NCBI GenBank assembly: GCA_030549175.1
Contig: JAUKUA010000002.1
Span: forward strand, 5,890,001 to 5,954,000
DNA: 64,000 bases
DNA from: Lasiosphaeris hirsuta
Taxonomy: Eukaryota > Ascomycota > Sordariomycetes > Sordariales > Lasiosphaeriaceae
Direction of reading: 5' to 3'
A model generated the notes under the pieces. The model saw nothing but the letters and a program-made list of their open reading frames with translations. It had not been told where the DNA came from and did no database searches. The position numbers and the translations under genes are program-made. Positions 1-64,000 of the stretch are shown here, piece after piece (the first letter of the stretch is position 1; each line of letters opens with the position of its first letter).

Positions 1-711
1 GGGTTGAAGGGGTAGTAATCTTTACCATGCAAAAGAACTAGCATCTGCACCAAAGAGTGGTAAGCATAGGGCTTTAGACAGCGTCGTAAAAGTCACTTAC
101 GACATTGCCAAATGACCAGATATCTGTCGAAGTTGTCCATGGCAGGCCCAATATCGCTTCTGGGCTGCGGGTGAAGCAGAAACCAATGGGGCGACTCTCC
201 ATTGCACTCTTAAAACCTTGCGAACTGGCTCCTCCACAATCACCAAGCTGAATGGTGGTGAATCGCTGATAGGATTTGCTCACGTTGACGGAGGTATTGC
301 ACGGCTTGACATCTAGGGTAGGAATCGTTTGTTAGTCTTGGGATATAGAAACCGAAGCACCTACCGGTGTGGACCATGCCGTCCTTGTGCAGAGTATTCA
401 GGGCCTCCAATACACTCTTAGCCACTTGATCTCGGGCCGCATCAGCATCTTCCGCGATGGCTCGGAACGCAAATCGCTGTTGAGGTGCTTCAAGACGATC
501 GATGGCGGGTCTTCCGAGCTCTCAGTTCTGTCTTCGAGGGAGCGGAGCAAGGGAGTTTTGGTTAGATAGTTTTCTAGTAACCCTGGCCTCGTTCTCCAAT
601 CGCGGATGACCTCGAAGGCTCTTGACGATACATTTATTTTCCTGTTGAGCATTTCGTTGGCGTCCTGTGTAACATTGGGGTCTTCCCTGCAATATGTTTT
701 CCAGCCCTCGA
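1..711 (-). pseudogene. Small fungal protein kinase-like gene, partial at window edge and frameshifted
   Basis: Read on the minus strand, the fragment carries kinase subdomains VI to IX in order: an ALNTLHKDGMVHTD catalytic loop followed by VKPCN, a DFG-equivalent QLGDCGG, an APE-equivalent FTRSPEAI, then TDIWSFGNV. The HTD and QLGDCGG forms fit a family of short fungal kinase-like proteins that I recognise. Two introns are supported. One splits the HTD aspartate (about 314-366). The other starts with GTAAGT at about 108 and ends just before a codon run reading MLVLLHGKDYYPFNP at the window edge. An upstream acceptor is likely at 712. Near 430 the frame breaks: upstream sequence reads RPEIK in one frame and VAKSVLEAL in the next, as if about 4 bases were lost. 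The glycine loop was not found. The kinase relation is fairly sure; the broken state rests on one site. Confidence 0.6.
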
Positions 712-712
712 C

Positions 713-1798
713 TGTATTTCGTTGTTAGTCGTGGCCAGGAGATAAAATTGTGTGGGTAAGCACAGTTTCTTGTCCCTGACCCCGCAACAACTAACCGTCA
801 TGCTAGTCTGCGCGAGCTGGATATCGGCTGCCGAGCCCTAACCCTAGACACGGCCATATTCTCGAACAATCCCCGACGCACTCCCTCTCCTCTCGTTTCT
901 AGACGGCAAGGCGATTGCCTGAGAAACTCTGGCTTAAGCAGCTAGAGACTTACGTCGCGAGGTAAACAGCCCCTTCGCCGACTGAACGATATAGTTCCTT
1001 GAGAAGAGTGTACTTCGAAGTGTGACCTTGACTTAATCTGCCCTACGCGTAGGAGCGACGCCATTTTCATTCTCGTGCGTGTGTTCTAGTTGCTGGGGAA
1101 GCTCAAGAAACTTTACCCCCGGAATCGACGGTGACTGAGGTGATGGATTGAGGTGATGATTGCTTTCCTGAAAGAGCTGCGCTCTTCCTTCCTCTTATAA
1201 TTCAGCTTCCCATTTCTGTTGATCAGAATTTACTTTTCCACAAACCTGGTACTGGTGCGTGCTCAGACTTACAAAGTCAAAATCTCAAGAAATTCAACAA
1301 CTTCGGGTGTGGTGTTCAAAACGAGAGTTCTTCTTTACTTTTTAGTTATATATCTCGGCTTTTTCCAGAGTTTTGGAGGTGAAGAATTTAAGGATGATAT
1401 CTTTCCTGTTTCCCTTCTGTTTATAACCATACGAAGGTTGCGGGAAGTTGCCTTTGTCTTTTGTAGATTAAGTCCGTAATTGAGTGATAAACGGGGAGGC
1501 CCCCGGGGCGTAATTTGAGGTTCGTTGTGAGTGCATCGCGATTCGGTGTTCGAACCTGATTGCCAATTTAAACTGTAGTGCATCCAGCACTCCAAGTTTG
1601 CAACAATGTAAACTGCCATTTCAACTTTGATATTTCGGCCGAACCAAAACCTTGCAGCTTACAACAAAGCAAGAGATCACAACACATTCATCTTCCCGCA
1701 CCCACACCACCAAGGAACCAGGGGACCTGTACTTGAAGCCTGTTGTGTTGTATTTGTAGGATTCAACAACAAACATGACAGATTTATTAGACAAGTTT
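713..1798. other. Intergenic stretch, no gene recognised
   Basis: No ORF here shows recognisable domain content. A doubled telomere-like motif (ccctaaccct) lies at about 836-845, upstream of the kinase fragment. A B-box-like gttcgaacc at about 1549-1557 has no tRNA fold around it. Confidence 0.5.
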
Positions 1799-2481
1799 CT
1801 ACTCTGTGGTAGGTGTCCATAGCATGGCATCGTATGACTCTCCAAATAAATCGTGAGCCACCAATGTCTTGAAACCGAGCGACTCATACAGCGGCTTGCC
1901 TTCGGGAGTGGCGCTGAGGTATACAGATCGCCCCTGGGAAGCAGCACGTTGCAATCCCTGACGTATGAGCATTCTTCCTGCTCCCCTTCTGTAATGGTTC
2001 GGATCCACAGCAAGCATCATGACGTCTTGTGTTGTCAGCTCACGTTGGCTCAAAGTGGTTGGAAGGACAACTTACACCACATCTTCGAATGTCCTTCAGG
2101 GCCGAGTGCTTCTTCAGTCTGGGTATCGAGAACGCGGAGAATGGTTTGCAGACTCCCTATATCCAAGGTTGCCGGCACGGCTTCTTCCTCGACATTGTCA
2201 GAGTGTTTCATCAGCTCTGCTGGGGGCTCCCACTGGACGAAGGCTATGACGGTCTCAGAGCCGTCATCAGCAGTGTCCACGACGACGACGGTATCTATGC
2301 CCTGCCTCATCCGCTTGATTGTTCGCGCGGTGCGCCATGGTATCTCTTGGTCGATAGGGGATAAGGAGCGCAAGTGAGGAGGAAACAAAATGGCAGACAC
2401 AGTATCGAGGAAAGCATCTCTAGCGATACGGGCCATGACTGGCGCATCCTCCTCTGTTGCTTGTCGTATGTGAAGCGGCAT
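1799..2481 (-). CDS. GNAT family N-acetyltransferase
   Basis: A 210-residue protein in two exons, 2481-2076 and 2025-1799. The 50-nt intron has a GTAAGT donor and restores SKMWYVMMLAVDPNHY across the junction. The second exon has the acetyl-CoA-binding motif A as LAVDPNHYRRGAGRMLI (the R/Q-x-x-G-x-G/A pattern), and the C-terminus YESLGFKTL matches motif B. The start is placed at the ATG giving MPLHIRQATEED, because GNAT domains normally begin within a few residues of such a beta strand; the longer upstream ORF is low-complexity and lies over a tandem repeat. It probably acetylates a small amine or a protein in the cytosol; the substrate cannot be read from the sequence. The fold is well supported. 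Confidence 0.88.
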
Positions 2482-2497
2482 CTTGAATTGGGTGAAA

Positions 2498-2541
2498 GGG
2501 TGACAATGGGAGTCGTAGAGGGTGACAATGGGAGTCGTAGA
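2498..2541. repeat. Perfect 22-bp tandem duplication in the leader of the GNAT gene
   Basis: Two directly adjacent identical 22-bp units, 2498-2519 and 2520-2541, lie immediately upstream of the chosen ATG at 2481, so they fall in the 5' leader or core promoter. Confidence 0.85.
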
Positions 2542-2833
2542 TGGTGCCAAGATATTGAGTCGATGGAGAGATAGAATTGAGTGTCTGGAATGGCTCTTGT
2601 AGTAAAGTTGTATCATGTGCTCCAATTCGCGCAATAAAGCAACAAGTCCAAAGAGAAAAGCCGCCACTGCAAATCGACTCGGGCCGATGTTTCGTGAGTC
2701 ATCCGGCCATCAGGTCTGGTTTTTTATTGCCTTTTCCCGATTCGCAGGCCTTGGTCAGCCATCTACACTAACTGGATCCAAGGCCTGGCTGGATCCAAAG
2801 GGCCTGGATGGATCCCGCCAGGGCTGCTGCAGC

Positions 2834-3954
2834 TTACAACATGGGGTGTTCAATGGCCACCCTCTCCATGCTCAACTTGCCCTCGTAGGCGTTCTTGATG
2901 GCCGCAGCGGCCTCGCCGGCCTCCCTCACCACCCTCGTCTTCAAAGGTCGCCAAGCGGTCGCGTGGTTCTCAATGAGCCAGCTGACAACCTTCTCCGAGC
3001 GCTGCCACCAGCCGGGGTGATCGGCCTCCTGCTGCTCGCCCTTGCGCGAGAACAAGGCAAACTTCCACTCGGGGTCCTGCAGCACCGGCAGCACGCAACA
3101 CAAGTTGGCCTCGCCGCGCTGCACCACGCCGTCCGACAAGCACCGCTTTGCCAGCGCCGACGAACTCTCGTCGTAATCCGTCTTCTCCGCATCCGCCGGC
3201 TCAAAAATGCCCAACCCCGCGCCCACCGCATCCAGCACACTGGCCAACTCCCGCCCCGTACCCCTCACATACGCCCGGATCTCGTCCACCACCCCGGGCC
3301 GGGAATAATCAAAACACCTCGTCGCCCCACGGCGCGACAGCGCCTCGTGATTCCGCTCCCTCGCCACCACCAACACCTCGGCAAACCCCGCCGCCCGCGC
3401 CAGCTGCACGGCCGCCCACCCGACGGCCCCGGCCCCGCCCCAGACCAACACGGCCTCCCCGCTCGCATCCCGGCCGTCCACGCCCGCCGCCGCCAGCCCG
3501 AACCCCAAGCAGTTGAACAGGCCGTCGGCGGCGGTCTGCGCGGCGACGGGGAGGCCGACGGCCGAGAGCGGGGCGAGGGAGGCCGGCCGGCGCCAGAGCA
3601 GGTACGGGTCGGCGAGGAGGTAGGCCTGGTGGGCGCCCGCGTGCGGGGGGCGCGCGTGGGCCGGCCAGGTCATGCCGAGCACCGGGGTGCCGGCGGAAAA
3701 GGGACCCCCGGGGGAGAGGACGGTGCCGGCGAAGTCGTAGCCGGCGATGAAGGAGTGTAGGCCCATGTGGAAGTGGCGCATGTCGCCGGGGTTGATGCCC
3801 GAGTAGTGCACGGCGATGAGGGACTGTGGGGGGTGGGGGTGTAGGGCGCCGGGATGGTGAGGGTGGTGATGGTGCCCGAGGAGGTCAGGTAGAGGGCTCT
3901 GAAGGGGGCGGCGGGGGACATGGTGTTGTTGTTCGGGGAGGTGTCGGGTGCCAT
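2834..3954 (-). CDS. Medium-chain dehydrogenase/reductase (MDR, zinc-independent oxidoreductase type) with a probable 1-base frameshift
   Basis: About 373 residues if a single base is restored. The N-terminus reads FRALYLTSSGTITTLTI in one frame. The remainder is one frame lower: SLIAVHYSGINPGD, then the Rossmann motif VLVWGGAGAVGWAAVQLARAAG, then a C-terminal AIKNAYEGKLSMERV that is typical of fungal MDR enoyl-reductase or toxD-like proteins. The frame changes at a CCCCCC run (plus-strand G6 at 3828-3833). One extra C would give an uninterrupted TPTPPQSLIAV; the alternative is a cryptic intron ending in the CCCACAG beside it, but no good donor is visible. The span of 1121 nt is one short of a multiple of three. 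I saw no structural-zinc cysteine cluster. It probably reduces an NADPH-dependent carbonyl or enoyl substrate. Family sure, substrate unknown. Confidence 0.8.
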
Positions 3955-4997
3955 TTTTGCTGCTGAGATGCTGCTGCTGAGATGCTGCTGCTGCTGATGA
4001 TGAATGCTCGACTGTTGCTGAGCGTGGCAGCACTGAGGCCGAACATTTATAGCTTTGAAACCCTCACCAAAGACTGACATGAGGCCGTCACTGAACACAC
4101 TGCAGCGGGTCTCGCTTAGCAATCATCAATGAGGTTGGTGATAGGCTTGACCAAACGAGGGTTCCGAGATGCGCTCCGAGATATGGAACGGTGCGTGTTA
4201 GCCAATAGCCGCTGGTAAAAGCCCAAACAGATTTCGCGTAGCACCAGCACCGGGTGCCCGGCCAAATGAAGATTCTTGGGGAATCTTTTGTCAAAATGGC
4301 GCCATGGCACCTGATGTCTTCTCTTTTGTTGTCAGAGGCCCAAGCTGAGGCTTTGAATCATTGGCTGCTCGAGTCGCTGCCGGCACTATGGATACGTGTA
4401 GATATCCCAGGCGCGAGCGCAAATTACTGAAGCATGATTACTGACCTCCCACCTAAAAAATTAAAAAATTAAAAAAAAAAAAAAAAAGAAACATGTCAAA
4501 CCTTGCTTGCGCGGATCGAAGCCACACTTTGCCCCTGCTTTATATTCAACGTCCCTGCAAGACACGCAAACCACTCGATCAGGCCCTTCTCAAATGACCA
4601 GTTCCCCGGGTCCCTGACATGGGCAATAAACTCTTTGGTGGTGTCAAGTCCGCGTGCCGATTCCTCCAAGATGCAGCCGTTTGATGGCACGTACACCGTT
4701 GGGCTGGCCAAGCCTTATTAGCGTCACGGCTGCGTGACACTATACGTTCCAAGACTCTGACTGCTCTTGTGGCGTAATCATGCACCGATCTAGGTAGAGT
4801 TTCGAACGACATCGTGCCTGACAGACCGGCGGACATCCATCCAACGCGAGGACACGGACGGGGCGCATCTCCAATGTGATCCTCCGTCGGGATGGTCAGA
4901 CGGAGAACCCTCATGCAATGTATTACTAACCAAGATCAACGCTCCATAGTCCCTTTTTGTTACAATGCCCGATTTTCTTTTCCATGCTTCTTGGCAT
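3955..4997. other. Intergenic region with CTG-rich leader and poly-A tract
   Basis: The first 50 bases hold interrupted CTG/CAG repeats (3959-4000) directly upstream of the MDR start. An A-rich tract of about 30 bases lies at 4457-4488. A 71-codon minus ORF at 4496-4711 has no recognisable feature. No gene called. Confidence 0.5.
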
Positions 4998-6257
4998 CTA
5001 CACCACCACGCCCCTATTGCTAACCGAGCTCACCTCCACCCCGCTCCCGTGGCCTATCCCCGGACCGCCTCGCCCAGGGCGGGCCGTCGCTTGCTTCTCG
5101 ATCCTCCACGTCCTGCCCAGCTTCTTGGACCTGTTCTTCTCAAACTGCCGCGTCCGCGCGAGATTGTAAAATATGGCAATGGAAAAAACGATAAACAGCA
5201 GCACGATCGCAGCCAGGGGCCCGAGGATGGAGAAGACGGTGAAGCCGTAGGAGGCAGCCTGGAACGCGTCGTTCTCCTGCAGGCGGGACGTCCCCAACCC
5301 GACCTGCATAGCCGACAGGATCAACAGGATGTACGCGGTGCCGCCGATGATGACGGCCGAGTTGTCGCGGTAGAAGCTGCCGTACGAGTCCCAGACGGCC
5401 ACGAAGCCGCGCGAGAGCGGCCCGCGCAGGGCCATCTCGATGAGGTTCAGCCTATTGAGCCGCAGCTCGCCGTAGATGAACCGCTCGGCCACGTCGCCGT
5501 ACAGCGTCTTGCCGCTCTCGCTGCCGTTGCCGTGCAGCAGCTCGCGCACGAAGCGGCGCCAGCGCGGCCAGCTGATGTCGTACGGGATCAGGTGCTTGTC
5601 GAGCGCGATGGTGAAGTCGCTCTCGTGCACAATCAGCGCGGCGTACTGCAGCAGCAGGCCGAGGGCGCACTGGTGCAGGCGCTGGCGGCCGCAGAGGCAC
5701 ACGAGCGCGCCGTCGGGCGAGTTGCGCTCCGAGGGCGTGCACCGGCACACGAGATGGTCACGCCAGAAGCGCGGGTTGAGCAGGTAGCGCGGGATGGGTT
5801 TCACAAAGATGCGGCCCTGGCCCCAGACCAGGTGGATGTCGATGCGCTCGCTCACCACCACGTCGCGGCCCAGCAGCTGCTGGTAGTGCAGCGGGCGCGG
5901 CGGCACGGGCCGCCCGGCGAGCCAGAGCAGGTTCGTGATCTTGTGCAGCCGCTTGGGGTTGAGTTCGTCCTCGATCAGCGACAGATCGGGCACCCCCTGG
6001 GGGGCCTGCAGGTCGTTCTCAATGATGTAAGAGGCCGGGAACTGGTCAAACAAGACGACATCCTCGTCTTCTCGTGTCGTGTCCCTGATGCCGGTGCTCT
6101 CATTCTCGCGAGTGCCGGCAAGGACATTAGACGCAAAGGGGACGAGCTGGCGCATCGTGGACCCCCGTGGTGAGCTTGGGAACGGCGAACTCGGGACAGA
6201 ACCACTCACCTGATGGACCCCGGTCTGGGCCATGGTCGCAATACCAGCCATGCTCAC
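4998..6257 (-). CDS. Fungal membrane protein, DUF6601-like
   Basis: A single-exon ORF of 419 residues. The core contains HLVWGQGRIFVKPIPRYLL followed by a Cys-containing segment, a pattern I associate with the fungal family DUF6601. Two hydrophobic segments near the C-terminus (about residues 300-322 and 336-362, with AVIIGGTAYILLILSAM and LGPLAAIVLLFIVFSIAIF) predict a membrane anchor, followed by a basic tail rich in K and R. The start could be either of two closely spaced Met codons. It is transcribed away from the NLR gene that begins at 7098, so the 840 bp between them is a divergent promoter region. No biochemical role is known to me for this family. Confidence 0.8.
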   Translation of the reverse strand: MSMAGIATMAQTGVHQVSGSVPSSPFPSSPRGSTMRQLVPFASNVLAGTRENESTGIRDTTREDEDVVLFDQFPASYIIENDLQAPQGVPDLSLIEDELNPKRLHKITNLLWLAGRPVPPRPLHYQQLLGRDVVVSERIDIHLVWGQGRIFVKPIPRYLLNPRFWRDHLVCRCTPSERNSPDGALVCLCGRQRLHQCALGLLLQYAALIVHESDFTIALDKHLIPYDISWPRWRRFVRELLHGNGSESGKTLYGDVAERFIYGELRLNRLNLIEMALRGPLSRGFVAVWDSYGSFYRDNSAVIIGGTAYILLILSAMQVGLGTSRLQENDAFQAASYGFTVFSILGPLAAIVLLFIVFSIAIFYNLARTRQFEKNRSKKLGRTWRIEKQATARPGRGGPGIGHGSGVEVSSVSNRGVVV

Positions 6258-7097
6258 GCAAATACAAAAATCGTCACCTGCAGCTTTCAGGGAGAGTTCC
6301 TAAATCTGAAATGTGAAGAACGACAAGCCGACGTCTGAAACTTCAACCCCCTGTCTCGCTGCAGCCGTACCTCAGCCCTTTTTCCCGCACCCGTATGGTG
6401 TGGGATACCGTCTGCTCCCCGCCTGACGCGCCCAACCGCAACATGGTCGGTGTGCCGGGGGTGGTCAGCACGAACCCCGCCAGCACCCCCCAATTCGCTG
6501 CTTGGCACCGCGGCAACCTCCATCGTGCATGTCGCAATTTCCTGGAGGCCCCCCCCCTCCCCCCCCCCCCCTTTACCGTCGCCAGTTAGTAATCCCCCCG
6601 GTGCTACACCAGTACTTTGTACGAAGCCGCGGCCGCGATTGGCCGCAAATTCCACGAGGCTCTGGGTTCCTCTCGGCTCCAGAGCCCTAGGGAGTGCGAA
6701 AAGCCCGACGGCGTTTCTTGGCCGGGGATATGGCGCGGGTATGGGGGCCAAAGGGGGCGGCGTGACAGCGGCCAGCAAATCAGAGCCGCCAGAATAGCCG
6801 CTAGAGGTTCCATCAAGGCGTGTCCAGTGTAGCGCAGGCTGCCGGTATTCGTGTCTGTGTGTCGGGCCGCTGTTTGGGTCTGGACCGGGATAGGGGATCG
6901 AAAATAACCATGTAGCCCTATGGACGGTATGTGACTGCCTAACCGCAATCTTGGCTACCCCACACACATATAGGGGTCGGCGTGATATCCCATCATCCGT
7001 CTTCGTTCTCTCCGAGACTTTTGAGAATCTCAAATCAAGTTGAGACGGGCATCACCACTCGGTCCCGTCCTAATCCAAGTGCAGCCAAAACAACACC
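6258..7097. promoter_or_regulatory. Divergent intergenic promoter region with C-tracts
   Basis: This lies between two genes transcribed outwards. It contains C-rich runs at 6548-6573 and CT-rich stretches typical of ascomycete leaders. The overlapping ORFs are proline/arginine-rich and look non-coding. Confidence 0.45.
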
Positions 7098-10000
7098 ATG
7101 GCATCCGCACAACAGGGGCTAGAGCTCCTCGCCCCGCTGGACTACACTCCAGACAAAACCAGCATCAACATTGAGTCCGTTCCCCCTCCTCCTCCTCCTC
7201 CTCCTCCTCCCCCTTTCCCTCACCAACACACAACTAACCCCTCGCGGCAGCATCATCGCCGTCCCGGGCCTTGGCGCCGATCCCTCGCGGTCCTTCGGCT
7301 CCGAGACGCCCGGCGGCTTCAACTGGCTCAAGAATGAGTCCGAGGGCATCCGGTCCGACATACCGGGCGCGCGCGTCCTGCTCTACCACTATGAGTCGCG
7401 GTGGCTGGGTGCCGAGGCGAAGCAGCAGACGCTGTACAACGTTGCGAGCCTGCTGCTCGACAGCCTTGTCGAGAAGCGCAAGGGCGGCGATGGCGCCGAG
7501 GCCACGCGCCCCATCGTCTTCCTCGCCCACAGCATGGGCGGCTTGGTGGTCGCCAAGGCCCTGACTTTGGCGGCTGCGCACCCCGAAAACATCGATCACA
7601 TGCGCATCTTTGAGTGCTTTGCGGGTGGCATCTTTTTCGGCACGCCGTTCAGGGGGTCGTCGGCGCAGGCGCGGGCCGTCCTGCTCGCCACGTTCCTGGA
7701 GAAGGTCGGGAGGGGCATCCCGACCCAGATGATGCAGCTTCTCGAGCCCGGCCGTGATTCTCTGGAAGAGCTGCGCAGGGATTTCGTGAGCCTGTCGCTC
7801 AGAGAGCCCAGGGCCAACCTCGCGTGCATCTACGAGCAGGCAAAGACCAACTACCTCCAAGAAAAGGTCTCGCAGTGGGTACCAAAGGGCTACTTCAAAG
7901 TCGGGCCAGAAGAGATCGTGGTGACGGAGGAATCTGCCACGATTGACGGTGCCGTCGTCCGCGGCGTGAACTGTAACCATCGCCAGCTCAACCGCTTCGA
8001 CAACGCCAAGGACGGCCGGTACGAAATCACGCGGCACCACCTCAAAGACATTGTCAAGCATGCCCAGCTCGTAGTCAAGGCGCGTCTGCGCGCATCGAGG
8101 CAGTCGGTGGTCGACGACAACACATTCTCCCGCCTGTCTGACAGTCTCAACGTAGTCAACTTCCAACTGAAGCGCAAAGCTGTGGAGAACCTCAGCGGCG
8201 ATTCCACATGGATCTTGCAGGAGCAGAAATACCTGTTGTGGTCAGCCCAGACCGGCATCAACCAGCCCGCCACCTACCCGAGCCTATGGGTATCCGGCGA
8301 TGAAGGCCTGGGCAAGTCAAAGGCGGCCCTCGCCGTCGTCGACGACATTAGGAAGCGCGAGGTCAACAACCACATCCCTGGCACCAAGAACATCATGGCC
8401 GCCTACTTCTTCTGCGACCCGACGCCGGACTGCAGCACGGCCGAGAACCTTCTCAAATCCCTGATATGGCAGCTCATCCTCAAGCGGAGATCGCTAGCGC
8501 AGTACGTCAAGACGTTCGCCGGCCAAGATCCCAGCAAGACCCGAGGCGGCGGCGGTTCCGGGACCGAAGGCCAGTTCAGCCTGTCGAAGCTCTGGAAAGG
8601 CCTCACCGAGATGCTGCGGGACCCGTCAGTCCACGAGGTCTACTTCGTCCTCAGCAACATCCACTACCTCTCGGTCGACCATCTCAGCACGGCTGCCTTT
8701 CTGGAGGCTATCTCCGAGATCCTCTCAACCCAGCCCGGCTCCGACGACCCCCTGCGGGACAAGGTGAGGTGGATGTTCCTGAGCCGAGAACGCCCCAACA
8801 TCGGGACCGTGCTGCAAGAGGGCTTCTACCCCGGCGCCCTGAGAATCGATCTCAACGACGGGGCGATGAGCAACCTCCGTCGCCAGCATCTCCGGTCGTA
8901 CACCCGCGACGAGGTCAAGTCTCTAGCCTTGGAAAAGGGATACAGCCTGGCGCTTCAATACTTTGTGTTCAGCAGCCTCGAGAAGAGGGCCGAGAGCAAC
9001 ACACTCTGGGTAGAGGTGGTTTGCCGCCTTCTGGGCGAGCTTCCCACCAACTTTGCCAGCGTGCGGAAAAAGCTCGAGCTCCTCCCCCAGGACCCAAAGA
9101 CCCTGATCAACCGGACATGGACAGAGGTACGTACGTCCCCATACAGGGCCACGCATTTTCCGATGCTAACACGAGAGTTGCAGGAGCTGCAAGACGTCGA
9201 GAAAGAAGACCTCGAAACCATCAAGGAAATCCTCCGCACTCTGGTCATCGGCTATGAGGATCCGACCCTCTCCGAGCTGGCCGTGCTGGCCGAGCTGGAC
9301 ATTGATCTCGACGGCGACTCCGCGGAGATTGAGGAGAAGGTTCTGGAGCATATCAGAGCCTGTGGGCCGCTCCTTCGGGTGTATGATACCGACAGCTGGG
9401 ACGAGAACATCGGCTACCGAAGAGTGACGAGGGTCACCTTCATCCACCCTCTTGCCCGAGATGCGCTCCTCACGCCGGAGTTGAGCACGCTGATAGGCCT
9501 TGCCGACGACAACGAAAAGCTGGAAGTCAAGTGGCAGCACGGCATCGTGGGTCTTCGGTGCTTCTCCTACATGATCAGCGAGCTCGGTACTACCGAGGAC
9601 GCAAACGTCAGCCTACAGAGGACGGAACCCACAGCAGAGGACCAGGCCGAGGCCGAGATTGACGAGCTATTTCCCGAGGACGAGGACGATTCCGAAGAGG
9701 ACGATCTGGCCAAGTATGCCCTCGAGTACCCGCTAAAGTATTGGCTCCGTCACGGGTACGAGGCAACGCCCGACTTCGTCGAGACCCTCGATATCAAGCA
9801 GGGATTCTGGTCGCTGGATTCATCGTCGCGCAGACGATGGTGGGGAAGCTACGCTCAAAAGGAACTGAATGGCGAGCTCAAGGGCATGACGGCATTGCAC
9901 GTAGCCTCATACTTTGGCTTGCTGCCCTTGGTTGACTCCCTCCTGGCGGATGGGCATGAGGACGAGATACATCGTCTGGATTCCTGGGCCAACCAACCTC

Positions 10001-13000
10001 TGCACTGGGCGGCGGCGCGAGGGCACATCAAAGTCTGCGAGAGACTGATGCAAAGGGGCTCGGATATCAACAATGGTCGCGAGACCAGACAGTGGACACC
10101 GCTGCACATGGCCGCATCTGAGGACCAGGTAGATGTGATGTATCTGCTCATCCAGGAGCACGCCGACATCAACGCGCTCGCAGAAGAGTTCGGGACCGCC
10201 CTCTCGCTGGCGCTCGTCATGCGTCAGACGAAAGCGGCCGAGCTGCTGCTGGATTATGGTGCGGACGCGACCCTGGCGGGGACGGATTCGGAGCCTCCCC
10301 TTGCCGTCGCTGCTCTGCAGGGCTACGAGACTCTGGTCGACAAACTACTGCGGCTGGGGGCGGCGGCGAACCTCACTTCCAAGGAGTACGGCAGCGCGCT
10401 GGCCGCGGCAGCTTCGGCAGGAAACCTCACCATTGTCAACAAGCTGCTTACCCTCGATACCGATTGGGCATCACGCCAGCGCGCCTTGGAAGAAGCCTCG
10501 TCCGCTGGCTTTGCCAATGTCGTCCATGCCTTGCTCGGAAGCTCTGCCGGGCTTCACTGCGACAAGGCATTTGTGAGCGCGGCCTTTTATGGGCATCTAG
10601 CCGTGGCCCAGAGCCTATGGGCCTACCATCAGCATTACAACGTGATCACCCCCGATGCGCTCAACACGGCCCTTTACCAAGCGACGGACGCGCAGCAGGA
10701 TACTGTCGTCGTCTTCCTCCTCCAGAGCGGGGCGAATCCCAATGCACTCGGCGAAGAATACGGCAACGCATTGACTGCATCCGCCTTTGACGGCACAACT
10801 GCCATATTGCGGACGCTGATCCAGTGGGGTGCGATTATCGACACGCCCGAGGGCTACCCGCTCCAGACCGCCGCCTTCAACGGGCACACCGAGATTGTGC
10901 AAATTCTGCTTGATCACGGCGCGAATCCCAACGCTTTCAGCGCCAAGATAAACCCCGGCACGGCATTGCAAGCGGCGTGCGTTGTTGGCAATACAGACAT
11001 TGTCAAAATCCTTATAGCGAAGGGCGCACACCCGGATTACGGTGCTGGCGACTTTTCTAATCCCTTGGTCGGAGCCACTTCCAACGGACATGGCGAGATT
11101 GTCGAGCTTTTGCTCCAGGCCAGGGCGAACCCCAACGTCTTTGGGGGGCGGGATGGAAGCACGCCGCTGGTCAACGCGTGCTTGACACTGCAGTCAAAGT
11201 ACATTGACCTATTGGTTCGCTACGGAGCGGTCGTCGACCAGAAAGACCCGGACGAGGACACGCCTCTCATTGTTTCGGCCCTTGTTGGAGACAACGAGTG
11301 TGTCAAGGTCCTCCTCAACTACCGAGCCGATATCAATCTGGGCGGGAAGCATCACGGGAGCGCCCTACATGCCGCCGCGTCGCGCGGACACGTTGAAACA
11401 TGCAAACTGCTGCTCGACAACGGCGCGGCGGTGAACAAGCGCGGCGGACCCTTCGACACGGTTCTCCAAGCCGCGGCCGCATCGGGAAGCTCGGAGTGCG
11501 TGAAGCTGATCTTGGCCAACAAAAAGGTCGACATCAACGCGCAGGGAGGCCAGCACTTCACTGCTCTCCACGCTGCCGCGGTACAGGAGGACGACGGCGC
11601 CCTCCGACAACTACTGGCGCGAGGCGCCAAGGTCAACATCACCCCTCCCAAGTCAGGGCCGCAAGGCACACGGGGCACACCACTCCACGCAGCAGCCTTT
11701 GTAGGCTGCAACCGCAACGCTCGCCTGCTGCTCGAGGCCGGGGCGGACCCGAATCTCGTCGCTGGCAAACACGGCACGGTCCTACAGGTCGCGGCGCTCA
11801 AGTGCGACAGTGCTCTCTGTGCGCTTTTGATAGCCGACGGGGCCAAGGTAAACAGCAAGCCTTCCGGAAAATACGGCAGCGCCCTCACCGCGGCAGTCGC
11901 CCGTGAAGATGACATGTACGACCAATACCGGCACGAGGTGATCAACCTGCTCCTTGCCCAAGAGGGCATCCCACCGACCGTCTTCAGGCCGGCGCTCGAG
12001 ATGGCGCTCAAGCTTGGGCGCAAGGAGGACTTCAAGCTGATACTCGCGTCCATGAAAACCGCGGCCAGCAACTTGAAGAACGTCAAGAATTTTCCCAACA
12101 TCAAGAGTATGCTGGCGCAGTTCAAGAAGTCCCAGCTAGCGGCACACCTGGCGGCTACCCAAGCCAAGCACGCTGCTCAGACCGTCCCCGACGACGATGT
12201 CAACAGCGACTTTGGCGATGATATCATCAATTGGTACCAGGATATCGACGACGGAGAAGAGCAGCAGCAGCAGCAGCAGCAGCAGAAAAATGCCGAGGCG
12301 TTGGAAGGCGAAGCAGGAGCTGAGGGGGCTCGCGGTCTTGGCGGCTCCGACACGAGCTTACCAATCCGGAACGCATCAGATAATCGAAGCCGGGGCTTCG
12401 GAGGTGGAGGTAGTGGAGGCGGTGCCAGCGAGCAGTATTCCGGAGCCGGACAGCAAGACAGCGCCGGCAGCCGAGGGGGTGCTGCAGCTGGGGGGGCTGC
12501 GGGCGTCGCGGCGGGTGGCGCCGGTGCAGCAGCGTATCCGTATGGTGATGAAGGTTTCGACGGCGGTGGCCGTGGTGGTGCTGGTCCTGCATATGGTGAA
12601 GGCGGTGGCGATGCCAGCCGTGGAGGTGTCTCAGCATATGGGGGCGACGCCGGCTATGGTGGTGTTCCCGAGTATGGTGCCAACCCAACCTACAGCGGTG
12701 ATGCTGGCTATGGCGGCGCAAATAGCCGTGGTCTGGCCGGAAATGCCGCTCCGGAGGATCTCAGCTCATATGACGCGTACTATCCGGGGGGTCAAGGCGG
12801 CGTGCAGAGTCGTGGCTTTGGGGGCGAAGAGCATGGAGAGGATGAAGATGTCGAAGAAGCCGAGCATCATGAAGACCCCGAGGAGGAGAAGGAGGAGGAG
12901 GAGGAGCATCATGAGCCCGAGGAAGAACCCGCTGAAGAGGAAGAGCAACATGAGGAAGAGGAGGCCGAGGAGGAAGAGCACGAGGAGGAGGAGGCTGAGG

Positions 13001-13041
13001 AGGAAGAGGAGCCGCAGCAGCAGCATTGGTGGCAACGGTAG
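7098..13041 (+). CDS. NLR-type protein: alpha/beta hydrolase - NACHT-like P-loop - ankyrin repeats - low-complexity tail
   Basis: A 1936-residue model with two introns. Intron 7175-7250 has a weak GTCCGT donor and a CGGCAG acceptor, and its removal gives NIDIIAVPGLGADP, the expected start of the hydrolase. Intron 9127-9183 has GTACGT, gctaac and TTGCAG and is in frame. Residues 26-300 form an alpha/beta hydrolase: nucleophile Ser120 in LAHSMGGLV and probable catalytic His269 in NCNHRQLNRF. The P-loop is GDEGLGKS with Lys381; the Walker B strand VYFVLSNIH lacks the usual acidic pair, though LSRERP remains. About 20 ankyrin repeats follow (about 885-1575). The tail has an eight-Gln run near 1677, a Gly/Tyr/Ala-rich segment and about 70 residues that are mostly Glu. 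The architecture fits fungal allorecognition or immune receptors; the ligand is unknown. Coding repeats could hide a missed intron near the tail. Confidence 0.85.
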
Positions 13042-15049
13042 AAGGCGAGCTAAGCCACAAACTAAGTAGTCAGTATATTGTTTTTTGATAGCAGGAGAAG
13101 CCGGTACCCCAATGCTACTTTGGACTATGGACGAGGTCACATCCTACCTCATCACACGTCCTTGCCATCGCCGATCGTGAGATCCTGAGGCGATAGGAGC
13201 CCGGTCTTTGTTGCCAGTGGTTTCGATGGCGTATTTTGCCAAACTTGGAGGCGGTTCGGGCCTCCACAAGGGGGTGGTATAGGCGAGCGCTTCAAGGTCG
13301 TCGTACTCCTTTGCAGGAAAATGTGCCGCCGTCTCCCCCGCGCATAGCAAATTGATCCGCGATGAAAGGTTAGGGAAAGTGACACATGAAATGGAGCTAG
13401 TGGGAAGGAGGTGGCGGCGTGGTCAACATCACAAGAAAATGTCCTACACTACACACAGACTTGTATTCTAGGGCTAGACATTATCTTTTCAGATTGGGTA
13501 GGAGCAACCAGCACTTTTGGATGAAAAACATCAGACCGAACCCCCCCCCCCCCGCCATTGTAAGATGGGAAGGGACAACCAAGGTCCAATAGTGAAACCC
13601 GAATTCTCGGCCACCCGCGGACCAAATGCCAAGCCGTGACATTATGGGACAACAAATTGAGGCGATTGTGAACATTGGCAATCGGTTACAATCCCTGACT
13701 GTCGTGTGGGCCAAACTCGCCGTGATGATGCATTGCGACTTCCCTGCAGGGCAAGCTACAATATGAAATCAAGCCTATGGATCCCAATTAGCGGCCTAAA
13801 GCATGCATCGCCGAGCTATTCGCTATCAAACCTGCAGTCTAGAGTAGCCTGCATCCAACACTCCATGGCCCATCCGTCGGTTAGGGCGACATATAGCCTC
13901 ATTTTTGCATGCACTCGTCACACCACAGTTGAAGGCGGCGACGCATTCCACGCCACAGACTAGAGTGGAAGGACGCGGCGGTAACATGTTTTAGTCAATA
14001 TGATCTTAGTTATGCTGACGATATGTGTAGATTTCAAGTTTCATTTTAAGATCCCGCGCGGCACGGGGAGTTTCAAAGTCCGCCGGAAACATTACGGGGA
14101 TGGAAGACATCCGGCACAGTCGGGAGCTCCGGTAGATCGGACGACGCCGGGCGCTGGCAATCCATGGGGGTCTAGCGGTTTGTGGTAGGGCCCACCTCTA
14201 CATTTACGAGCTGCCAGTGGTTGGTTCCCTATTGCCGAGCCCCGGCTATGCAACTTCAGAGGTGACTCGGCCCAACGCCACCGGAGGAAAGTCCAAGTCG
14301 AGCCTGAGCCCAATGCTTCCACAGTGCGGAGTAATTTATTGGAATTTTATGACGCGTAGATATTCCTAAATATATTCTGCTAGAAATCTATTGGTGAAGG
14401 TAGGTAGGTACATGTAGCTATGTGCGTAAGAAGTGAACCTGAAGCTTCAACGAAGTGACTGGTAAAAAGTGACTTGCGTCAGGCTAGGACAGTATCTCCA
14501 AAGACCAATCAATGAAAGGCAATATGAAATGTCGAGCGGAAGGGTTATATGTACGTGAGGCAGGTAACTCACAGCGATTGTGCCATGAGAAACGAGTAGA
14601 AATTGAGAACGTGAAAAGGAAAAGGAAAAGGAAAAGGAGAAACGAATGTAAATGCCTGGACCGGCAATCGAAAACCCAAACCCAAAAACAGAGATAAAAA
14701 CAGCGAATCAACCCCCAATACCTACGTATGTTCCTTCTCTTCATGTATTACCATCGACAGAACGAGGATTGAAACGCTGCAAAAGGAGGGTAGCAGTAGG
14801 AAACAACAAGCCATAACCGTAACGATCGTGATACCAACCCGTCGGACTAAACCACACAAAACCTTTCGCCATCGTATATGCCCGTCCCGTAAGATGCGCC
14901 TCCCTCCCCCTGCTTCGCCCCCTCATGGGCAACATGGAGGAGGCCAGACCAACTTGGCCCCAGCCCGAGCCAGCCCAGTACTCTATTCCCGCTTTCCGGT
15001 CTTGACATGCCCGAATCAGAAAAGGACAAAAAAAGGCGACAAAAGGAGA
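13042..15049. other. Convergent 3' intergenic region, no gene recognised
   Basis: This lies between the ends of two convergent genes. It contains a C13 run near 13541-13553, taggtaggta-type repeats near 14400, and an AAAGG repeat near 14617-14640. I found no coding sequence I can support. Confidence 0.5.
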
Positions 15050-15792
15050 TCAGCACCAGGTGGGCGTAGCCTGCCAGTGCCGCAGCATCTTCTGGACGGC
15101 CGTATCCCACTCATACTGGAAGCACGCCGCCAGCTCCTTGGCTTCCTCGTCCGAGGGCTGGCGACCACCCCACATCTCGGGCCTGGACGCCTCGGACGCG
15201 GCATATGTCTCAATCAGCTCGCTGAGCACCCCAACATGTCAGCTTTCCGGACACAGTGTGTGGGTCTCGTGGTAGTAGGAGGTCAACGTACTCTTCGGTG
15301 ATCTTGACCAAGCACAACCAAGCCAAGTTCCAGCTCCGGTTCGACTCGGGGTCGTTGCGCACCAACACCTGCGCATGACTCAGAATGTCGCCACAAAACG
15401 GAAACTTGGGCGTCAGCCCCCGCAGCTCCGACAGCATCTGGTTGCTGCTGACGTAGTAGGCCCACGCCGCCGTCATCGGAGACTGGAAGGCCCGGGCGTC
15501 CTCCTCCGTCTCACAGCTGGCGGCGACGCGCTCGATGCGGCATAACTCCGTCAGCGTGTTGACGCGGTGCGTTTGAAGAGACTCGATAAGCTGGCGGACC
15601 GACTGCTGGGCTACGGTTAGCGACGGTTCCCGGAAGGGAAGCAAGAGGGGAGAGGATGAGAAGAAGGGGGGGGAGGATAGATGGTGGGCATAAAGCTAGT
15701 ACAAAATGGAACCCGGCACGCACATGTGAGCCCTTTGACTTCTTGCCGCTGCTGCTTCCGCTCTTGGAGCGACCTGAACGCGATGATGACAT
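15050..15792 (-). CDS. Hypothetical protein, three exons
   Basis: A 184-residue model with exons 15792-15724, 15605-15292 and 15221-15050. Introns: 118 nt (GTGCGT to CCCAG) and 70 nt (GTACGT to CTCAG); both keep the frame. The N-terminus is a Ser/Arg/Lys-rich disordered stretch (MSSSRSGRSKSGSSSGKKSK). The rest appears helical, with AAWAYYVSSNQMLSEL in the middle exon and a Trp-rich end (EMWGGRQPSDEE, MLRHWQATPTWC). I recognise no domain or signal peptide. Support comes from codon continuity across both introns and the highly plausible composition. No function is proposed. Confidence 0.7.
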
Positions 15793-18700
15793 GGTTATGG
15801 AGGATATGTGTTGGGGATAAGGTACGAATATGTAGCAAGAATGATAGTATGAAGTCTTAGTCGTGCTGATGGAGAATATTTGTATGAAGATACTATGTCG
15901 AGGCGAAGAGAGGCTGTCAGTGACTGGGTACCCCCGGCTGTCTTATTCCGATGATGCGGATGATACTGAATGCTGAGTGAGGATGAGGATGATGAATTGA
16001 GATATTGCTAGGGGAGGAGAGAATGGTGTTTATATCATCAAAGATTCTTGGTGAATGCCCCTCTAGCTTGTACGCCCTGGACTAGGCATCGGTATCGGCA
16101 ATTAGCTCCTTTGACGTCGTGCGGTGCGGCTCTAGCATTGACGGGGGCAATGAAAGCTGAACGGGACAAGAGGATTGCCCAATGACAGAAAAGAGGTGCC
16201 GTAGGGCTGGAAAGTGTGTCAGACGGATGAGGGCGTCTGGTCGAAATACCGATCCGTGGAACCACAGCAGGATGGCGTCGATGGTGTAGGGGGTCAGCAA
16301 GAGGGAAAGGCAGGTCAAGGCGGCGTATGACAAAGACTGCTCAGCTATCTACACAATATTGAGTTCTATATAGGGCATCGGATGTCTTCCTTGTCGGCAG
16401 TCTCTTGGAATGTGGGTCAATGTTGATGATGGCTCCATGGCGAAGAGTGCTAAGTCTTGTATGGGAACTTAGAGTCCGGTGGATGTGGTGTAAGTAAAGC
16501 AGGGGCGCGGAGGATGCATGCAAAGCCATGGCCGCAAGCCCTGGACAGTACACGGATGTACCTAGGTACCATCCTCACCCTTGGCGGCGTGGGGACACGC
16601 AAGTCTACTCGGGAGGAGGCTAAGAGGATAATAAGGTAAGAAGGTAAAAAGAACAACGCAGGCCCCACCGCCTACATGGCTTGATCTTCGAGCACTTGAG
16701 GGTGGGGCTGGGGCTGATAGGAGCTAGAGGGCGTTCGGAAGCGCAATGGGTGGTACCCATGTGATGAGGGAGTGGTTTGGCTGGAGAACCCTGGAAACCT
16801 AGAAAGCTAGGCATGACTTTGTTCATGTCGTCGAGCGAGCTAGACGTCTTGGCAAGATCGAAACAACATGAAGCCAGCTGGGGCAAGGCCGGGACGGAAC
16901 CTGAGTGGATGGCCTGATTGGAAGGTGCCTGATTGGGCTGGGCTGACATAACATCGTATTTGGGGGTGAAAGTGATTATGAAATCGGGGCTCGTCAATTT
17001 GATTGCGTTGGCGCCGCCGCCGCTTCGGGCGTGTAGGCAGGCCAATCAGGGGTTGGTGGCGGCCGCAGGGGAGTTTTCAGGGAGTTGGGTTGCTCCCCTT
17101 CTCCCTGGCGATTTTATCATGGCCCCCAAAACCCGGAGACCACCCTACCCCTGCTCGAAACACTGAGCTCCCAGTCGAGTATGCTGCTTCTGGTTAGGCG
17201 TTGCAGCGAGGAAACGGACGCCTGAATCCGCTGGCCAGCTGTTTCCGCTGGGTGTCAGATTTTAGCTGACCACCACGCTTGTTCGAGTCGCAACGGGTAA
17301 GGCTGCAGGAAAAGGACGCCAAGACCGGGGAGGTGTTTCCACGCTGCCTAAGGAGATGGCTGTCGACTCCAAGGGCAGACAAGGCATCAAGAATGTCCGT
17401 CACAGTGGATCCGGATGTGCCACGGGTGTCCGTTTGGCAAAGCTCAGCTCGCGACGCGATGCCAGAGCGATGCCATGGCAGGTCTCTTGATGGCTTTGCT
17501 GACGTGTGAGAGCAACATTGAGACGGTCGAGAGCCAGGAACCCAGCTGTCGGCCCGTGTCACCGCAGACCGCAAAGTTGATTTGCAGATCAGCCCCATAG
17601 TGTACCGCAATGGGTACTTTGAGAGCCGCGACAGACATGTTGGTCGCTTTGATTGGCGACACGATATTCGTGCGTGATGCGCAGCACATGGCATTTGTGA
17701 TGCCAGTATCGTATATACGGTCGGCGGTGAGTCCCGGACACGGCCCCTCCCGACCCACATCGCCGGCATTTATGTTGCACACACGGGCTGCCACCGCTAC
17801 TGGGCTCGTTCTGGGAAGGCCTTGCGAAAAGTTGAACGGTGCACAGCCTGTGATGCCCGGCTAGAGGCATTGTGGTTGGACGGAGCTTGCCGTCAGCCAC
17901 CCCCAAGCTGCTTGCTGCTTTGAAGTTGGGGAGGCAGGCCGAGTTCGACAAAGAGTAGTAGGTAGGGAGCTGCGGTAGGATCGGAACTTGAGGTGGGAGG
18001 TCGAGTCGGGTCCCGGTTCCTTGGATCGCAGGACGCACGACGGACGCACGACGCAGTGTGACAGCTGCATGGGTGGCAGAAGTGGGATGGAACTTGGTAG
18101 GATGTGACGAGCGTGGGTCGTCTTCGCTGGTTCGGGCGAGGTTGGGGCTCTCAAGGCTGCAGCGTCGGCTCGGAGCTCTCAAGCTCGGTCTGGCAGGTCA
18201 ATTGATCCATCGTCCACCAAGGGTGAGCTCAGGTGTAGGCCCAGATGGCCCAGATGGCCCAGATGCTGGTGCAGATCGATGTCGGTTGAGCCCTCGAGAT
18301 GCAGCCTGCTGCCGCTTCCAGGGCTGACGGCGCTGTCTGCTGTCAGCGACGGGAGACTACCTCTCGCAACACGTGGGTTTGTCACGGCACAGCGCTCCCC
18401 CAATGACCTTGTGCGCAAGATGGTTCCCGTCCCCAACGTCGCAATGTAAAACACCACGAAGTATGACCACCTTAGTGCAGGATCAACAAGGTAAGGCAAG
18501 GCAAGCGAGCTCGCGGAGAGGAAATGGCGATTGCCTGCGACAGTGGTTACTGCTAGCAAGCGCTGCGCCTCCCGCGGTTATTAGACGCTCTTTCCCAAGA
18601 TTGCAATTGGGACATTTGACTGGACAGCGCGCGTGTTAGGCAGCCGAAAACACCCCGGGATAAGAGGCCCGGGCGCGCTCGGAGCATAGGGCCTCTGCGC

Positions 18701-21573
18701 GAGCTGAAGCTCTGAAGCTCTGAATTGAGCGAAGAAATCAGGCATTCACCCGAAACCTGGACTTTCCAATTTCCATGCCGTCGCCAACCTTCGGTCTTCA
18801 CAACCTAGCCGCACAATCGGAAGCCCTCACATGCCTGCCCTGACTAACGGACATTGCCAGCCTCGACGCCCGGAGCACTGACACATTGACACTATCGACA
18901 TGGTAGACCGCCATTGACGCCAACCGCGCGGGTGTGCTTACTGTGTAGAAAACAGGCAACACGGATTGGACACAGGAGACGACAGTCCACCTTACAAGGC
19001 ACAAAAGCAGCCCCTCCCTCACCCCCCACCCTCATCGCGCATCCCGCAATCCTGCTGCAAGCGCGAGTACCTTCCCTCGTACATAGTACCCCGCGCTCCA
19101 TCAACCCCGCCTCTTTCGTCATTTTTACTTCTTGAATCTTGTTGACATCGGTCCTTCGCAGCCTTCACTTCATCTCCATGCCACTTCCGCCACCGACGGT
19201 GGCCCCATTTTTTTTGCTTCATAATCGTTTGGATGCTCTCGCCATGCTTGGCAACTCAACTTGGCTGCAGAACCAAGCTTAGCGCTGCTTCGTCAAGTGT
19301 CTTGTCGCGCTCAGCCTTGGAACATTCTTGGAATGCCCAAACTGGAAGACTGAGGTAATGGCGGCCGGAAGGTGAGAGAGATGAGCGCGCACCCAACATG
19401 GCCATTGGCCGCTTGGCCGGAGATAGCGCTTGCTCCTTCGCATCATTGCACCCAAATCTGGCATATCATGAGTGTAAAAAACCCGGCTTGGAGGACTTGA
19501 GGGGGGTAAGCTCGCGTGGACGTACGAGGTGTCCACGGTCTGGGCACCCGGGCCTTCACCGAGGGCCCTGATCCATGCCTGCGTCCTCAGGCATCTGTAT
19601 CAAGTCGAGTGACTTGAAGGCACTGGGTACCTTCATCGTCTGACGCAGCCACATGGACATTTCCGATCTCTCACCTCTCACCTCTCACCTCAGAACAGAG
19701 CTATACACGTGGATTGAGCTGGGGAACCCGCCGATGCAGACCTTGTACCCAGACCGCCGCCGCCGTCGAGCTTGCTGGGCATCAAAGGTGCCTCTCAGGC
19801 GCAGAAACCTGTGCCTACTGAGAACCATCACTGGAAAGTTCGGGCGTGTAGCATGTGGACGCGCGAAGGGGGCCGATGAGGCGTAGCGGCCAGTAGCGGA
19901 CCTCGCACTGCGGCTCGCCCCATTGCTCTTCTGCGTCCATCTTAGTACTGGGGGCTCTTGAGTATGCGATTGAGTGCATACGGATTGTGATCGAGAAGGT
20001 GTTAGTGACATCATTGCCCTGACAAAACATCGGTAGTCAGGCCCACTCGACACTTTTTACATCCTGAAGCCATTCCGGCAGCCCGTATGCTCTATTCCCC
20101 AATCGCGGGCTTTACAACCCTTGCACTTTGCGCTCACCAATACCCTGCCGCCTGCAGCAGCGGCACAAAATGGCACTGCCTTAGCGTTCCCACGGCTGCA
20201 CAGCGATCCTTCGACTAGTGATCCTGCCGTGCGAGTTTCGGGATCAACACTTATCATTTCCCCTTATCTGTCTCTCCTTTACCTTACTGAGTCCCTACCA
20301 AGGTACACGCCCACGATGCCCTGCCTCTCCTGCTTACCTACATCATATGTGGCTTGATTCACATTCACACATACCCATCCTCCCTAGCGGTCTTGTCCCG
20401 TCCTTGCCTAAGGCTGCTTGCTGCTGACGCCTTGCCACGTGTGGACGGCCTCCCAATGAATAATCCTTACTCACGTCTTCGAGTGCCGCCGGGGCAGTGG
20501 GCCCGGGTCGCATTCCCGGTAGTGGTATGTGCCATCGCCAAGCCCGCGACTCCCGTCTAGGGTCCATCTTTCTTGGCTGACGGCATCGCTTGAGCCGTGA
20601 GGAGGTCCCGCCCGGCGTCCACTCCTCCGTATCCCGATCCTCTTTTTGAGCAATACTCATCTTTTTGTTCGCGCCCGTCAGCTGCATGCTGCCTAGACGC
20701 CAATCAACAACACCAGAGCTTTTATCGTCATCGTCAACGCAAGACAGCCAAGAGGTAACATCGGCGGGTCTTGTTTATGAGCTGTGAATGGAAGGTGCAA
20801 GGCGGCCGCACGCCCTCTTCCTCCTGAGGAGGCCTCAGGCTAAAATTGGCTTTGATAGACGAATACGTTTCATAATATATCTGCGAGTGCATGTTGAGAC
20901 TCTCTTCAACATTTGACTTATGCTGCTTTGCCGTTACGAGGACACACATGCTGCAGATAAAGATGAGCGTGGGTTGACAATGTCAAGCATACCAAGTCTG
21001 CATGTAAGCATCATGACGCGTCAACAACACCAACTTGAAATCAATCAGTACTTGATGCGTAACCCTCTCCCGCTTCACTCATCACCAGCTGAATTTTCAG
21101 CTTGGAGCGGCAGCAAGAACAGGTTACGTTGGCATGGCGCGTATGCCGTCACAGCAAGCATCGCGGGCCTCCCTTGTTCAGGTGGTTTGGACATCAGGAC
21201 CGAAAGTTTTCAAGGGGCTCAGAAAATGACCGAGAAGAGACTCAACATGATGGACAAATTATTCCAACTAGCAATTGAACACCAGCCCATCGTCTATACC
21301 GCCCCTGAAGACGGTGTTTAGGTACAATGTCTTCTCTGTAATCAGCCCTCGCCCAAGTCCCAAAATCTTCTAGTGCCCTGTTATAGATGATGGTAGTAGT
21401 ATGTCATGTGCGTCGTATCATGCTGCCGCCCCAGCCAGAACGCCCCGTGTACCTAATAGCCGACCATGCCTATCACACCCATCGTCTAATATCTGCACAC
21501 TATACATGACGTCTATGTTCAACCGACATTGCCCGTTCCATTACCTTCCGAGGGGGGCGAAATCCTTCTACAA
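15793..21573. other. About 5.8 kb without a recognisable gene
   Basis: Several ORFs of 60-200 codons occur on both strands (for example minus 17444-17794 and 17194-17769, plus 20920-21321), but none shows a domain, a clean exon structure or continuity with neighbouring frames. Long pyrimidine-rich stretches (about 18900-19130 and 20250-20560) look like promoter or leader sequence. A long regulatory region, lncRNA or lineage-specific gene cannot be excluded. Confidence 0.45.
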
Positions 21574-23780
21574 CTAGTATCTCGGCTCAGTAGAGCCCGT
21601 TGGCTCGGCTGTCGTGGGCTCCTCATTAGCTGACCCGTCGCTCTCGTCCTCGTCGCCGTCGTCGCCCATCCAGTCGGCGCTCTCCAGCCCGGCTCCCCTA
21701 ATTAGAAGGGTTCCAAGGAACCCCAGGAGCGCAATACCCGCAAACAGGCCCCAGGCGAGCACCTCGCCCTTGGGCCTGACGCGGGTGGACAGGGTAAACA
21801 AGCCGCCCGAGAGGAAGGGGCCGACGCTGCGGCCGGCGGCGGAGAGGGTCTGGGCGATCCCATTCAGGGTCCCGAGGGTCTCGTGCGAGGGGGCAGAGTT
21901 AGTGATCTGCTAGAGAGTTAGTATGCGACTAGATACGTAAAACCTCGATTGAGGAGAGAGGGTGGGGTGGAACTCACCAAAAGCATCACACTGCTCAATC
22001 CGCCCACGGCGCAGATGTTCTTGACCACCAGGATGAAACCCAACTCTCCATAAAGCCAGACCTTGCCTGTCCCCAGACCCAGCCACGGCTGCTGCTCGCT
22101 TTCGTAGCCGATCCACGGCATGAGGGCCATGCTGATGGCAATTCCCAGCAGGGAATAGCGGTATGTACCCAGGTTACCCATGCGCGCCTTGAGCGGCCGG
22201 AACAAAAATACCTGGAACAAAATGGTGGCAAGCCCCGCAAAGGACAAACTCAGGCCAATGGTCCCCGGGCCGAGCTCGCGGCCCGTGGGTGCGGGCGCCG
22301 AGGCGAAGATGGGGTAGAGCGAGTTGAACGAGACGTTCGCCAGCTGGAAGACGAGGTACGTGATGAGCACTGTCAGGGTGGTGTGGTTTGCCAGCTGGCG
22401 GAACGCCGACTTCTGCTCGTCCGTCAACTTGCTGTCCCCAGTCTCGGCACCCTCGACACTCGACGCGAGGAGTCCCTGGCTCTCGTCGATGCTAGCCTCG
22501 TCACTTCCATCCTCGCCACTGTCGGGTCCATGGGTATGGGCGTGCGCCGTCTGCCCGCTCGTCGGCCACCTCGCGCTCCAGCCGCTCAGCCGCCGCTCTT
22601 TCTTCCTCCTCCCAAAGCACCGGGCGCAAGGTCTGCACAGCCTCTCCATCCAGCCCAATCCGATGCCAGACGCCTTCTTGTCGGCCCCACCAAGGGTCTC
22701 TTCAAACCATACTCCCAGCACAACAACACTCGCCAGCAAGAGCGCCGCTCCCAAGATATTCGGCGCCAAAAACGGATATGTGGACTCTCCCACCGTACCA
22801 ACGAGCAACCCTCCCAACGCCGGCCCCGTGATGCTCCCCAGGCTGTACATCACCGGCAGCCAGGTGAACGCCTTACTCTGGTTCGTACGATCCGTCACCT
22901 CGCCAAGACACGTCGGCACGACGGCCGCGTTGCCATTCAACAAGCCCATGGCCACATGCACGCAAATCAACTGCAAGTAATTCCTACAGAACCCAAAGAA
23001 GACAAAACACACCATCAACAGCCCCGTGCCTAGCAGCATGACGGGCTTCCTCCCAACCCGGTCGCTCAACCAGCCCCACAGCAGGTTCGTCGCCAGCTGC
23101 GCGAGCGCAAAAGCCGACGCCAGCAGGCCGACGTACAGCCCCTCCTCGCCGGCGGGGATCTCGTCGAACGACGCGACCATGGTCGGCAGGTACGGCCCGA
23201 TGGAGTTGAGCGCCGTCTGCTCGGCCAGCGACAGCAGCGCCAGCAGGCCGAGCTGCTTCCAGGGCAGCGGGGTGGACGACGACAGCTGCGACGACGCCTC
23301 CTCGTCATCGCCGCCGCCGTCGCTGTGCCGCCGGCGGCGTTTGCGCCGGCCCTCAAAGTATGATGCTACGCGGGTGTGCGGGTCGACGTCGTCGTCGTCG
23401 TCTTCGTCCGAGGGTTCGTACGACGAGGTGCCGCCGTCGGAGCCCGGTGGCGCGGGCCGCGAGAACCAGGCGTCGGGGTGCTGGATGGGCCGCTGCTCCG
23501 AGGGCGTCTTGGGCGGGGGCGTCGGGAAGGTGTGGTATTTGTGGGTGGATTGGCGGCGGAGGGGCCGGATGTCGGCTGTCGAGCTCTTGCGGCGGCGCTT
23601 GCTGAGGGAGGTTTGGGGTTCGTCGTACGGCGATAGCGGGAGCTGAGGGAAGGGTGCGCCGGCGTGGAAGGAGCCGGCCGAGGGCGGGCGCCGCGGGCGC
23701 GACATGTTGTTTGGCGACGAGGAGGTCGAGGCTGTCGCTGTCGCGGTCGCGGTCGCGGCGACGAGGCCGGTGTGCACCAT
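21574..23780 (-). CDS. Major facilitator superfamily transporter, 12 TM
   Basis: A 711-residue model with exons 23780-21978 and 21906-21574. The 71-nt intron has a GTGAGT donor and joins VMLL to ITNSAPSHETLGTLNG, a strongly conserved loop between late helices. The MFS signature after TM2 is visible as GWLSDRVGRKPVML. Six helices precede and six follow a central hydrophilic loop with many Ser, Asp and Glu. The N-terminus has an unusually long cytosolic extension of about 170 residues that is basic, Pro-rich and Asp/Glu-rich. A later in-frame Met at about 23705 (MSRPRRPPSAG) is an alternative start that would omit an Ala-Thr repeat. It resembles the fungal/plant ZIFL/YCR023C-like group of MFS proteins. 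The substrate is unknown. Confidence 0.88.
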
Positions 23781-25146
23781 TGGATTGGATAATCGAGGTT
23801 TGCTGCGTGTGCACTACCAACTTTCGCGATGCAAGCCACGCGTCGACGGAAGGTCTACCGTGACGATGGCTTCATCGGAGGTTTGGGGCTTGGCTGCTTG
23901 GCTCGGGGACGCAGGTTTAATCGTGGGGTTTATCGCTGGTCGCTTGTCGCTCGTAGCTCGTCGGGGATTTAGATCTGCAGCGTTGCGTTGCTCGAGCTGC
24001 TGGTTTGAGGTTAGAGGCTAGTGGAGTGGAAGAGTGCTGTGCTGTGGTCACCAAGGAGGGGCATGTTGCAGCGACCCCGCCTTGCGCTCGGTGGAGAATT
24101 GAGAACACGGGTTAGGGTTTTGTGTGTGCAAATCCCGTATTTCACAGAGGTGGTGATGTAATGCCCAGCAATTTGTTCCAAAAGTGCGTCTGCAAAATCC
24201 AAAGACCTAATTAATCTGCCGCGGGATCTCAATGGTTCTTTAACCTTATTGTCCCATTGATCAATCAGGCGTAGCGCAGGAGATGCAGGGTACGGTCAAT
24301 CCGGTGGCAGCAGAATTCTCAGGTTTCTGCACTGTGATTTGGCCAGATCCTAAGTCCGCGGCAGCTGATCGCCACTCGAGTTGGCCTTCCACTTTCCTTC
24401 CTGCTTCCATGAGCACTGCGGGGAACATAGTCGTCATGCCCGTCATCTCCACCGCGGACACGAGAACGGTAGCAGGCAATGCATATGCAATCCAACCCTG
24501 GTTTGTTTGCCAGCGCTGGACTCTATTAAAGCTCGTCGTGGACATTAACGACGGTATTTCTGGCATTCCAAAGGGCATATTTGGCACCCCAGCATCGGAA
24601 GGGCTCTCCAAGGCACTAATGATACCTGTTGAAATGCCTTGTTGAAACCCAAGTAGCTTCTTGGAACGTCCCGCGCTAACAAACAAACTAGGGCTGTCCT
24701 ACCTAAACGCAAACCGGCTGCCTCGAGGTTTCTCCTTCCCCATCGCGCTGTCCAGTGACAACAGTCAGCACCAATGCTCATCACGGGATACCCGGCAAAT
24801 GCTGTAAAGCAGGCTCCTTGCATCTTTCGCAGTTTGGACAGGAAGTATGCACCGTTCGGCCTGGCCAAGCAGCAGTTGAACGTCCTTTCCGTCTTCCAGG
24901 ACAGAGACAGGAGTTATCCCCAGCTGGGCCAGCACCTATCTAGTACCTTGGTTGATCACCACAGACAGCTCTTCATCCGCAGGCCAGTAGCCCAACGTCG
25001 AACCAGACAAGCACCAGTATCCGGGCAGAACCCCTTGCATTCTTGTCGCGCATGCTTAGAAGCACCGCATACGATCCCTCCGAGGCACATCCTGACGCCT
25101 CCGAGTGCACGCTCTCGCCCCTCCTCTCGACAATGACCGGCTCCTA
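23781..25146. other. Intergenic region upstream of the MFS gene
   Basis: This contains a doubled TTAGGG motif (gggttagggtttt) at about 24110-24121, about 330 bp upstream of the MFS start. ORFs at 24283-24645 (+) and 24774-25136 (+) lack recognisable features. Part of this sequence may be 5' exons of the unknown gene that follows. Confidence 0.4.
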
Positions 25147-26095
25147 GAATGTGTCGAAGGCACGAGATAGGGCTCCTCAACGACACAACGAGTCGGGCTA
25201 TATCACTCGCAGCCCTCCCGATACGCCCACAACAAGTGAGGACGAGGCGTCTCCCGTTTCGTGCAGCAGCGTGCCGGATGATTGGCAGGACGATTTAGGC
25301 CGCATCCTTCGCGGTCGAGGCCCGGGGCGATGGCGACACCGTCGAGTCGGGACGGCCGCCGAGTATGCCTTGTCCGCCTGTGCTAACTTTCCTGTCAACG
25401 TAACCACGGCACTACCAAAAGCCCCATACCGGTTCCGAGGGAGCAAAAGATGGTCCTACGGGGGGCCCATTGGAGAGAACTGTCCTGAAACACGTCCGAG
25501 TCACTTGAGCCATCGAGGTCAGAATGCAACCGATATACGTCAGCGCCATCAGCGGGCCGAGGCACGCCGCAAGCACCGTAGTCTCCCCGGAACATGGCCC
25601 GTTTTGGGCTCTGATTCAGACGACGAGGCCTTTACCGGTGCGGGGGATGGCCACGACAACCACAGTCACCGTGATTCTACCGCTTCTCGTGGCGCTGTGG
25701 GCAGCGAGGCTAGCCCTAGGGGTGACGCGGGTAATGGAGCTGTCGATACCAGCATGGACGGTGGTGACGATCAAAGAACCAACAAATTCGAAGGGCAAGG
25801 CGTGGGTGGAGGTCTGACACCACATATACTCGTTGACGTGGGGGATACGCGTTTGGAGGTCAGTTCGAGGCGTATCTACAGCTTCAGTTGCGAGTCGGGG
25901 TTTAGTGCACAAGAGTCCGACAAAGAGTCTGACAACCCCTCATTCTCCAGCTTGGAGCACGAGACAGGGTACTTGACACCACTGCCTAGCCCGACTGCCA
26001 ATGCTCGCCAGTCCGACTCTAGCCCATTTGAGCCCGGCGATGAGCTGCCGAAGCCGTCTGGCGAGCCCCTAAAGTCGTCTGGTACGCCGCCATAG
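25147..26095 (+). CDS. Hypothetical disordered protein, 5' end not resolved
   Basis: An open frame of about 315 codons with no in-frame ATG near its start. It opens directly after a plausible acceptor (CTCCTAG at 25140-25146), so it is best read as a terminal exon whose upstream exon I could not identify. Composition is typical of a disordered coding region: clusters of Ser, Asp and Glu (SDSDDEAF, SESDK-like) and Pro-rich segments near the end (LTPLPSPTAN, LPKPSGEPLKSSGTPP). No domain is recognised. The opposite strand also has long ORFs, so coding status rests on composition only. Confidence 0.4.
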
Positions 26096-26372
26096 GGGAT
26101 GGTTGACTTCACCGAAGGCACTCGAGGGGCCCTGCCCGCCCCAGGTCTTCTGAAAGACTTGCGCAGCAACCAGGACGAAGAGTTTGCAGGCGAAAGCCCG
26201 CTGAGTCCATTTAATCCCATCTGGAACTCCGCGTGTTCGAAATGCAGGTCGGAACCGAGATGGCCAGTGGCGTCGACCGGGAATGCCAACGCAAGGGCGT
26301 ATTTTTTCCCCCAAGGGCAAATTATTGGAGGTTTGGTTGAGCTAGGAGTCGGACTCGAACCCCTTTACTGTT

Positions 26373-26390
26373 AGAGAGAGAGAGAGAGAG
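26373..26390. repeat. (GA)9 microsatellite
   Basis: Nine GA dinucleotides between the unknown gene and the DUF1275 gene. No other structure is evident in the surrounding 540 bp. Confidence 0.9.
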
Positions 26391-26639
26391 CTCTCGGTCA
26401 GTCATCATCGGGGAATCAGCGATACATATCAGCGTCTGCTACAGGTAGTTCTCATAGCTAATTGGATTGCTTTTAATATCAACCCAGAAAGAAGTTGCGA
26501 AGAGAAAACCGCCTCAGTGTATTGGATATCAATCTATCGTCATCCCCTGGTATCTATTCCCCAAAACAATTACTCCGTCTACATGCAATGCCCGTCTTGT
26601 GCCGTCAACGTAAACTCATCTATATGCAACACAGCTCAT

Positions 26640-27683
26640 CTAAGCACCGACCTTGCCCTCCCCCTCCACCGGCACCGGCACGGCCTTGCTCCTCCACCCA
26701 ATCCACGCGGCCGCAATCACGACCTTGATCCCGCCGGCGATCCACAGCGCCGCGCTCATGCCCGCCGCGCTGCGCTGCAGCCAGCCGCCAACAATAGCCC
26801 CGAGCAGCATGAGGATGATGGCGGCCACGCGCCGGTTTCGCTTGGGGTTGGCGCCCACGCCCGCCAGCAGCGCGGGGTCGCTTAGGAGGTCGCAGTACAG
26901 GCTCGTGAGCACGTTGGTCGGGACCTCGTTGAAGCCCAGGATGCGCGACGTGACGATCTGGCCGCCGAACTGGAAGGCCAGCAGGGCGAGCGGGAGGAGC
27001 GCCATCGGGTTGTCCTCGTTGGTGAGGTGGGCAGACTCGGCGGCGTGCGAAGGCGTCGGCGAGAGGAAGGCCTCGCCGAAGGCCGGCACGATGTTGGCCT
27101 GCGCGAGCGCCGCGGCCGTGAGGATGAAGCCGGCCTGGATCAGGAAGGAGATGGAGAGGGTGGCCTTGCGCTGCGGGGCCAGGTGGCGCGACTTGGAGAA
27201 GGCGAAGCAGCCGGCCCAAAAGGCCGAGATGGACACCAGCGCGCGCAGCCAGAGCAGCGGCATGTTGGACGGCAGCCCCGAGGCGCCCAGCGCCAGGAAG
27301 ATGGTGTTGCCCGTCTGCATCGACGCGAAGGTGCCCGTCGCGTTGAAGGCGACGCTGTCGCACAGCCCCGACACCATGCAGCACGCGAGCACCGGCAGGT
27401 CCGCGTAGCTCAGCGAGATGTCGTCGCGCAGCTGCGACAGCCAGGACTGCGAGGGCGAGCCATTGCTGGCCTTTTCGAGCGCCGTCGCCGCCTTGGAGGC
27501 TTCGAGTTGTTTCTGGAGCGTGGGCGTGTTTACGCCCGAATTCGGGTTAGAGTCGGACGCTGTTTCGTGGTCGGCCGTCATGCTGGGCAGGGCCGTGGGG
27601 GTGCTGTTGGGGTGCTGTTGGGGTGTTGTTGGGGTGCCGTTGGGGATGCGGGATTGGGGGGACCTGACGTTCTTGCTGTCCAC
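26640..27683 (-). CDS. DUF1275 (YoaK-like) integral membrane protein
   Basis: A single exon of 347 residues. It has six or more hydrophobic helices and the family hallmarks CDSVAFNATGTFASMQTGN with NTIFLALG in the first helices and NEVPTNVLTSLYCDLLSDP in the loop before the last pair. The N-terminal 90 residues are disordered, with a Pro/Thr/Asn repeat caused by a short G-rich tandem repeat in the DNA (27599-27650). DUF1275 proteins occur in bacteria and fungi as small polytopic membrane proteins without an established transport substrate. Start taken at the first Met; a shorter start at the MTADHE codon would keep all helices. Confidence 0.88.
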   Translation of the reverse strand: MDSKNVRSPQSRIPNGTPTTPQQHPNSTPTALPSMTADHETASDSNPNSGVNTPTLQKQLEASKAATALEKASNGSPSQSWLSQLRDDISLSYADLPVLACCMVSGLCDSVAFNATGTFASMQTGNTIFLALGASGLPSNMPLLWLRALVSISAFWAGCFAFSKSRHLAPQRKATLSISFLIQAGFILTAAALAQANIVPAFGEAFLSPTPSHAAESAHLTNEDNPMALLPLALLAFQFGGQIVTSRILGFNEVPTNVLTSLYCDLLSDPALLAGVGANPKRNRRVAAIILMLLGAIVGGWLQRSAAGMSAALWIAGGIKVVIAAAWIGWRSKAVPVPVEGEGKVGA

Positions 27684-28486
27684 CGATGCAACCTTAGATG
27701 GGACAAAAGTACAGGAAGGCGCGACTCAAGCAATCGTCTATCGACGTGACGATGAGATCATAGACCAGAAGCCATCAAGGAACAGCTTCAAAAAAAGGGA
27801 ATCCAGTCAATTTATTCGACCGGATCCGACCTCGGTCGTATATTTGCTTCTTCCCCACCCCCCCGACAGTCCAATTTTGCATGTTTTTCCTCCGAGTCAC
27901 AGGGGCCTTCACAGGGGGGGCGTGTCCTCGATCGCCGCCCCGGCACACCAGCGGAAGCCAGCAGCGAAGAGGAAAAAGCACCAATCGCACCATCGTAGGT
28001 ATTCTCCGCGGGACGCATTTTTCACGGCCAGAGCCGTTGCAATCCGGGCGACTCTTCGACATCTTCCCGCTTTTCGCCTCCCGCGAGCCGCTTTTTTTTT
28101 TTTTTTCTCTTTCAGCCCTGAAAACGCTGCACGGTCAGCTCTGTAGCCAGGCACGTTCTCCCCCACGCCGACACCCTTTCAGCGTCAGGAACAAAGGCGA
28201 ACCCCTGGGATCACCGAGTTACCGAGCAAGCTGCGATTGGGTAATTGCTAGAATTGCTAGATATACGGTGTAGCTGCCAAGCCGAGACATTCGGGACAAC
28301 TGACAACTACATAGCATTATCCGATGCCACTGCATTACCTAGGTTGGTGCCAATGCATCATCTGATAGCGGCGGGTAGATAAGCATAAGTCAAGAAAGAC
28401 AACACCGAGACAGGCCTGGGCTCATGCCCGGAATGCAACTTCATTTTTGTCTACCAACTGCCAGCGCAACGCCAACTCTCTACTGT
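27684..28486. other. Intergenic region with pyrimidine and T-tracts
   Basis: A T-run of about 17 lies at 28091-28107 with CT-rich flanks, as expected for the promoter or leader of the DUF1275 gene and the 3' side of the deformylase gene. No gene seen. Confidence 0.45.
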
Positions 28487-29353
28487 CTAAAAGACAACGG
28501 TCCTGCTGCCGTTCAAAAACACCCTCCGCTCGGCGTGCCACTTGACCGCAGCCGCCAGCACCTGGCTCTCGACATTGGATCCCTCGTCCACCAGCGCCTT
28601 GGGGCTCATGCTGTGGTCGACGCGGGCGACGCGCTGCTCAATGATGGGGCCTTCATCCAGGTCGGCCGTGACAAAGTGGGCCGTCGCGCCAATGATCTTG
28701 ACGCCGCGGTCGTAGGCCTGGTGGTACGGCTTGGCGCCCTTGAAGGACGGCAGGAAGCTGTGGTGGATGTTGATGATGCGGCCCGACATGGCCTCGCACA
28801 GCGTCGGGCTCAGCACCTGCATGTAGCGCGCGAGCACGACGAGCTCGATGTTGTGCTGGCGGATCAGGTCGAGGATCTGGCCCTCCTGGGCCGCCTTGGT
28901 CTCCTTGGTCACGGGCAGGTGGTGGAACTCGATGCCGTAGCCGGCGGCCAGGGTCGCGAACTCGGCGTGGTTGGACACGATGACGGGGATGTCGATGGGC
29001 AGCTGGCCCGTCTTGGCGCGGAACAGCAGGTCGTTGAGGCAGTGGCCGATCTTGGACACCATGATGAGCACGCGCATCTTGTCGGCCACGGCGCGGATGT
29101 CGTACGTCATGGGGTGGTAGTCCGAGTCGGAGGCGGCGAGCCCGTCAAAGGCCGGCCGCAGGTGCGCCGCCGAGGCGGTCGGCGTCGGGCCAAAGTGCAC
29201 GCGCATGAAGAAGCGCGCCGTGGTCGGGTCCGAGTACTGCTGCAGGTCCAGGATGTTGAGCCCCTCGCGCGCAAACACGCCCGTCACGGCGTGCACAATG
29301 CCCGGCTTGTCGCGGCACGACAGCGTGAGGATGTGGTCATTGATGGTGGCCAT
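28487..29353 (-). CDS. purU: Formyltetrahydrofolate deformylase (PurU type)
   Basis: A 288-residue single exon from an ATG giving MATINDHILTLSCRDKPGIV. Residues 1-90 form an ACT-type regulatory domain (GIVHAVTGVFAREGLNILD). The rest is a formyltransferase-fold hydrolase domain with the catalytic Asn in VIVSNH, His in INIHHSFLPSF, and Asp in VTADLDEGPII; the KPYHQAYDRG segment is also family-typical. The enzyme hydrolyses 10-formyl-THF to THF and formate, balancing the one-carbon pool. Length matches the bacterial enzyme. The longer ORF upstream (to 29704) is 5' leader. A doubled telomere-like motif (ccctaaccct) lies about 165 bp upstream. High confidence. Confidence 0.93.
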   Translation of the reverse strand: MATINDHILTLSCRDKPGIVHAVTGVFAREGLNILDLQQYSDPTTARFFMRVHFGPTPTASAAHLRPAFDGLAASDSDYHPMTYDIRAVADKMRVLIMVSKIGHCLNDLLFRAKTGQLPIDIPVIVSNHAEFATLAAGYGIEFHHLPVTKETKAAQEGQILDLIRQHNIELVVLARYMQVLSPTLCEAMSGRIINIHHSFLPSFKGAKPYHQAYDRGVKIIGATAHFVTADLDEGPIIEQRVARVDHSMSPKALVDEGSNVESQVLAAAVKWHAERRVFLNGSRTVVF

Positions 29354-31052
29354 TGCTTCTGTTCTGGTCGTGGTGTGGTGTTGAACGTGTGGGAAGTCGC
29401 ACTCGAGCGGGGGTGACTGCCAAAATGCGTCAAGTGCCGAAAGATCTTTCGATCCATCATGATGTGTCCACTCCGCTCCGATTGTACCGATTGTAGCGGA
29501 GACGGCAACTCTCGACCCTAACCCTGCCACCACGCCGTCCCGCCCCGGAGCCAGCACCGCCGAAACATTTGCGGTCTCCGACTTTATGCCGAGAGAGACG
29601 GAGTGACGGTTTGGGGCGACAGCTGGGAAGGATTTGAGGCTGAACAATTTGCAGTTCCCCAGATTTGAGCCGGTACCGAGACTCCGGGAACAGTTTTGTC
29701 TCAAGCTGGCGATCCAATTGGGGTCTGCAATTCGTAAACGCAGTCAGCAGGCTGACCACGGCACCCGCCTCCTCTCAGCCCGGGAACTCGCTTCCCCAGT
29801 GCTAGGGTTTTGGGGTGCGATGATTTGTTGACATGCGCCTCGCGGCAATCTTAGTCGTCTCCAACCTCGGAAGCATCTTTGTTCGCTATTATGTCAGCTG
29901 GCGCGCTTACATCTGTCTTTTTCTAGTTCCTGACAAGAGCGGCCTCGGTTCCCGCTCCCTTGTGCCACACTGTGCCCGCGGCCGTGGTGTTGTTTTGATG
30001 AACAACTGGTCCCCGCTCCCCGCTCCCTATCAAGTCGTCAACGCATCGGTAGTTGGCAGTCGGTCATGCAGTTTGCTTCTCTGCAAATGCCCACTATTGG
30101 CGAGGCACTCCGAGGCCCCATGCCTAGCAGGTCCAGGTCCGGACAACATCGAGGCTCACGCACGCACAGATCGTGTTCTGGTCGCCAGCCGGTCCTGTCA
30201 GGTAATCATTCGCGCCTGCGCCCGCGCCCGCGCCTCAGCCCTACCTTTTTGAGCAAGGGCAATAGGCAATCGTACCGACTTGAGTCTGCGGTAGATTAGA
30301 TCACCATCATACTCGGCAAATTCGCCGCTTTAGACATTTCCCCTCGGTATAGATGCTCAGTACGTTCCCCGATCCGGTCCACGTCTTGCGGTAGCATTGG
30401 GGTGCGCATTCCCAGGGCTGAGCTGGCTGCCTTATCTACTACCTTGGCCCTCCCTTCCTTCTGGTGGTCATAGTCCCGATATTTACTGCTTTTGGGTTTA
30501 GGGTGAGTAGCACGGCATCAGGTAGTCCCCTAGCGCTTCTTGATGCTGCAGTTGGCATTGGGCCAGAATCATCCACACTCGCAGGGCCGCCAACGCCGTC
30601 TGAAGTCTTCCCAATGTCACTGCATATACGACACGCCCTCGCTGTAGATAACAGCACACCACTTTAGTAAGTCCGTGTGGCCTAGTCTAGGTCTGAAAAG
30701 GCCAAGGCGTAGTCCATAAACATGTTCCCTTATTAGACATGTTCCCTTATTAGAGGGGGCTGATGAAAAAGTACAAGAAAGGAACTTCAATGGTTCCCAT
30801 GATCCCAGCTGCAATATTGGATGCGGGGCTTCTTTCGGAACTCGTGCTACGTGGTATCTACATTAGTGGCCCACATTGTAGAGAGCTCACCAAGGCATAT
30901 AAGACCTAGCTGAGTCTTCGGCCGTTTCACACATGTGCCACTCGCAGAGATAGCTGAGGCTTCATGCATCGGGAAATCCCCACTGCAAGATCTGCCTTTG
31001 GGAACTTGAGAAACTCAGTCTTTTGGTGTTCTCTTTTTTTTGGGCTACTAGC
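29354..31052. other. Intergenic region between divergent genes
   Basis: 1.7 kb between the deformylase (-) and the flavin monooxygenase (+). Pyrimidine-rich stretches occur, and a short direct repeat of cttattag lies at about 30728-30750. No ORF has recognisable content. Confidence 0.45.
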
Positions 31053-33196
31053 ATGCGTGTAGCAGTAATCGGTGCCGGGCCTTCGGGCCTCGTCACACTC
31101 AAGTATCTTATCACCGCCCACAACTTCCTCGACACAGAGCCAATAGAGGCGACCTTGTTCGAGGCCGAGGATGCTATCGGCGGCACGTTTGCACACCGCA
31201 CATATGAAGATGCCGAGGTAACATGACTTGGTCTGAGCATAATCTATGGCACTCAGCCAACTGACCCCTCTTAGTTGGTGTCTTCGAAACAACTCACGAC
31301 CTTTTCGGATTTTCGGCCCAACGCTGATGATCCAGACTTCCTGTCGGCCGAGAGATACGTGCAATATTTGAGAGACTATTGCACACATTTCAACCTATGG
31401 CCGCATATAAAGCTCTCATCCAAAGTCACATCTGTACGCCGGGGGGGCAAAAGGAGGTCATGTCGTCTCATACATCGACACAACCATTCCTGACAGCCAT
31501 CCCGCCGAGTATGGATGCAACGGTCTGGCAGTTTGCTCAGGGCTTCACGTCACGCCGAATATTCCGACATTGGAGGGAATCGAGAATGTACCCAAAGTAT
31601 TCCACTCTGCCGACTTCAAGACCAAGTCGCAGTTTGGCGTCGACAAGACTGTCTTGGTACTCGGAACTGGCGAAACTGGCATGGATGTCGCCTATATGGC
31701 TGTCAACTCACCCACAAGAAGGGTGCTGTTGAGCCACAGAGATGGCTTTCTGTGCGCGCCAAAGGTAGATCCACCCCTCCTAGAGTCGCAACAATACCGA
31801 CAGGCTCGCTAATACTGCTCATAGAGGGTTCCGGATCCTGTGATCCTACCTATTTTCGGCAACAAATCTGATCCCAACCACCTCAACGTCCCCGTTGATA
31901 GTAGCAGCGCCAGTCTTTTCGACACGGCCTATGTGCATCACCGCCTCAGGGATCACATGTTGTTGTGGGAATACTACGACTTCTTCATCAAGTCAACACT
32001 CTGGCTAGTTGGCGGCAGCAAGTATGGGCTTGGCCAGTGGATTGGCGGCATCTCAGATGGCCGGTATCACGCGAGCAAGAGTGAGTCTCAAATTCACCAC
32101 CTTCCAACCCAGTTTCCCCCTGATCTAGTCAGACACTCCCCCCCTCTCCCCTCCCCTCCCCTCCCCTCCCCTCTTCAGGGGTAGTCGCCTTCTATCGGCA
32201 ATCCATTAACCCCAGCAGTCTTCTTCAACAAATCCAACAAAGCCATGCCCTACATCTCGGCCCCCTACCGCGCCTCGCACGAATCTTCCCTCCTCCAAAG
32301 ACTCCGCGCCTCCGTCATCCAAGTCGACATCGCCGACACCCACGGCCGGCACATCGACCTAGCACCCCGGCCAGCCTGCTTCACCCCCTCAGGAACCGTA
32401 ACCTTCACCAACAACAACCGGCCAGAATACACCCGGCTGCGCCACGAGCAAATCGCACCCGACGTCGTCGTCCTCGCCACAGGCTACACCCAGACCTTCC
32501 CCTTCCTCGCGGCCGGCTACCCCACCCCGTCCACCACCCTCGACACCCGCGACCTCTGGCACTCGTCCGACCCGTCGGTCGCCTTTGTCGGCTTCGTCCG
32601 CCCCTCCTTTGGCGCCATCCCGCCCCTCGCCGAGATGCAGGCCATGCTGTGGGTCCTGCGCCTCGTCGGCGGCCCCGCTGCTGTGGGGGTGCTCGATCCG
32701 GCGCATGAGCCGCAGTACCGGCTCAAGCTGGCCGAGACGGCGCGGATTCAGTACGGTGTGGATCACGAGAGCTATGCGTACCAGCTGGCGGTGGACATGG
32801 GCGCGGCGATGGGGGTGGGGGAGGTTATGAGGAAGGGGTGGGGATGTGGTGGGGACGGGTGGTATAAGTTGCCGCTAGTGTGGGCGTTGGGTGCGAATTT
32901 TAATGCCAAGTTCAGGGTGCGTGGGCCGTGGAGGTGGGACGGGGCGAGGGAGGTGCTGGTGGGGGAGTTGTGGGACACGGTGGCGAGGAGGGGGGGTTTC
33001 TTTGGTGAGTCTTTGATGAGAGGATGGGGGGTTGTGTTACGGCGGTTTGTTTGCGCTAATCAACTTCGTGATAGGCCATATTACCCTCTCCGGTCTGCCG
33101 ATGCTCGTCTTTGGTACAATCAGTCTGTTTCTGTACCTCCTGGACCCACTGCTTGAACTTATCAGGCCGAAGAAGACGGCGGCAAACAAGCGATGA
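31053..33196 (+). CDS. Class B flavin-containing monooxygenase with C-terminal membrane anchor, one probable frameshift
   Basis: Five exons: 31053-31217, 31275-31764, 31825-32080, 32219-33004, 33075-33196; all introns are GT-AG (donors GTAACA, GTAGAT, GTGAGT, GTGAGT). The protein is about 605 residues after removing one base in a G7 run (31441-31447). Before it the frame reads SKVTSVRRG, after it GGHVVSYIDTTIPD. Motifs: FAD-binding GAGPSG (residues 7-12), NADPH-binding GTGETG (about 185), and VVLATGY (about 390), with FFNKSNKAMPYI spanning intron 3. The final exon encodes a hydrophobic anchor (LPMLVFGTISLFLYLLDPLL) and a basic tail, suggesting ER attachment. It likely N- or S-oxygenates a small substrate, or acts in secondary metabolism. 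Family sure; the frameshift is likely a homopolymer base-calling error. Confidence 0.88.
32144..32173. repeat. (CCCCT)n microsatellite inside FMO intron 3
   Basis: About six CCCCT units within the 138-nt intron 32081-32218, forming a long polypyrimidine tract well upstream of the acceptor. Confidence 0.85.
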
Positions 33197-33213
33197 TTAT
33201 TGGTCGGGTGTTT

Positions 33214-33244
33214 CCCCCCCCCCCCCCCCCCCCTTTTTTTTTTT
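33214..33244. repeat. C20-T11 homopolymer pair downstream of the FMO stop
   Basis: Twenty C followed by eleven T, 18 bp after the stop codon. It may lie in the 3' UTR; length is likely imprecise in the assembly. Confidence 0.85.
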
Positions 33245-33702
33245 CATGCTAGGCTTTGTGTTCTAGTAGCCTGGTATCTACTATCGGCATCATCAAACGT
33301 ACTCTGTCCTCATAATCCACAGGAATTTCTACATCTGACCACATAAAACAACATCTGGCATCTCCACCATCACCTCGGATCTACTTAGGCTCCGTTATTA
33401 CCGTCTTTGGCTCGCCGCATCATAGGCTCCCAATTGATCCATCTAATTGCCCACTTTCTACTTCCCAGACTCATCCTCCAAAACGCTTCAGAATGGCCGT
33501 TGCCGAATGCCCCCCCGCGCACCCTCCATGTTCGTTTACAGGTCAAGGTTGAACAACTTCTGCCCCCACTCCCGAGCTAGCTCACCCCTATGAGTCGGTA
33601 GTTGTGAAGCGCCCTGTCGACTTTTCAGTCCGGTATTCATTTTACCTTGAGAGGAGACTTGGCCATCGAGGGTCGCAGCAATTACCGTTTGACCGCCTTG
33701 GA

Positions 33703-34596
33703 TCATGATGACTTCCCATCCCCGGGTCCGTGGCTCAAATGTGCGTCCGAGCTGGAAATGATGCTGTGTGTCCATCTTTCTATCTTGCCTCCTAACCATG
33801 ATTTATGCGTGTGATCATATTTCTCGTGGAGACCGAGGAGACCGTGGAGACCATGGGGAGAATCGGCGGCCGTGTCGTGTGAGGAACCGTTCATCGTGAT
33901 GTCCGCTGCCACAACTGTTGGCGCAGATGCAGTAGCCGTTGGCTTTGGCGTCGGCGTGACTGTTGATGGGCGAGCGGCGGCGTTGCTGGAAGTCGGGCTT
34001 CTGCTGTTGAGTTGCGGGTTTTCGTGCATGGCTGCGGATGCTTGACCAGCAAAGGTATGCGTGCGCCGAAAAGAAGATCCTGGCGCCGGGCCATTTGTTA
34101 GCGGCGTGGCTATTGTCGAAACATGACCGCCGAAAAACGTGTGCGCTCGATCTCGTTGGTTCAACCGCCGGAACTGCGTTTCCCAGGGGCTACTTCTGTT
34201 GGGAGCTGACGGGTCGTTATCCGAATCGGCAGTGTTTTGGTTGACACTGCCACAAGGCCTGGCATTTGATGGCGCCCAGGAGGATGGAAGTTCCGCATTG
34301 GGGGGCAGAGTGGGCTTGTGGTCCAAGTCTTCGTCGTCGGTGTCAAGGTGAGTGTCCAGAAGCTTTTTTTGCAAAAGCTTTCGAACCCTGTCCCCGACCT
34401 CCGGGAGGTCATAGTCCGGAAGAGAGTCAGCAAACTCGGTTTGAAGTTCGATCCATCTCTTGCGACCGACGTGACTGTGAATGAGATCACACGCTTTCTC
34501 CCACGTGTCCATCCCATCGTAATTGCGGCCATCCGAGAAGAGCTTTAAAGCTTGCTCTTGTGATTTGTGGAAAATCTCTTCGGCTTCAGAACTCAT
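33703..34596 (-). CDS. Hypothetical protein with disordered C-terminal half
   Basis: A 297-residue frame starting at MSSEAEEIFHKSQEQ, chosen because the upstream extension is basic and leader-like. Residues 1-75 form a helical, charged segment (ALKLFSDGRNYDGMDTWEKACDLIHSHVGRKRWIEL), resembling a short helical-repeat hairpin. The remainder is rich in Ser, Thr, Pro and Ala, with a small repeat HGLHGLLGLHEKYD near the end. No signal peptide, TM segment or known domain is recognised. An alternative downstream frame (to 33536) could be joined by a missed splice. No function is proposed. Confidence 0.6.
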   Translation of the reverse strand: MSSEAEEIFHKSQEQALKLFSDGRNYDGMDTWEKACDLIHSHVGRKRWIELQTEFADSLPDYDLPEVGDRVRKLLQKKLLDTHLDTDDEDLDHKPTLPPNAELPSSWAPSNARPCGSVNQNTADSDNDPSAPNRSSPWETQFRRLNQRDRAHTFFGGHVSTIATPLTNGPAPGSSFRRTHTFAGQASAAMHENPQLNSRSPTSSNAAARPSTVTPTPKPTATASAPTVVAADITMNGSSHDTAADSPHGLHGLLGLHEKYDHTHKSWLGGKIERWTHSIISSSDAHLSHGPGDGKSS

Positions 34597-35501
34597 CGTG
34601 AACAATGGTGGGTAGATCCGTGGCGTTGGCGTTGTTGAGTGCTCATGGGGTTGTGCATTTATCACTGCCAGTGGATGCCTTCTCTCGCAGAAGTCAATAT
34701 GGTTGTTTGTGTTTCGGGTGTGCCTCCTCCTCAAAAAATATCTCCTGCATGTGCTTGAGGCCTAACTGCTGAAATGGTCGGGCTCTGCGAAGCGTCTGGG
34801 GCAAATCAAACATTACCTTTGGACACACATTGCGCCGGATTGTGCGGGGGTTGGGGAGTTGGGAGGGTGGTGCCTGGAGTAGAATGTACCGTGCTGTACA
34901 CCTTGTCGCCAGTAAGAATATAGTATCTGGTCAACGTCATTTCGAGAGTTGCATCTGTACCATGCAGTGGCGTTTCGGAAAATAAAGATGCTCATTGCTC
35001 ATCCTCGTGGCCTTGACGTGTCGGACCCTGTCTGGTGTTTGGTGTATTCTGTGCTCCTCAGATCACATAATCAGCAACCACCTATCTTGTGACGGCGGCA
35101 TGTCTCAGACGAAAAGAGCTGCACTGCTAGAGCTGCACTGCTATCCAATCCCCGAGGGACCCCTCGGCGGACCGATCCGGCTTGGCAGGTCCTGCCGTCT
35201 TTGCTTTTCGCCGCGTCGGATCAATATTTGGGCCATGCCAGCACTCAAGAACTATATACACACATGACGCCTTTCCCGGCTAGAAGGAAATTGGAGTTGA
35301 AGAGTCCGCGCGGGATTTGACATGGGGGAATACTAGATGGAATAGGTGGCCATGATGCGACGGAGATGGCGCTTGGTAGGTACCCGGTCTACGAGAACAG
35401 CGAGGCTTCTTTGCCACAGCTGTTTTCTCTAAAACAAAAGCAGAAAAAAGTTCAACTCTGCATCTTCACTACACGCCTCTTCAGCTCAGTGATTTCCTGC
35501 C
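34597..35501. other. Intergenic region, nothing recognised
   Basis: About 0.9 kb separating two minus-strand genes. A small imperfect duplication of agctgcactgcta occurs near 35117-35145. No coding sequence is supported. Confidence 0.45.
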
Positions 35502-38500
35502 CTATGCCAACCGAAAGCTCCTCGTCCTCCCTTCCCAGCCATCGACAAGCATGGCCTCGCCGTCCATCATACCGTGCACATATGACTCGCCGACGACTTG
35601 GCACAAAAACTCGACCCTCTGCGTCTTTGCGGCCCGCAATACGACAGGCACAGAGCAGCCAAAGAAAATGCACACGATCCCCCCCACCTCACCTCCTGCC
35701 GGACCCAGGCCGTAGAGAGGCCTTGTATCCATGTGCACCTCGGGGTCTGGCTGGTAAGCGGTCGGTACATAAGAGGGGGCCGTTTCGTTCTCTTGGTTAG
35801 GGCTGGGGGCTGCACTCTTCCATTCGGGAACAACCTCGATGATGCGGCGATTCCACACCACAGACTCAACTCGATCAAAGTACTTGGACGTGAGCTCCGA
35901 GATCTTCCTGTCCGATCGGATCATGGGGTGGATGTTCCCAGCGCTGTCCGAGACGCGGCCGTCGACAAGACCGTGCAGGCATGCCCGCTTGTACCACTGG
36001 GGCGGCCGTCCGCCCTGGGCCGTGCGATCGGCGACGAGAAGCCGCCAGAGGGTGTCGGGCACCCAGTTCTCGTCGTTCTTGCCCCTTTCCCACCCCAGCT
36101 TGGTCACCCACTCGCCGGGCACGATGCCGCCCCTCATGACTTCCGACTGCGCCGCGATTCGCCCGAGGACAAGACCCTCCACGACAAGGATCCCACTGAG
36201 GCGGTGTGGCGCGGCAGTCCATGAGATCGGGGCCTTTCTCTCCGGGTTGCCCCTCGGTGTGCCTGTGGGGACGCCGCTGACGGAATTGCCACTCTTCACG
36301 CTCTTGGTCGCCGCAGAAGCCAGCGCTGCACTCTTTCGTCTTGATTCGGATGCCGTCTTTGCTGCTGGATCTGGGGCACTGTGCTGCTCGAGCTTGCTCC
36401 TCCCAGCTTGCGGTAGTGCCGGTCCCGTCATCTCCGTCTCTGGGCTTTGCTCCTCAAGGAATGATTTGTCTTCTGGGTAGGTGCCTGGGCAGCTAGTGCT
36501 GCTAGTGCAGTCTTCGAAATCTCCTGTGCCGGGGTCAACATTCCGAGCGTTTGAGAGGATACCAATGGCCCCTGCTACAGGCACGTCGTCCGCCATGGTG
36601 CTGGCCCCCTTGGAGCCGGCGGATGCGCTTGTGTCGGCGTCGGTTGCCGTTGCAGGGCTCTGGGTGGCGTTATCTTTTGGTGTGCCGTCGCGGAACCGGA
36701 CCTCGTGTGCCGGTCTACCCTTTGCCTCGGGTCTCAAAGATGTCCTGCTGGGTTTGGAAGCGTCAAACTGCATGTCGTCGTGGTGAAGAGCCGGGTCGAT
36801 CATGACCTTGAATGTGGCTTTACTGGTTCTTGAGGCCGAGTATCGCCCCCTTTGATCGTGTGGCAGGTAGGCCACGAAATTCTCCCCGTTTTGCCTGCCT
36901 TGAGCAGCAGTTCCCGGTACGCCATAAGGCGCTCTAGCCAAACCCGAAATCCACGACGGCATCAGATCGCTGCCGTCCTCCTTTGACAGGCTCGGCGCCC
37001 AGTGTCGGCAGATAATATCCAATGAGTTGGACTGGTAAATCGAGCGCGTGACAAAGGCGATGAAGAGGTCCCTTGGGCTGGAGTCGTAGTTTGGCAAAAG
37101 GCCGACGGGTTGACTTTCCACCTCGTCCCTCGTCCGTTCATACAGGCGCTCCAATTTCTTAATCTGCAGATGGTACTTGTAGACACTCTCTTGGAGCTTC
37201 GTAAAGTGCTCATCTTTCGCCTCCAGTTCCTCCACTTTCAGTGCTCTGATCTCTAGGTTCAATCTTCGCACCTCTTGCAGATCCCTGCGGGTCCTAGCAT
37301 CCAGCTTTGCGCCCTTCAGCTCATCCAACTTCTGGAGAGACTTGTGGAGCTCTTCTTGCTCGTGCGCCGAGCTGATGAGCTCGTTCTGTATAGTTCCCTT
37401 CCATTCTCTAAACATCTCGAGGTCGTGCTTTATCTGGGACAGTTTCTCATCCCGTACCCTTTCGAGTTGCTTGCGATGAACATTCTGCCAGTCTTCTTTC
37501 TTGGTTGGGCTGTCCTTGGCGAGGGAGAGAATCGAGTAGATGGTGTCGCGCGGAAATGTGGCTCGGAATCCGAGGAGGGTTGAAACCAGCATTTCGACAT
37601 CCAAGAGGCGGCCGTGGATCATGCCTTTGTCTTCGTCGTGGTCCGATTTGCGGCAAATGTTGCCCAGCGTTTGGATGAGGATGCATGCGCTGGTGACCTC
37701 GAGGTCATCAAAGACCTCGTCCCTGTAATTACTCCTAATCTGGTCAATCTTCTCCATCAGCAAAGACACCGCGTCGGCAAAGTCGTCCCAGTGCAACTTG
37801 TGATTGCCGCGGTGAATGGTGGCGTTCCGGGAGAGGGCAATCTCTTGGATTATCCATCGGCGACCAAACCAGTTTGATTTCATAATGGAGACGAGGTGAG
37901 ACCATTGCTTGATTTTATGGGGGTCACAGGCCATTTCTAATCGCAGATGTCAGTCTTCTGCAGGGCGCGGCGAGCGCAATCTCGGTGGCAGGCGCACCGT
38001 CAAAGTTTCGGTAGTTCATTATGTCTTTCACCAGATCGAATGCGCTTTCCGCGCCGTCGGAATCATCCTCACCGAGCCAGACACAAACATTGGAGGCAGA
38101 GTTGTAGATAATTGACATCATCGCAAGCTGGCCTTCCTTCTCGGTCTTGCCTTTCTCGCTCTGATCGATGCAGATGGCGTCTACCCAAAGGTACACATCG
38201 TGGTACTTGCTTCGAAGTCTCTTCAGTGCATCGTATAGGTTCTTTCGAATCTTAAAGTCCGTGTGCGTGATGGCCCCGACGGCCGTTCTCCACAGATTGA
38301 ACGCTTCCATTAGAGCGTGCCGCTTGGTTTCTGTGTTGGCTGTGGCCGGCTGGTCCCCCTTTTCGTGATCCCGACTACTTTCAGGTCCGGGAGCCGTTGC
38401 GTTGAGATCCCGGATCTGGATGTCGTGTGTCGCTTTGCCAGTTCCCCAGCAATAAGACAGGGCTTCGTAGCCGCCGTAGACGTGTGCTAGTTCGCGCGTG

Positions 38501-38868
38501 AAGAGGTCGGCCTTTAGGGGTTCATCCGTTCTTTTGGCTGGGTAGAGGCGAAGGATTCGGATGTCGCGGTGTGGCTCTATCTTGGAATAGTAGAATCCAT
38601 AATTTGGGTCTCGTTCGATTGTCGTGGATATGGCTCCTAGCTTTTCGCCAATCGTCCTTCGCAGTTGATCTCTCGCGCCCGACCGGTGGGCGTCTGCCCG
38701 GCGGGCACGGAGAGTTGGTTCAGGCAGGGGAGCACGCAAAATCTTCCACTCCTCTGTGCCTTCTCCGTAGATTACTGCAGAACTGGACTTTGTGGCCTGG
38801 TTGCCCTCATTGGCCCGATTGGTCCCCTTCGCCCCCGTGGATCCCTTGGTCTCCTTGTGGTCGCTCAT
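35502..38868 (-). CDS. HET-domain protein with coiled-coil insertion
   Basis: A 1101-residue model with exons 38868-37998 and 37936-35502. The 61-nt intron (GTGCGC donor, ctgac branch, GATTAG) joins YRNFD to EMACDPHK in phase 1. The HET domain has YEALSYCWG (134-142), LWVDAICIDQ (227-236), IYNSASNVCVWLGE (254-267) and GRRWIIQE (about 315). Its N-terminal 90 residues are disordered and charged. Residues about 440-566 are a long charged helix, rich in Glu/Lys/Leu heptads, placed inside what is usually the downstream HET-associated region (between RDTIYSILSL and DLFIAFVTRSIYQ). A Ser/Thr/Pro-rich linker (about 680-860) precedes a conserved C-terminal part with GGEVGGIVCIFFG, which looks like the usual end region of HET proteins. 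HET domains mediate heterokaryon incompatibility and cell death in ascomycetes. Confidence 0.9.
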
Positions 38869-40640
38869 CTGAAAATAAGCCGAGGCTCACGGTGTGGGCC
38901 TTGGCAAAATATCTTGATCCCCTTCGATCTTTCACAAAATGGTGTTGTCGCACACTGACATACTGCCATGGTCACGGCTCGGCTTTATGGGGTCTAGATA
39001 ACCAACCCACAATGACCCGTGAATGCGTTGCGTTCAATCGGCATTGCTGCTGATTGCGCGGGCCGACTTGAGGCCAACCAACGCACTGAAATCGAGTCAA
39101 ATTTCAGGATAGGAAGGTTGTAGGACGCACCCCCATCTTCTCGGACGAGTCAGGGTAGAAGGTGAGTGTGTCGAAATGCAATGAAGAGATGAAGGCTTTG
39201 TCACAGCCAGAACTGATTCGGTGTCGCGACCGGAGATGTCGAAACCCCGCATCTCGGACTGGAAGGGGGTTCTCCGCTGCCATATCGGAAAGAAGCTATT
39301 CGCTCAACTTGTGTCCTCGGCCGCGAGGACTGCCAAGGGAGGCCAAGCTGTGTAACCATTCGGCCCAGATAAGACGTCAGGCTCCGACAAGCCTGCATAT
39401 AGCTGCGTGTCGGGCGCAATCTTCACTAAACTCACACCTGACAGCTCTCGTACCTCACTGTACTGCCGTTGCAATGACGCGGGTTGTCTAAGATGTGTGA
39501 GGGGAATGGCACATGCCAAGGTATTCAGACTCGTGATGCGGCTCAACCCGCAGCTGCTGTCCAATACCAGGGCGCGCATCTTTTGGCGCGCATCTCGAAT
39601 CCCCGCCCATGATGAGAATGCCAAGATTGAACCTTTGAGATCCAAGCATTTGCGTGGGTTGAAACTCCGGGGCTCCCCACCGCGGTAGGTAGGTAGGTAG
39701 TTGACCACCAGCCATTGGCTGGGAGCTGTCGAGCTGAGTTCATTCTTGCCAAAATGAATGGCCCTCGGTCGTCGCAGTGGCACAAGATACACTACGAGGA
39801 AATTTTCGCAATGGCTTTATGCTCTCGTGGTTTCAGGTGATGGTGCTTCTCGTGTAGCAAGCGCACCGCGATGGTGGTTGCGTCGGCAAGCAAGCAGGAG
39901 CCGTGGAGTAGAGCCGGGGTGTTGCGAGTTGGTATCGTGATGGGGGCAGGGATTTGCGGGCTTGCTGTGTAAAGAGCTGCACCTCAACACCGAAGGAATC
40001 AGGCCGGATGTCATACTTTTTCGGCAAAAGGAATTCCTTCTACCCCGTGAGGCTAGACCACTTATATACATACCCTGATGTGTGGGTAAGACAGAGTGAT
40101 GGAAAAGTGGTGATGGATTGTTGGTGTTGTGGGCCAAGGAATTCCTGGTCCTGTAACGGCTATCTAGGTGTGGCCCAAAGGCACTAGCTCGGCGAGGTGG
40201 CATGTGCACCCTGCACCCTCGAGGTGGGGCACCACCTCCAACATGATGCCATATGCGACACTGGGCTTTGTCAAGGATGAAGGAGCATACTCTCGCGCAC
40301 TCTCCACCCTTCCGCCGCAGATCTGAACTTCGCGCTCGCTCCATCCTGCCCACTCTATGCACCCTCATTCCGAGCGGGCCATACGAGAGCTCGGTCCGAC
40401 CAATGGTTCATCTCCCCCATCCAAGTTGTTTAGCATTATCGAAAAAAGTGGGCTACGAAGCAACTGGATGGGTCGGAGACCAAAAACAGCCACCTCAACT
40501 TTGCCCTGTTCTGCAATTGCCCTCTTCCATCCTTCTTCCAACAGACAAGTAGCTCTCTGCCAAGGAACCTTCCCAACCACACAACATCAACCTGCTGCAA
40601 CCAAGACGGCCAGAATCTCAGCTCATTCAATCTTTGATAG
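38869..40640. other. Intergenic region between divergent genes
   Basis: 1.8 kb upstream of both the HET gene (-) and the possible small gene at 40641 (+). The ORFs on both strands are overlapping shadows without domains. The last 140 bases (about 40500-40640) are CT/CA-rich, as in transcription-start regions of these fungi. Confidence 0.45.
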
Positions 40641-40912
40641 ATGAACAGCCCCATCGCAGCCAGCTTCATTATTCGCAACATCTCGGAATCCTCTGGCACG
40701 CCAACAGCCTCCGGGTACGTGAGCCGTGGTGAGCGGAGGCGAGGCGGGTATTGGAGGGGGTGGTTTTGGTGTGCTGTGTTATTATCACTGATGTCCTCCT
40801 CCCTTGCTCTTAAGTTTGTGATCTTGGGAAGCTAACGAATCACAGGGCTGGCTGCATCACCCTTTGCGTCTGCTCAGCGTGCCTCGTGGGCCCGCTACTT
40901 GAACCGATCTAG
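40641..40912 (+). CDS. Possible 46-residue microprotein with one intron
   Basis: Exons 40641-40714 and 40846-40912, with a 131-nt intron: donor GTACGT, branch gctaac 13 nt before the acceptor, and CACAG. Splicing gives a polar N-terminal half (MNSPIAASFIIRNISES) and a Cys-rich hydrophobic end (CITLCVCSACLVGPLLEPI). A pyrimidine-rich leader precedes the ATG. Evidence is the quality of the splice signals and leader, not homology. It could also be the untranslated upstream part of the Clr5 gene at 41581. Confidence 0.4.
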
Positions 40913-41580
40913 CCGAGGAAGAGCACATCGATGGCGAAGAGCGGGCAACTCCAGTCAACCGTGTCTTATGTCTTATGTCCGTAGTGGCGACGGGAGGGCG
41001 CATCATCATATGTGCGATGTTGGACGGATCATCTGCCCGCTCGGCAAGGGGTAAGCCCTTGTTGGAAAGTCGATACACATATTCCTATTTAATATTAAGT
41101 GCGTAACATTAACTACCATCTTTTTCTTATCTCACCTCAAGACTCACATAAAGTGACCAAGCAATGCCCTGCATGCCGATAATTCAGCTCATGCAAGTAC
41201 CCGTCTCTCGCGTGGCAGTCGTCAGCGAAGCTCTAAAGCCGTTGACGGCTTCCATACCCGGCGGCAGACAGCAGGATTGTAAGCAGGAAGCCGTCTCTGA
41301 TTTGCGAATAAAGGGTGCCTCATGCATGTGGGCAGCGTCGATTGGACGTAGCCCTGTTTCCCAGGTCAGACCGCGATTTGGCATACAGTCAGCACATCCC
41401 CTGTGAAGCATCAACTGACTTTGGACTAGCCTAGCCCCAGCCAAGATGTTAGGTTGAAGACTGTCATGAGGCGGGGCGCCCATCTTTCACCTCCCTCCCT
41501 GTCATAACCAAGCTATCGCCTACTGTCCCTTGATATGCCAAAGCCAACATGTGAACGATTGAAGAGCAAAAGATATCGCC

Positions 41581-43257
41581 ATGAGCGAGAACGACTCGAA
41601 GCCCGCATCGACGCCAACGAGCCGAGAAGAGTCGTCCCAACCAGCCCCCTCCTTTCACCCGCCACGGTTTGGTGCTGGTGCCCCTAGACCACCCAGTCAT
41701 GCTGGAAACGTGGCCAGAGTTATCATACCAACCAAACCGGCGGACTGGGAAGCCGTTAAGGACGTCATTGAAGGCCTTTATATCCACAACAATGTTCGTC
41801 TCAAGGATGTCATCGAGGTCATGCAGGCCGCGTATCGATTCCGCGCAACGTGAGTTCACTAAAATGCATTCCGTCGGAGATCCATATCTCGGGGGCTTGT
41901 CGGTGATCTTGGGATTCGCCAAAAAGTCCTCTGCATTCAGGCCCCCCGTTCCCCCTTTTCAATGAACGTGAGTACAGACTAAATCCTGATTCGCCTTAGG
42001 GCCCGCATGTACAAAGCCCAGTTTGCAAAGTGGAACTGGCATAAATACAGCACCGGCCCCAGTGTCTCTTCGAGACAGGGGATAAAAGACCACAGCTCCC
42101 GACATGGCAAGAAGAAGAAAGGCATTTCTCTTCGCCAAGGTGTCGAAACCAAGCAGCAGCTGGAGACAAGAATGCTCGAGGGGCAAGAATCACGGCATCT
42201 GACCACCGCCATGTCGGCATTCCGCAGCTTCATCCTCGGCTGGTCCGAGCAAGATCCGCGCTGGCAAGCCGCGACCTGCTTCACCAAGATGGGCCACTAC
42301 AACCCAACCATGGTCTCGCACTTCCTCGGCGCGCTCATTCAGCTCGAGCAGCACGAATACTCACACGGCGGCCGCCTCCTCCGCGCCGCCTTCCTCGAGC
42401 TCGAGGACCTGCTTGTCGACGGCCACGTGGCCGCCATCTGGGACTGCTGCGTCTCCGTGCCGCAACTGGCGATCAACCACGGCCGCTCCGATATCCTGTT
42501 GACCTTCATGCGCTACCTATCCCGCTTGTGCACAGTACGCGCACCGAACCACCCGCTCGCCTGCATATCGCGCTCCACGCTCGCCCTGGTCGAGCACCTC
42601 GACACCCCCTCCCAAATCTCGGCCTACACCACGGCCGCCTGGCGCCTCTGGAGTGACACCATCGTCGCTCTCCTAGGGCCCGACAACATCTCAACGCTCC
42701 ACACCCACCGCGCCTACCTGCTGATCCAGCCCGAGCCCGACCCGACGCTGGTGTGCTGCGTGCTGCGCGACTACGACCGGCTGGTCGATGCGGCGGCCGC
42801 GGCCCTCGGTGCCGACAACACCGCGGCGCTCTCGCTTGAGTTCGACGCCTTGCTGACGCAGTCGCGCTTCACCACGCCCGACCCGGCCGCTCTGGACGCG
42901 CGCCTGGCGCGCGTGCTGGCGAGGCTGGTCGCCAAGCCCGGCAATGCCGGGCGGCCGCCGCGTGGGTGGGCCGGGCTCGAGGACCGCCAGGTCTACCGCG
43001 GGTGTTGGTTTCTGGCGGCTATGTATGCTGATGCCGCGGGCAATGCGAGCCGGGCGGCGGAGTGCCGCCGGGCGTTTTTGGCGGCGCCGGAGGAGGGGGA
43101 TTGGGTGCAGTATGCGTTGAGGATGGAGGAGAAGTTGAGGGCTGGGGGGAGGGTGGTTGAGGCGGATGAGGTTAAGGGGAAGAGGCTAGAGGCACAGCTG
43201 CCGAGGGATGTTGTGGAGATTTTGGATCGGGAGGAGAGGGAGATAGGTGGGATATAG
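41581..43257 (+). CDS. Clr5-domain protein
   Basis: A 508-residue model with exons 41581-41849 and 42000-43257; the 150-nt intron (GTGAGT to CCTTAG) joins YRFRAT to ARMYKAQFAKW in phase 2. Residues about 47-103 match the Clr5 N-terminal domain: DWEAVKDVIEGLYI, LKDVIEVMQAAYRF, then RMYKAQFAKWNWHKY. The domain is common in fungal proteins of unknown role and takes its name from a fission-yeast silencing factor. A basic segment (KKKKGIS) follows, then a helical alpha-repeat region with Ala/Leu-rich helices to the C-terminus. Probably nuclear or regulatory, but this is inference. No frameshift or truncation is seen. Confidence 0.88.
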
Positions 43258-43270
43258 GCACTACTAGGCT

Positions 43271-43741
43271 TCACTCTCCTGATTCCTCGACAAGTTGGTC
43301 CACGTTTTCGACCTTTTTCTCGCCATTGATTTCGCCATCGCTCTCATAACTGTTCCCGTCATCATTCTTGCCATTGCTCTCACCCAGGTCAGCCTCTACG
43401 GGTCCATCGGTACCCTCGCAACCGCCCCAGGATTTGTCCCCGTCATCATTGTAGGCATCCATTTCAGCTTGAGTTTCGCGCCGCAGTCCCTTGAAAAATT
43501 CGGTGATACCCTCAGCGGAACGCGAGATGTATAGAAACTCATGGTGCTCACTGCAAAGTCTCTTTCGACCGCCAATACCTTCCTCCACTACCCTTTCGTC
43601 AGTAATACCTTTTTTCACCACGCTTTCGTAACAACTCTTATCGAATAACGCCTCGCCAGCACAGTCTCGACATGCGTAAATATCCTCGCCAACCAAGAGC
43701 CCCTTTCCGCACCCATCACAAACATAGGTTGTTGTTTTTCG
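43271..43741 (-). pseudogene. Decayed 3' end of a fungal NLR-like gene with zinc-knuckle (ZZ-like) tail
   Basis: Reading the minus strand from just downstream of an in-frame TGA (43742-43744), the frame shows YVCDGCGKGLLVGEDIYACRDC, then DKSCY, then LCSEHHEFLYIS. This Cys-x2-Cys / Cys-x2-Cys / Cys / His-His pattern and the 'HEFLYI' ending are seen at the C-terminus of many fungal NACHT/TPR proteins. The following 60 residues are acidic and Gly/Asn-rich. No upstream exon can be joined without crossing the stop, and the sequence beyond 43750 is repetitive and AT-rich. It is therefore best read as the surviving tail of a lost gene. Confidence 0.55.
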
Positions 43742-44099
43742 TCAATGCTGCCGTCGTCAACCCCTACCAACCATATCACCCCTCGCCGCTATTGCTCAGA
43801 CGCCTACCAGGACATGATCAGTGAAGCGACTGAAGGGAAGAAAATACCGAGACATAATGGGAGAAGAAAATATCCTATAAATTGAAGATGAAAGGGAGTG
43901 GGTAAGGGAAGAAAACGAAGAGGAGGGGGAGGAAGGCTCTGGTTTCCCTATCTTTCCTGTTAGCTATTAAAGGTAACTTTTCTCTACGAAGTTGTTATAT
44001 AGCTTATTCGAGGGATAAGTCGGGAAGGGCAGGTGGGACCTTCTAATGGAAAAGGGTATGTACTGGGCTAGCATTTCGGGTAGAAGGATCTCCTTGTTA

Positions 44100-44302
44100 T
44101 ATATCTAGAGCCGGGTGGGCTAGGGTGGGCCGGACCGGGGCCGCTTGTGACTGGGCCCGTGACCGGATTAGGGCCCTCCCGTCACCCATGTTAACTCCCT
44201 GGGGGTCTCGGGCCTCTGGCCCTTGGCCGCTAGCCTCCCAGTCGCCTTAGGTGAAAACCCCGGACGTTAAATAATCTATCTATCTATCTATCTATCTATC
44301 TA
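44100..44302 (+). mobile_element. Possible 3' end of a non-LTR retrotransposon with (TATC)n tail
   Basis: A GC-rich segment of about 170 bp ends directly in a clean tetranucleotide run (44274-44302, seven TATC units). Non-LTR elements in Sordariomycetes commonly end in short simple repeats. No reverse transcriptase sequence is present upstream, so this would be a severely truncated copy. The assignment is inference. Confidence 0.35.
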
Positions 44303-46021
44303 CCGTCTTCAGGGTTATGTATGGGGACTACGGTGCAAAGTGACGATAGTTACGGTGCACCGTTACGCTCTCATTATAAAAACCTTGGGTTTCTGCCTGG
44401 GGATCCAGCTCTCCAAAGCCGGTAAGAACTGTGGCAATGACTCTGACCTTCTCCTCTTGCCCGTTGACCTCTTTGAGTTCAGGTGGGTCTTGGTACTCTT
44501 AGTGACAGATCCTGGTGTTCCAGTTTCTTCGAAGGCTGTTCACGAACCACATTCGGGCATAACTGGCTCGGTACCTTGCACGGGATAGCGGTCCCCCTCG
44601 ACCAGCTCCCGTTCTCTCCCTGGCAAAGTAGTGGACCTCGTTCCAAATCTGGAGTTTGTGCGTGAGGCTCCAAATAGCGTCCACGGGTTCACCTAGCACT
44701 TGGATGAGCGTCGAGTAGCGTCTGTTGTCTGTCGGGGAGAGCTCAATGTTGGAGAGAGTAAGAGGATGACTGATGTTGACAGGTCAGCGGGGCTTAAGCG
44801 AGCAAACTGTAACCGTCTATTCTAACTCTGAACCCTGGTTCAATATTGAGAAGGGGAAAGGGGAAGAGGTCCAAAACAAACGGAAGGGCCAAATTTACGA
44901 ACTTGGAAGTATCCATATTCTAACCCGAGGTCCTGAATCCACGTAGAACGTCTGGGGCCCATACAGCGCCTCACAGCCCCGCTCTGGTGTGTAGCAGCAG
45001 GCCAGTCAGGTCATCCACGGCAAAGAGAGCTGCGTTGGTGGCAGAGATGATGGACCTTTCGATGAGAGAAGTGGTAAAACCCTGACACTCATCTCTATGG
45101 AAAAACGGTCCGGTTCAATAAGGCTCCAAGGCCTCGATCTATTCAACCGCCCTAGAGTGGAGACGAAGATCATTTACGTCGACGACTGACGGCAGCCACA
45201 TCGCCGCCAAGATCGGGATGGCTGGCATGGAGGACAATAGATAGAGAGCACTGACGAGGAGAGACTGGAAGCGGCCGTAGCTTACATTCGCAGAGCCATG
45301 GCGTTCTCATAGGCGATAAGAAGTGGAAGGGATGCAAGTGGAAGAGCTTATTGTTAGATAGGACACTCGGTATAAGTCTCCCGCCGTTCTTAATATGTGT
45401 AAGTACACTCTCAATTACGAGCGGTTAAAAGCCCCGCAGAGCTCCAAGCCGCGACAGGGTCCTTCATCGAGCAGCGGTACCCTAGCCACCTCCCCGTCAC
45501 GATGGTAGAGCCCCGGATACATATGTGACCATTTGCAGGCGCAATAGGCAGATTCAGGCGCGGTTTACAACAAGGACATCATTAGGGCAAGTGAGCCTGG
45601 GGGCGCTAAGATCCGGGAACCCGGAAGAGGATACGGGGAAGACAGCCAAACGCCACCACCAGCATGTCTTGGGCTGAGAACTCGTAAGAATGTGCCACGA
45701 TTACAATCGACATCTCTGATCTCTGGTGCCCTGTGGAAAGATAGGGGCTTGGAAATTTAAGTAGCTATGAGCCAATATACAGGCTACTGCACAGGCCTCT
45801 ACATACTAGGTCTGATATGGTCTTAACTTGTCTGGAGCGCTGGCGTAATCCTGATCACGGGCTGGGCCCCTTCGGGTATAAGAGTTGAGGGTAGCCTAGA
45901 GATTAAGAAACCTGAGTCCAATATGATCACTTTTCACCCCTGACCTTTACGTCCAAGCTGTTCTGCGTACTCAACACCCCCTCACACTGGCTGCTGTAAA
46001 ATAGGCCCTAACAAAACCCTC
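44303..46021. other. Accessory intergenic region, no gene recognised
   Basis: Frequent stops in all frames and no recognisable coding sequence. It is downstream of the HET-NACHT-ankyrin gene and contains its 3' UTR and possibly decayed repeats. Confidence 0.45.
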
Positions 46022-49000
46022 CTAACGTATAGCTCCGTAAGATTTCAGAAGCCCGACAATACTATCATCACCTAGGGATCTAGCCATCGCCAAAGGCGAG
46101 ATGCTTTGACACACCAAGGTCGGCACAGCACCATTTTCAAGAAGCAACTGAACTGCAATACGGTCTTGCTTTTCCACAGCTCGGAGAAGAGGCGTCTAGC
46201 TATCGTTAATAAAAGTTCCTACTAAGAGCCAACAAAGATCACTTACACGCTAGAATAACACCAAGAAATTAGTACCAGTAGCCGACTAAATATTACAGAA
46301 TTTCACTTACAAGCTATATGAGCCCCAAGAAGCTAACGTCAGTAGCCGGCTAAATACCACAGCGTAGATCAGATTCACTTACAAGCTATAACAGCCCCAA
46401 AAAGCTAACGTCAGTAGCCGACTAAATACCATAGCATAGATCAGATTCACTTACCCACTATAACAGCCCCAAAAAGCTAACGTCAGTAGCCGACTAAATA
46501 CCATAGCATAGATCAGATTCACTTACCCACTATAACAGCCCCAAAAAGCTAACGTCAGTAGCCGACTAAATACCACAGCGTAGATCAGATTCACTTACAT
46601 CCTATAACAGCCCCAAAAAGCTAACGTCAGTAGCCGATTAAATACCACAGCGTAGATCAGATTCACTTACATCCTATAACAGCCCCAAAAAGCTAACGTC
46701 AGTAGCCGATTAAATACCACAGCGTAGATCAGATTCACTTACATCCTATAACAGCCCCAAAAAGCTAACGTCAGTAGCCGACTAAATACCATAGCATAGA
46801 TCAGATTCACTTACATTCTATAACAGCCCCAAAAAGCTAACGTCAGTAGCCGACTAAATACCATAGCATAGATCAGATTCACTTACCCTCTATAACAGCC
46901 CCAAAAAGCTAACGTCAGTAGCCGACTAAATACCACAGCGTAGTTCAGATTCACTTACATCCTATAACAGCCCCAAAAAGCTAATGTCAGTAGCCGACTA
47001 AATACCACAGCGTAGATCAGATTCACTTACCCACTATAACAGCCACAAAAAGCTAACGTCAGTAGCCGACTAAATACCACAGCGTAGATCAGATTCACTT
47101 ACAATCTATAACAGCCCCAAAAAGCTAATGTCAGTAGCCGACTAAATACCACAGCGTAGATCAGATTCACTTACCCACTATAACAGCCCCAAAAAGCTAA
47201 CGTCAGTAGCCGGCTAAATACCACAGCGTAGATCAGATTCACTTACATCCTATAACAGCCCCAAAAAGCTAACGTCAGTAGCCGACTAAATACCACAGCG
47301 TAGATCAGATTCACTTACCCTCTATAACAGCCCCAAAAAGCTAACGTCAGTAGCCGGCTAAATACCACAGCGTAGATCAGATTCACTTACCCTCTATAAC
47401 AGCCCCAAAAAGCTAACGTCAGTAGCCGACTAAATACCACAGCGTAGATCAGATTCACTTACCCTCTATAACAGCCCCAAAAAGCTAACGTCAGTAGCCG
47501 ACTAAATACCACAGCGTAGATCAGATTCACTTACCCACTATAACAGCCCCAAAAAGCTAACGTCAGTAGCCGGCTAAATACCACAGCGTAGATCAGATTC
47601 ACTTACCCTCTATAACAGCCCCAAAAAGCTAACGTCAGTAGCCGACTAAATACCACAGCGTAGATCAGATTCACTTACCCTCTATAACAGCCCCAAAAAG
47701 CTAACGTCAGTAGCCGACTAAATACCACAGCGTAGATCAGATTCACTTACCCACTATAACAGCCCCAAAAAGCTAACGTCAGTAACTGATTAAATACCAC
47801 AGCGTAGATTAGATTCACTTACCCACTATAACAGCCCCAAAAAGCTAACGTCAGTAGCCGGCAAAATACCACAGCGTAGATCAGATTCACTTACATCCTA
47901 TAACAGCCCCAAAAAGCTAACGTCAGTAGCCGACTAAATACCACAGCGTAGATCAGATTCACTTACCCTCTATAACAGCCCCAAAAAGCTAACGTCAGTA
48001 GCCGACTAAATACCACAGCGTAGATCAGATTCACTTACAAGCTATAAAAACCAAAAGTGTCAGCATCCGAGCAAATATAAATCACTGGACTTTTAGTATA
48101 ATTACCTCATACTCGTAATCTACTTTCGAAGCTTTTACGAGCAGCATTCTGATGCTCTTTTTGGAGCCGCTTTCGATTGCCCAGGCCAACGGTGTGCTAC
48201 CACCACGACTTTCCACTTCAACGTTAGCTGCACTTTTCAATAGAAGCGATACTATTGCCTCGTGTCTATTCAACGCCGCCCAGTGCAACGGTGTCGCATT
48301 GTAAGTGTCCTGAGCATTGATGTTGAGTTCACCCATCCTGACCAGTGACTTGACAGTTACCTCGTCGCCATCCTTTGCGGCGGAGAACAATAGCTCCTCC
48401 GCCTTAGTGTTGAGTTCACCTGTCCTGAGTAGTGACTTGACAGTTACCTCGTCGCCCTCCTTTGCGGCGGAGAACAATAGCTCCTCCGCCTTAGTGTTGA
48501 GTTCACCTGTCCTGAGTAGTGACTTGACAGTTACCTCGTCGCCCTCCTTTGCGGCGGAGAACAATAGCTCCTCCGCCTTAGTGTTGAGTTCACCTGTCCT
48601 GAGTAGTGACTTGACAGTTACCTCGTCGCCCTCCTTTGCGGCGGAGAACAATAGCTCCTCCGCCTTAGTGTTGAGTTCACCTGTCCTGAGTAGTGACTTG
48701 ACAGTTACCTCGTCGCCCTCCTTTGCGGCGGAGAACAATAGCTCCTTCGCCTCGGTGTTGAATTCACTCGTCCTGAGTAGTGACTTGACAGTTGCCTCGT
48801 CGCCCTCCTTTGCGGCGGAGAACAATAGCTCTTTCGCCTCAGTGTTGAGTTTGCCCGTCTTGAGCAGTGATTTGATAGTTGCCTCGTCACGCTTCTGTGT
48901 AGCGGAAAACAGTAATCCCTTCGCCTCGGTGTCTATTTTCCCTGTCGCGAGGAGCATCTCCACCACTGTTCCGTGACCTCCCTTCGCAGCATGTGACAAG

Positions 49001-51834
49001 GGTGTTTGACCAAATTTGTCCGTCATCCTAATATCGACCCTGCTTGTCCCGAGGAGTAGCTCGACGACTGCCTCATCACCCTTTATTGCAGCGGAAAACA
49101 GTAGCTCCTTGACAATGTTATCCACTGAATCGATCTGGGTCTTTTTGCTGAATAGCAGCTTGACTATCCCCTCATGTCCCTTACACACGGCGTACGATAA
49201 TGGTGTCCCTCCAATCTCGTCTTTCAAGTCCACCTTTGCCCCCACCTCGAGTAGCAGCTTGACGACAATCGCATTGCTGCTCCAAACTGCGTATGTTAAC
49301 GGCGTCCGACCGTATTTATCTGCCGAGTTGACTCTGCCTCTCCTCCTGAGCCGCCGTTTAAGAATTTCGAAGCTAGAACCAGTACTTTCGATCAGAAGCC
49401 TAATAACGCCATCAAATCCGTTCCCTGCAGCCCAAGATAATGCCGACCGATAGTGTGTATCGTCCAGGGAATCAAGGTCACTGCCGTCTTTTTTCCGTAC
49501 ACGCTCCACAGCCGCCTCTAGTCCGAAGTAGGAAGTAGCCATAAGGGTGGTGAAGTTTGTAGGGAAATCAATGTTTGTCGTCGTCCAATAGATTCTGAAC
49601 CAAGTTTGGAAACGCTGCGACCTTGTATCGCAGATACGTAGTATCTGCTCTGTCATGTCTTTCTTCGTCTCGGCCGGCAACTCGCGGAAGTGAGCGGCCC
49701 AATTCTTAGCTGAGTAGTCGAGGAAGGTGTGATCGTCCGCATAGTGAGATGGTGATTCATCTCGGAGAGGGTTAGTCTTGAATTTGTCAAGGAGAAGATG
49801 CCAAACGCAGATCTCGGCGAGAATGAAGTGAGATTCCTGTGGCTGTAGCGAGTGTTTCCACCTAAGAGCTTTGGGAGTGCCCTGAGGGAAGAGATCCATC
49901 CTGGAGTTCTGAACTAGGAATTCCCTTGCAGTTTGGTGGAGCAGGTAGATCCTAGAGTTGATAATCGTCACGAAGAGGCCGCAGATCTGCCGCACGTCTC
50001 TACAGAAACGATCCTCGGGTCCGAGATCGATGCCGTCGTCATTAGGCTGGTGATTCTCTCGAAGAACAAGTGCGAAGCTCATCTCTCTCGCAGTGAGGGG
50101 TCGCGATGCCGCTACAACGATGTGGAGTATCTTTACTGCCGTTTCGGGCTCACGGCTCTTGGAAAGAATCCCGTCGTATGCCTCGTCAACAGTCTTGGGG
50201 AGCCGGGAGGCAAGCTTGGATATCTCTTGTCTATTAACGCTGATGGCGCTTTTGATCGAGTCCAGCGTGAGGTGGACCCATAGATATGTTCGGTTAGGAA
50301 CACGTACAAGTTCCCTTAAAAGGACACCTTGCTCGTCTTCTTCAAGCGTTAGTTGTGCTCCAATATCCCGGACTCTAGCTTCGATGAAAATGTCAATCTC
50401 CCTCTCAATCTTTCTCAGCTCAGCGTCGCTTTCCCCGCTCAGATGGATTATCGGCAAGTTCGAGAGAGTAAGGCGATGGAAGCCTCGGCGAATCTCATCG
50501 TAAGGTCGGCTGGTAAGGAGAAACTTCAGGTTGAAATCCGTTGCAGTGCCATATAGGTTACATAATGCTTTGGCCAGCTGAAGCCATCCTTGATCTTTGC
50601 ATTCGTCGATTGCATCCAAAATACATACGATCTCCCCGGCGCTGTCTTCTTTTGCGACTCTGATAAGCGTTTGCCATAGTCCACTAAATGACTTGGTAAA
50701 GATTTCTCTGTCGGCGTCCAGCTGCTCGAGAATTGCATCGGAGAGCAGCTTGCATTTCTGCTTGAAAAGCTGATGTAGAATGCAGCAGAGAGCGCTTGTC
50801 ACACTTGTCTGGTCATCAAAGCCATCCTTGAAGAAGAAATAGCACACTGTCCTCGATTCGGTAGTCGGAAGGACCGAATCAACCAGGTGTTTTGCCAAAA
50901 CAGACTTTCCGCATCCGGGATCGGCAGACACCCAGAGAATTCGGGACAACTTGCTTTCTTGCCAGGCTCGAAAAAGCTCGTGAGATACAAACCAGTCACA
51001 TGTGCCGGGGACCCGATCCGGGTTCAGGTCTTTTCGATCTTGGTATGGTAATGTGTGAAGGCGCCTCAGAATCTCCTTTTCTTTCTCCTCCCAGGCCGGG
51101 CTAGATCCGCGGTCTATTTCCTCTCGTAGCCGCTTGAATGCCCTTGCTTCTCCCTCGCCGTAGAGAAGCGGTATCTGGACGTCGAAGAGTCCAAATAGGG
51201 AGTACGCCTTGTCTTCCTCGCGTGTTGTATTGCGTTTCTCGACCCATGCCATCCTCTCAGAGACACGGAACTCGGATAGGGGGCTACCTCGGAGGGCGCC
51301 GAAGGGAATCCCCGTCGCGCGGTGAATATACTGCTCTAGAGACTTCCGATCCCCAAGGCGCGTGCCCTCCCTGGAGAAGAACTCAACAGATGTTGGGGCA
51401 ATAAGCTCTTGGAGAGTCCACCCGCGGGTGAACCACCTGCTCCCTCTGAAAGCCGACTCCCAGTTCGAAGACGCATTGCCGGTGCTGGAGGTAAGCGTCG
51501 AGACATCCGCGAGATAGACGTAGCATTTGGCTGCGCCGCTATACCAACGAAACATCATATTGATCGCCTCCTGAAGCTCGGTGCTGTTAGATTTTTGGAT
51601 GCAACATGTGTCTTGCCAGAAGTATTTCAGCCCATCACGCCCGGCTTGATCTCCGCAAAACTGAACTTTGGTGTAACCGGCTTTGTTCTTAGCCGTGCCG
51701 TCGGTCACGTCTTCAAAGAGCACCTCTTCCTTGCCCCAGGTGTGTGAAAGTATCGCATACGGTGGAAGCCTGCCGTTAGGGAGGTCCTCGGTCAGTCGGA
51801 TCTCGCCGTTATCGCGACGCTCCAGAAGGCGCAT
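46022..51834 (-). CDS. HET-NACHT-ankyrin NLR containing a tandem intron/microexon array
   Basis: The main exon is 51834-48106 (1243 codons). Residues about 20-200 are a HET domain (YAILSHTWG, FWQDTCCIQKS, MFRWYSGAAKCYVYLADV, RGWTLQELIAP). NACHT follows, with ADPGCGKS (Lys310) and Walker B VCILDAIDEC (Asp407). Ankyrin-type repeats run from about 795. Seven copies of a 29-residue repeat (ELLFSAAKEGDEVTVKSLL and similar) follow, then two normal ankyrin repeats. The exon ends in GAG, phase 0, before a 64-nt intron. Twenty-six 3-nt microexons separated by introns then lead to a final exon 46195-46022, which reads TPLLRAVEKQDRIAVQLLLE and ends SYGAIR-stop, a further ankyrin repeat. With all microexons the protein has 1326 residues; with none, 1300. 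The continuous frame also runs to a stop at 48082 inside intron 1. The class is linked to incompatibility and immune signalling. Confidence 0.85.
46247..48105 (-). repeat. 72-bp tandem array of intron + 3-nt microexon units
   Basis: The period is exactly 72 bp for units 3-25. On the minus strand each unit is a 69-nt intron with GTAAGT donor, CTGAC about 25 nt before the acceptor, and TATAG, then a triplet. There are 26 triplets. From the 5' side: CTT, AGG, GAT, TGG, TGG, AGG, AGG, TGG, AGG, AGG, AGG, GAT, TGG, ATT, TGG, GAT, AGG, AAT, GAT, GAT, GAT, TGG, TGG, CTT, CTT, CGT. Every donor reads ACTTAC and every acceptor CTA on the plus strand. The first intron (48042-48105) and the last two (46196-46246, 46250-46310) have diverged but keep the signals. 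Stops occur in all frames of a unit, so the array cannot be coding without splicing. Confidence 0.93.
48317..48957 (-). repeat. 87-bp coding repeats, seven copies (29-residue ankyrin-like)
   Basis: Anchors of the unit are at 48346, 48433, 48520, 48607, 48694, 48781 and 48868, all exactly 87 bp apart. The middle copies are almost identical in DNA, and the outer ones diverge. Each encodes a helix-loop-helix without the usual ankyrin TPLH turn. Confidence 0.92.
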
Positions 51835-52484
51835 CGTACGAAGCCGCCAAGCTTGGCTCTATATTGGTGATGGAGAACCACGTGTCTGTGTTCGGTCGAG
51901 GTGGTCGGGATGTGCGGCGAGAGTCTATCGTTCGCTGAATCTGTAGGAACATAGACATTAGCAAGCCAAAACGGATAAAACCAATAAATGGCAGAACAGA
52001 AATGAATCAGTACCTGTCGCAAGCGGTTTCTAAGGCATGCAGTATGTAGCATCGGGGACTCGGCGGTCTACCTCCAACAGATCGAATACGTTTGTCCCCT
52101 AGAGCAATCGGCTGCCGCGGATTAGGGACGAAAGAAAGCCCACCCCGTCGCGGCTGATGGCGTATTCTCGCGGGTCTTAACGGTAGGCGGATCGAACTCG
52201 GAAGGCTATCAACGTAATGTGATTCTCGGAGGCTCCAGTGAAGGGTGGGAACTCGGTGATTGTTTATACCATATCCGGGAACCTTTGGTGTGGGAAAATC
52301 ATCATCCCCTGTATCGGGCATCATTTGGACTTGGCACCCTGAGGGCGCCTTGCTGGCAGTATCATCATTGGTGGTGTTTTGACCTGTCCGATTGGTTGTT
52401 GGAAAGGCACCACTGACCCTAACCCTCCATCCCATATCTTAAGTAAGCAAGTTATTAGTGACGTAATTGTGGCACAATTAGTAG

Positions 52485-52552
52485 CTAAGTAGCAAGGCCA
52501 GCAGCAAAGTAGGCAGCAGCAAGGTAAGCAGCAAGGTAAGCAATTAAGCACA
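52485..52552. repeat. Degenerate tandem repeat, AGCAAGGTA-like units
   Basis: Six or so variants of agcaaggta/agcagcaaagta in succession. Imperfect, no evident function. Confidence 0.7.
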
Positions 52553-53266
52553 TAAAACAGGCTCAAAGCTGCCAAATATGCCCTTTTTCTCTGGTCTTTT
52601 TTGCCTCCGGCGGCGCCTCCGGCAGGGCCCCTGCGGGGAGCTACTCGCTACGCTCGAAGCTACGCCACTATCTCTACAGCAGTGATCGCATTGTCGGGGC
52701 TACGTTGGCTCAGCGCCCTGTCCGCCTGGGTCGCCAGGAGGGCCACCGGGAGCTCCAGCAGTGGCCATGATGCTGGAATATGACGATTTCCGTCTTGTTT
52801 CGTACGTTGCGTAGTGTTGCAATGGAGTAGCGATTGACGAAAGATTGTTGTGTGGAAAAGGGTTGCAAAGGTTGGAGGATTTGGCTTGGCCTGTGTGTAG
52901 TCACATGATGTGTAGACAGAGCCACACTCAATTGAGGCTTGGAGAGCCTGCAGGGCCTGTGCTTTGGGGCGACCACCCTATGGGACTTAATCGAGCCAAT
53001 CGCTGAAGGGCATTTGGGCAGCCTGCGGCCAATCAGGGGGCAAGAAACTCTGTCAATTTGCCTACACAACCACTCCTTGCTTACATAACACATCGTAAAT
53101 TGAAGCAAGCTTCAAATTACAGCCTGAGGTCCACCAAAACAAGATGCTGGTAAGAAGTAGGCGGTTATGTAGGACGAATTATTGCGGCGCTTTGCTGGTG
53201 AACTCAACGATGGTGTGGTAAACGCTTACCTCAAGGCCCCGACAATGTCTGCGTGCCAAATTCCTT

Positions 53267-53289
53267 TTCTTTCTTTTTTTTCTTTTTTT

Positions 53290-53321
<32 letters not shown>

Positions 53322-53354
53322 CTTTTTTCTTCTTCTTTTTTTCTTCTTTTTTTG
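53267..53354. repeat. Polypyrimidine C(T)n tract, about 88 bp
   Basis: Runs of 3-9 T separated by single C on the plus strand, with no purine throughout. Long homopurine/homopyrimidine tracts can form triplex structures; that is general knowledge, not shown here. Confidence 0.85.
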
Positions 53355-53741
53355 CAAATCACTCGGTGCCAATGGCCATCCAGTTCCAGCAAGATTGGGC
53401 GTATGATAATGACAACAAGTCCCCCGTACAAGAATGGCACAGCTTCACCGGGTTTCGGACTCCACTGGTAAGCCTTAGGCAGTGCCGGAATATGGCGACT
53501 CAGGAGGGGATGTACTCCCGGTGCCGGGAGGGGGACTGAGCATCCCACATACGGAAGGCTCCGCCGCCCGACCTGGACACCTTGAGCCGCAGGTTCAATT
53601 GACTGCAGACGAGAAACCGTGGTTTCTGAGGTTATAGCGAATGGTGCCAGGTTCTGCTAGTGCTGTACAGCAGCTGCCATCGCACGACCTACCGGGCTTT
53701 CCTAGGAGTCTCTGACTTAGGCAGTGGGCCGGTCGCGACCA

Positions 53742-53785
53742 CACAGGCGGCATGCACAGGCGGCGTGAACAGGCGGCGTGCATGG
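53742..53785. repeat. Three-copy 13-14-bp tandem repeat (acaggcggcgtg)
   Basis: Three successive near-identical units with one substitution (catg/cgtg). Confidence 0.8.
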
Positions 53786-54835
53786 TGATAACCTAAATCA
53801 CTTCAGGTTCACTATTCCTATCTACATGTGATGCAGAAACTACTAAGATATAGAATGTCTAGGAAAGGGTTTGCGTTTCATCGTAATTAGACCTACCCGC
53901 TTGATAATCAAGCCTCCTAAGCTGTGGGCGATCAAATGATAAGTCCAATGATGGGGTCGTTGGCGAATGCTAACAGGCTATTATGAACCGATGTTCCGGG
54001 GTCCTCCAAGTTCTATATGCTCCTGCTCTGTGCAAGGCCCCCCTCGTAGTAGCTTGGTACAATGTACTGACCTTAGACGGTTCCCTCATAGAGGCGTGCT
54101 CCTACGTGTCGTCAGATGGCCCAATGTCAATAAGTCAGAATGGTATTACGTTTAGGAAATGTTTTTTATTATGCTGGGGATAGTTAGCAAAACAGCTACT
54201 GATCTAGCTATTGACCAAGTTAAGAACGGTATTGGCGAGTAGTTTATGAGAGATAGTGGTTCTATTCTAGGTACCGTCGGGTTAAACAAATATATTATCT
54301 GTTATTAGTCAGAGGCTATATAATAAAGGGGCTGGGGTGTAGTAACCACAAGGTAAGTCATCAGGTGAAGGATTGGGCTGCAGAGCTGTGACCAATTGCA
54401 ACTTGACCGCACAGAACAGAGGTCTGGGGAGAAGATGGTGCAGGGAGATGGAATGATTGCAACAGAAGATAATACACGATGCTTCACAGTGCACGTTAAG
54501 AGAAGCAGAGAAGTATAACAATTTGGCTTTTAAGTGATCTGCGATACACACTTTGCCACAAAGGTGCTTACCGAAGTAAGGAATAACACAAGGGTTTGAC
54601 GAACGTTTATTACCCCTCAGCTTCACTAAAGTTCAGCTGATAATCTTTCTAGGGTCTATTTCCAAAAAGAACTAGGGAGCACGCACGCTCTCGGCGTCGA
54701 GGCGCTTGCCCGAAGATGCCAACAAGTCCCGCCTGAAACAAAATACCACCACGTCGCCGTTTTCCGGTTTATCGGCGCTCAGTTGGGCGACCAAACTTGC
54801 CATCATGCGCGACTTCTCCGAACTGGCTGGCCCCT

Positions 54836-55806
54836 CTAGCAGGAGCAGTGGAGCTTCTGCCTTGCTTTTCCACGCTTTATAATTCTCATTCTCCCGGATC
54901 CACAGGTCAGTGTTCTCCGCCGGCTGCTACGGTTCTGCCCAAGACTATTGATGTGAAGACTATTGATGTGAAGACTATTGATGTGAAGACTATTGATGTG
55001 AGGAGTCTCGCCGTCAATGAGGCCGTCCGGCCCAAAATCAAGCATTTCGAAAATCTTCTTTCGCCAGCTCGCCTCATTGTTCTGCTTGTGGACTTCCTTA
55101 TGTATCTCAACCCCCATCTGCAAACTCTCGGTCTCCTGCAAGGCTTTCAACTCCTCCAGGTACCCCTTCACCGTGTCGTCCTCGAGAAAAGCCAGCTTGA
55201 GCGTTTGGGCGGTGGCTCGCAAGAAATCCTTCCGGCGCTTCAAAATGTACTTGGAAACTTGGAGGAAGACACGCAGCTAGCCCAAGACAATCTTGCGAAT
55301 CTCACGGCTCTGCCGTTGGCCTAGACGTGTCCTAAGGCGCTGAAAGCAAGTGGGCGCTGGTGCGAAGAACTGGTCACATCCATGCTTTCTTAGTACCGTG
55401 GGTAGCATGTCATCTTGCCAGTGGGCAAAGCTGAATACTCAGCATACAGGGGCGGCAGCGCCGGCGGCAACATCTCCGACGGTCTTGACAACGCTCAAGA
55501 ACGTCCCAACCCTCCGCGCCAGGCCATTTCGTCCAGAAACTTCCTCATGTTCGCAACCGCAATTCCTATATCTTTCCATCCTTCCTTCAGCACATTGTCG
55601 TTTTCAAGCTCTAGAGGCTCCATGAGATGGGCTGGCTGAAGGAAGGGGGCGTTGACACCTGGGAGAGTCGACAATATCATCGGGTGGTCTCGAGTGCGGG
55701 GTTGGCTAGCGGCAGCCTTATAGAGATACACGACCTGCATGAGTAACTCGGCCCTCGTGCTGATATTGACCAAAATCGGATGCGCATGGCCAGAGCTGAG
55801 CTGCAT
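54836..55806 (-). pseudogene. Broken N-terminal part of a fungal NLR-like or helical protein
   Basis: Minus-strand frames give coherent helical protein in pieces. One piece contains LLMQVVYLYKAAAS and LKEGWKDIGIAVANMRKFLDEM (about 55500-55760). The next, in another frame, contains QRLRTRLGQRQSREIRKIVLG, an in-frame TAG (consistent with a CAG to TAG change), then LRVFLQVSKYILKRRKDFLRATA and EIHKEVHKQNNEASWRKKIFEML. It ends in HINSL repeats made by the 15-bp minisatellite. This resembles the helical N-terminal domain that precedes NACHT in many fungal STAND proteins; the NACHT itself is absent. Two frame changes and a stop make it a relic. The family assignment is inference. Confidence 0.5.
54942..55001. 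repeat. 15-bp minisatellite, four perfect copies
   Basis: Four consecutive copies of agactattgatgtga. In the relic frame on the minus strand they encode repeated HINSL; on the plus strand repeated TIDVK. Confidence 0.9.
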
Positions 55807-55827
55807 CTGGGGCGGGTGTCAATTCAA

Positions 55828-56099
55828 GGAGTTGGGCAAGAGTTGAAATCTCGCGAAAAATGGAAGTGAAAAGTGAAAAACAAAAGAACAACTGCAAAAA
55901 GCCGGGTCGAACCGAAGAAAATGGAAATAAAAAACAAAAGAATTGGTGCAAAAAGATGGGGTCGAACCGAGTGCAAGCATCTCCCGAAGGAAAGAACGAT
56001 TCTCTTACTCCCACGGCACCACGGGCATCCCCGAGCCTTAGCGGTTTCAGTTGAGAGGATGGGTAGCTAGCCTAGCCTATAAACCCGTGGCATGTCATC
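55828..56099 (-). mobile_element. Left arm of an inverted repeat pair, tRNA/SINE-like
   Basis: 272 bp that match 57131-57341 in inverted orientation at roughly 90 percent by eye. It carries an internal duplication of about 60 bp around the ggtcgaaccga motif. On the minus strand the element runs from a ctcggggatgcc segment to a B-box-like GGTTCGACCCC and then an A/T-rich tail, as in tRNA-derived SINEs. Confidence 0.55.
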
Positions 56100-57130
56100 C
56101 AAGCAAGTACTACCGCCCAAGATAGGGGACCGTACCTTTCTTCTCTTCCCTCAGCTACACTTCCTGCTACTGCCCGCCCAGACCTAAACGAATTACCGAG
56201 ATCTTTGCGAATGCCTACCTTTAACGACTTATGTGGTGCTGCACTTGATGTCTTATCGATGTCGACTTTGGTTAGGCCCTTAAAGCAGTGAATAGCCGCA
56301 GCTACGCTGGTCTGAATCTGAGATAGCCTGCAGTGCCCTGCAGTGACCTGCATAAGCCCTGCCGTAACTGGAACACCGCTGGCCAATCCAGACTGCTGCA
56401 ACCCGCCTCCTAGATGCAGATTATTTGCGGACATTGATGGCTAAGAAAGGTAAGTACCCGGTTTGCGTTAGATATGGGTTGTTGAGTCCACTTCGACCAG
56501 ACGGCGGCGTAGGGCGGATAAGACTGGATCCTTTAGCAAGGATGGCAAGGAGGGCAAGGAGGGCAAGGAGGGCAAGGAGGTAGCATGCTAACAATGCTTT
56601 GACGTTTGAAGATAAGTATGTGGAAGCAGTCAAGTCCAGACACAGGTACGAGCATGACCTGTACTAGACCCATTCACTATTCAATGAACAGTGGCTTCCA
56701 GGGCTGCCGTACATCATAGAGGAAGCAACGGACCAAGCGAGGTTCAGCCTGTGCCGTGTGTGCATATGTGCCGGACAGGGCGTTGAGCCACATGGGATGC
56801 TCCATAGGTAGGTAGGTGAGGTAAACTTGAAGACATAGAATCATCAATTATCATTTAGGTTATAGTATCACTCTCCTGGGAGACCCCCATAAGTTACCTA
56901 GCCGATAACCTTTGGTGGCATATGAAAGAGATGGCCTCCCTAATCCTAGAGATAGGGGTAGGTAATGGGCCTACTCAACCTACTCAACAGCCGTCCGCTT
57001 GATCATAAGGATAAAAAACGGGAAGTAGCAGGATAGAAGCAACGGGGGGAGAACACATCCCACAACTAGGGAAAGTACGACAGAGACAAGCCCGATGTAC
57101 TTTCCCCATACAACGTGTCTGAAAACATCA
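56100..57130. other. About 1 kb between the inverted arms
   Basis: Contains a 9-bp repeat (gcaaggagg) at about 56544-56580 and a minus ORF at 56072-56434 (120 codons) without recognisable domain. No transposase-like sequence is seen. Confidence 0.45.
56544..56580. repeat. 9-bp tandem repeat gcaaggagg, four copies
   Basis: Four consecutive copies, first one with a single change. Confidence 0.8.
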
Positions 57131-57341
57131 GATGATACGCCACGGGTTTATAGGCTGGGCTAGCTGCCCATTCTCTCAACTGAAACTGCTAAGGCTCGGG
57201 GACGCCTGTGGTTCCGTGGGAGTAAGAGGACCGTTCTTTCCTTCGGGAGATGCTTGCACTCGGTTCGACCCCATCTTTTTGCACCAATTCATTTGTTTTT
57301 TATTTCCATTTTTCGTGCGATTTCAACTTTTACCCAACTCC
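57131..57341 (+). mobile_element. Right arm of the inverted repeat pair, tRNA/SINE-like
   Basis: 211 bp, the inverted counterpart of 55828-56099 without its internal duplication. It includes ggctcggggacgcc, ggttcgacccc and a T/A-rich tail ending near 57341. No target-site duplication was recognised around either arm. Confidence 0.55.
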
Positions 57342-57978
57342 TCGATAGATTTCCTCGCTCTCCATTGGGACCCGACTTGACTCTGGACTCTTTCCTTTGC
57401 AGTCCTTGACAAGCCATCTTTCCCGACGCAAGGCTCCGAACCCAACCGCGAGGCTGTCGCCGCCTCTATCCCCGCCACGCCCTTGCCTTCAACTAACAAA
57501 TCATGAGCTAACCCGGCCATCTTTCGTCGCAATGTGGTGAGGGTAGTAGGTAAAGCCCGATTGAGGCTCAAGCTGGGTCTCAGCGAGGACGAGCAGTGCC
57601 ACGTGGAGTGTTGGCGCCCAGATTTGTCTCATCAAATAAAGGGGCCAGCTTGACAAGGTCAGTGCTACTCAGCTGCTAAACAGTGCTTATTGTATGTTCT
57701 TTGTTGCAATGCTCATGCGACACGTTGAACGATGGAAGGCGCTCAATTGTTTACATAGCAGGTACCAATTAATTTTAATTCATTCCTGAGTAGGTACCTT
57801 ACATACTACCTCGGTAGGCGGTGATCGCCAGACCTTAGGTGGGTACTTTTGGTTTAAATACTGGACCCTGCTGACCCGCTGAAAATGTTTCACCACCGCC
57901 ATCCCCAACGTCCCTTCACACGAACCACAAGAAGCCACAGAGGAAAGGAAGCCAAGACTACCGACAAGAAAAACCAGG

Positions 57979-58770
57979 ATGTGTATCCGGCTCTATATCC
58001 ACAACATGTCATGCGATGCGCGGCCATTTCTAACCATCGCCCGGGAGTCTGAGCAAGGCAGGCTCCCTGTCCGATATGTCAACCCGAGCCACGAGCCGTT
58101 GAAATGCCCGCACGACCACCTCCGGCGGCAGACAAACTGTCCGTGGAATGGCTGTTGCACGCTTGAGACACTCCACCTCCACTGTGAATCCAATCCTCCC
58201 CCAGGCCCAGATGCCACAAAGCCAGGGCATGACCACAGCATCACCGAGTGCCTAACCGACTTTCGCGAGTACCACGGCTACCAGTACCGAAATTTTAGCG
58301 AATCTCCTGTTGCCGCGAGCGGCGAGGTTGGCGCCGAATGTGACCAAGACGGCGGTTTCCAGGAGCCGCATCTCGATGACTGGGTGATTGGGTACCTCGA
58401 CTCCCCCAAAGTCACCTACGGCCCCGACAAAGACGGCCCTGCCATGCCCTTCACCCGGACACCAGAGTGGGCGAGGGCCACAGCAGACCTCATTGAAGCT
58501 GGGGAGCGGTTGAATGCGGTGCTGATTCGGACCGAGTCTCATCAGGAAGTCATCGAGGATGGGATTCCAGTCCCCACCGAGATCCTCAAGTCGATGCGAG
58601 ACGAGATTGATCAGGCTTGGGAGAGGACGCGCAAGTGCCAGGAGCGTTTGCGATGCATGGACCGCCAGGCAGCAGAAGCCCTCTTGGACTTTGATGAGAA
58701 GCACGAAAAGAGCCCACGTGTCGCGGACGAACTTGCAGGGCACTACCCTGGGGCTACTCGCTTTTTCTGA
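57979..58770 (+). CDS. Hypothetical Cys/His-rich fungal protein
   Basis: A single exon of 263 residues. The N-terminal 75 residues contain nine cysteines and several histidines in motifs such as CIRLYIHNMSCDAR, LKCPHDHLRR, NCPWNGCCTLE and LHLHCES, suggesting metal binding. This resembles a group of fungal proteins that begin with a short Cys/Tyr/His-rich zinc-like region. The middle is charged, and the C-terminal third is a coiled-coil-like helix (EIDQAWERTRKCQERLRCMDRQ). No signal peptide. A leader rich in A and C precedes the ATG, and a TTTAAAT element lies about 125 bp upstream. Function unknown. Confidence 0.8.
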   Translation: MCIRLYIHNMSCDARPFLTIARESEQGRLPVRYVNPSHEPLKCPHDHLRRQTNCPWNGCCTLETLHLHCESNPPPGPDATKPGHDHSITECLTDFREYHGYQYRNFSESPVAASGEVGAECDQDGGFQEPHLDDWVIGYLDSPKVTYGPDKDGPAMPFTRTPEWARATADLIEAGERLNAVLIRTESHQEVIEDGIPVPTEILKSMRDEIDQAWERTRKCQERLRCMDRQAAEALLDFDEKHEKSPRVADELAGHYPGATRFF

Positions 58771-59024
58771 GCGGGAGGAGAAGAACCATCAATACCTTGA
58801 TTGCACCTAGATTCTAGAGTACATAGCTACCAGCACACTTAATACATATTATCCCTACCGCCCCCTAATTTCCGAATCATGATAGTCATTGTTGATTGAT
58901 CCTCACTCCAACCCTGGCTTGTAACACGGCGTGTGACACCCCTGTCGAGAGCCATCAAGGAAGGGAGGTGCTGGCGACCACCGCTAATAACCGGCAAAGC
59001 ACCCAAGTGGCGCAGCCGGCAGAA

Positions 59025-59031
59025 TATAAAA
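59025..59031 (+). promoter_or_regulatory. TATA-like element of the carboxypeptidase gene
   Basis: TATAAAA 84 bp upstream of the ATG at 59109, a normal distance for a fungal core promoter with a short leader. Confidence 0.5.
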
Positions 59032-59108
59032 CGGCTGGGAACCCCCAACATCCATCTCGATCCAACATCTCTCACCTTCCCTAAAGTTACGGCCTCTGGC
59101 GCAACCAA

Positions 59109-61096
59109 ATGTTGTTTCTCGGTATTGGATTCGCCTGTCTCTGGGCAGGAGCTGCCGCGCAGTTACCTCCCAAGCCAGAGGGCGTCACGGTGCTTAAATC
59201 CAAATTTCACCAAAATGTCACCATTTCATTCAAGGAGGTGGGGTCCCTGTGTGTGTGTGCCAACCAATACTCAACGACTCTAACATTGCCAGCCGGGAAT
59301 CTGCGAGACCACTCCAGGTGTCAAGTCGTACTCTGGATACGTTCATCTCCCTCCGGGCTTTCTCGATGACGGAAGCGGTGAGAGGCAGAACTATCCCATC
59401 AGCACGTAAAGACCCCGACTCATTCCAGTCCTTCACATGATACCGACGAAAGAAACAGGTTCTTCTGGTTCTTTGAGGCACGCAAGAGCCCGTCCACCGC
59501 CCCCCTGTCCATTTGGCTCAATGGGGGACCAGGCGGGTCATCCATCATGGGCCTGCTGGAAGAAAACGGGCCTTGCTTCGTGTCGGCCGACTCTAAAAAC
59601 ACCCACCTCAACCCCTGGAGCTGGAACAGTGAGGTGAACATGCTGTACATCGACCAGCCCAACCAAGTTGGCTTCTCCTACGATACACTCACCAACAGCA
59701 CCTTTATCGCGCATGATTTAGGGATGGGATTCATTCCCCGCCCGGCCAACTTCACCGACGGCGTGCCCCGAGGCAATCTCACCTACCGCATCGGCACCGC
59801 AGCCAGCAACCGGCTTCAGCACACCGCCAACAGCACGGCCCACGCTGCCCACGCGCTGTGGCACTTTGCCCAGACGTGGTTCTTTGAGTTTCCCCACTAC
59901 AAGCCGTACGACAACCGGATCAGTCTCTGGACCGAGAGCTACGGCGGTCACTACGGACCCGGCTTCATGGGATTCTTCCAGGAGCAGAACGAAAAGATTG
60001 ACCAGGGCCTCTCAACTGAGAAGGGGGCGCATAAGCTGCACCTTGACACCCTGGGCATCGTCAACGGTCTGATGGACCTTGCCGTGCAGGGGGAGGGGTA
60101 CATCCATTACGGCTACAACAATGTAAGCTTTCTTGATCTCCATGATCGATCGTTGACCCTTCTGACGTGAAACAGACGTACGATATACCCATTTGGAACT
60201 CGTCTCTCCACGAGGCCCTCTTGCACAACTGGACCCGCCCCGGCGGCTGTCTCGACAGGATTCACACCTGCCAGGCCGCTCTCGGCTCCGCCGACCCTTC
60301 CAAGAACCTCACAACCGTCTGCAGCGATATCGACAACGAGTTCTGCAGCCCCATCACAACGCTGCTCGACAGAGCGATCGATGTGGGCTTCTACGACATT
60401 GCCCACCCGGCAGCCGACCCGTTTCCCCCGCCGCATCTGTACGGCTTCCTGGCCGAGGAGTCGGTTCTCGCGGCTCTCGGCGTGCCGGTGAACTACACGG
60501 CGGCGTCGGTAGCCGTCGGCAAGGCCTTCGACGCGACCTATGACTTTATCGCCGGCGGCTTCCTCGACAAGATGGCGCACCTGCTCGCCGCCGGCGTCAA
60601 GGTCCACCTCGTCTACGGCGATCGCGACTTTGCGTGCAACTGGATGGGCGGCGAGGCGGCCAGCCTGGCGGTTCCCTGGACGCGGCAGGCCGAGTTCGCC
60701 GCGGCGGGCTACGAACCGCTCGTAGCGTCGGACGGCAGGACCGAGGGTATGACGCGGCAGGTCGGCAATTTCAGCTTCACCCGCGTGTTCCAGGCCGGTC
60801 ACGAAGTGCCCTCTTACCAACCCATCGCATCGTACAACATTTTCATGAGGGCGCTGGGCGGGTGGGATATCGCGACGGGCAGGCGCAGAGTGAGCGAGGA
60901 GCTGGTTACCATTGGGCTAAATGATACATTGGGCATCCGAAATGCCGCTCCGGCTAGGCCGAAGCCGCGGTGCTATGTGCTCAAGCCGATGACCTGCACA
61001 TCCGAGGTGTGGGAGACGGTGGTCAAGGGGACGGCCATCGTGAAGGATTACTATGTTGTTGGTGACAAGAGCGATGATGTTATGGGGGATCTGTAA
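59109..61096 (+). CDS. Secreted serine carboxypeptidase (peptidase family S10)
   Basis: Four exons: 59109-59237, 59293-59405, 59459-60122, 60176-61096; introns are 55, 53 and 53 nt (donors GTGGGG, GTAAAG, GTAAGC). The 608-residue protein begins with a signal peptide ([18 protein letters not shown]). S10 motifs in order: [13 protein letters not shown], catalytic Ser241 in [12 protein letters not shown], Asp451/453 in [11 protein letters not shown], and His511 in [12 protein letters not shown]. The cysteines in the middle domain ([12 protein letters not shown]) fit the disulfide-rich cap. Several N-glycosylation sequons (NVT, NST, NLT, NYT) support secretion. It removes C-terminal residues from peptides in acidic conditions, probably for nutrition. 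The weak first donor is the least certain part. Confidence 0.93.
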
Positions 61097-61428
61097 GTTT
61101 GGAATATTGGAAAACACGGGAGAAACAACAGCTCCATGTTGTACATAAAAGTTGCCATCGGTAATTTCCATATCTGTGTGTGGCCCTGAGCTGCCCTGCT
61201 CCGGAGGTGAGCCTGGCCTGGCCTGCCGCATGGCCCACTTTTGGTGCCTCGAGCAAAGTTGCAATCTGGAAAAGCCTTTCCCGGAACGGCCGAAATTCAA
61301 GAACCATCCAGTTGTCTTCCAATCGTTGAATCAAGTCAAAGAGTTGGGCTCAGGATATATTAGTACACGACACGGGATAGTGTATAACACGTGGTGCTCT
61401 GCACTGGCATACCATTTGCTAGTATATT

Positions 61429-61716
61429 TTAGGCCGGTATATCATCGTCGCCGATCAGCTCTAATCCGGCACAAGCATCTCGCCAGAAAGGCGAACCGAA
61501 CAGATTGCCAATAGCTACCTCGGCGTGGTGAAGAACCTGGACGGGAAAGTCATCAGTCATCCTCGACAGGATATTATGGGTTAGCTCTCGAGCCTCTCTC
61601 GGTTCTTTCGGTGTGAGATTAGAGGGATTCTCTGTGACGGTCTTCGGCGCGGGGACGGCCTCCGGGATGTTGGGGCGCTCCTTGAGACGAAAAAATAAAT
61701 GGACGTGACGCGTCAA
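61429..61716 (-). other. Possible coding exon of unknown gene
   Basis: A 95-codon minus frame with normal-looking coding content near its end (VLHHAEVAIGNLFGSPFWRDACAGLELIG). It has an acceptor-like TCTCAAG upstream. It may be a further exon of the small gene at 61968-62371, but no clean splice was found. No homology recognised. Confidence 0.3.
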
Positions 61717-61856
61717 ATGTGGGGTTCAGATCTTGTTAACCCCGCTGTCCACTAACCGCAGTACCTATGACGCCAAACACCCAGTGTCTGTAACTAGTAT
61801 GCAACGTCCTCCTCCCAGTCTCCAAGACCCCAAGGCTTGGCCCCCAAAAGACAGCA

Positions 61857-61881
61857 CCCCCCCCCCCCCCCCCCCCCCCCC
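61857..61881. repeat. C25 homopolymer
   Basis: Twenty-five consecutive C on the plus strand; length probably uncertain in the assembly. Confidence 0.85.
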
Positions 61882-61967
61882 AAAGGCAGTACATTTCCTC
61901 CTAATAAGCCTGTCAACGATTTACCACGTGCGAGGGAGGCAAGCCAAAAGACGGCCCTAAGGAGCGA

Positions 61968-62371
61968 TCATAGACGGAAATTCGGGTGTTTGGCAAAGTA
62001 TTGGGCGTACTTGCTAGGCCTATGTGGCCGTCAGTAGCAGTGAAGGTAAGGATCGAGATAGGCGACCCGCAGTGAGTAAAGATGGAGAGGTACCAAAGGT
62101 AAATTTATAAAGTTACCTCCATATTAATAGCGGCCGCGAGCTTCTGTAGCTCCGGGAAGCCGTTAGCAAGGCGGTGGTAATCCTGGCGGCTGACAGTAAA
62201 CTCGAAGGCCTGCCCAGAAGGGACGGAGGGAATGTGCCTAATTTTTATCAATCTTGGTCAACTCTTCTGTCCTGCCGAGCGTTAGCCCTCTCTTGTTACT
62301 CACCATGATTTGTTGGTATCTAGCATTTTAAAAGGCCTCTCCCATATCAAAATCGAGGTATCCTTTTTCAT
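61968..62371 (-). CDS. Possible small gene or gene remnant, three exons
   Basis: Exons 62371-62304, 62237-62117 and 62009-61968 give 76 residues. The first two junctions are convincing: GTGAGT donor to AAATTAG with NKSW-HIPSV in phase, then a GTAACT donor after INME. The second exon (FEFTVSRQDYHRLANGFPELQ) has typical coding character. The last acceptor (GCAAG) is weak; an alternative CCTAG would give a different end. The true start may lie further upstream. No domain recognised. Confidence 0.35.
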
Positions 62372-62730
62372 AGCTGCCGCAGTTTTGAACTTCCATGCTA
62401 ACAAACAAGGCAGACTCGCTCTTTTCAGGGGCCATGCACCCCAAGGAGGCAATGGCAACACCCCTGGCCATGCCAGAACCCCAGCCCATGAACCGAGATT
62501 TGCAAAGAAGAGGGAAGTCACGATCTGTTTGTCTCACAGCGACAGTGGATCCCGAGCCAGGTATTCAGCTGCAAACAGTTGTATGGCTGCCAACCATTTG
62601 CTACCGTATCCGTGCCTTTCAAGCTGCTTTTTATTGTTTCCCACCACTCCTTCCAATATTGACCACTTCCCTTTCCATTCCTCACTGTCTCTGCTTTGGC
62701 GGCCCCCCTGTGCTGATCATTGGCCGTAGA

Positions 62731-63340
62731 CTTCAATGACGACAAAACGCTACCGCCACCACTCCCGATCACCTACTGTCAGTACAAGTTCAACGAGGAC
62801 AAGAGTCTAGAGTCTGTTCCTGGGAATCTTTACTGATCTTACCGCCCTCAACCCGCATAGTCAAAGGCTATCCCCGTCGTGGACGAGCTCGTGCGTGGTA
62901 TCGATGAGATTGACAAAACCCGTAAAGTTCCATTTGATCTTGTCTTGGCCACCCAGATCTTCCTCGATATCCACCACAAACTGAGGGGAAAGGCTTCGGC
63001 GCCCTTTAACTTTTTGATAGACCAGCTCGGGTTGACGAGAAACACCGTCCAGCTCCATCTGGTCTGGCACAAGAATCTCGAGTTGGACAGCTGGCTGGCC
63101 TTCTCCAACCAGGACATGCGAAATGCCCTCCACCATGCGGCGCCCCAAGATGGGCGGCCAGGTGCACTCGCGCGCCGGGCCCCGCAGCATCAACCCCAAG
63201 CCGGCCGTGCCCGTGTCCAACAAGTTCGCCGACCGCTGCCGCCTCTCTTTGTGAGGGTTGTGCGCCAACGCATAAACCACGGCTGGTGCAGGCAAGGCCT
63301 GGGTCTATTTGGTGGTGGGGCAAAGATACGGGCTGGGACT
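62731..63340 (+). pseudogene. Decayed fragment of a fungal DUF6604-like gene
   Basis: The plus frame reads PLPITYCQYKFNEDKSL, meets two stops, then gives a long coherent stretch (VVDELVRGIDEIDKTRKVPF, LATQIFLDIHHKLRGKA, LHLVWHKNLELDSW, QDMRNALHH). It then slips to another frame (GGQVHSRAGPRSINPKP, SNKFADRCRLSL). This pattern of short motifs is one I associate with fungal DUF6604-containing proteins, though from memory only. Stops plus a frameshift make it a relic. The opposite-strand ORF is a shadow. Confidence 0.45.
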
Positions 63341-63549
63341 TGTCATGAATACTCTTCCAGTCCTCCTAGTCAAGCCATTCTTTCCGAAAAGCATACGTTA
63401 ACTTGGAGAAGCAGGCTGCAGGAGTCATCATGTTGACGATGTTGTCGAGCAGGAGGACCTGTGCAACTTGACCTGATTAGCTAATCAGAATTGGCACATT
63501 TGAGCAGCCCCTCTTCTCAGGAAGGCAAATGGCTGGCCAGCTCTCAGAG

Positions 63550-63620
63550 TCGGGTATGGTGTAGCGGTAACATCGCTGACTCTCACTCGACAGCCCGGGG
63601 TTCGACTCCCCGTATCCGAG
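63550..63620 (+). tRNA. tRNA-Glu (anticodon CTC)
   Basis: 71 nt that fold as a tRNA. The acceptor TCGGGTA pairs with TATCCGA (one G-T), with discriminator G. The D-stem GTGT/ACAT encloses AGCGGTA. The anticodon loop CTCTCAC carries CTC. The T-arm CGGGG-TTCGACT-CCCCG is perfect. No intron. The anticodon stem GCTGA/TCGAC has one C-A mismatch and one G-T pair, so it may be a slightly degenerate or edited copy. Confidence 0.9.
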
Positions 63621-64000
63621 TAATCAATCAGGTCGATGTGGCCAACATCTTTTTGCCATTTCCTTCTAGAAGAAGTCTTGGTCTTTGGGAAAGTGTGGTC
63701 GAGCCCCTCTGTTTTCTCTCATCTCCCAGCTCTCATTCTGAATAGCACCTTGGATCCCTTATCAGGACCCGATTTTTTCCCTGGCGATAGTCAAGTGGCC
63801 AAGACCCAGGATGCCGCGCAGCGCGAGGATCGACCCAGAGCCACCACCCCGCGGCGACCACCCTCTGCAACCCAAGCCCCATCCCAACCAGGCCCACCAC
63901 CTGGCTCCATGCGATATCACCTCATGGCACCTCCCTAAACCATCGCTATCGGGCCGTAAGAGGATTGTCAGAGTGTTTGATGTCCATGGCTCACCGTCCT
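63621..64000. other. Downstream of the tRNA, no gene recognised
   Basis: C/A-rich sequence in the last 200 bases resembles leader or coding sequence of a gene running off the window, but no start can be supported. Confidence 0.4.

Follow-up and report, generated by a model that had tools for sequence, protein, structure and literature searches.

The minus strand of this locus in Lasiosphaeris hirsuta (Sordariales) raises the question of whether a long chain of introns, separated from one another by exons of a single codon each, is spliced unit by unit and contributes a peptide to the protein. The window, i.e., the whole stretch of 64,000 nt that was analysed and to which all coordinates refer unless stated otherwise, carries a HET-NACHT-ankyrin (NLR) gene in which direct reading identified 27 predicted introns enclosing 26 exons, each of exactly 3 nt and in frame; tandem introns with 3-nt exons in an NLR gene, claimed in an earlier note on this DNA, were thereby borne out. 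Judging from the sequence, it is likely that this spliceosomal intron chain is removed one intron at a time and that the 26 single-codon exons would be translated into a 26-residue loop (LRDWWRRWRRRDWIWDRNDDDWWLLR) placed before the last ankyrin repeat.

The 5′ coding exon (48106..51834, minus strand; ORF and Pfam) encodes a HET domain, an NPHP3_N/NACHT NTPase, a GPIID winged helix and ankyrin repeats, and ends with ...KVDYEYE in phase 0. It is followed by a first intron of 64 nt (48042..48105, GTAATT...CTGAC...TTATAG; direct reading and parsing) and by a homogenised array (46311..48041) in which 24 introns of 69 nt (GTAAGT...CTGAC...TATAG) alternate with 25 single-codon exons, as determined by direct reading, TRF, parsing and shuffles. 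Donors of the 69-nt introns run from 48038 down to 46382 with a period of 72; all 24 core introns start with GTAAGT, have CTGAC 29 nt before the end and terminate in TATAG. TRF reported 24.1 copies of 72 bp with 95% matches and no indels, and the motif TATAGNNNGTAAGT occurs 25 times within the 64-kb window, always at the array, against 0.00 expected (100 shuffles). The array is bordered by a diverged edge intron of 61 nt (46250..46310, GTAAGT...TTCTAG; parsing and consensus comparison), which is related to the 69-nt unit with a z of 6.2 over single-base shuffles. By parsing, the 26 ordered exons encoding LRDWWRRWRRRDWIWDRNDDDWWLLR span 46247..48041, the final triplet being CGT at 46247-46249. 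The last intron (46196..46246, 51 nt, GTAAGT...TTAAC...CTAG) was read directly only; its CTAG acceptor is, on direct reading, the sole one that keeps the ankyrin exon at 46195-46025 in frame. The 3′ coding exon (46022..46195, direct reading) encodes the last ankyrin repeat, TPLLRAVEKQDRIAVQLLLENGA..., with the stop codon at 46024-46022. All these features lie on the minus strand.

Some details given in the earlier note needed correction. It ended the array at 46247, too early, as the 51-nt last intron lies outside that limit and is required to reach the next ankyrin exon (46195-46025). It also ascribed GTAAGT, CTGAC and TATAG to every unit, but the first donor is GTAATT, CTGAC is present in 25 of the 27 window introns (the 61-nt intron has CTGGT, the 51-nt intron neither), and the 61-nt intron ends in TTCTAG. 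Its statements that ankyrin exons flank the array on both sides, both in phase 0 (direct reading, ORF), and that the triplets are free of stops (0/26) agree with our reading. The 26 triplets comprise AGG (7), TGG (7), GAT (6), CTT (3), ATT (1), AAT (1) and CGT (1).

The encoded protein has the NACHT plus ankyrin architecture, with the best Pfam stretches at residues 26-112 (HET), 277-443 (NPHP3_N), 565-644 (GPIID_WHD) and 1149-1235 (Ank_2), and profile scores of 138.8 bits for NPHP3_N and 194.9 bits for Ank_2. The NACHT profile PF05729 scored 23.2 bits, below its cut-off of 26.7, and 27.3 bits, above it, in a separate search. Directly upstream of the array, TRF detected an 87-bp (29-codon) ankyrin-like repeat (48321..48888, minus strand) of 6.5 copies with 95% matches at the DNA level over 568 bp, which reaches the level of high internal conservation described for NLRs in PMC4986451 (100 aa or more of repeats with an identity of 85% or above). 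The gene therefore contains two homogenising repeats of different kinds, the 87-bp ankyrin-like repeat and the intron array.

Motif scans of the L. hirsuta genome brought the number of arrays to five. The four additional ones are built from other introns; three belong to paralogous HET genes and one to an ankyrin gene. The scan with CTGACN{5,25}TATAGNNNGTAAGT gave 73 matches (control 0), all within three arrays, and the remaining two arrays came from further motif scans (a GTAAGT-type scan and CTAACN{5,25}TAGNNNGTAAGT). Besides the window array (26 triplets, core unit of 72 bp), the set comprises L009 (C7:3.36 Mb; 36 triplets in the homogenised part, core units of 70/68 bp), L010 (C12:0.25 Mb; 18 triplets, 68 bp) and L031 (C2:0.44 Mb; 15 triplets, 70/69/68 bp), all situated just upstream of HET domains, and L032 (C2:0.35 Mb; 6 triplets, 67 bp with one unit of 85), situated in the ankyrin gene. 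The unit period differs between arrays and the exon length of 3 nt, for which the scans were set, is constant. None of the 101 triplets of all five arrays is a stop codon. The 3′ flanking exon is in phase 0 in all five, at splice sites that we placed ourselves; the 5′ flanking exon is clear for the window and L009, and was placed by us for L010, L031 and L032, the last of which has a possible alternative donor. Diverged edge units still show AG-NNN-GT, with weak donors at the edges of L010 and L031 (GTTCGT, GTTAGT).

The array of L032 (within L032:2600-2860) is more diverged and its position matches that of the window array (VNYSYFPN, triplets, SPLSQAVE). An in-frame TAG is found downstream of it, and because of this the gene may be a decaying copy.

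The 3-nt spacing has no counterpart at 4 or 6 nt: with TATAG and GTAAGT only, genome scans gave 29 matches at 4 nt (control 18) and 8 at 6 nt (control 17), without any tandem cluster. Four other scans of the genome disclosed no further array with near-identical units, namely those with TATAGNNNGTATGT (17 matches, control 14), TATAGNNNGTGAGT (8, control 22), CTGACN{5,25}TAGNNNGTATGT (5, control 1) and, beyond the arrays already named, CTAACN{5,25}TAGNNNGTAAGT (17, control 1; 6 in arrays and 11 single). The GTAAGT-type scan hit 226 places; less the five arrays (100) and a 13-bp microsatellite (8), about 118 were left versus 107 in the control. Another large GTAAGT array is therefore unlikely to exist, and short ones may have been missed, 100 of the 226 matches being listed. 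The microsatellite (C7:2956835-2956939) is a tandem repeat of eight copies that includes CAG-NNN-GTAAGT by chance and is not an intron array. Near-identical sequences of the form CTAACTA...TTTATAGGTAGTAAGT are dispersed as single copies at C7:413661, C7:4910045, C7:4971562, C11:1250211 and C13:429501, and perhaps represent a transposon or another repeat family.

Retention of the arrays as coding sequence was rejected. In the window the first intron stops the frame after 7 codons and each 69-nt intron ends with an in-frame TAG; elsewhere, core units of 67, 68 and 70 are not multiples of 3, and the consensus intron of L009 is without an in-frame stop, yet shifts the frame.

The four larger arrays combine almost uniform introns with variation at each of the three exon positions. 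In L010, 17 introns fall into two distinct sequences that differ in one variable column of 65, and L009 has four distinct introns among 35. Counting variable columns in units of the commonest length (thus dropping both edge units of the window as well as four units in L009, two in L031 and one in L032), we found 3/3 exon and 14/69 intron columns variable in the window (24 units, p 0.011), 3/3 and 2/67 in L009 (31 units, p 0.00018), 3/3 and 1/65 in L010 (17 units, p 0.00008), 3/3 and 9/67 in L031 (12 units, p 0.004), and 2/3 and 17/64 in L032 (4 units, p 0.19, not significant alone). Combined over five arrays, p is 5e-9; as rows are related, these p values are tests of columns only. Codon pairs one step apart within arrays include 23 nonsynonymous and one synonymous (23% synonymous expected, p 0.015). 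The residues R, W, Y, D, N and F account for 71 of the 100 triplets counted versus 24.6% from the code, with copies that are not independent. Intron variants are significantly linked to codons in L009 and not in the window or L031; L010 and L032 gave no result.

The HET exons of L009, L010 and L031 are 41-51% identical mutually; in 20 other HET windows, no ORF of 150 or more codons scores as high with them as they do with one another. The HET genes with 3-nt exons are located at C12:248,721, C2:441,905, C7:3,367,232 and C7:1,400,077. When the L010 HET protein was compared with the genome (138 matches), ranks 1-4 were L010 itself, L031, L009 and L033, all with 3-nt exons, and the inspected sequences of ranks 5, 6 and 14 had no chain of such exons; at rank 5 the linker is, by eye, read through in one open frame. 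The remaining ranks were inspected where they fall within L011-L030. L033 (L033:500-2300, C7:1,400,000-1,403,000, minus strand) was reached via one TATAGNNNGTGAGT match and two matches of the GTAAGT-type scan. It has kinase motifs upstream, on our reading, followed by a linker with 3-nt exons (GAT, GAA, TAT and AAC, plus GCT by eye) and a HET domain. By eye, the introns between these exons look unrelated, so that the chain is unhomogenised; it is a possible precursor of the arrays.

Of 150 HET places, the surroundings of the best-scoring were examined in 20 windows, which gave no support for arrays of 3-nt exons as a general property of HET genes. They contained 6 AG-NNN-GT-like sites accompanied by a branch-like motif, and the corresponding counts for the 31 spacer lengths from 0 to 30 ranged from 1 to 8. 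TRF detected no array with 3-nt spacing there; L019, L020 and L029 carry other tandem repeats. The genome of L. hirsuta has at least 150 HET-domain places (380 candidates at first look) and 55 NACHT matches, which is a very large recognition repertoire. In L031, a short tandem repeat ORF (YVYTNTTSTPILRLHQY; L031:4258-4623, minus strand) overlaps the end of the HET gene.

The public models P0238 (L010, labelled ‘partial’) and P0242 (L031) have no NACHT and start downstream of the array, and the annotation is therefore without triplets for both. The label ‘partial’ is also attached to relatives from Immersiella caudata and Lasiosphaeria hispida, a weak sign since at least 10 of the 120 listed rows bear it.

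With splice ends removed, comparison of the intron consensus sequences suggests a relationship among the three HET arrays (z 4.1, 4.7 and 6.2) and, weakly, between the window and L032 (z 3.4). A score of 3.1 was also obtained between lineages, for the window and an edge intron of L010. Shuffles were of single bases, and z may thus be inflated by shared GT-rich runs. If the relation holds, each lineage would have inherited its own intron, which was then homogenised within each gene.

Relatives of the window protein provide a view of the same site. Among the 120 listed of 193 protein matches, searched with a regular expression, P0024, P0093 and P0102 have inserts of 61, 101 and 82 residues between the NYEY-like and TPLLRA flanks, where the window has its array; three other matches were unrelated ankyrin stretches, and P0188 shows, by eye, an insert at this site as well. 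The inserts are unalignable, with few columns in common and low identity. No near-identical protein is present among those listed, the nearest named relative being P0048 from Cladorrhinum sp. PSN332 (59% over about half the region). By eye, its ankyrin frame seems to be lost immediately past VNYWY, as could happen to a gene model that runs into an array. These inserts suggest that the site carries a coding insert and speak for inclusion of the triplets; they could also be gene-model errors.

Three other explanations deserve consideration. The whole block could be skipped as a single 1.9-kb intron (48105-46196), an alternative already raised in the earlier note, leaving the triplets untranslated and the array a neutral intronic minisatellite. 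Such skipping keeps phase 0, and the NCBI models of two sister HET genes do omit the array. Neutral copies, however, need not retain donor, acceptor, 3-nt spacing and stop-free triplets across five arrays with different introns, nor would one expect from them that exon columns vary far more than intron columns in four of the five, or that diverged edge units keep AG-NNN-GT, even though some donors are weak. The coding inserts of relatives at the window's site further disfavour block removal, which in our judgement also seems to leave fewer residues than usual between repeats, and we regard it as quite unlikely.

An unlikely, though slightly more credible, scenario accepts splicing one by one and translation but makes the array a mere by-product of tandem duplication, with loop length and sequence drifting without benefit. 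The intron units are indeed near-copies (2 distinct of 17 in L010, 4 of 35 in L009) and the low-identity inserts of relatives suggest loose constraint; diverse triplets on uniform introns, the nonsynonymous excess (p 0.015 only) and the same design in two recognition-type gene lineages argue the other way. Lastly, introns might have been inserted singly between existing codons in the manner of introner gain, rather than as a unit duplicated with its codon. Uniform introns between different codons would be explained by this, and L033 has several introns between single codons; against it stand the few codon types arranged in runs (AGG 7, TGG 7 and GAT 6 of 26), the association of intron variants with certain codons in L009 (below significance in the window and L031) and the contiguous location. 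Runs, linkage and contiguity point to duplication of blocks together with their codons, and single insertion appears improbable, the least credible of the three. Duplication of an intron plus three bases, the origin proposed in the earlier note, stands as the source of intron copies, but alone it leaves unexplained the differing triplets on near-uniform introns and the 3-nt exons between unrelated-looking introns in the paralogous HET gene L033.

If the introns are removed one at a time, the 27 predicted events would take place by intron definition and probably stepwise from 5′ to 3′, as two splice sites separated by 3 nt could scarcely be occupied simultaneously. Each triplet would join the upstream exon and then serve as the end of that exon. 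Introns of 60-70 nt are normal in fungi. With 27 splicing events in series, failure may be frequent, which counts against this reading. Imperfect splicing would give isoforms lacking one or more residues, still in frame because the exons are of 3 nt. At the DNA level, recombination or unequal exchange between identical introns could add, remove and reorder whole codons without risk to the frame, with selection on the peptide presumably keeping the triplets diverse. By analogy with other fungal NLR and HET genes, the function is presumably in nonself recognition. We tentatively propose, as a possibility rather than an expectation, that codon-cassette diversification is common to the two kinds of recognition genes: near-identical introns would act as recombination handles shuffling single codons in DNA, and any subset of the exons, of which the window gene has 26 and the longest array 36, could be joined in frame and without a stop, giving a repertoire of loops per locus. 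The arrays may serve to rewrite a recognition loop residue by residue.

Codon-sized microexon arrays as a kind are already known from Tuber. Alternatively spliced exons of 3 bp were reported in 2012 for the NACHT-ANK family of Tuber melanosporum, their number being given as multiple, tens or dozens (Iotti et al. 2012, Fungal Biol 116:261-275, as cited in PMC3689799, PMC4986451, PMC10197012 and PMC9815663), and the remark in the earlier note that no equivalent had been described was wrong. Among the papers listed in searches of the open-licence literature we found no other fungal arrays of 3-nt exons besides those of Tuber. New, as far as searched, are the arrays in HET genes, the second fungal order or lineage, the presence of several intron families within a single genome, the chain that is not homogenised and the contrast of uniform introns with diverse codons. 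If transcripts confirm the splicing, single-codon exons are not a truffle curiosity, and two or more lineages of recognition genes in fungi contain them; in one fungus, arrays would then coexist with an unhomogenised chain and with an array that may be decaying, and offer natural tests of the minimal exon size that the spliceosome handles in series and of whether immune-type receptors diversify codon by codon.

Near-identical or nested introns occur in fungi as introner elements and stwintrons. In the window 3 nt separate consecutive introns throughout, and neither the zero-length exon nor the nested intron of recursive splicing and stwintrons was found. The 3′ half of the window unit was seen only at the array in the genome scan, with a pattern that demands a following GTAAGT donor, so that lone copies would be missed. 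Microexon genes of Schistosoma, which encode secreted, variable proteins, carry tiny in-frame exons whose lengths are different multiples of 3 nt, and share with the window gene runs of tiny in-frame exons; they differ in that the window exons are of 3 nt, with near-uniform introns, in a presumably intracellular receptor. The Xlr2 transcription factor of Trichoderma virens contains one regulated microexon, described in PMC11121469 as the first functional one in filamentous fungi, a priority at odds with the Tuber reports. It is, like ours, a microexon in a filamentous fungus, but a single exon and not an array. In Podospora, according to PMC4986451, the WD, ANK and TPR repeats of NLRs are conserved save for variable positions, again in recognition genes, and the 87-bp block of the window gene (95%) resembles them. 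In those genes, however, the variable codons are embedded in a coding repeat; in the window array it is the intron that repeats, and each exon consists entirely of one variable codon. The closest likeness is to Tuber: a NACHT-ankyrin receptor with dozens of 3-bp exons (here predicted from splice signals) in the C-terminal recognition part. Alternative splicing is reported for the Tuber genes. The L. hirsuta receptor in the window differs in having a HET domain, and arrays of this fungus are also situated upstream of the HET domain in HET genes.
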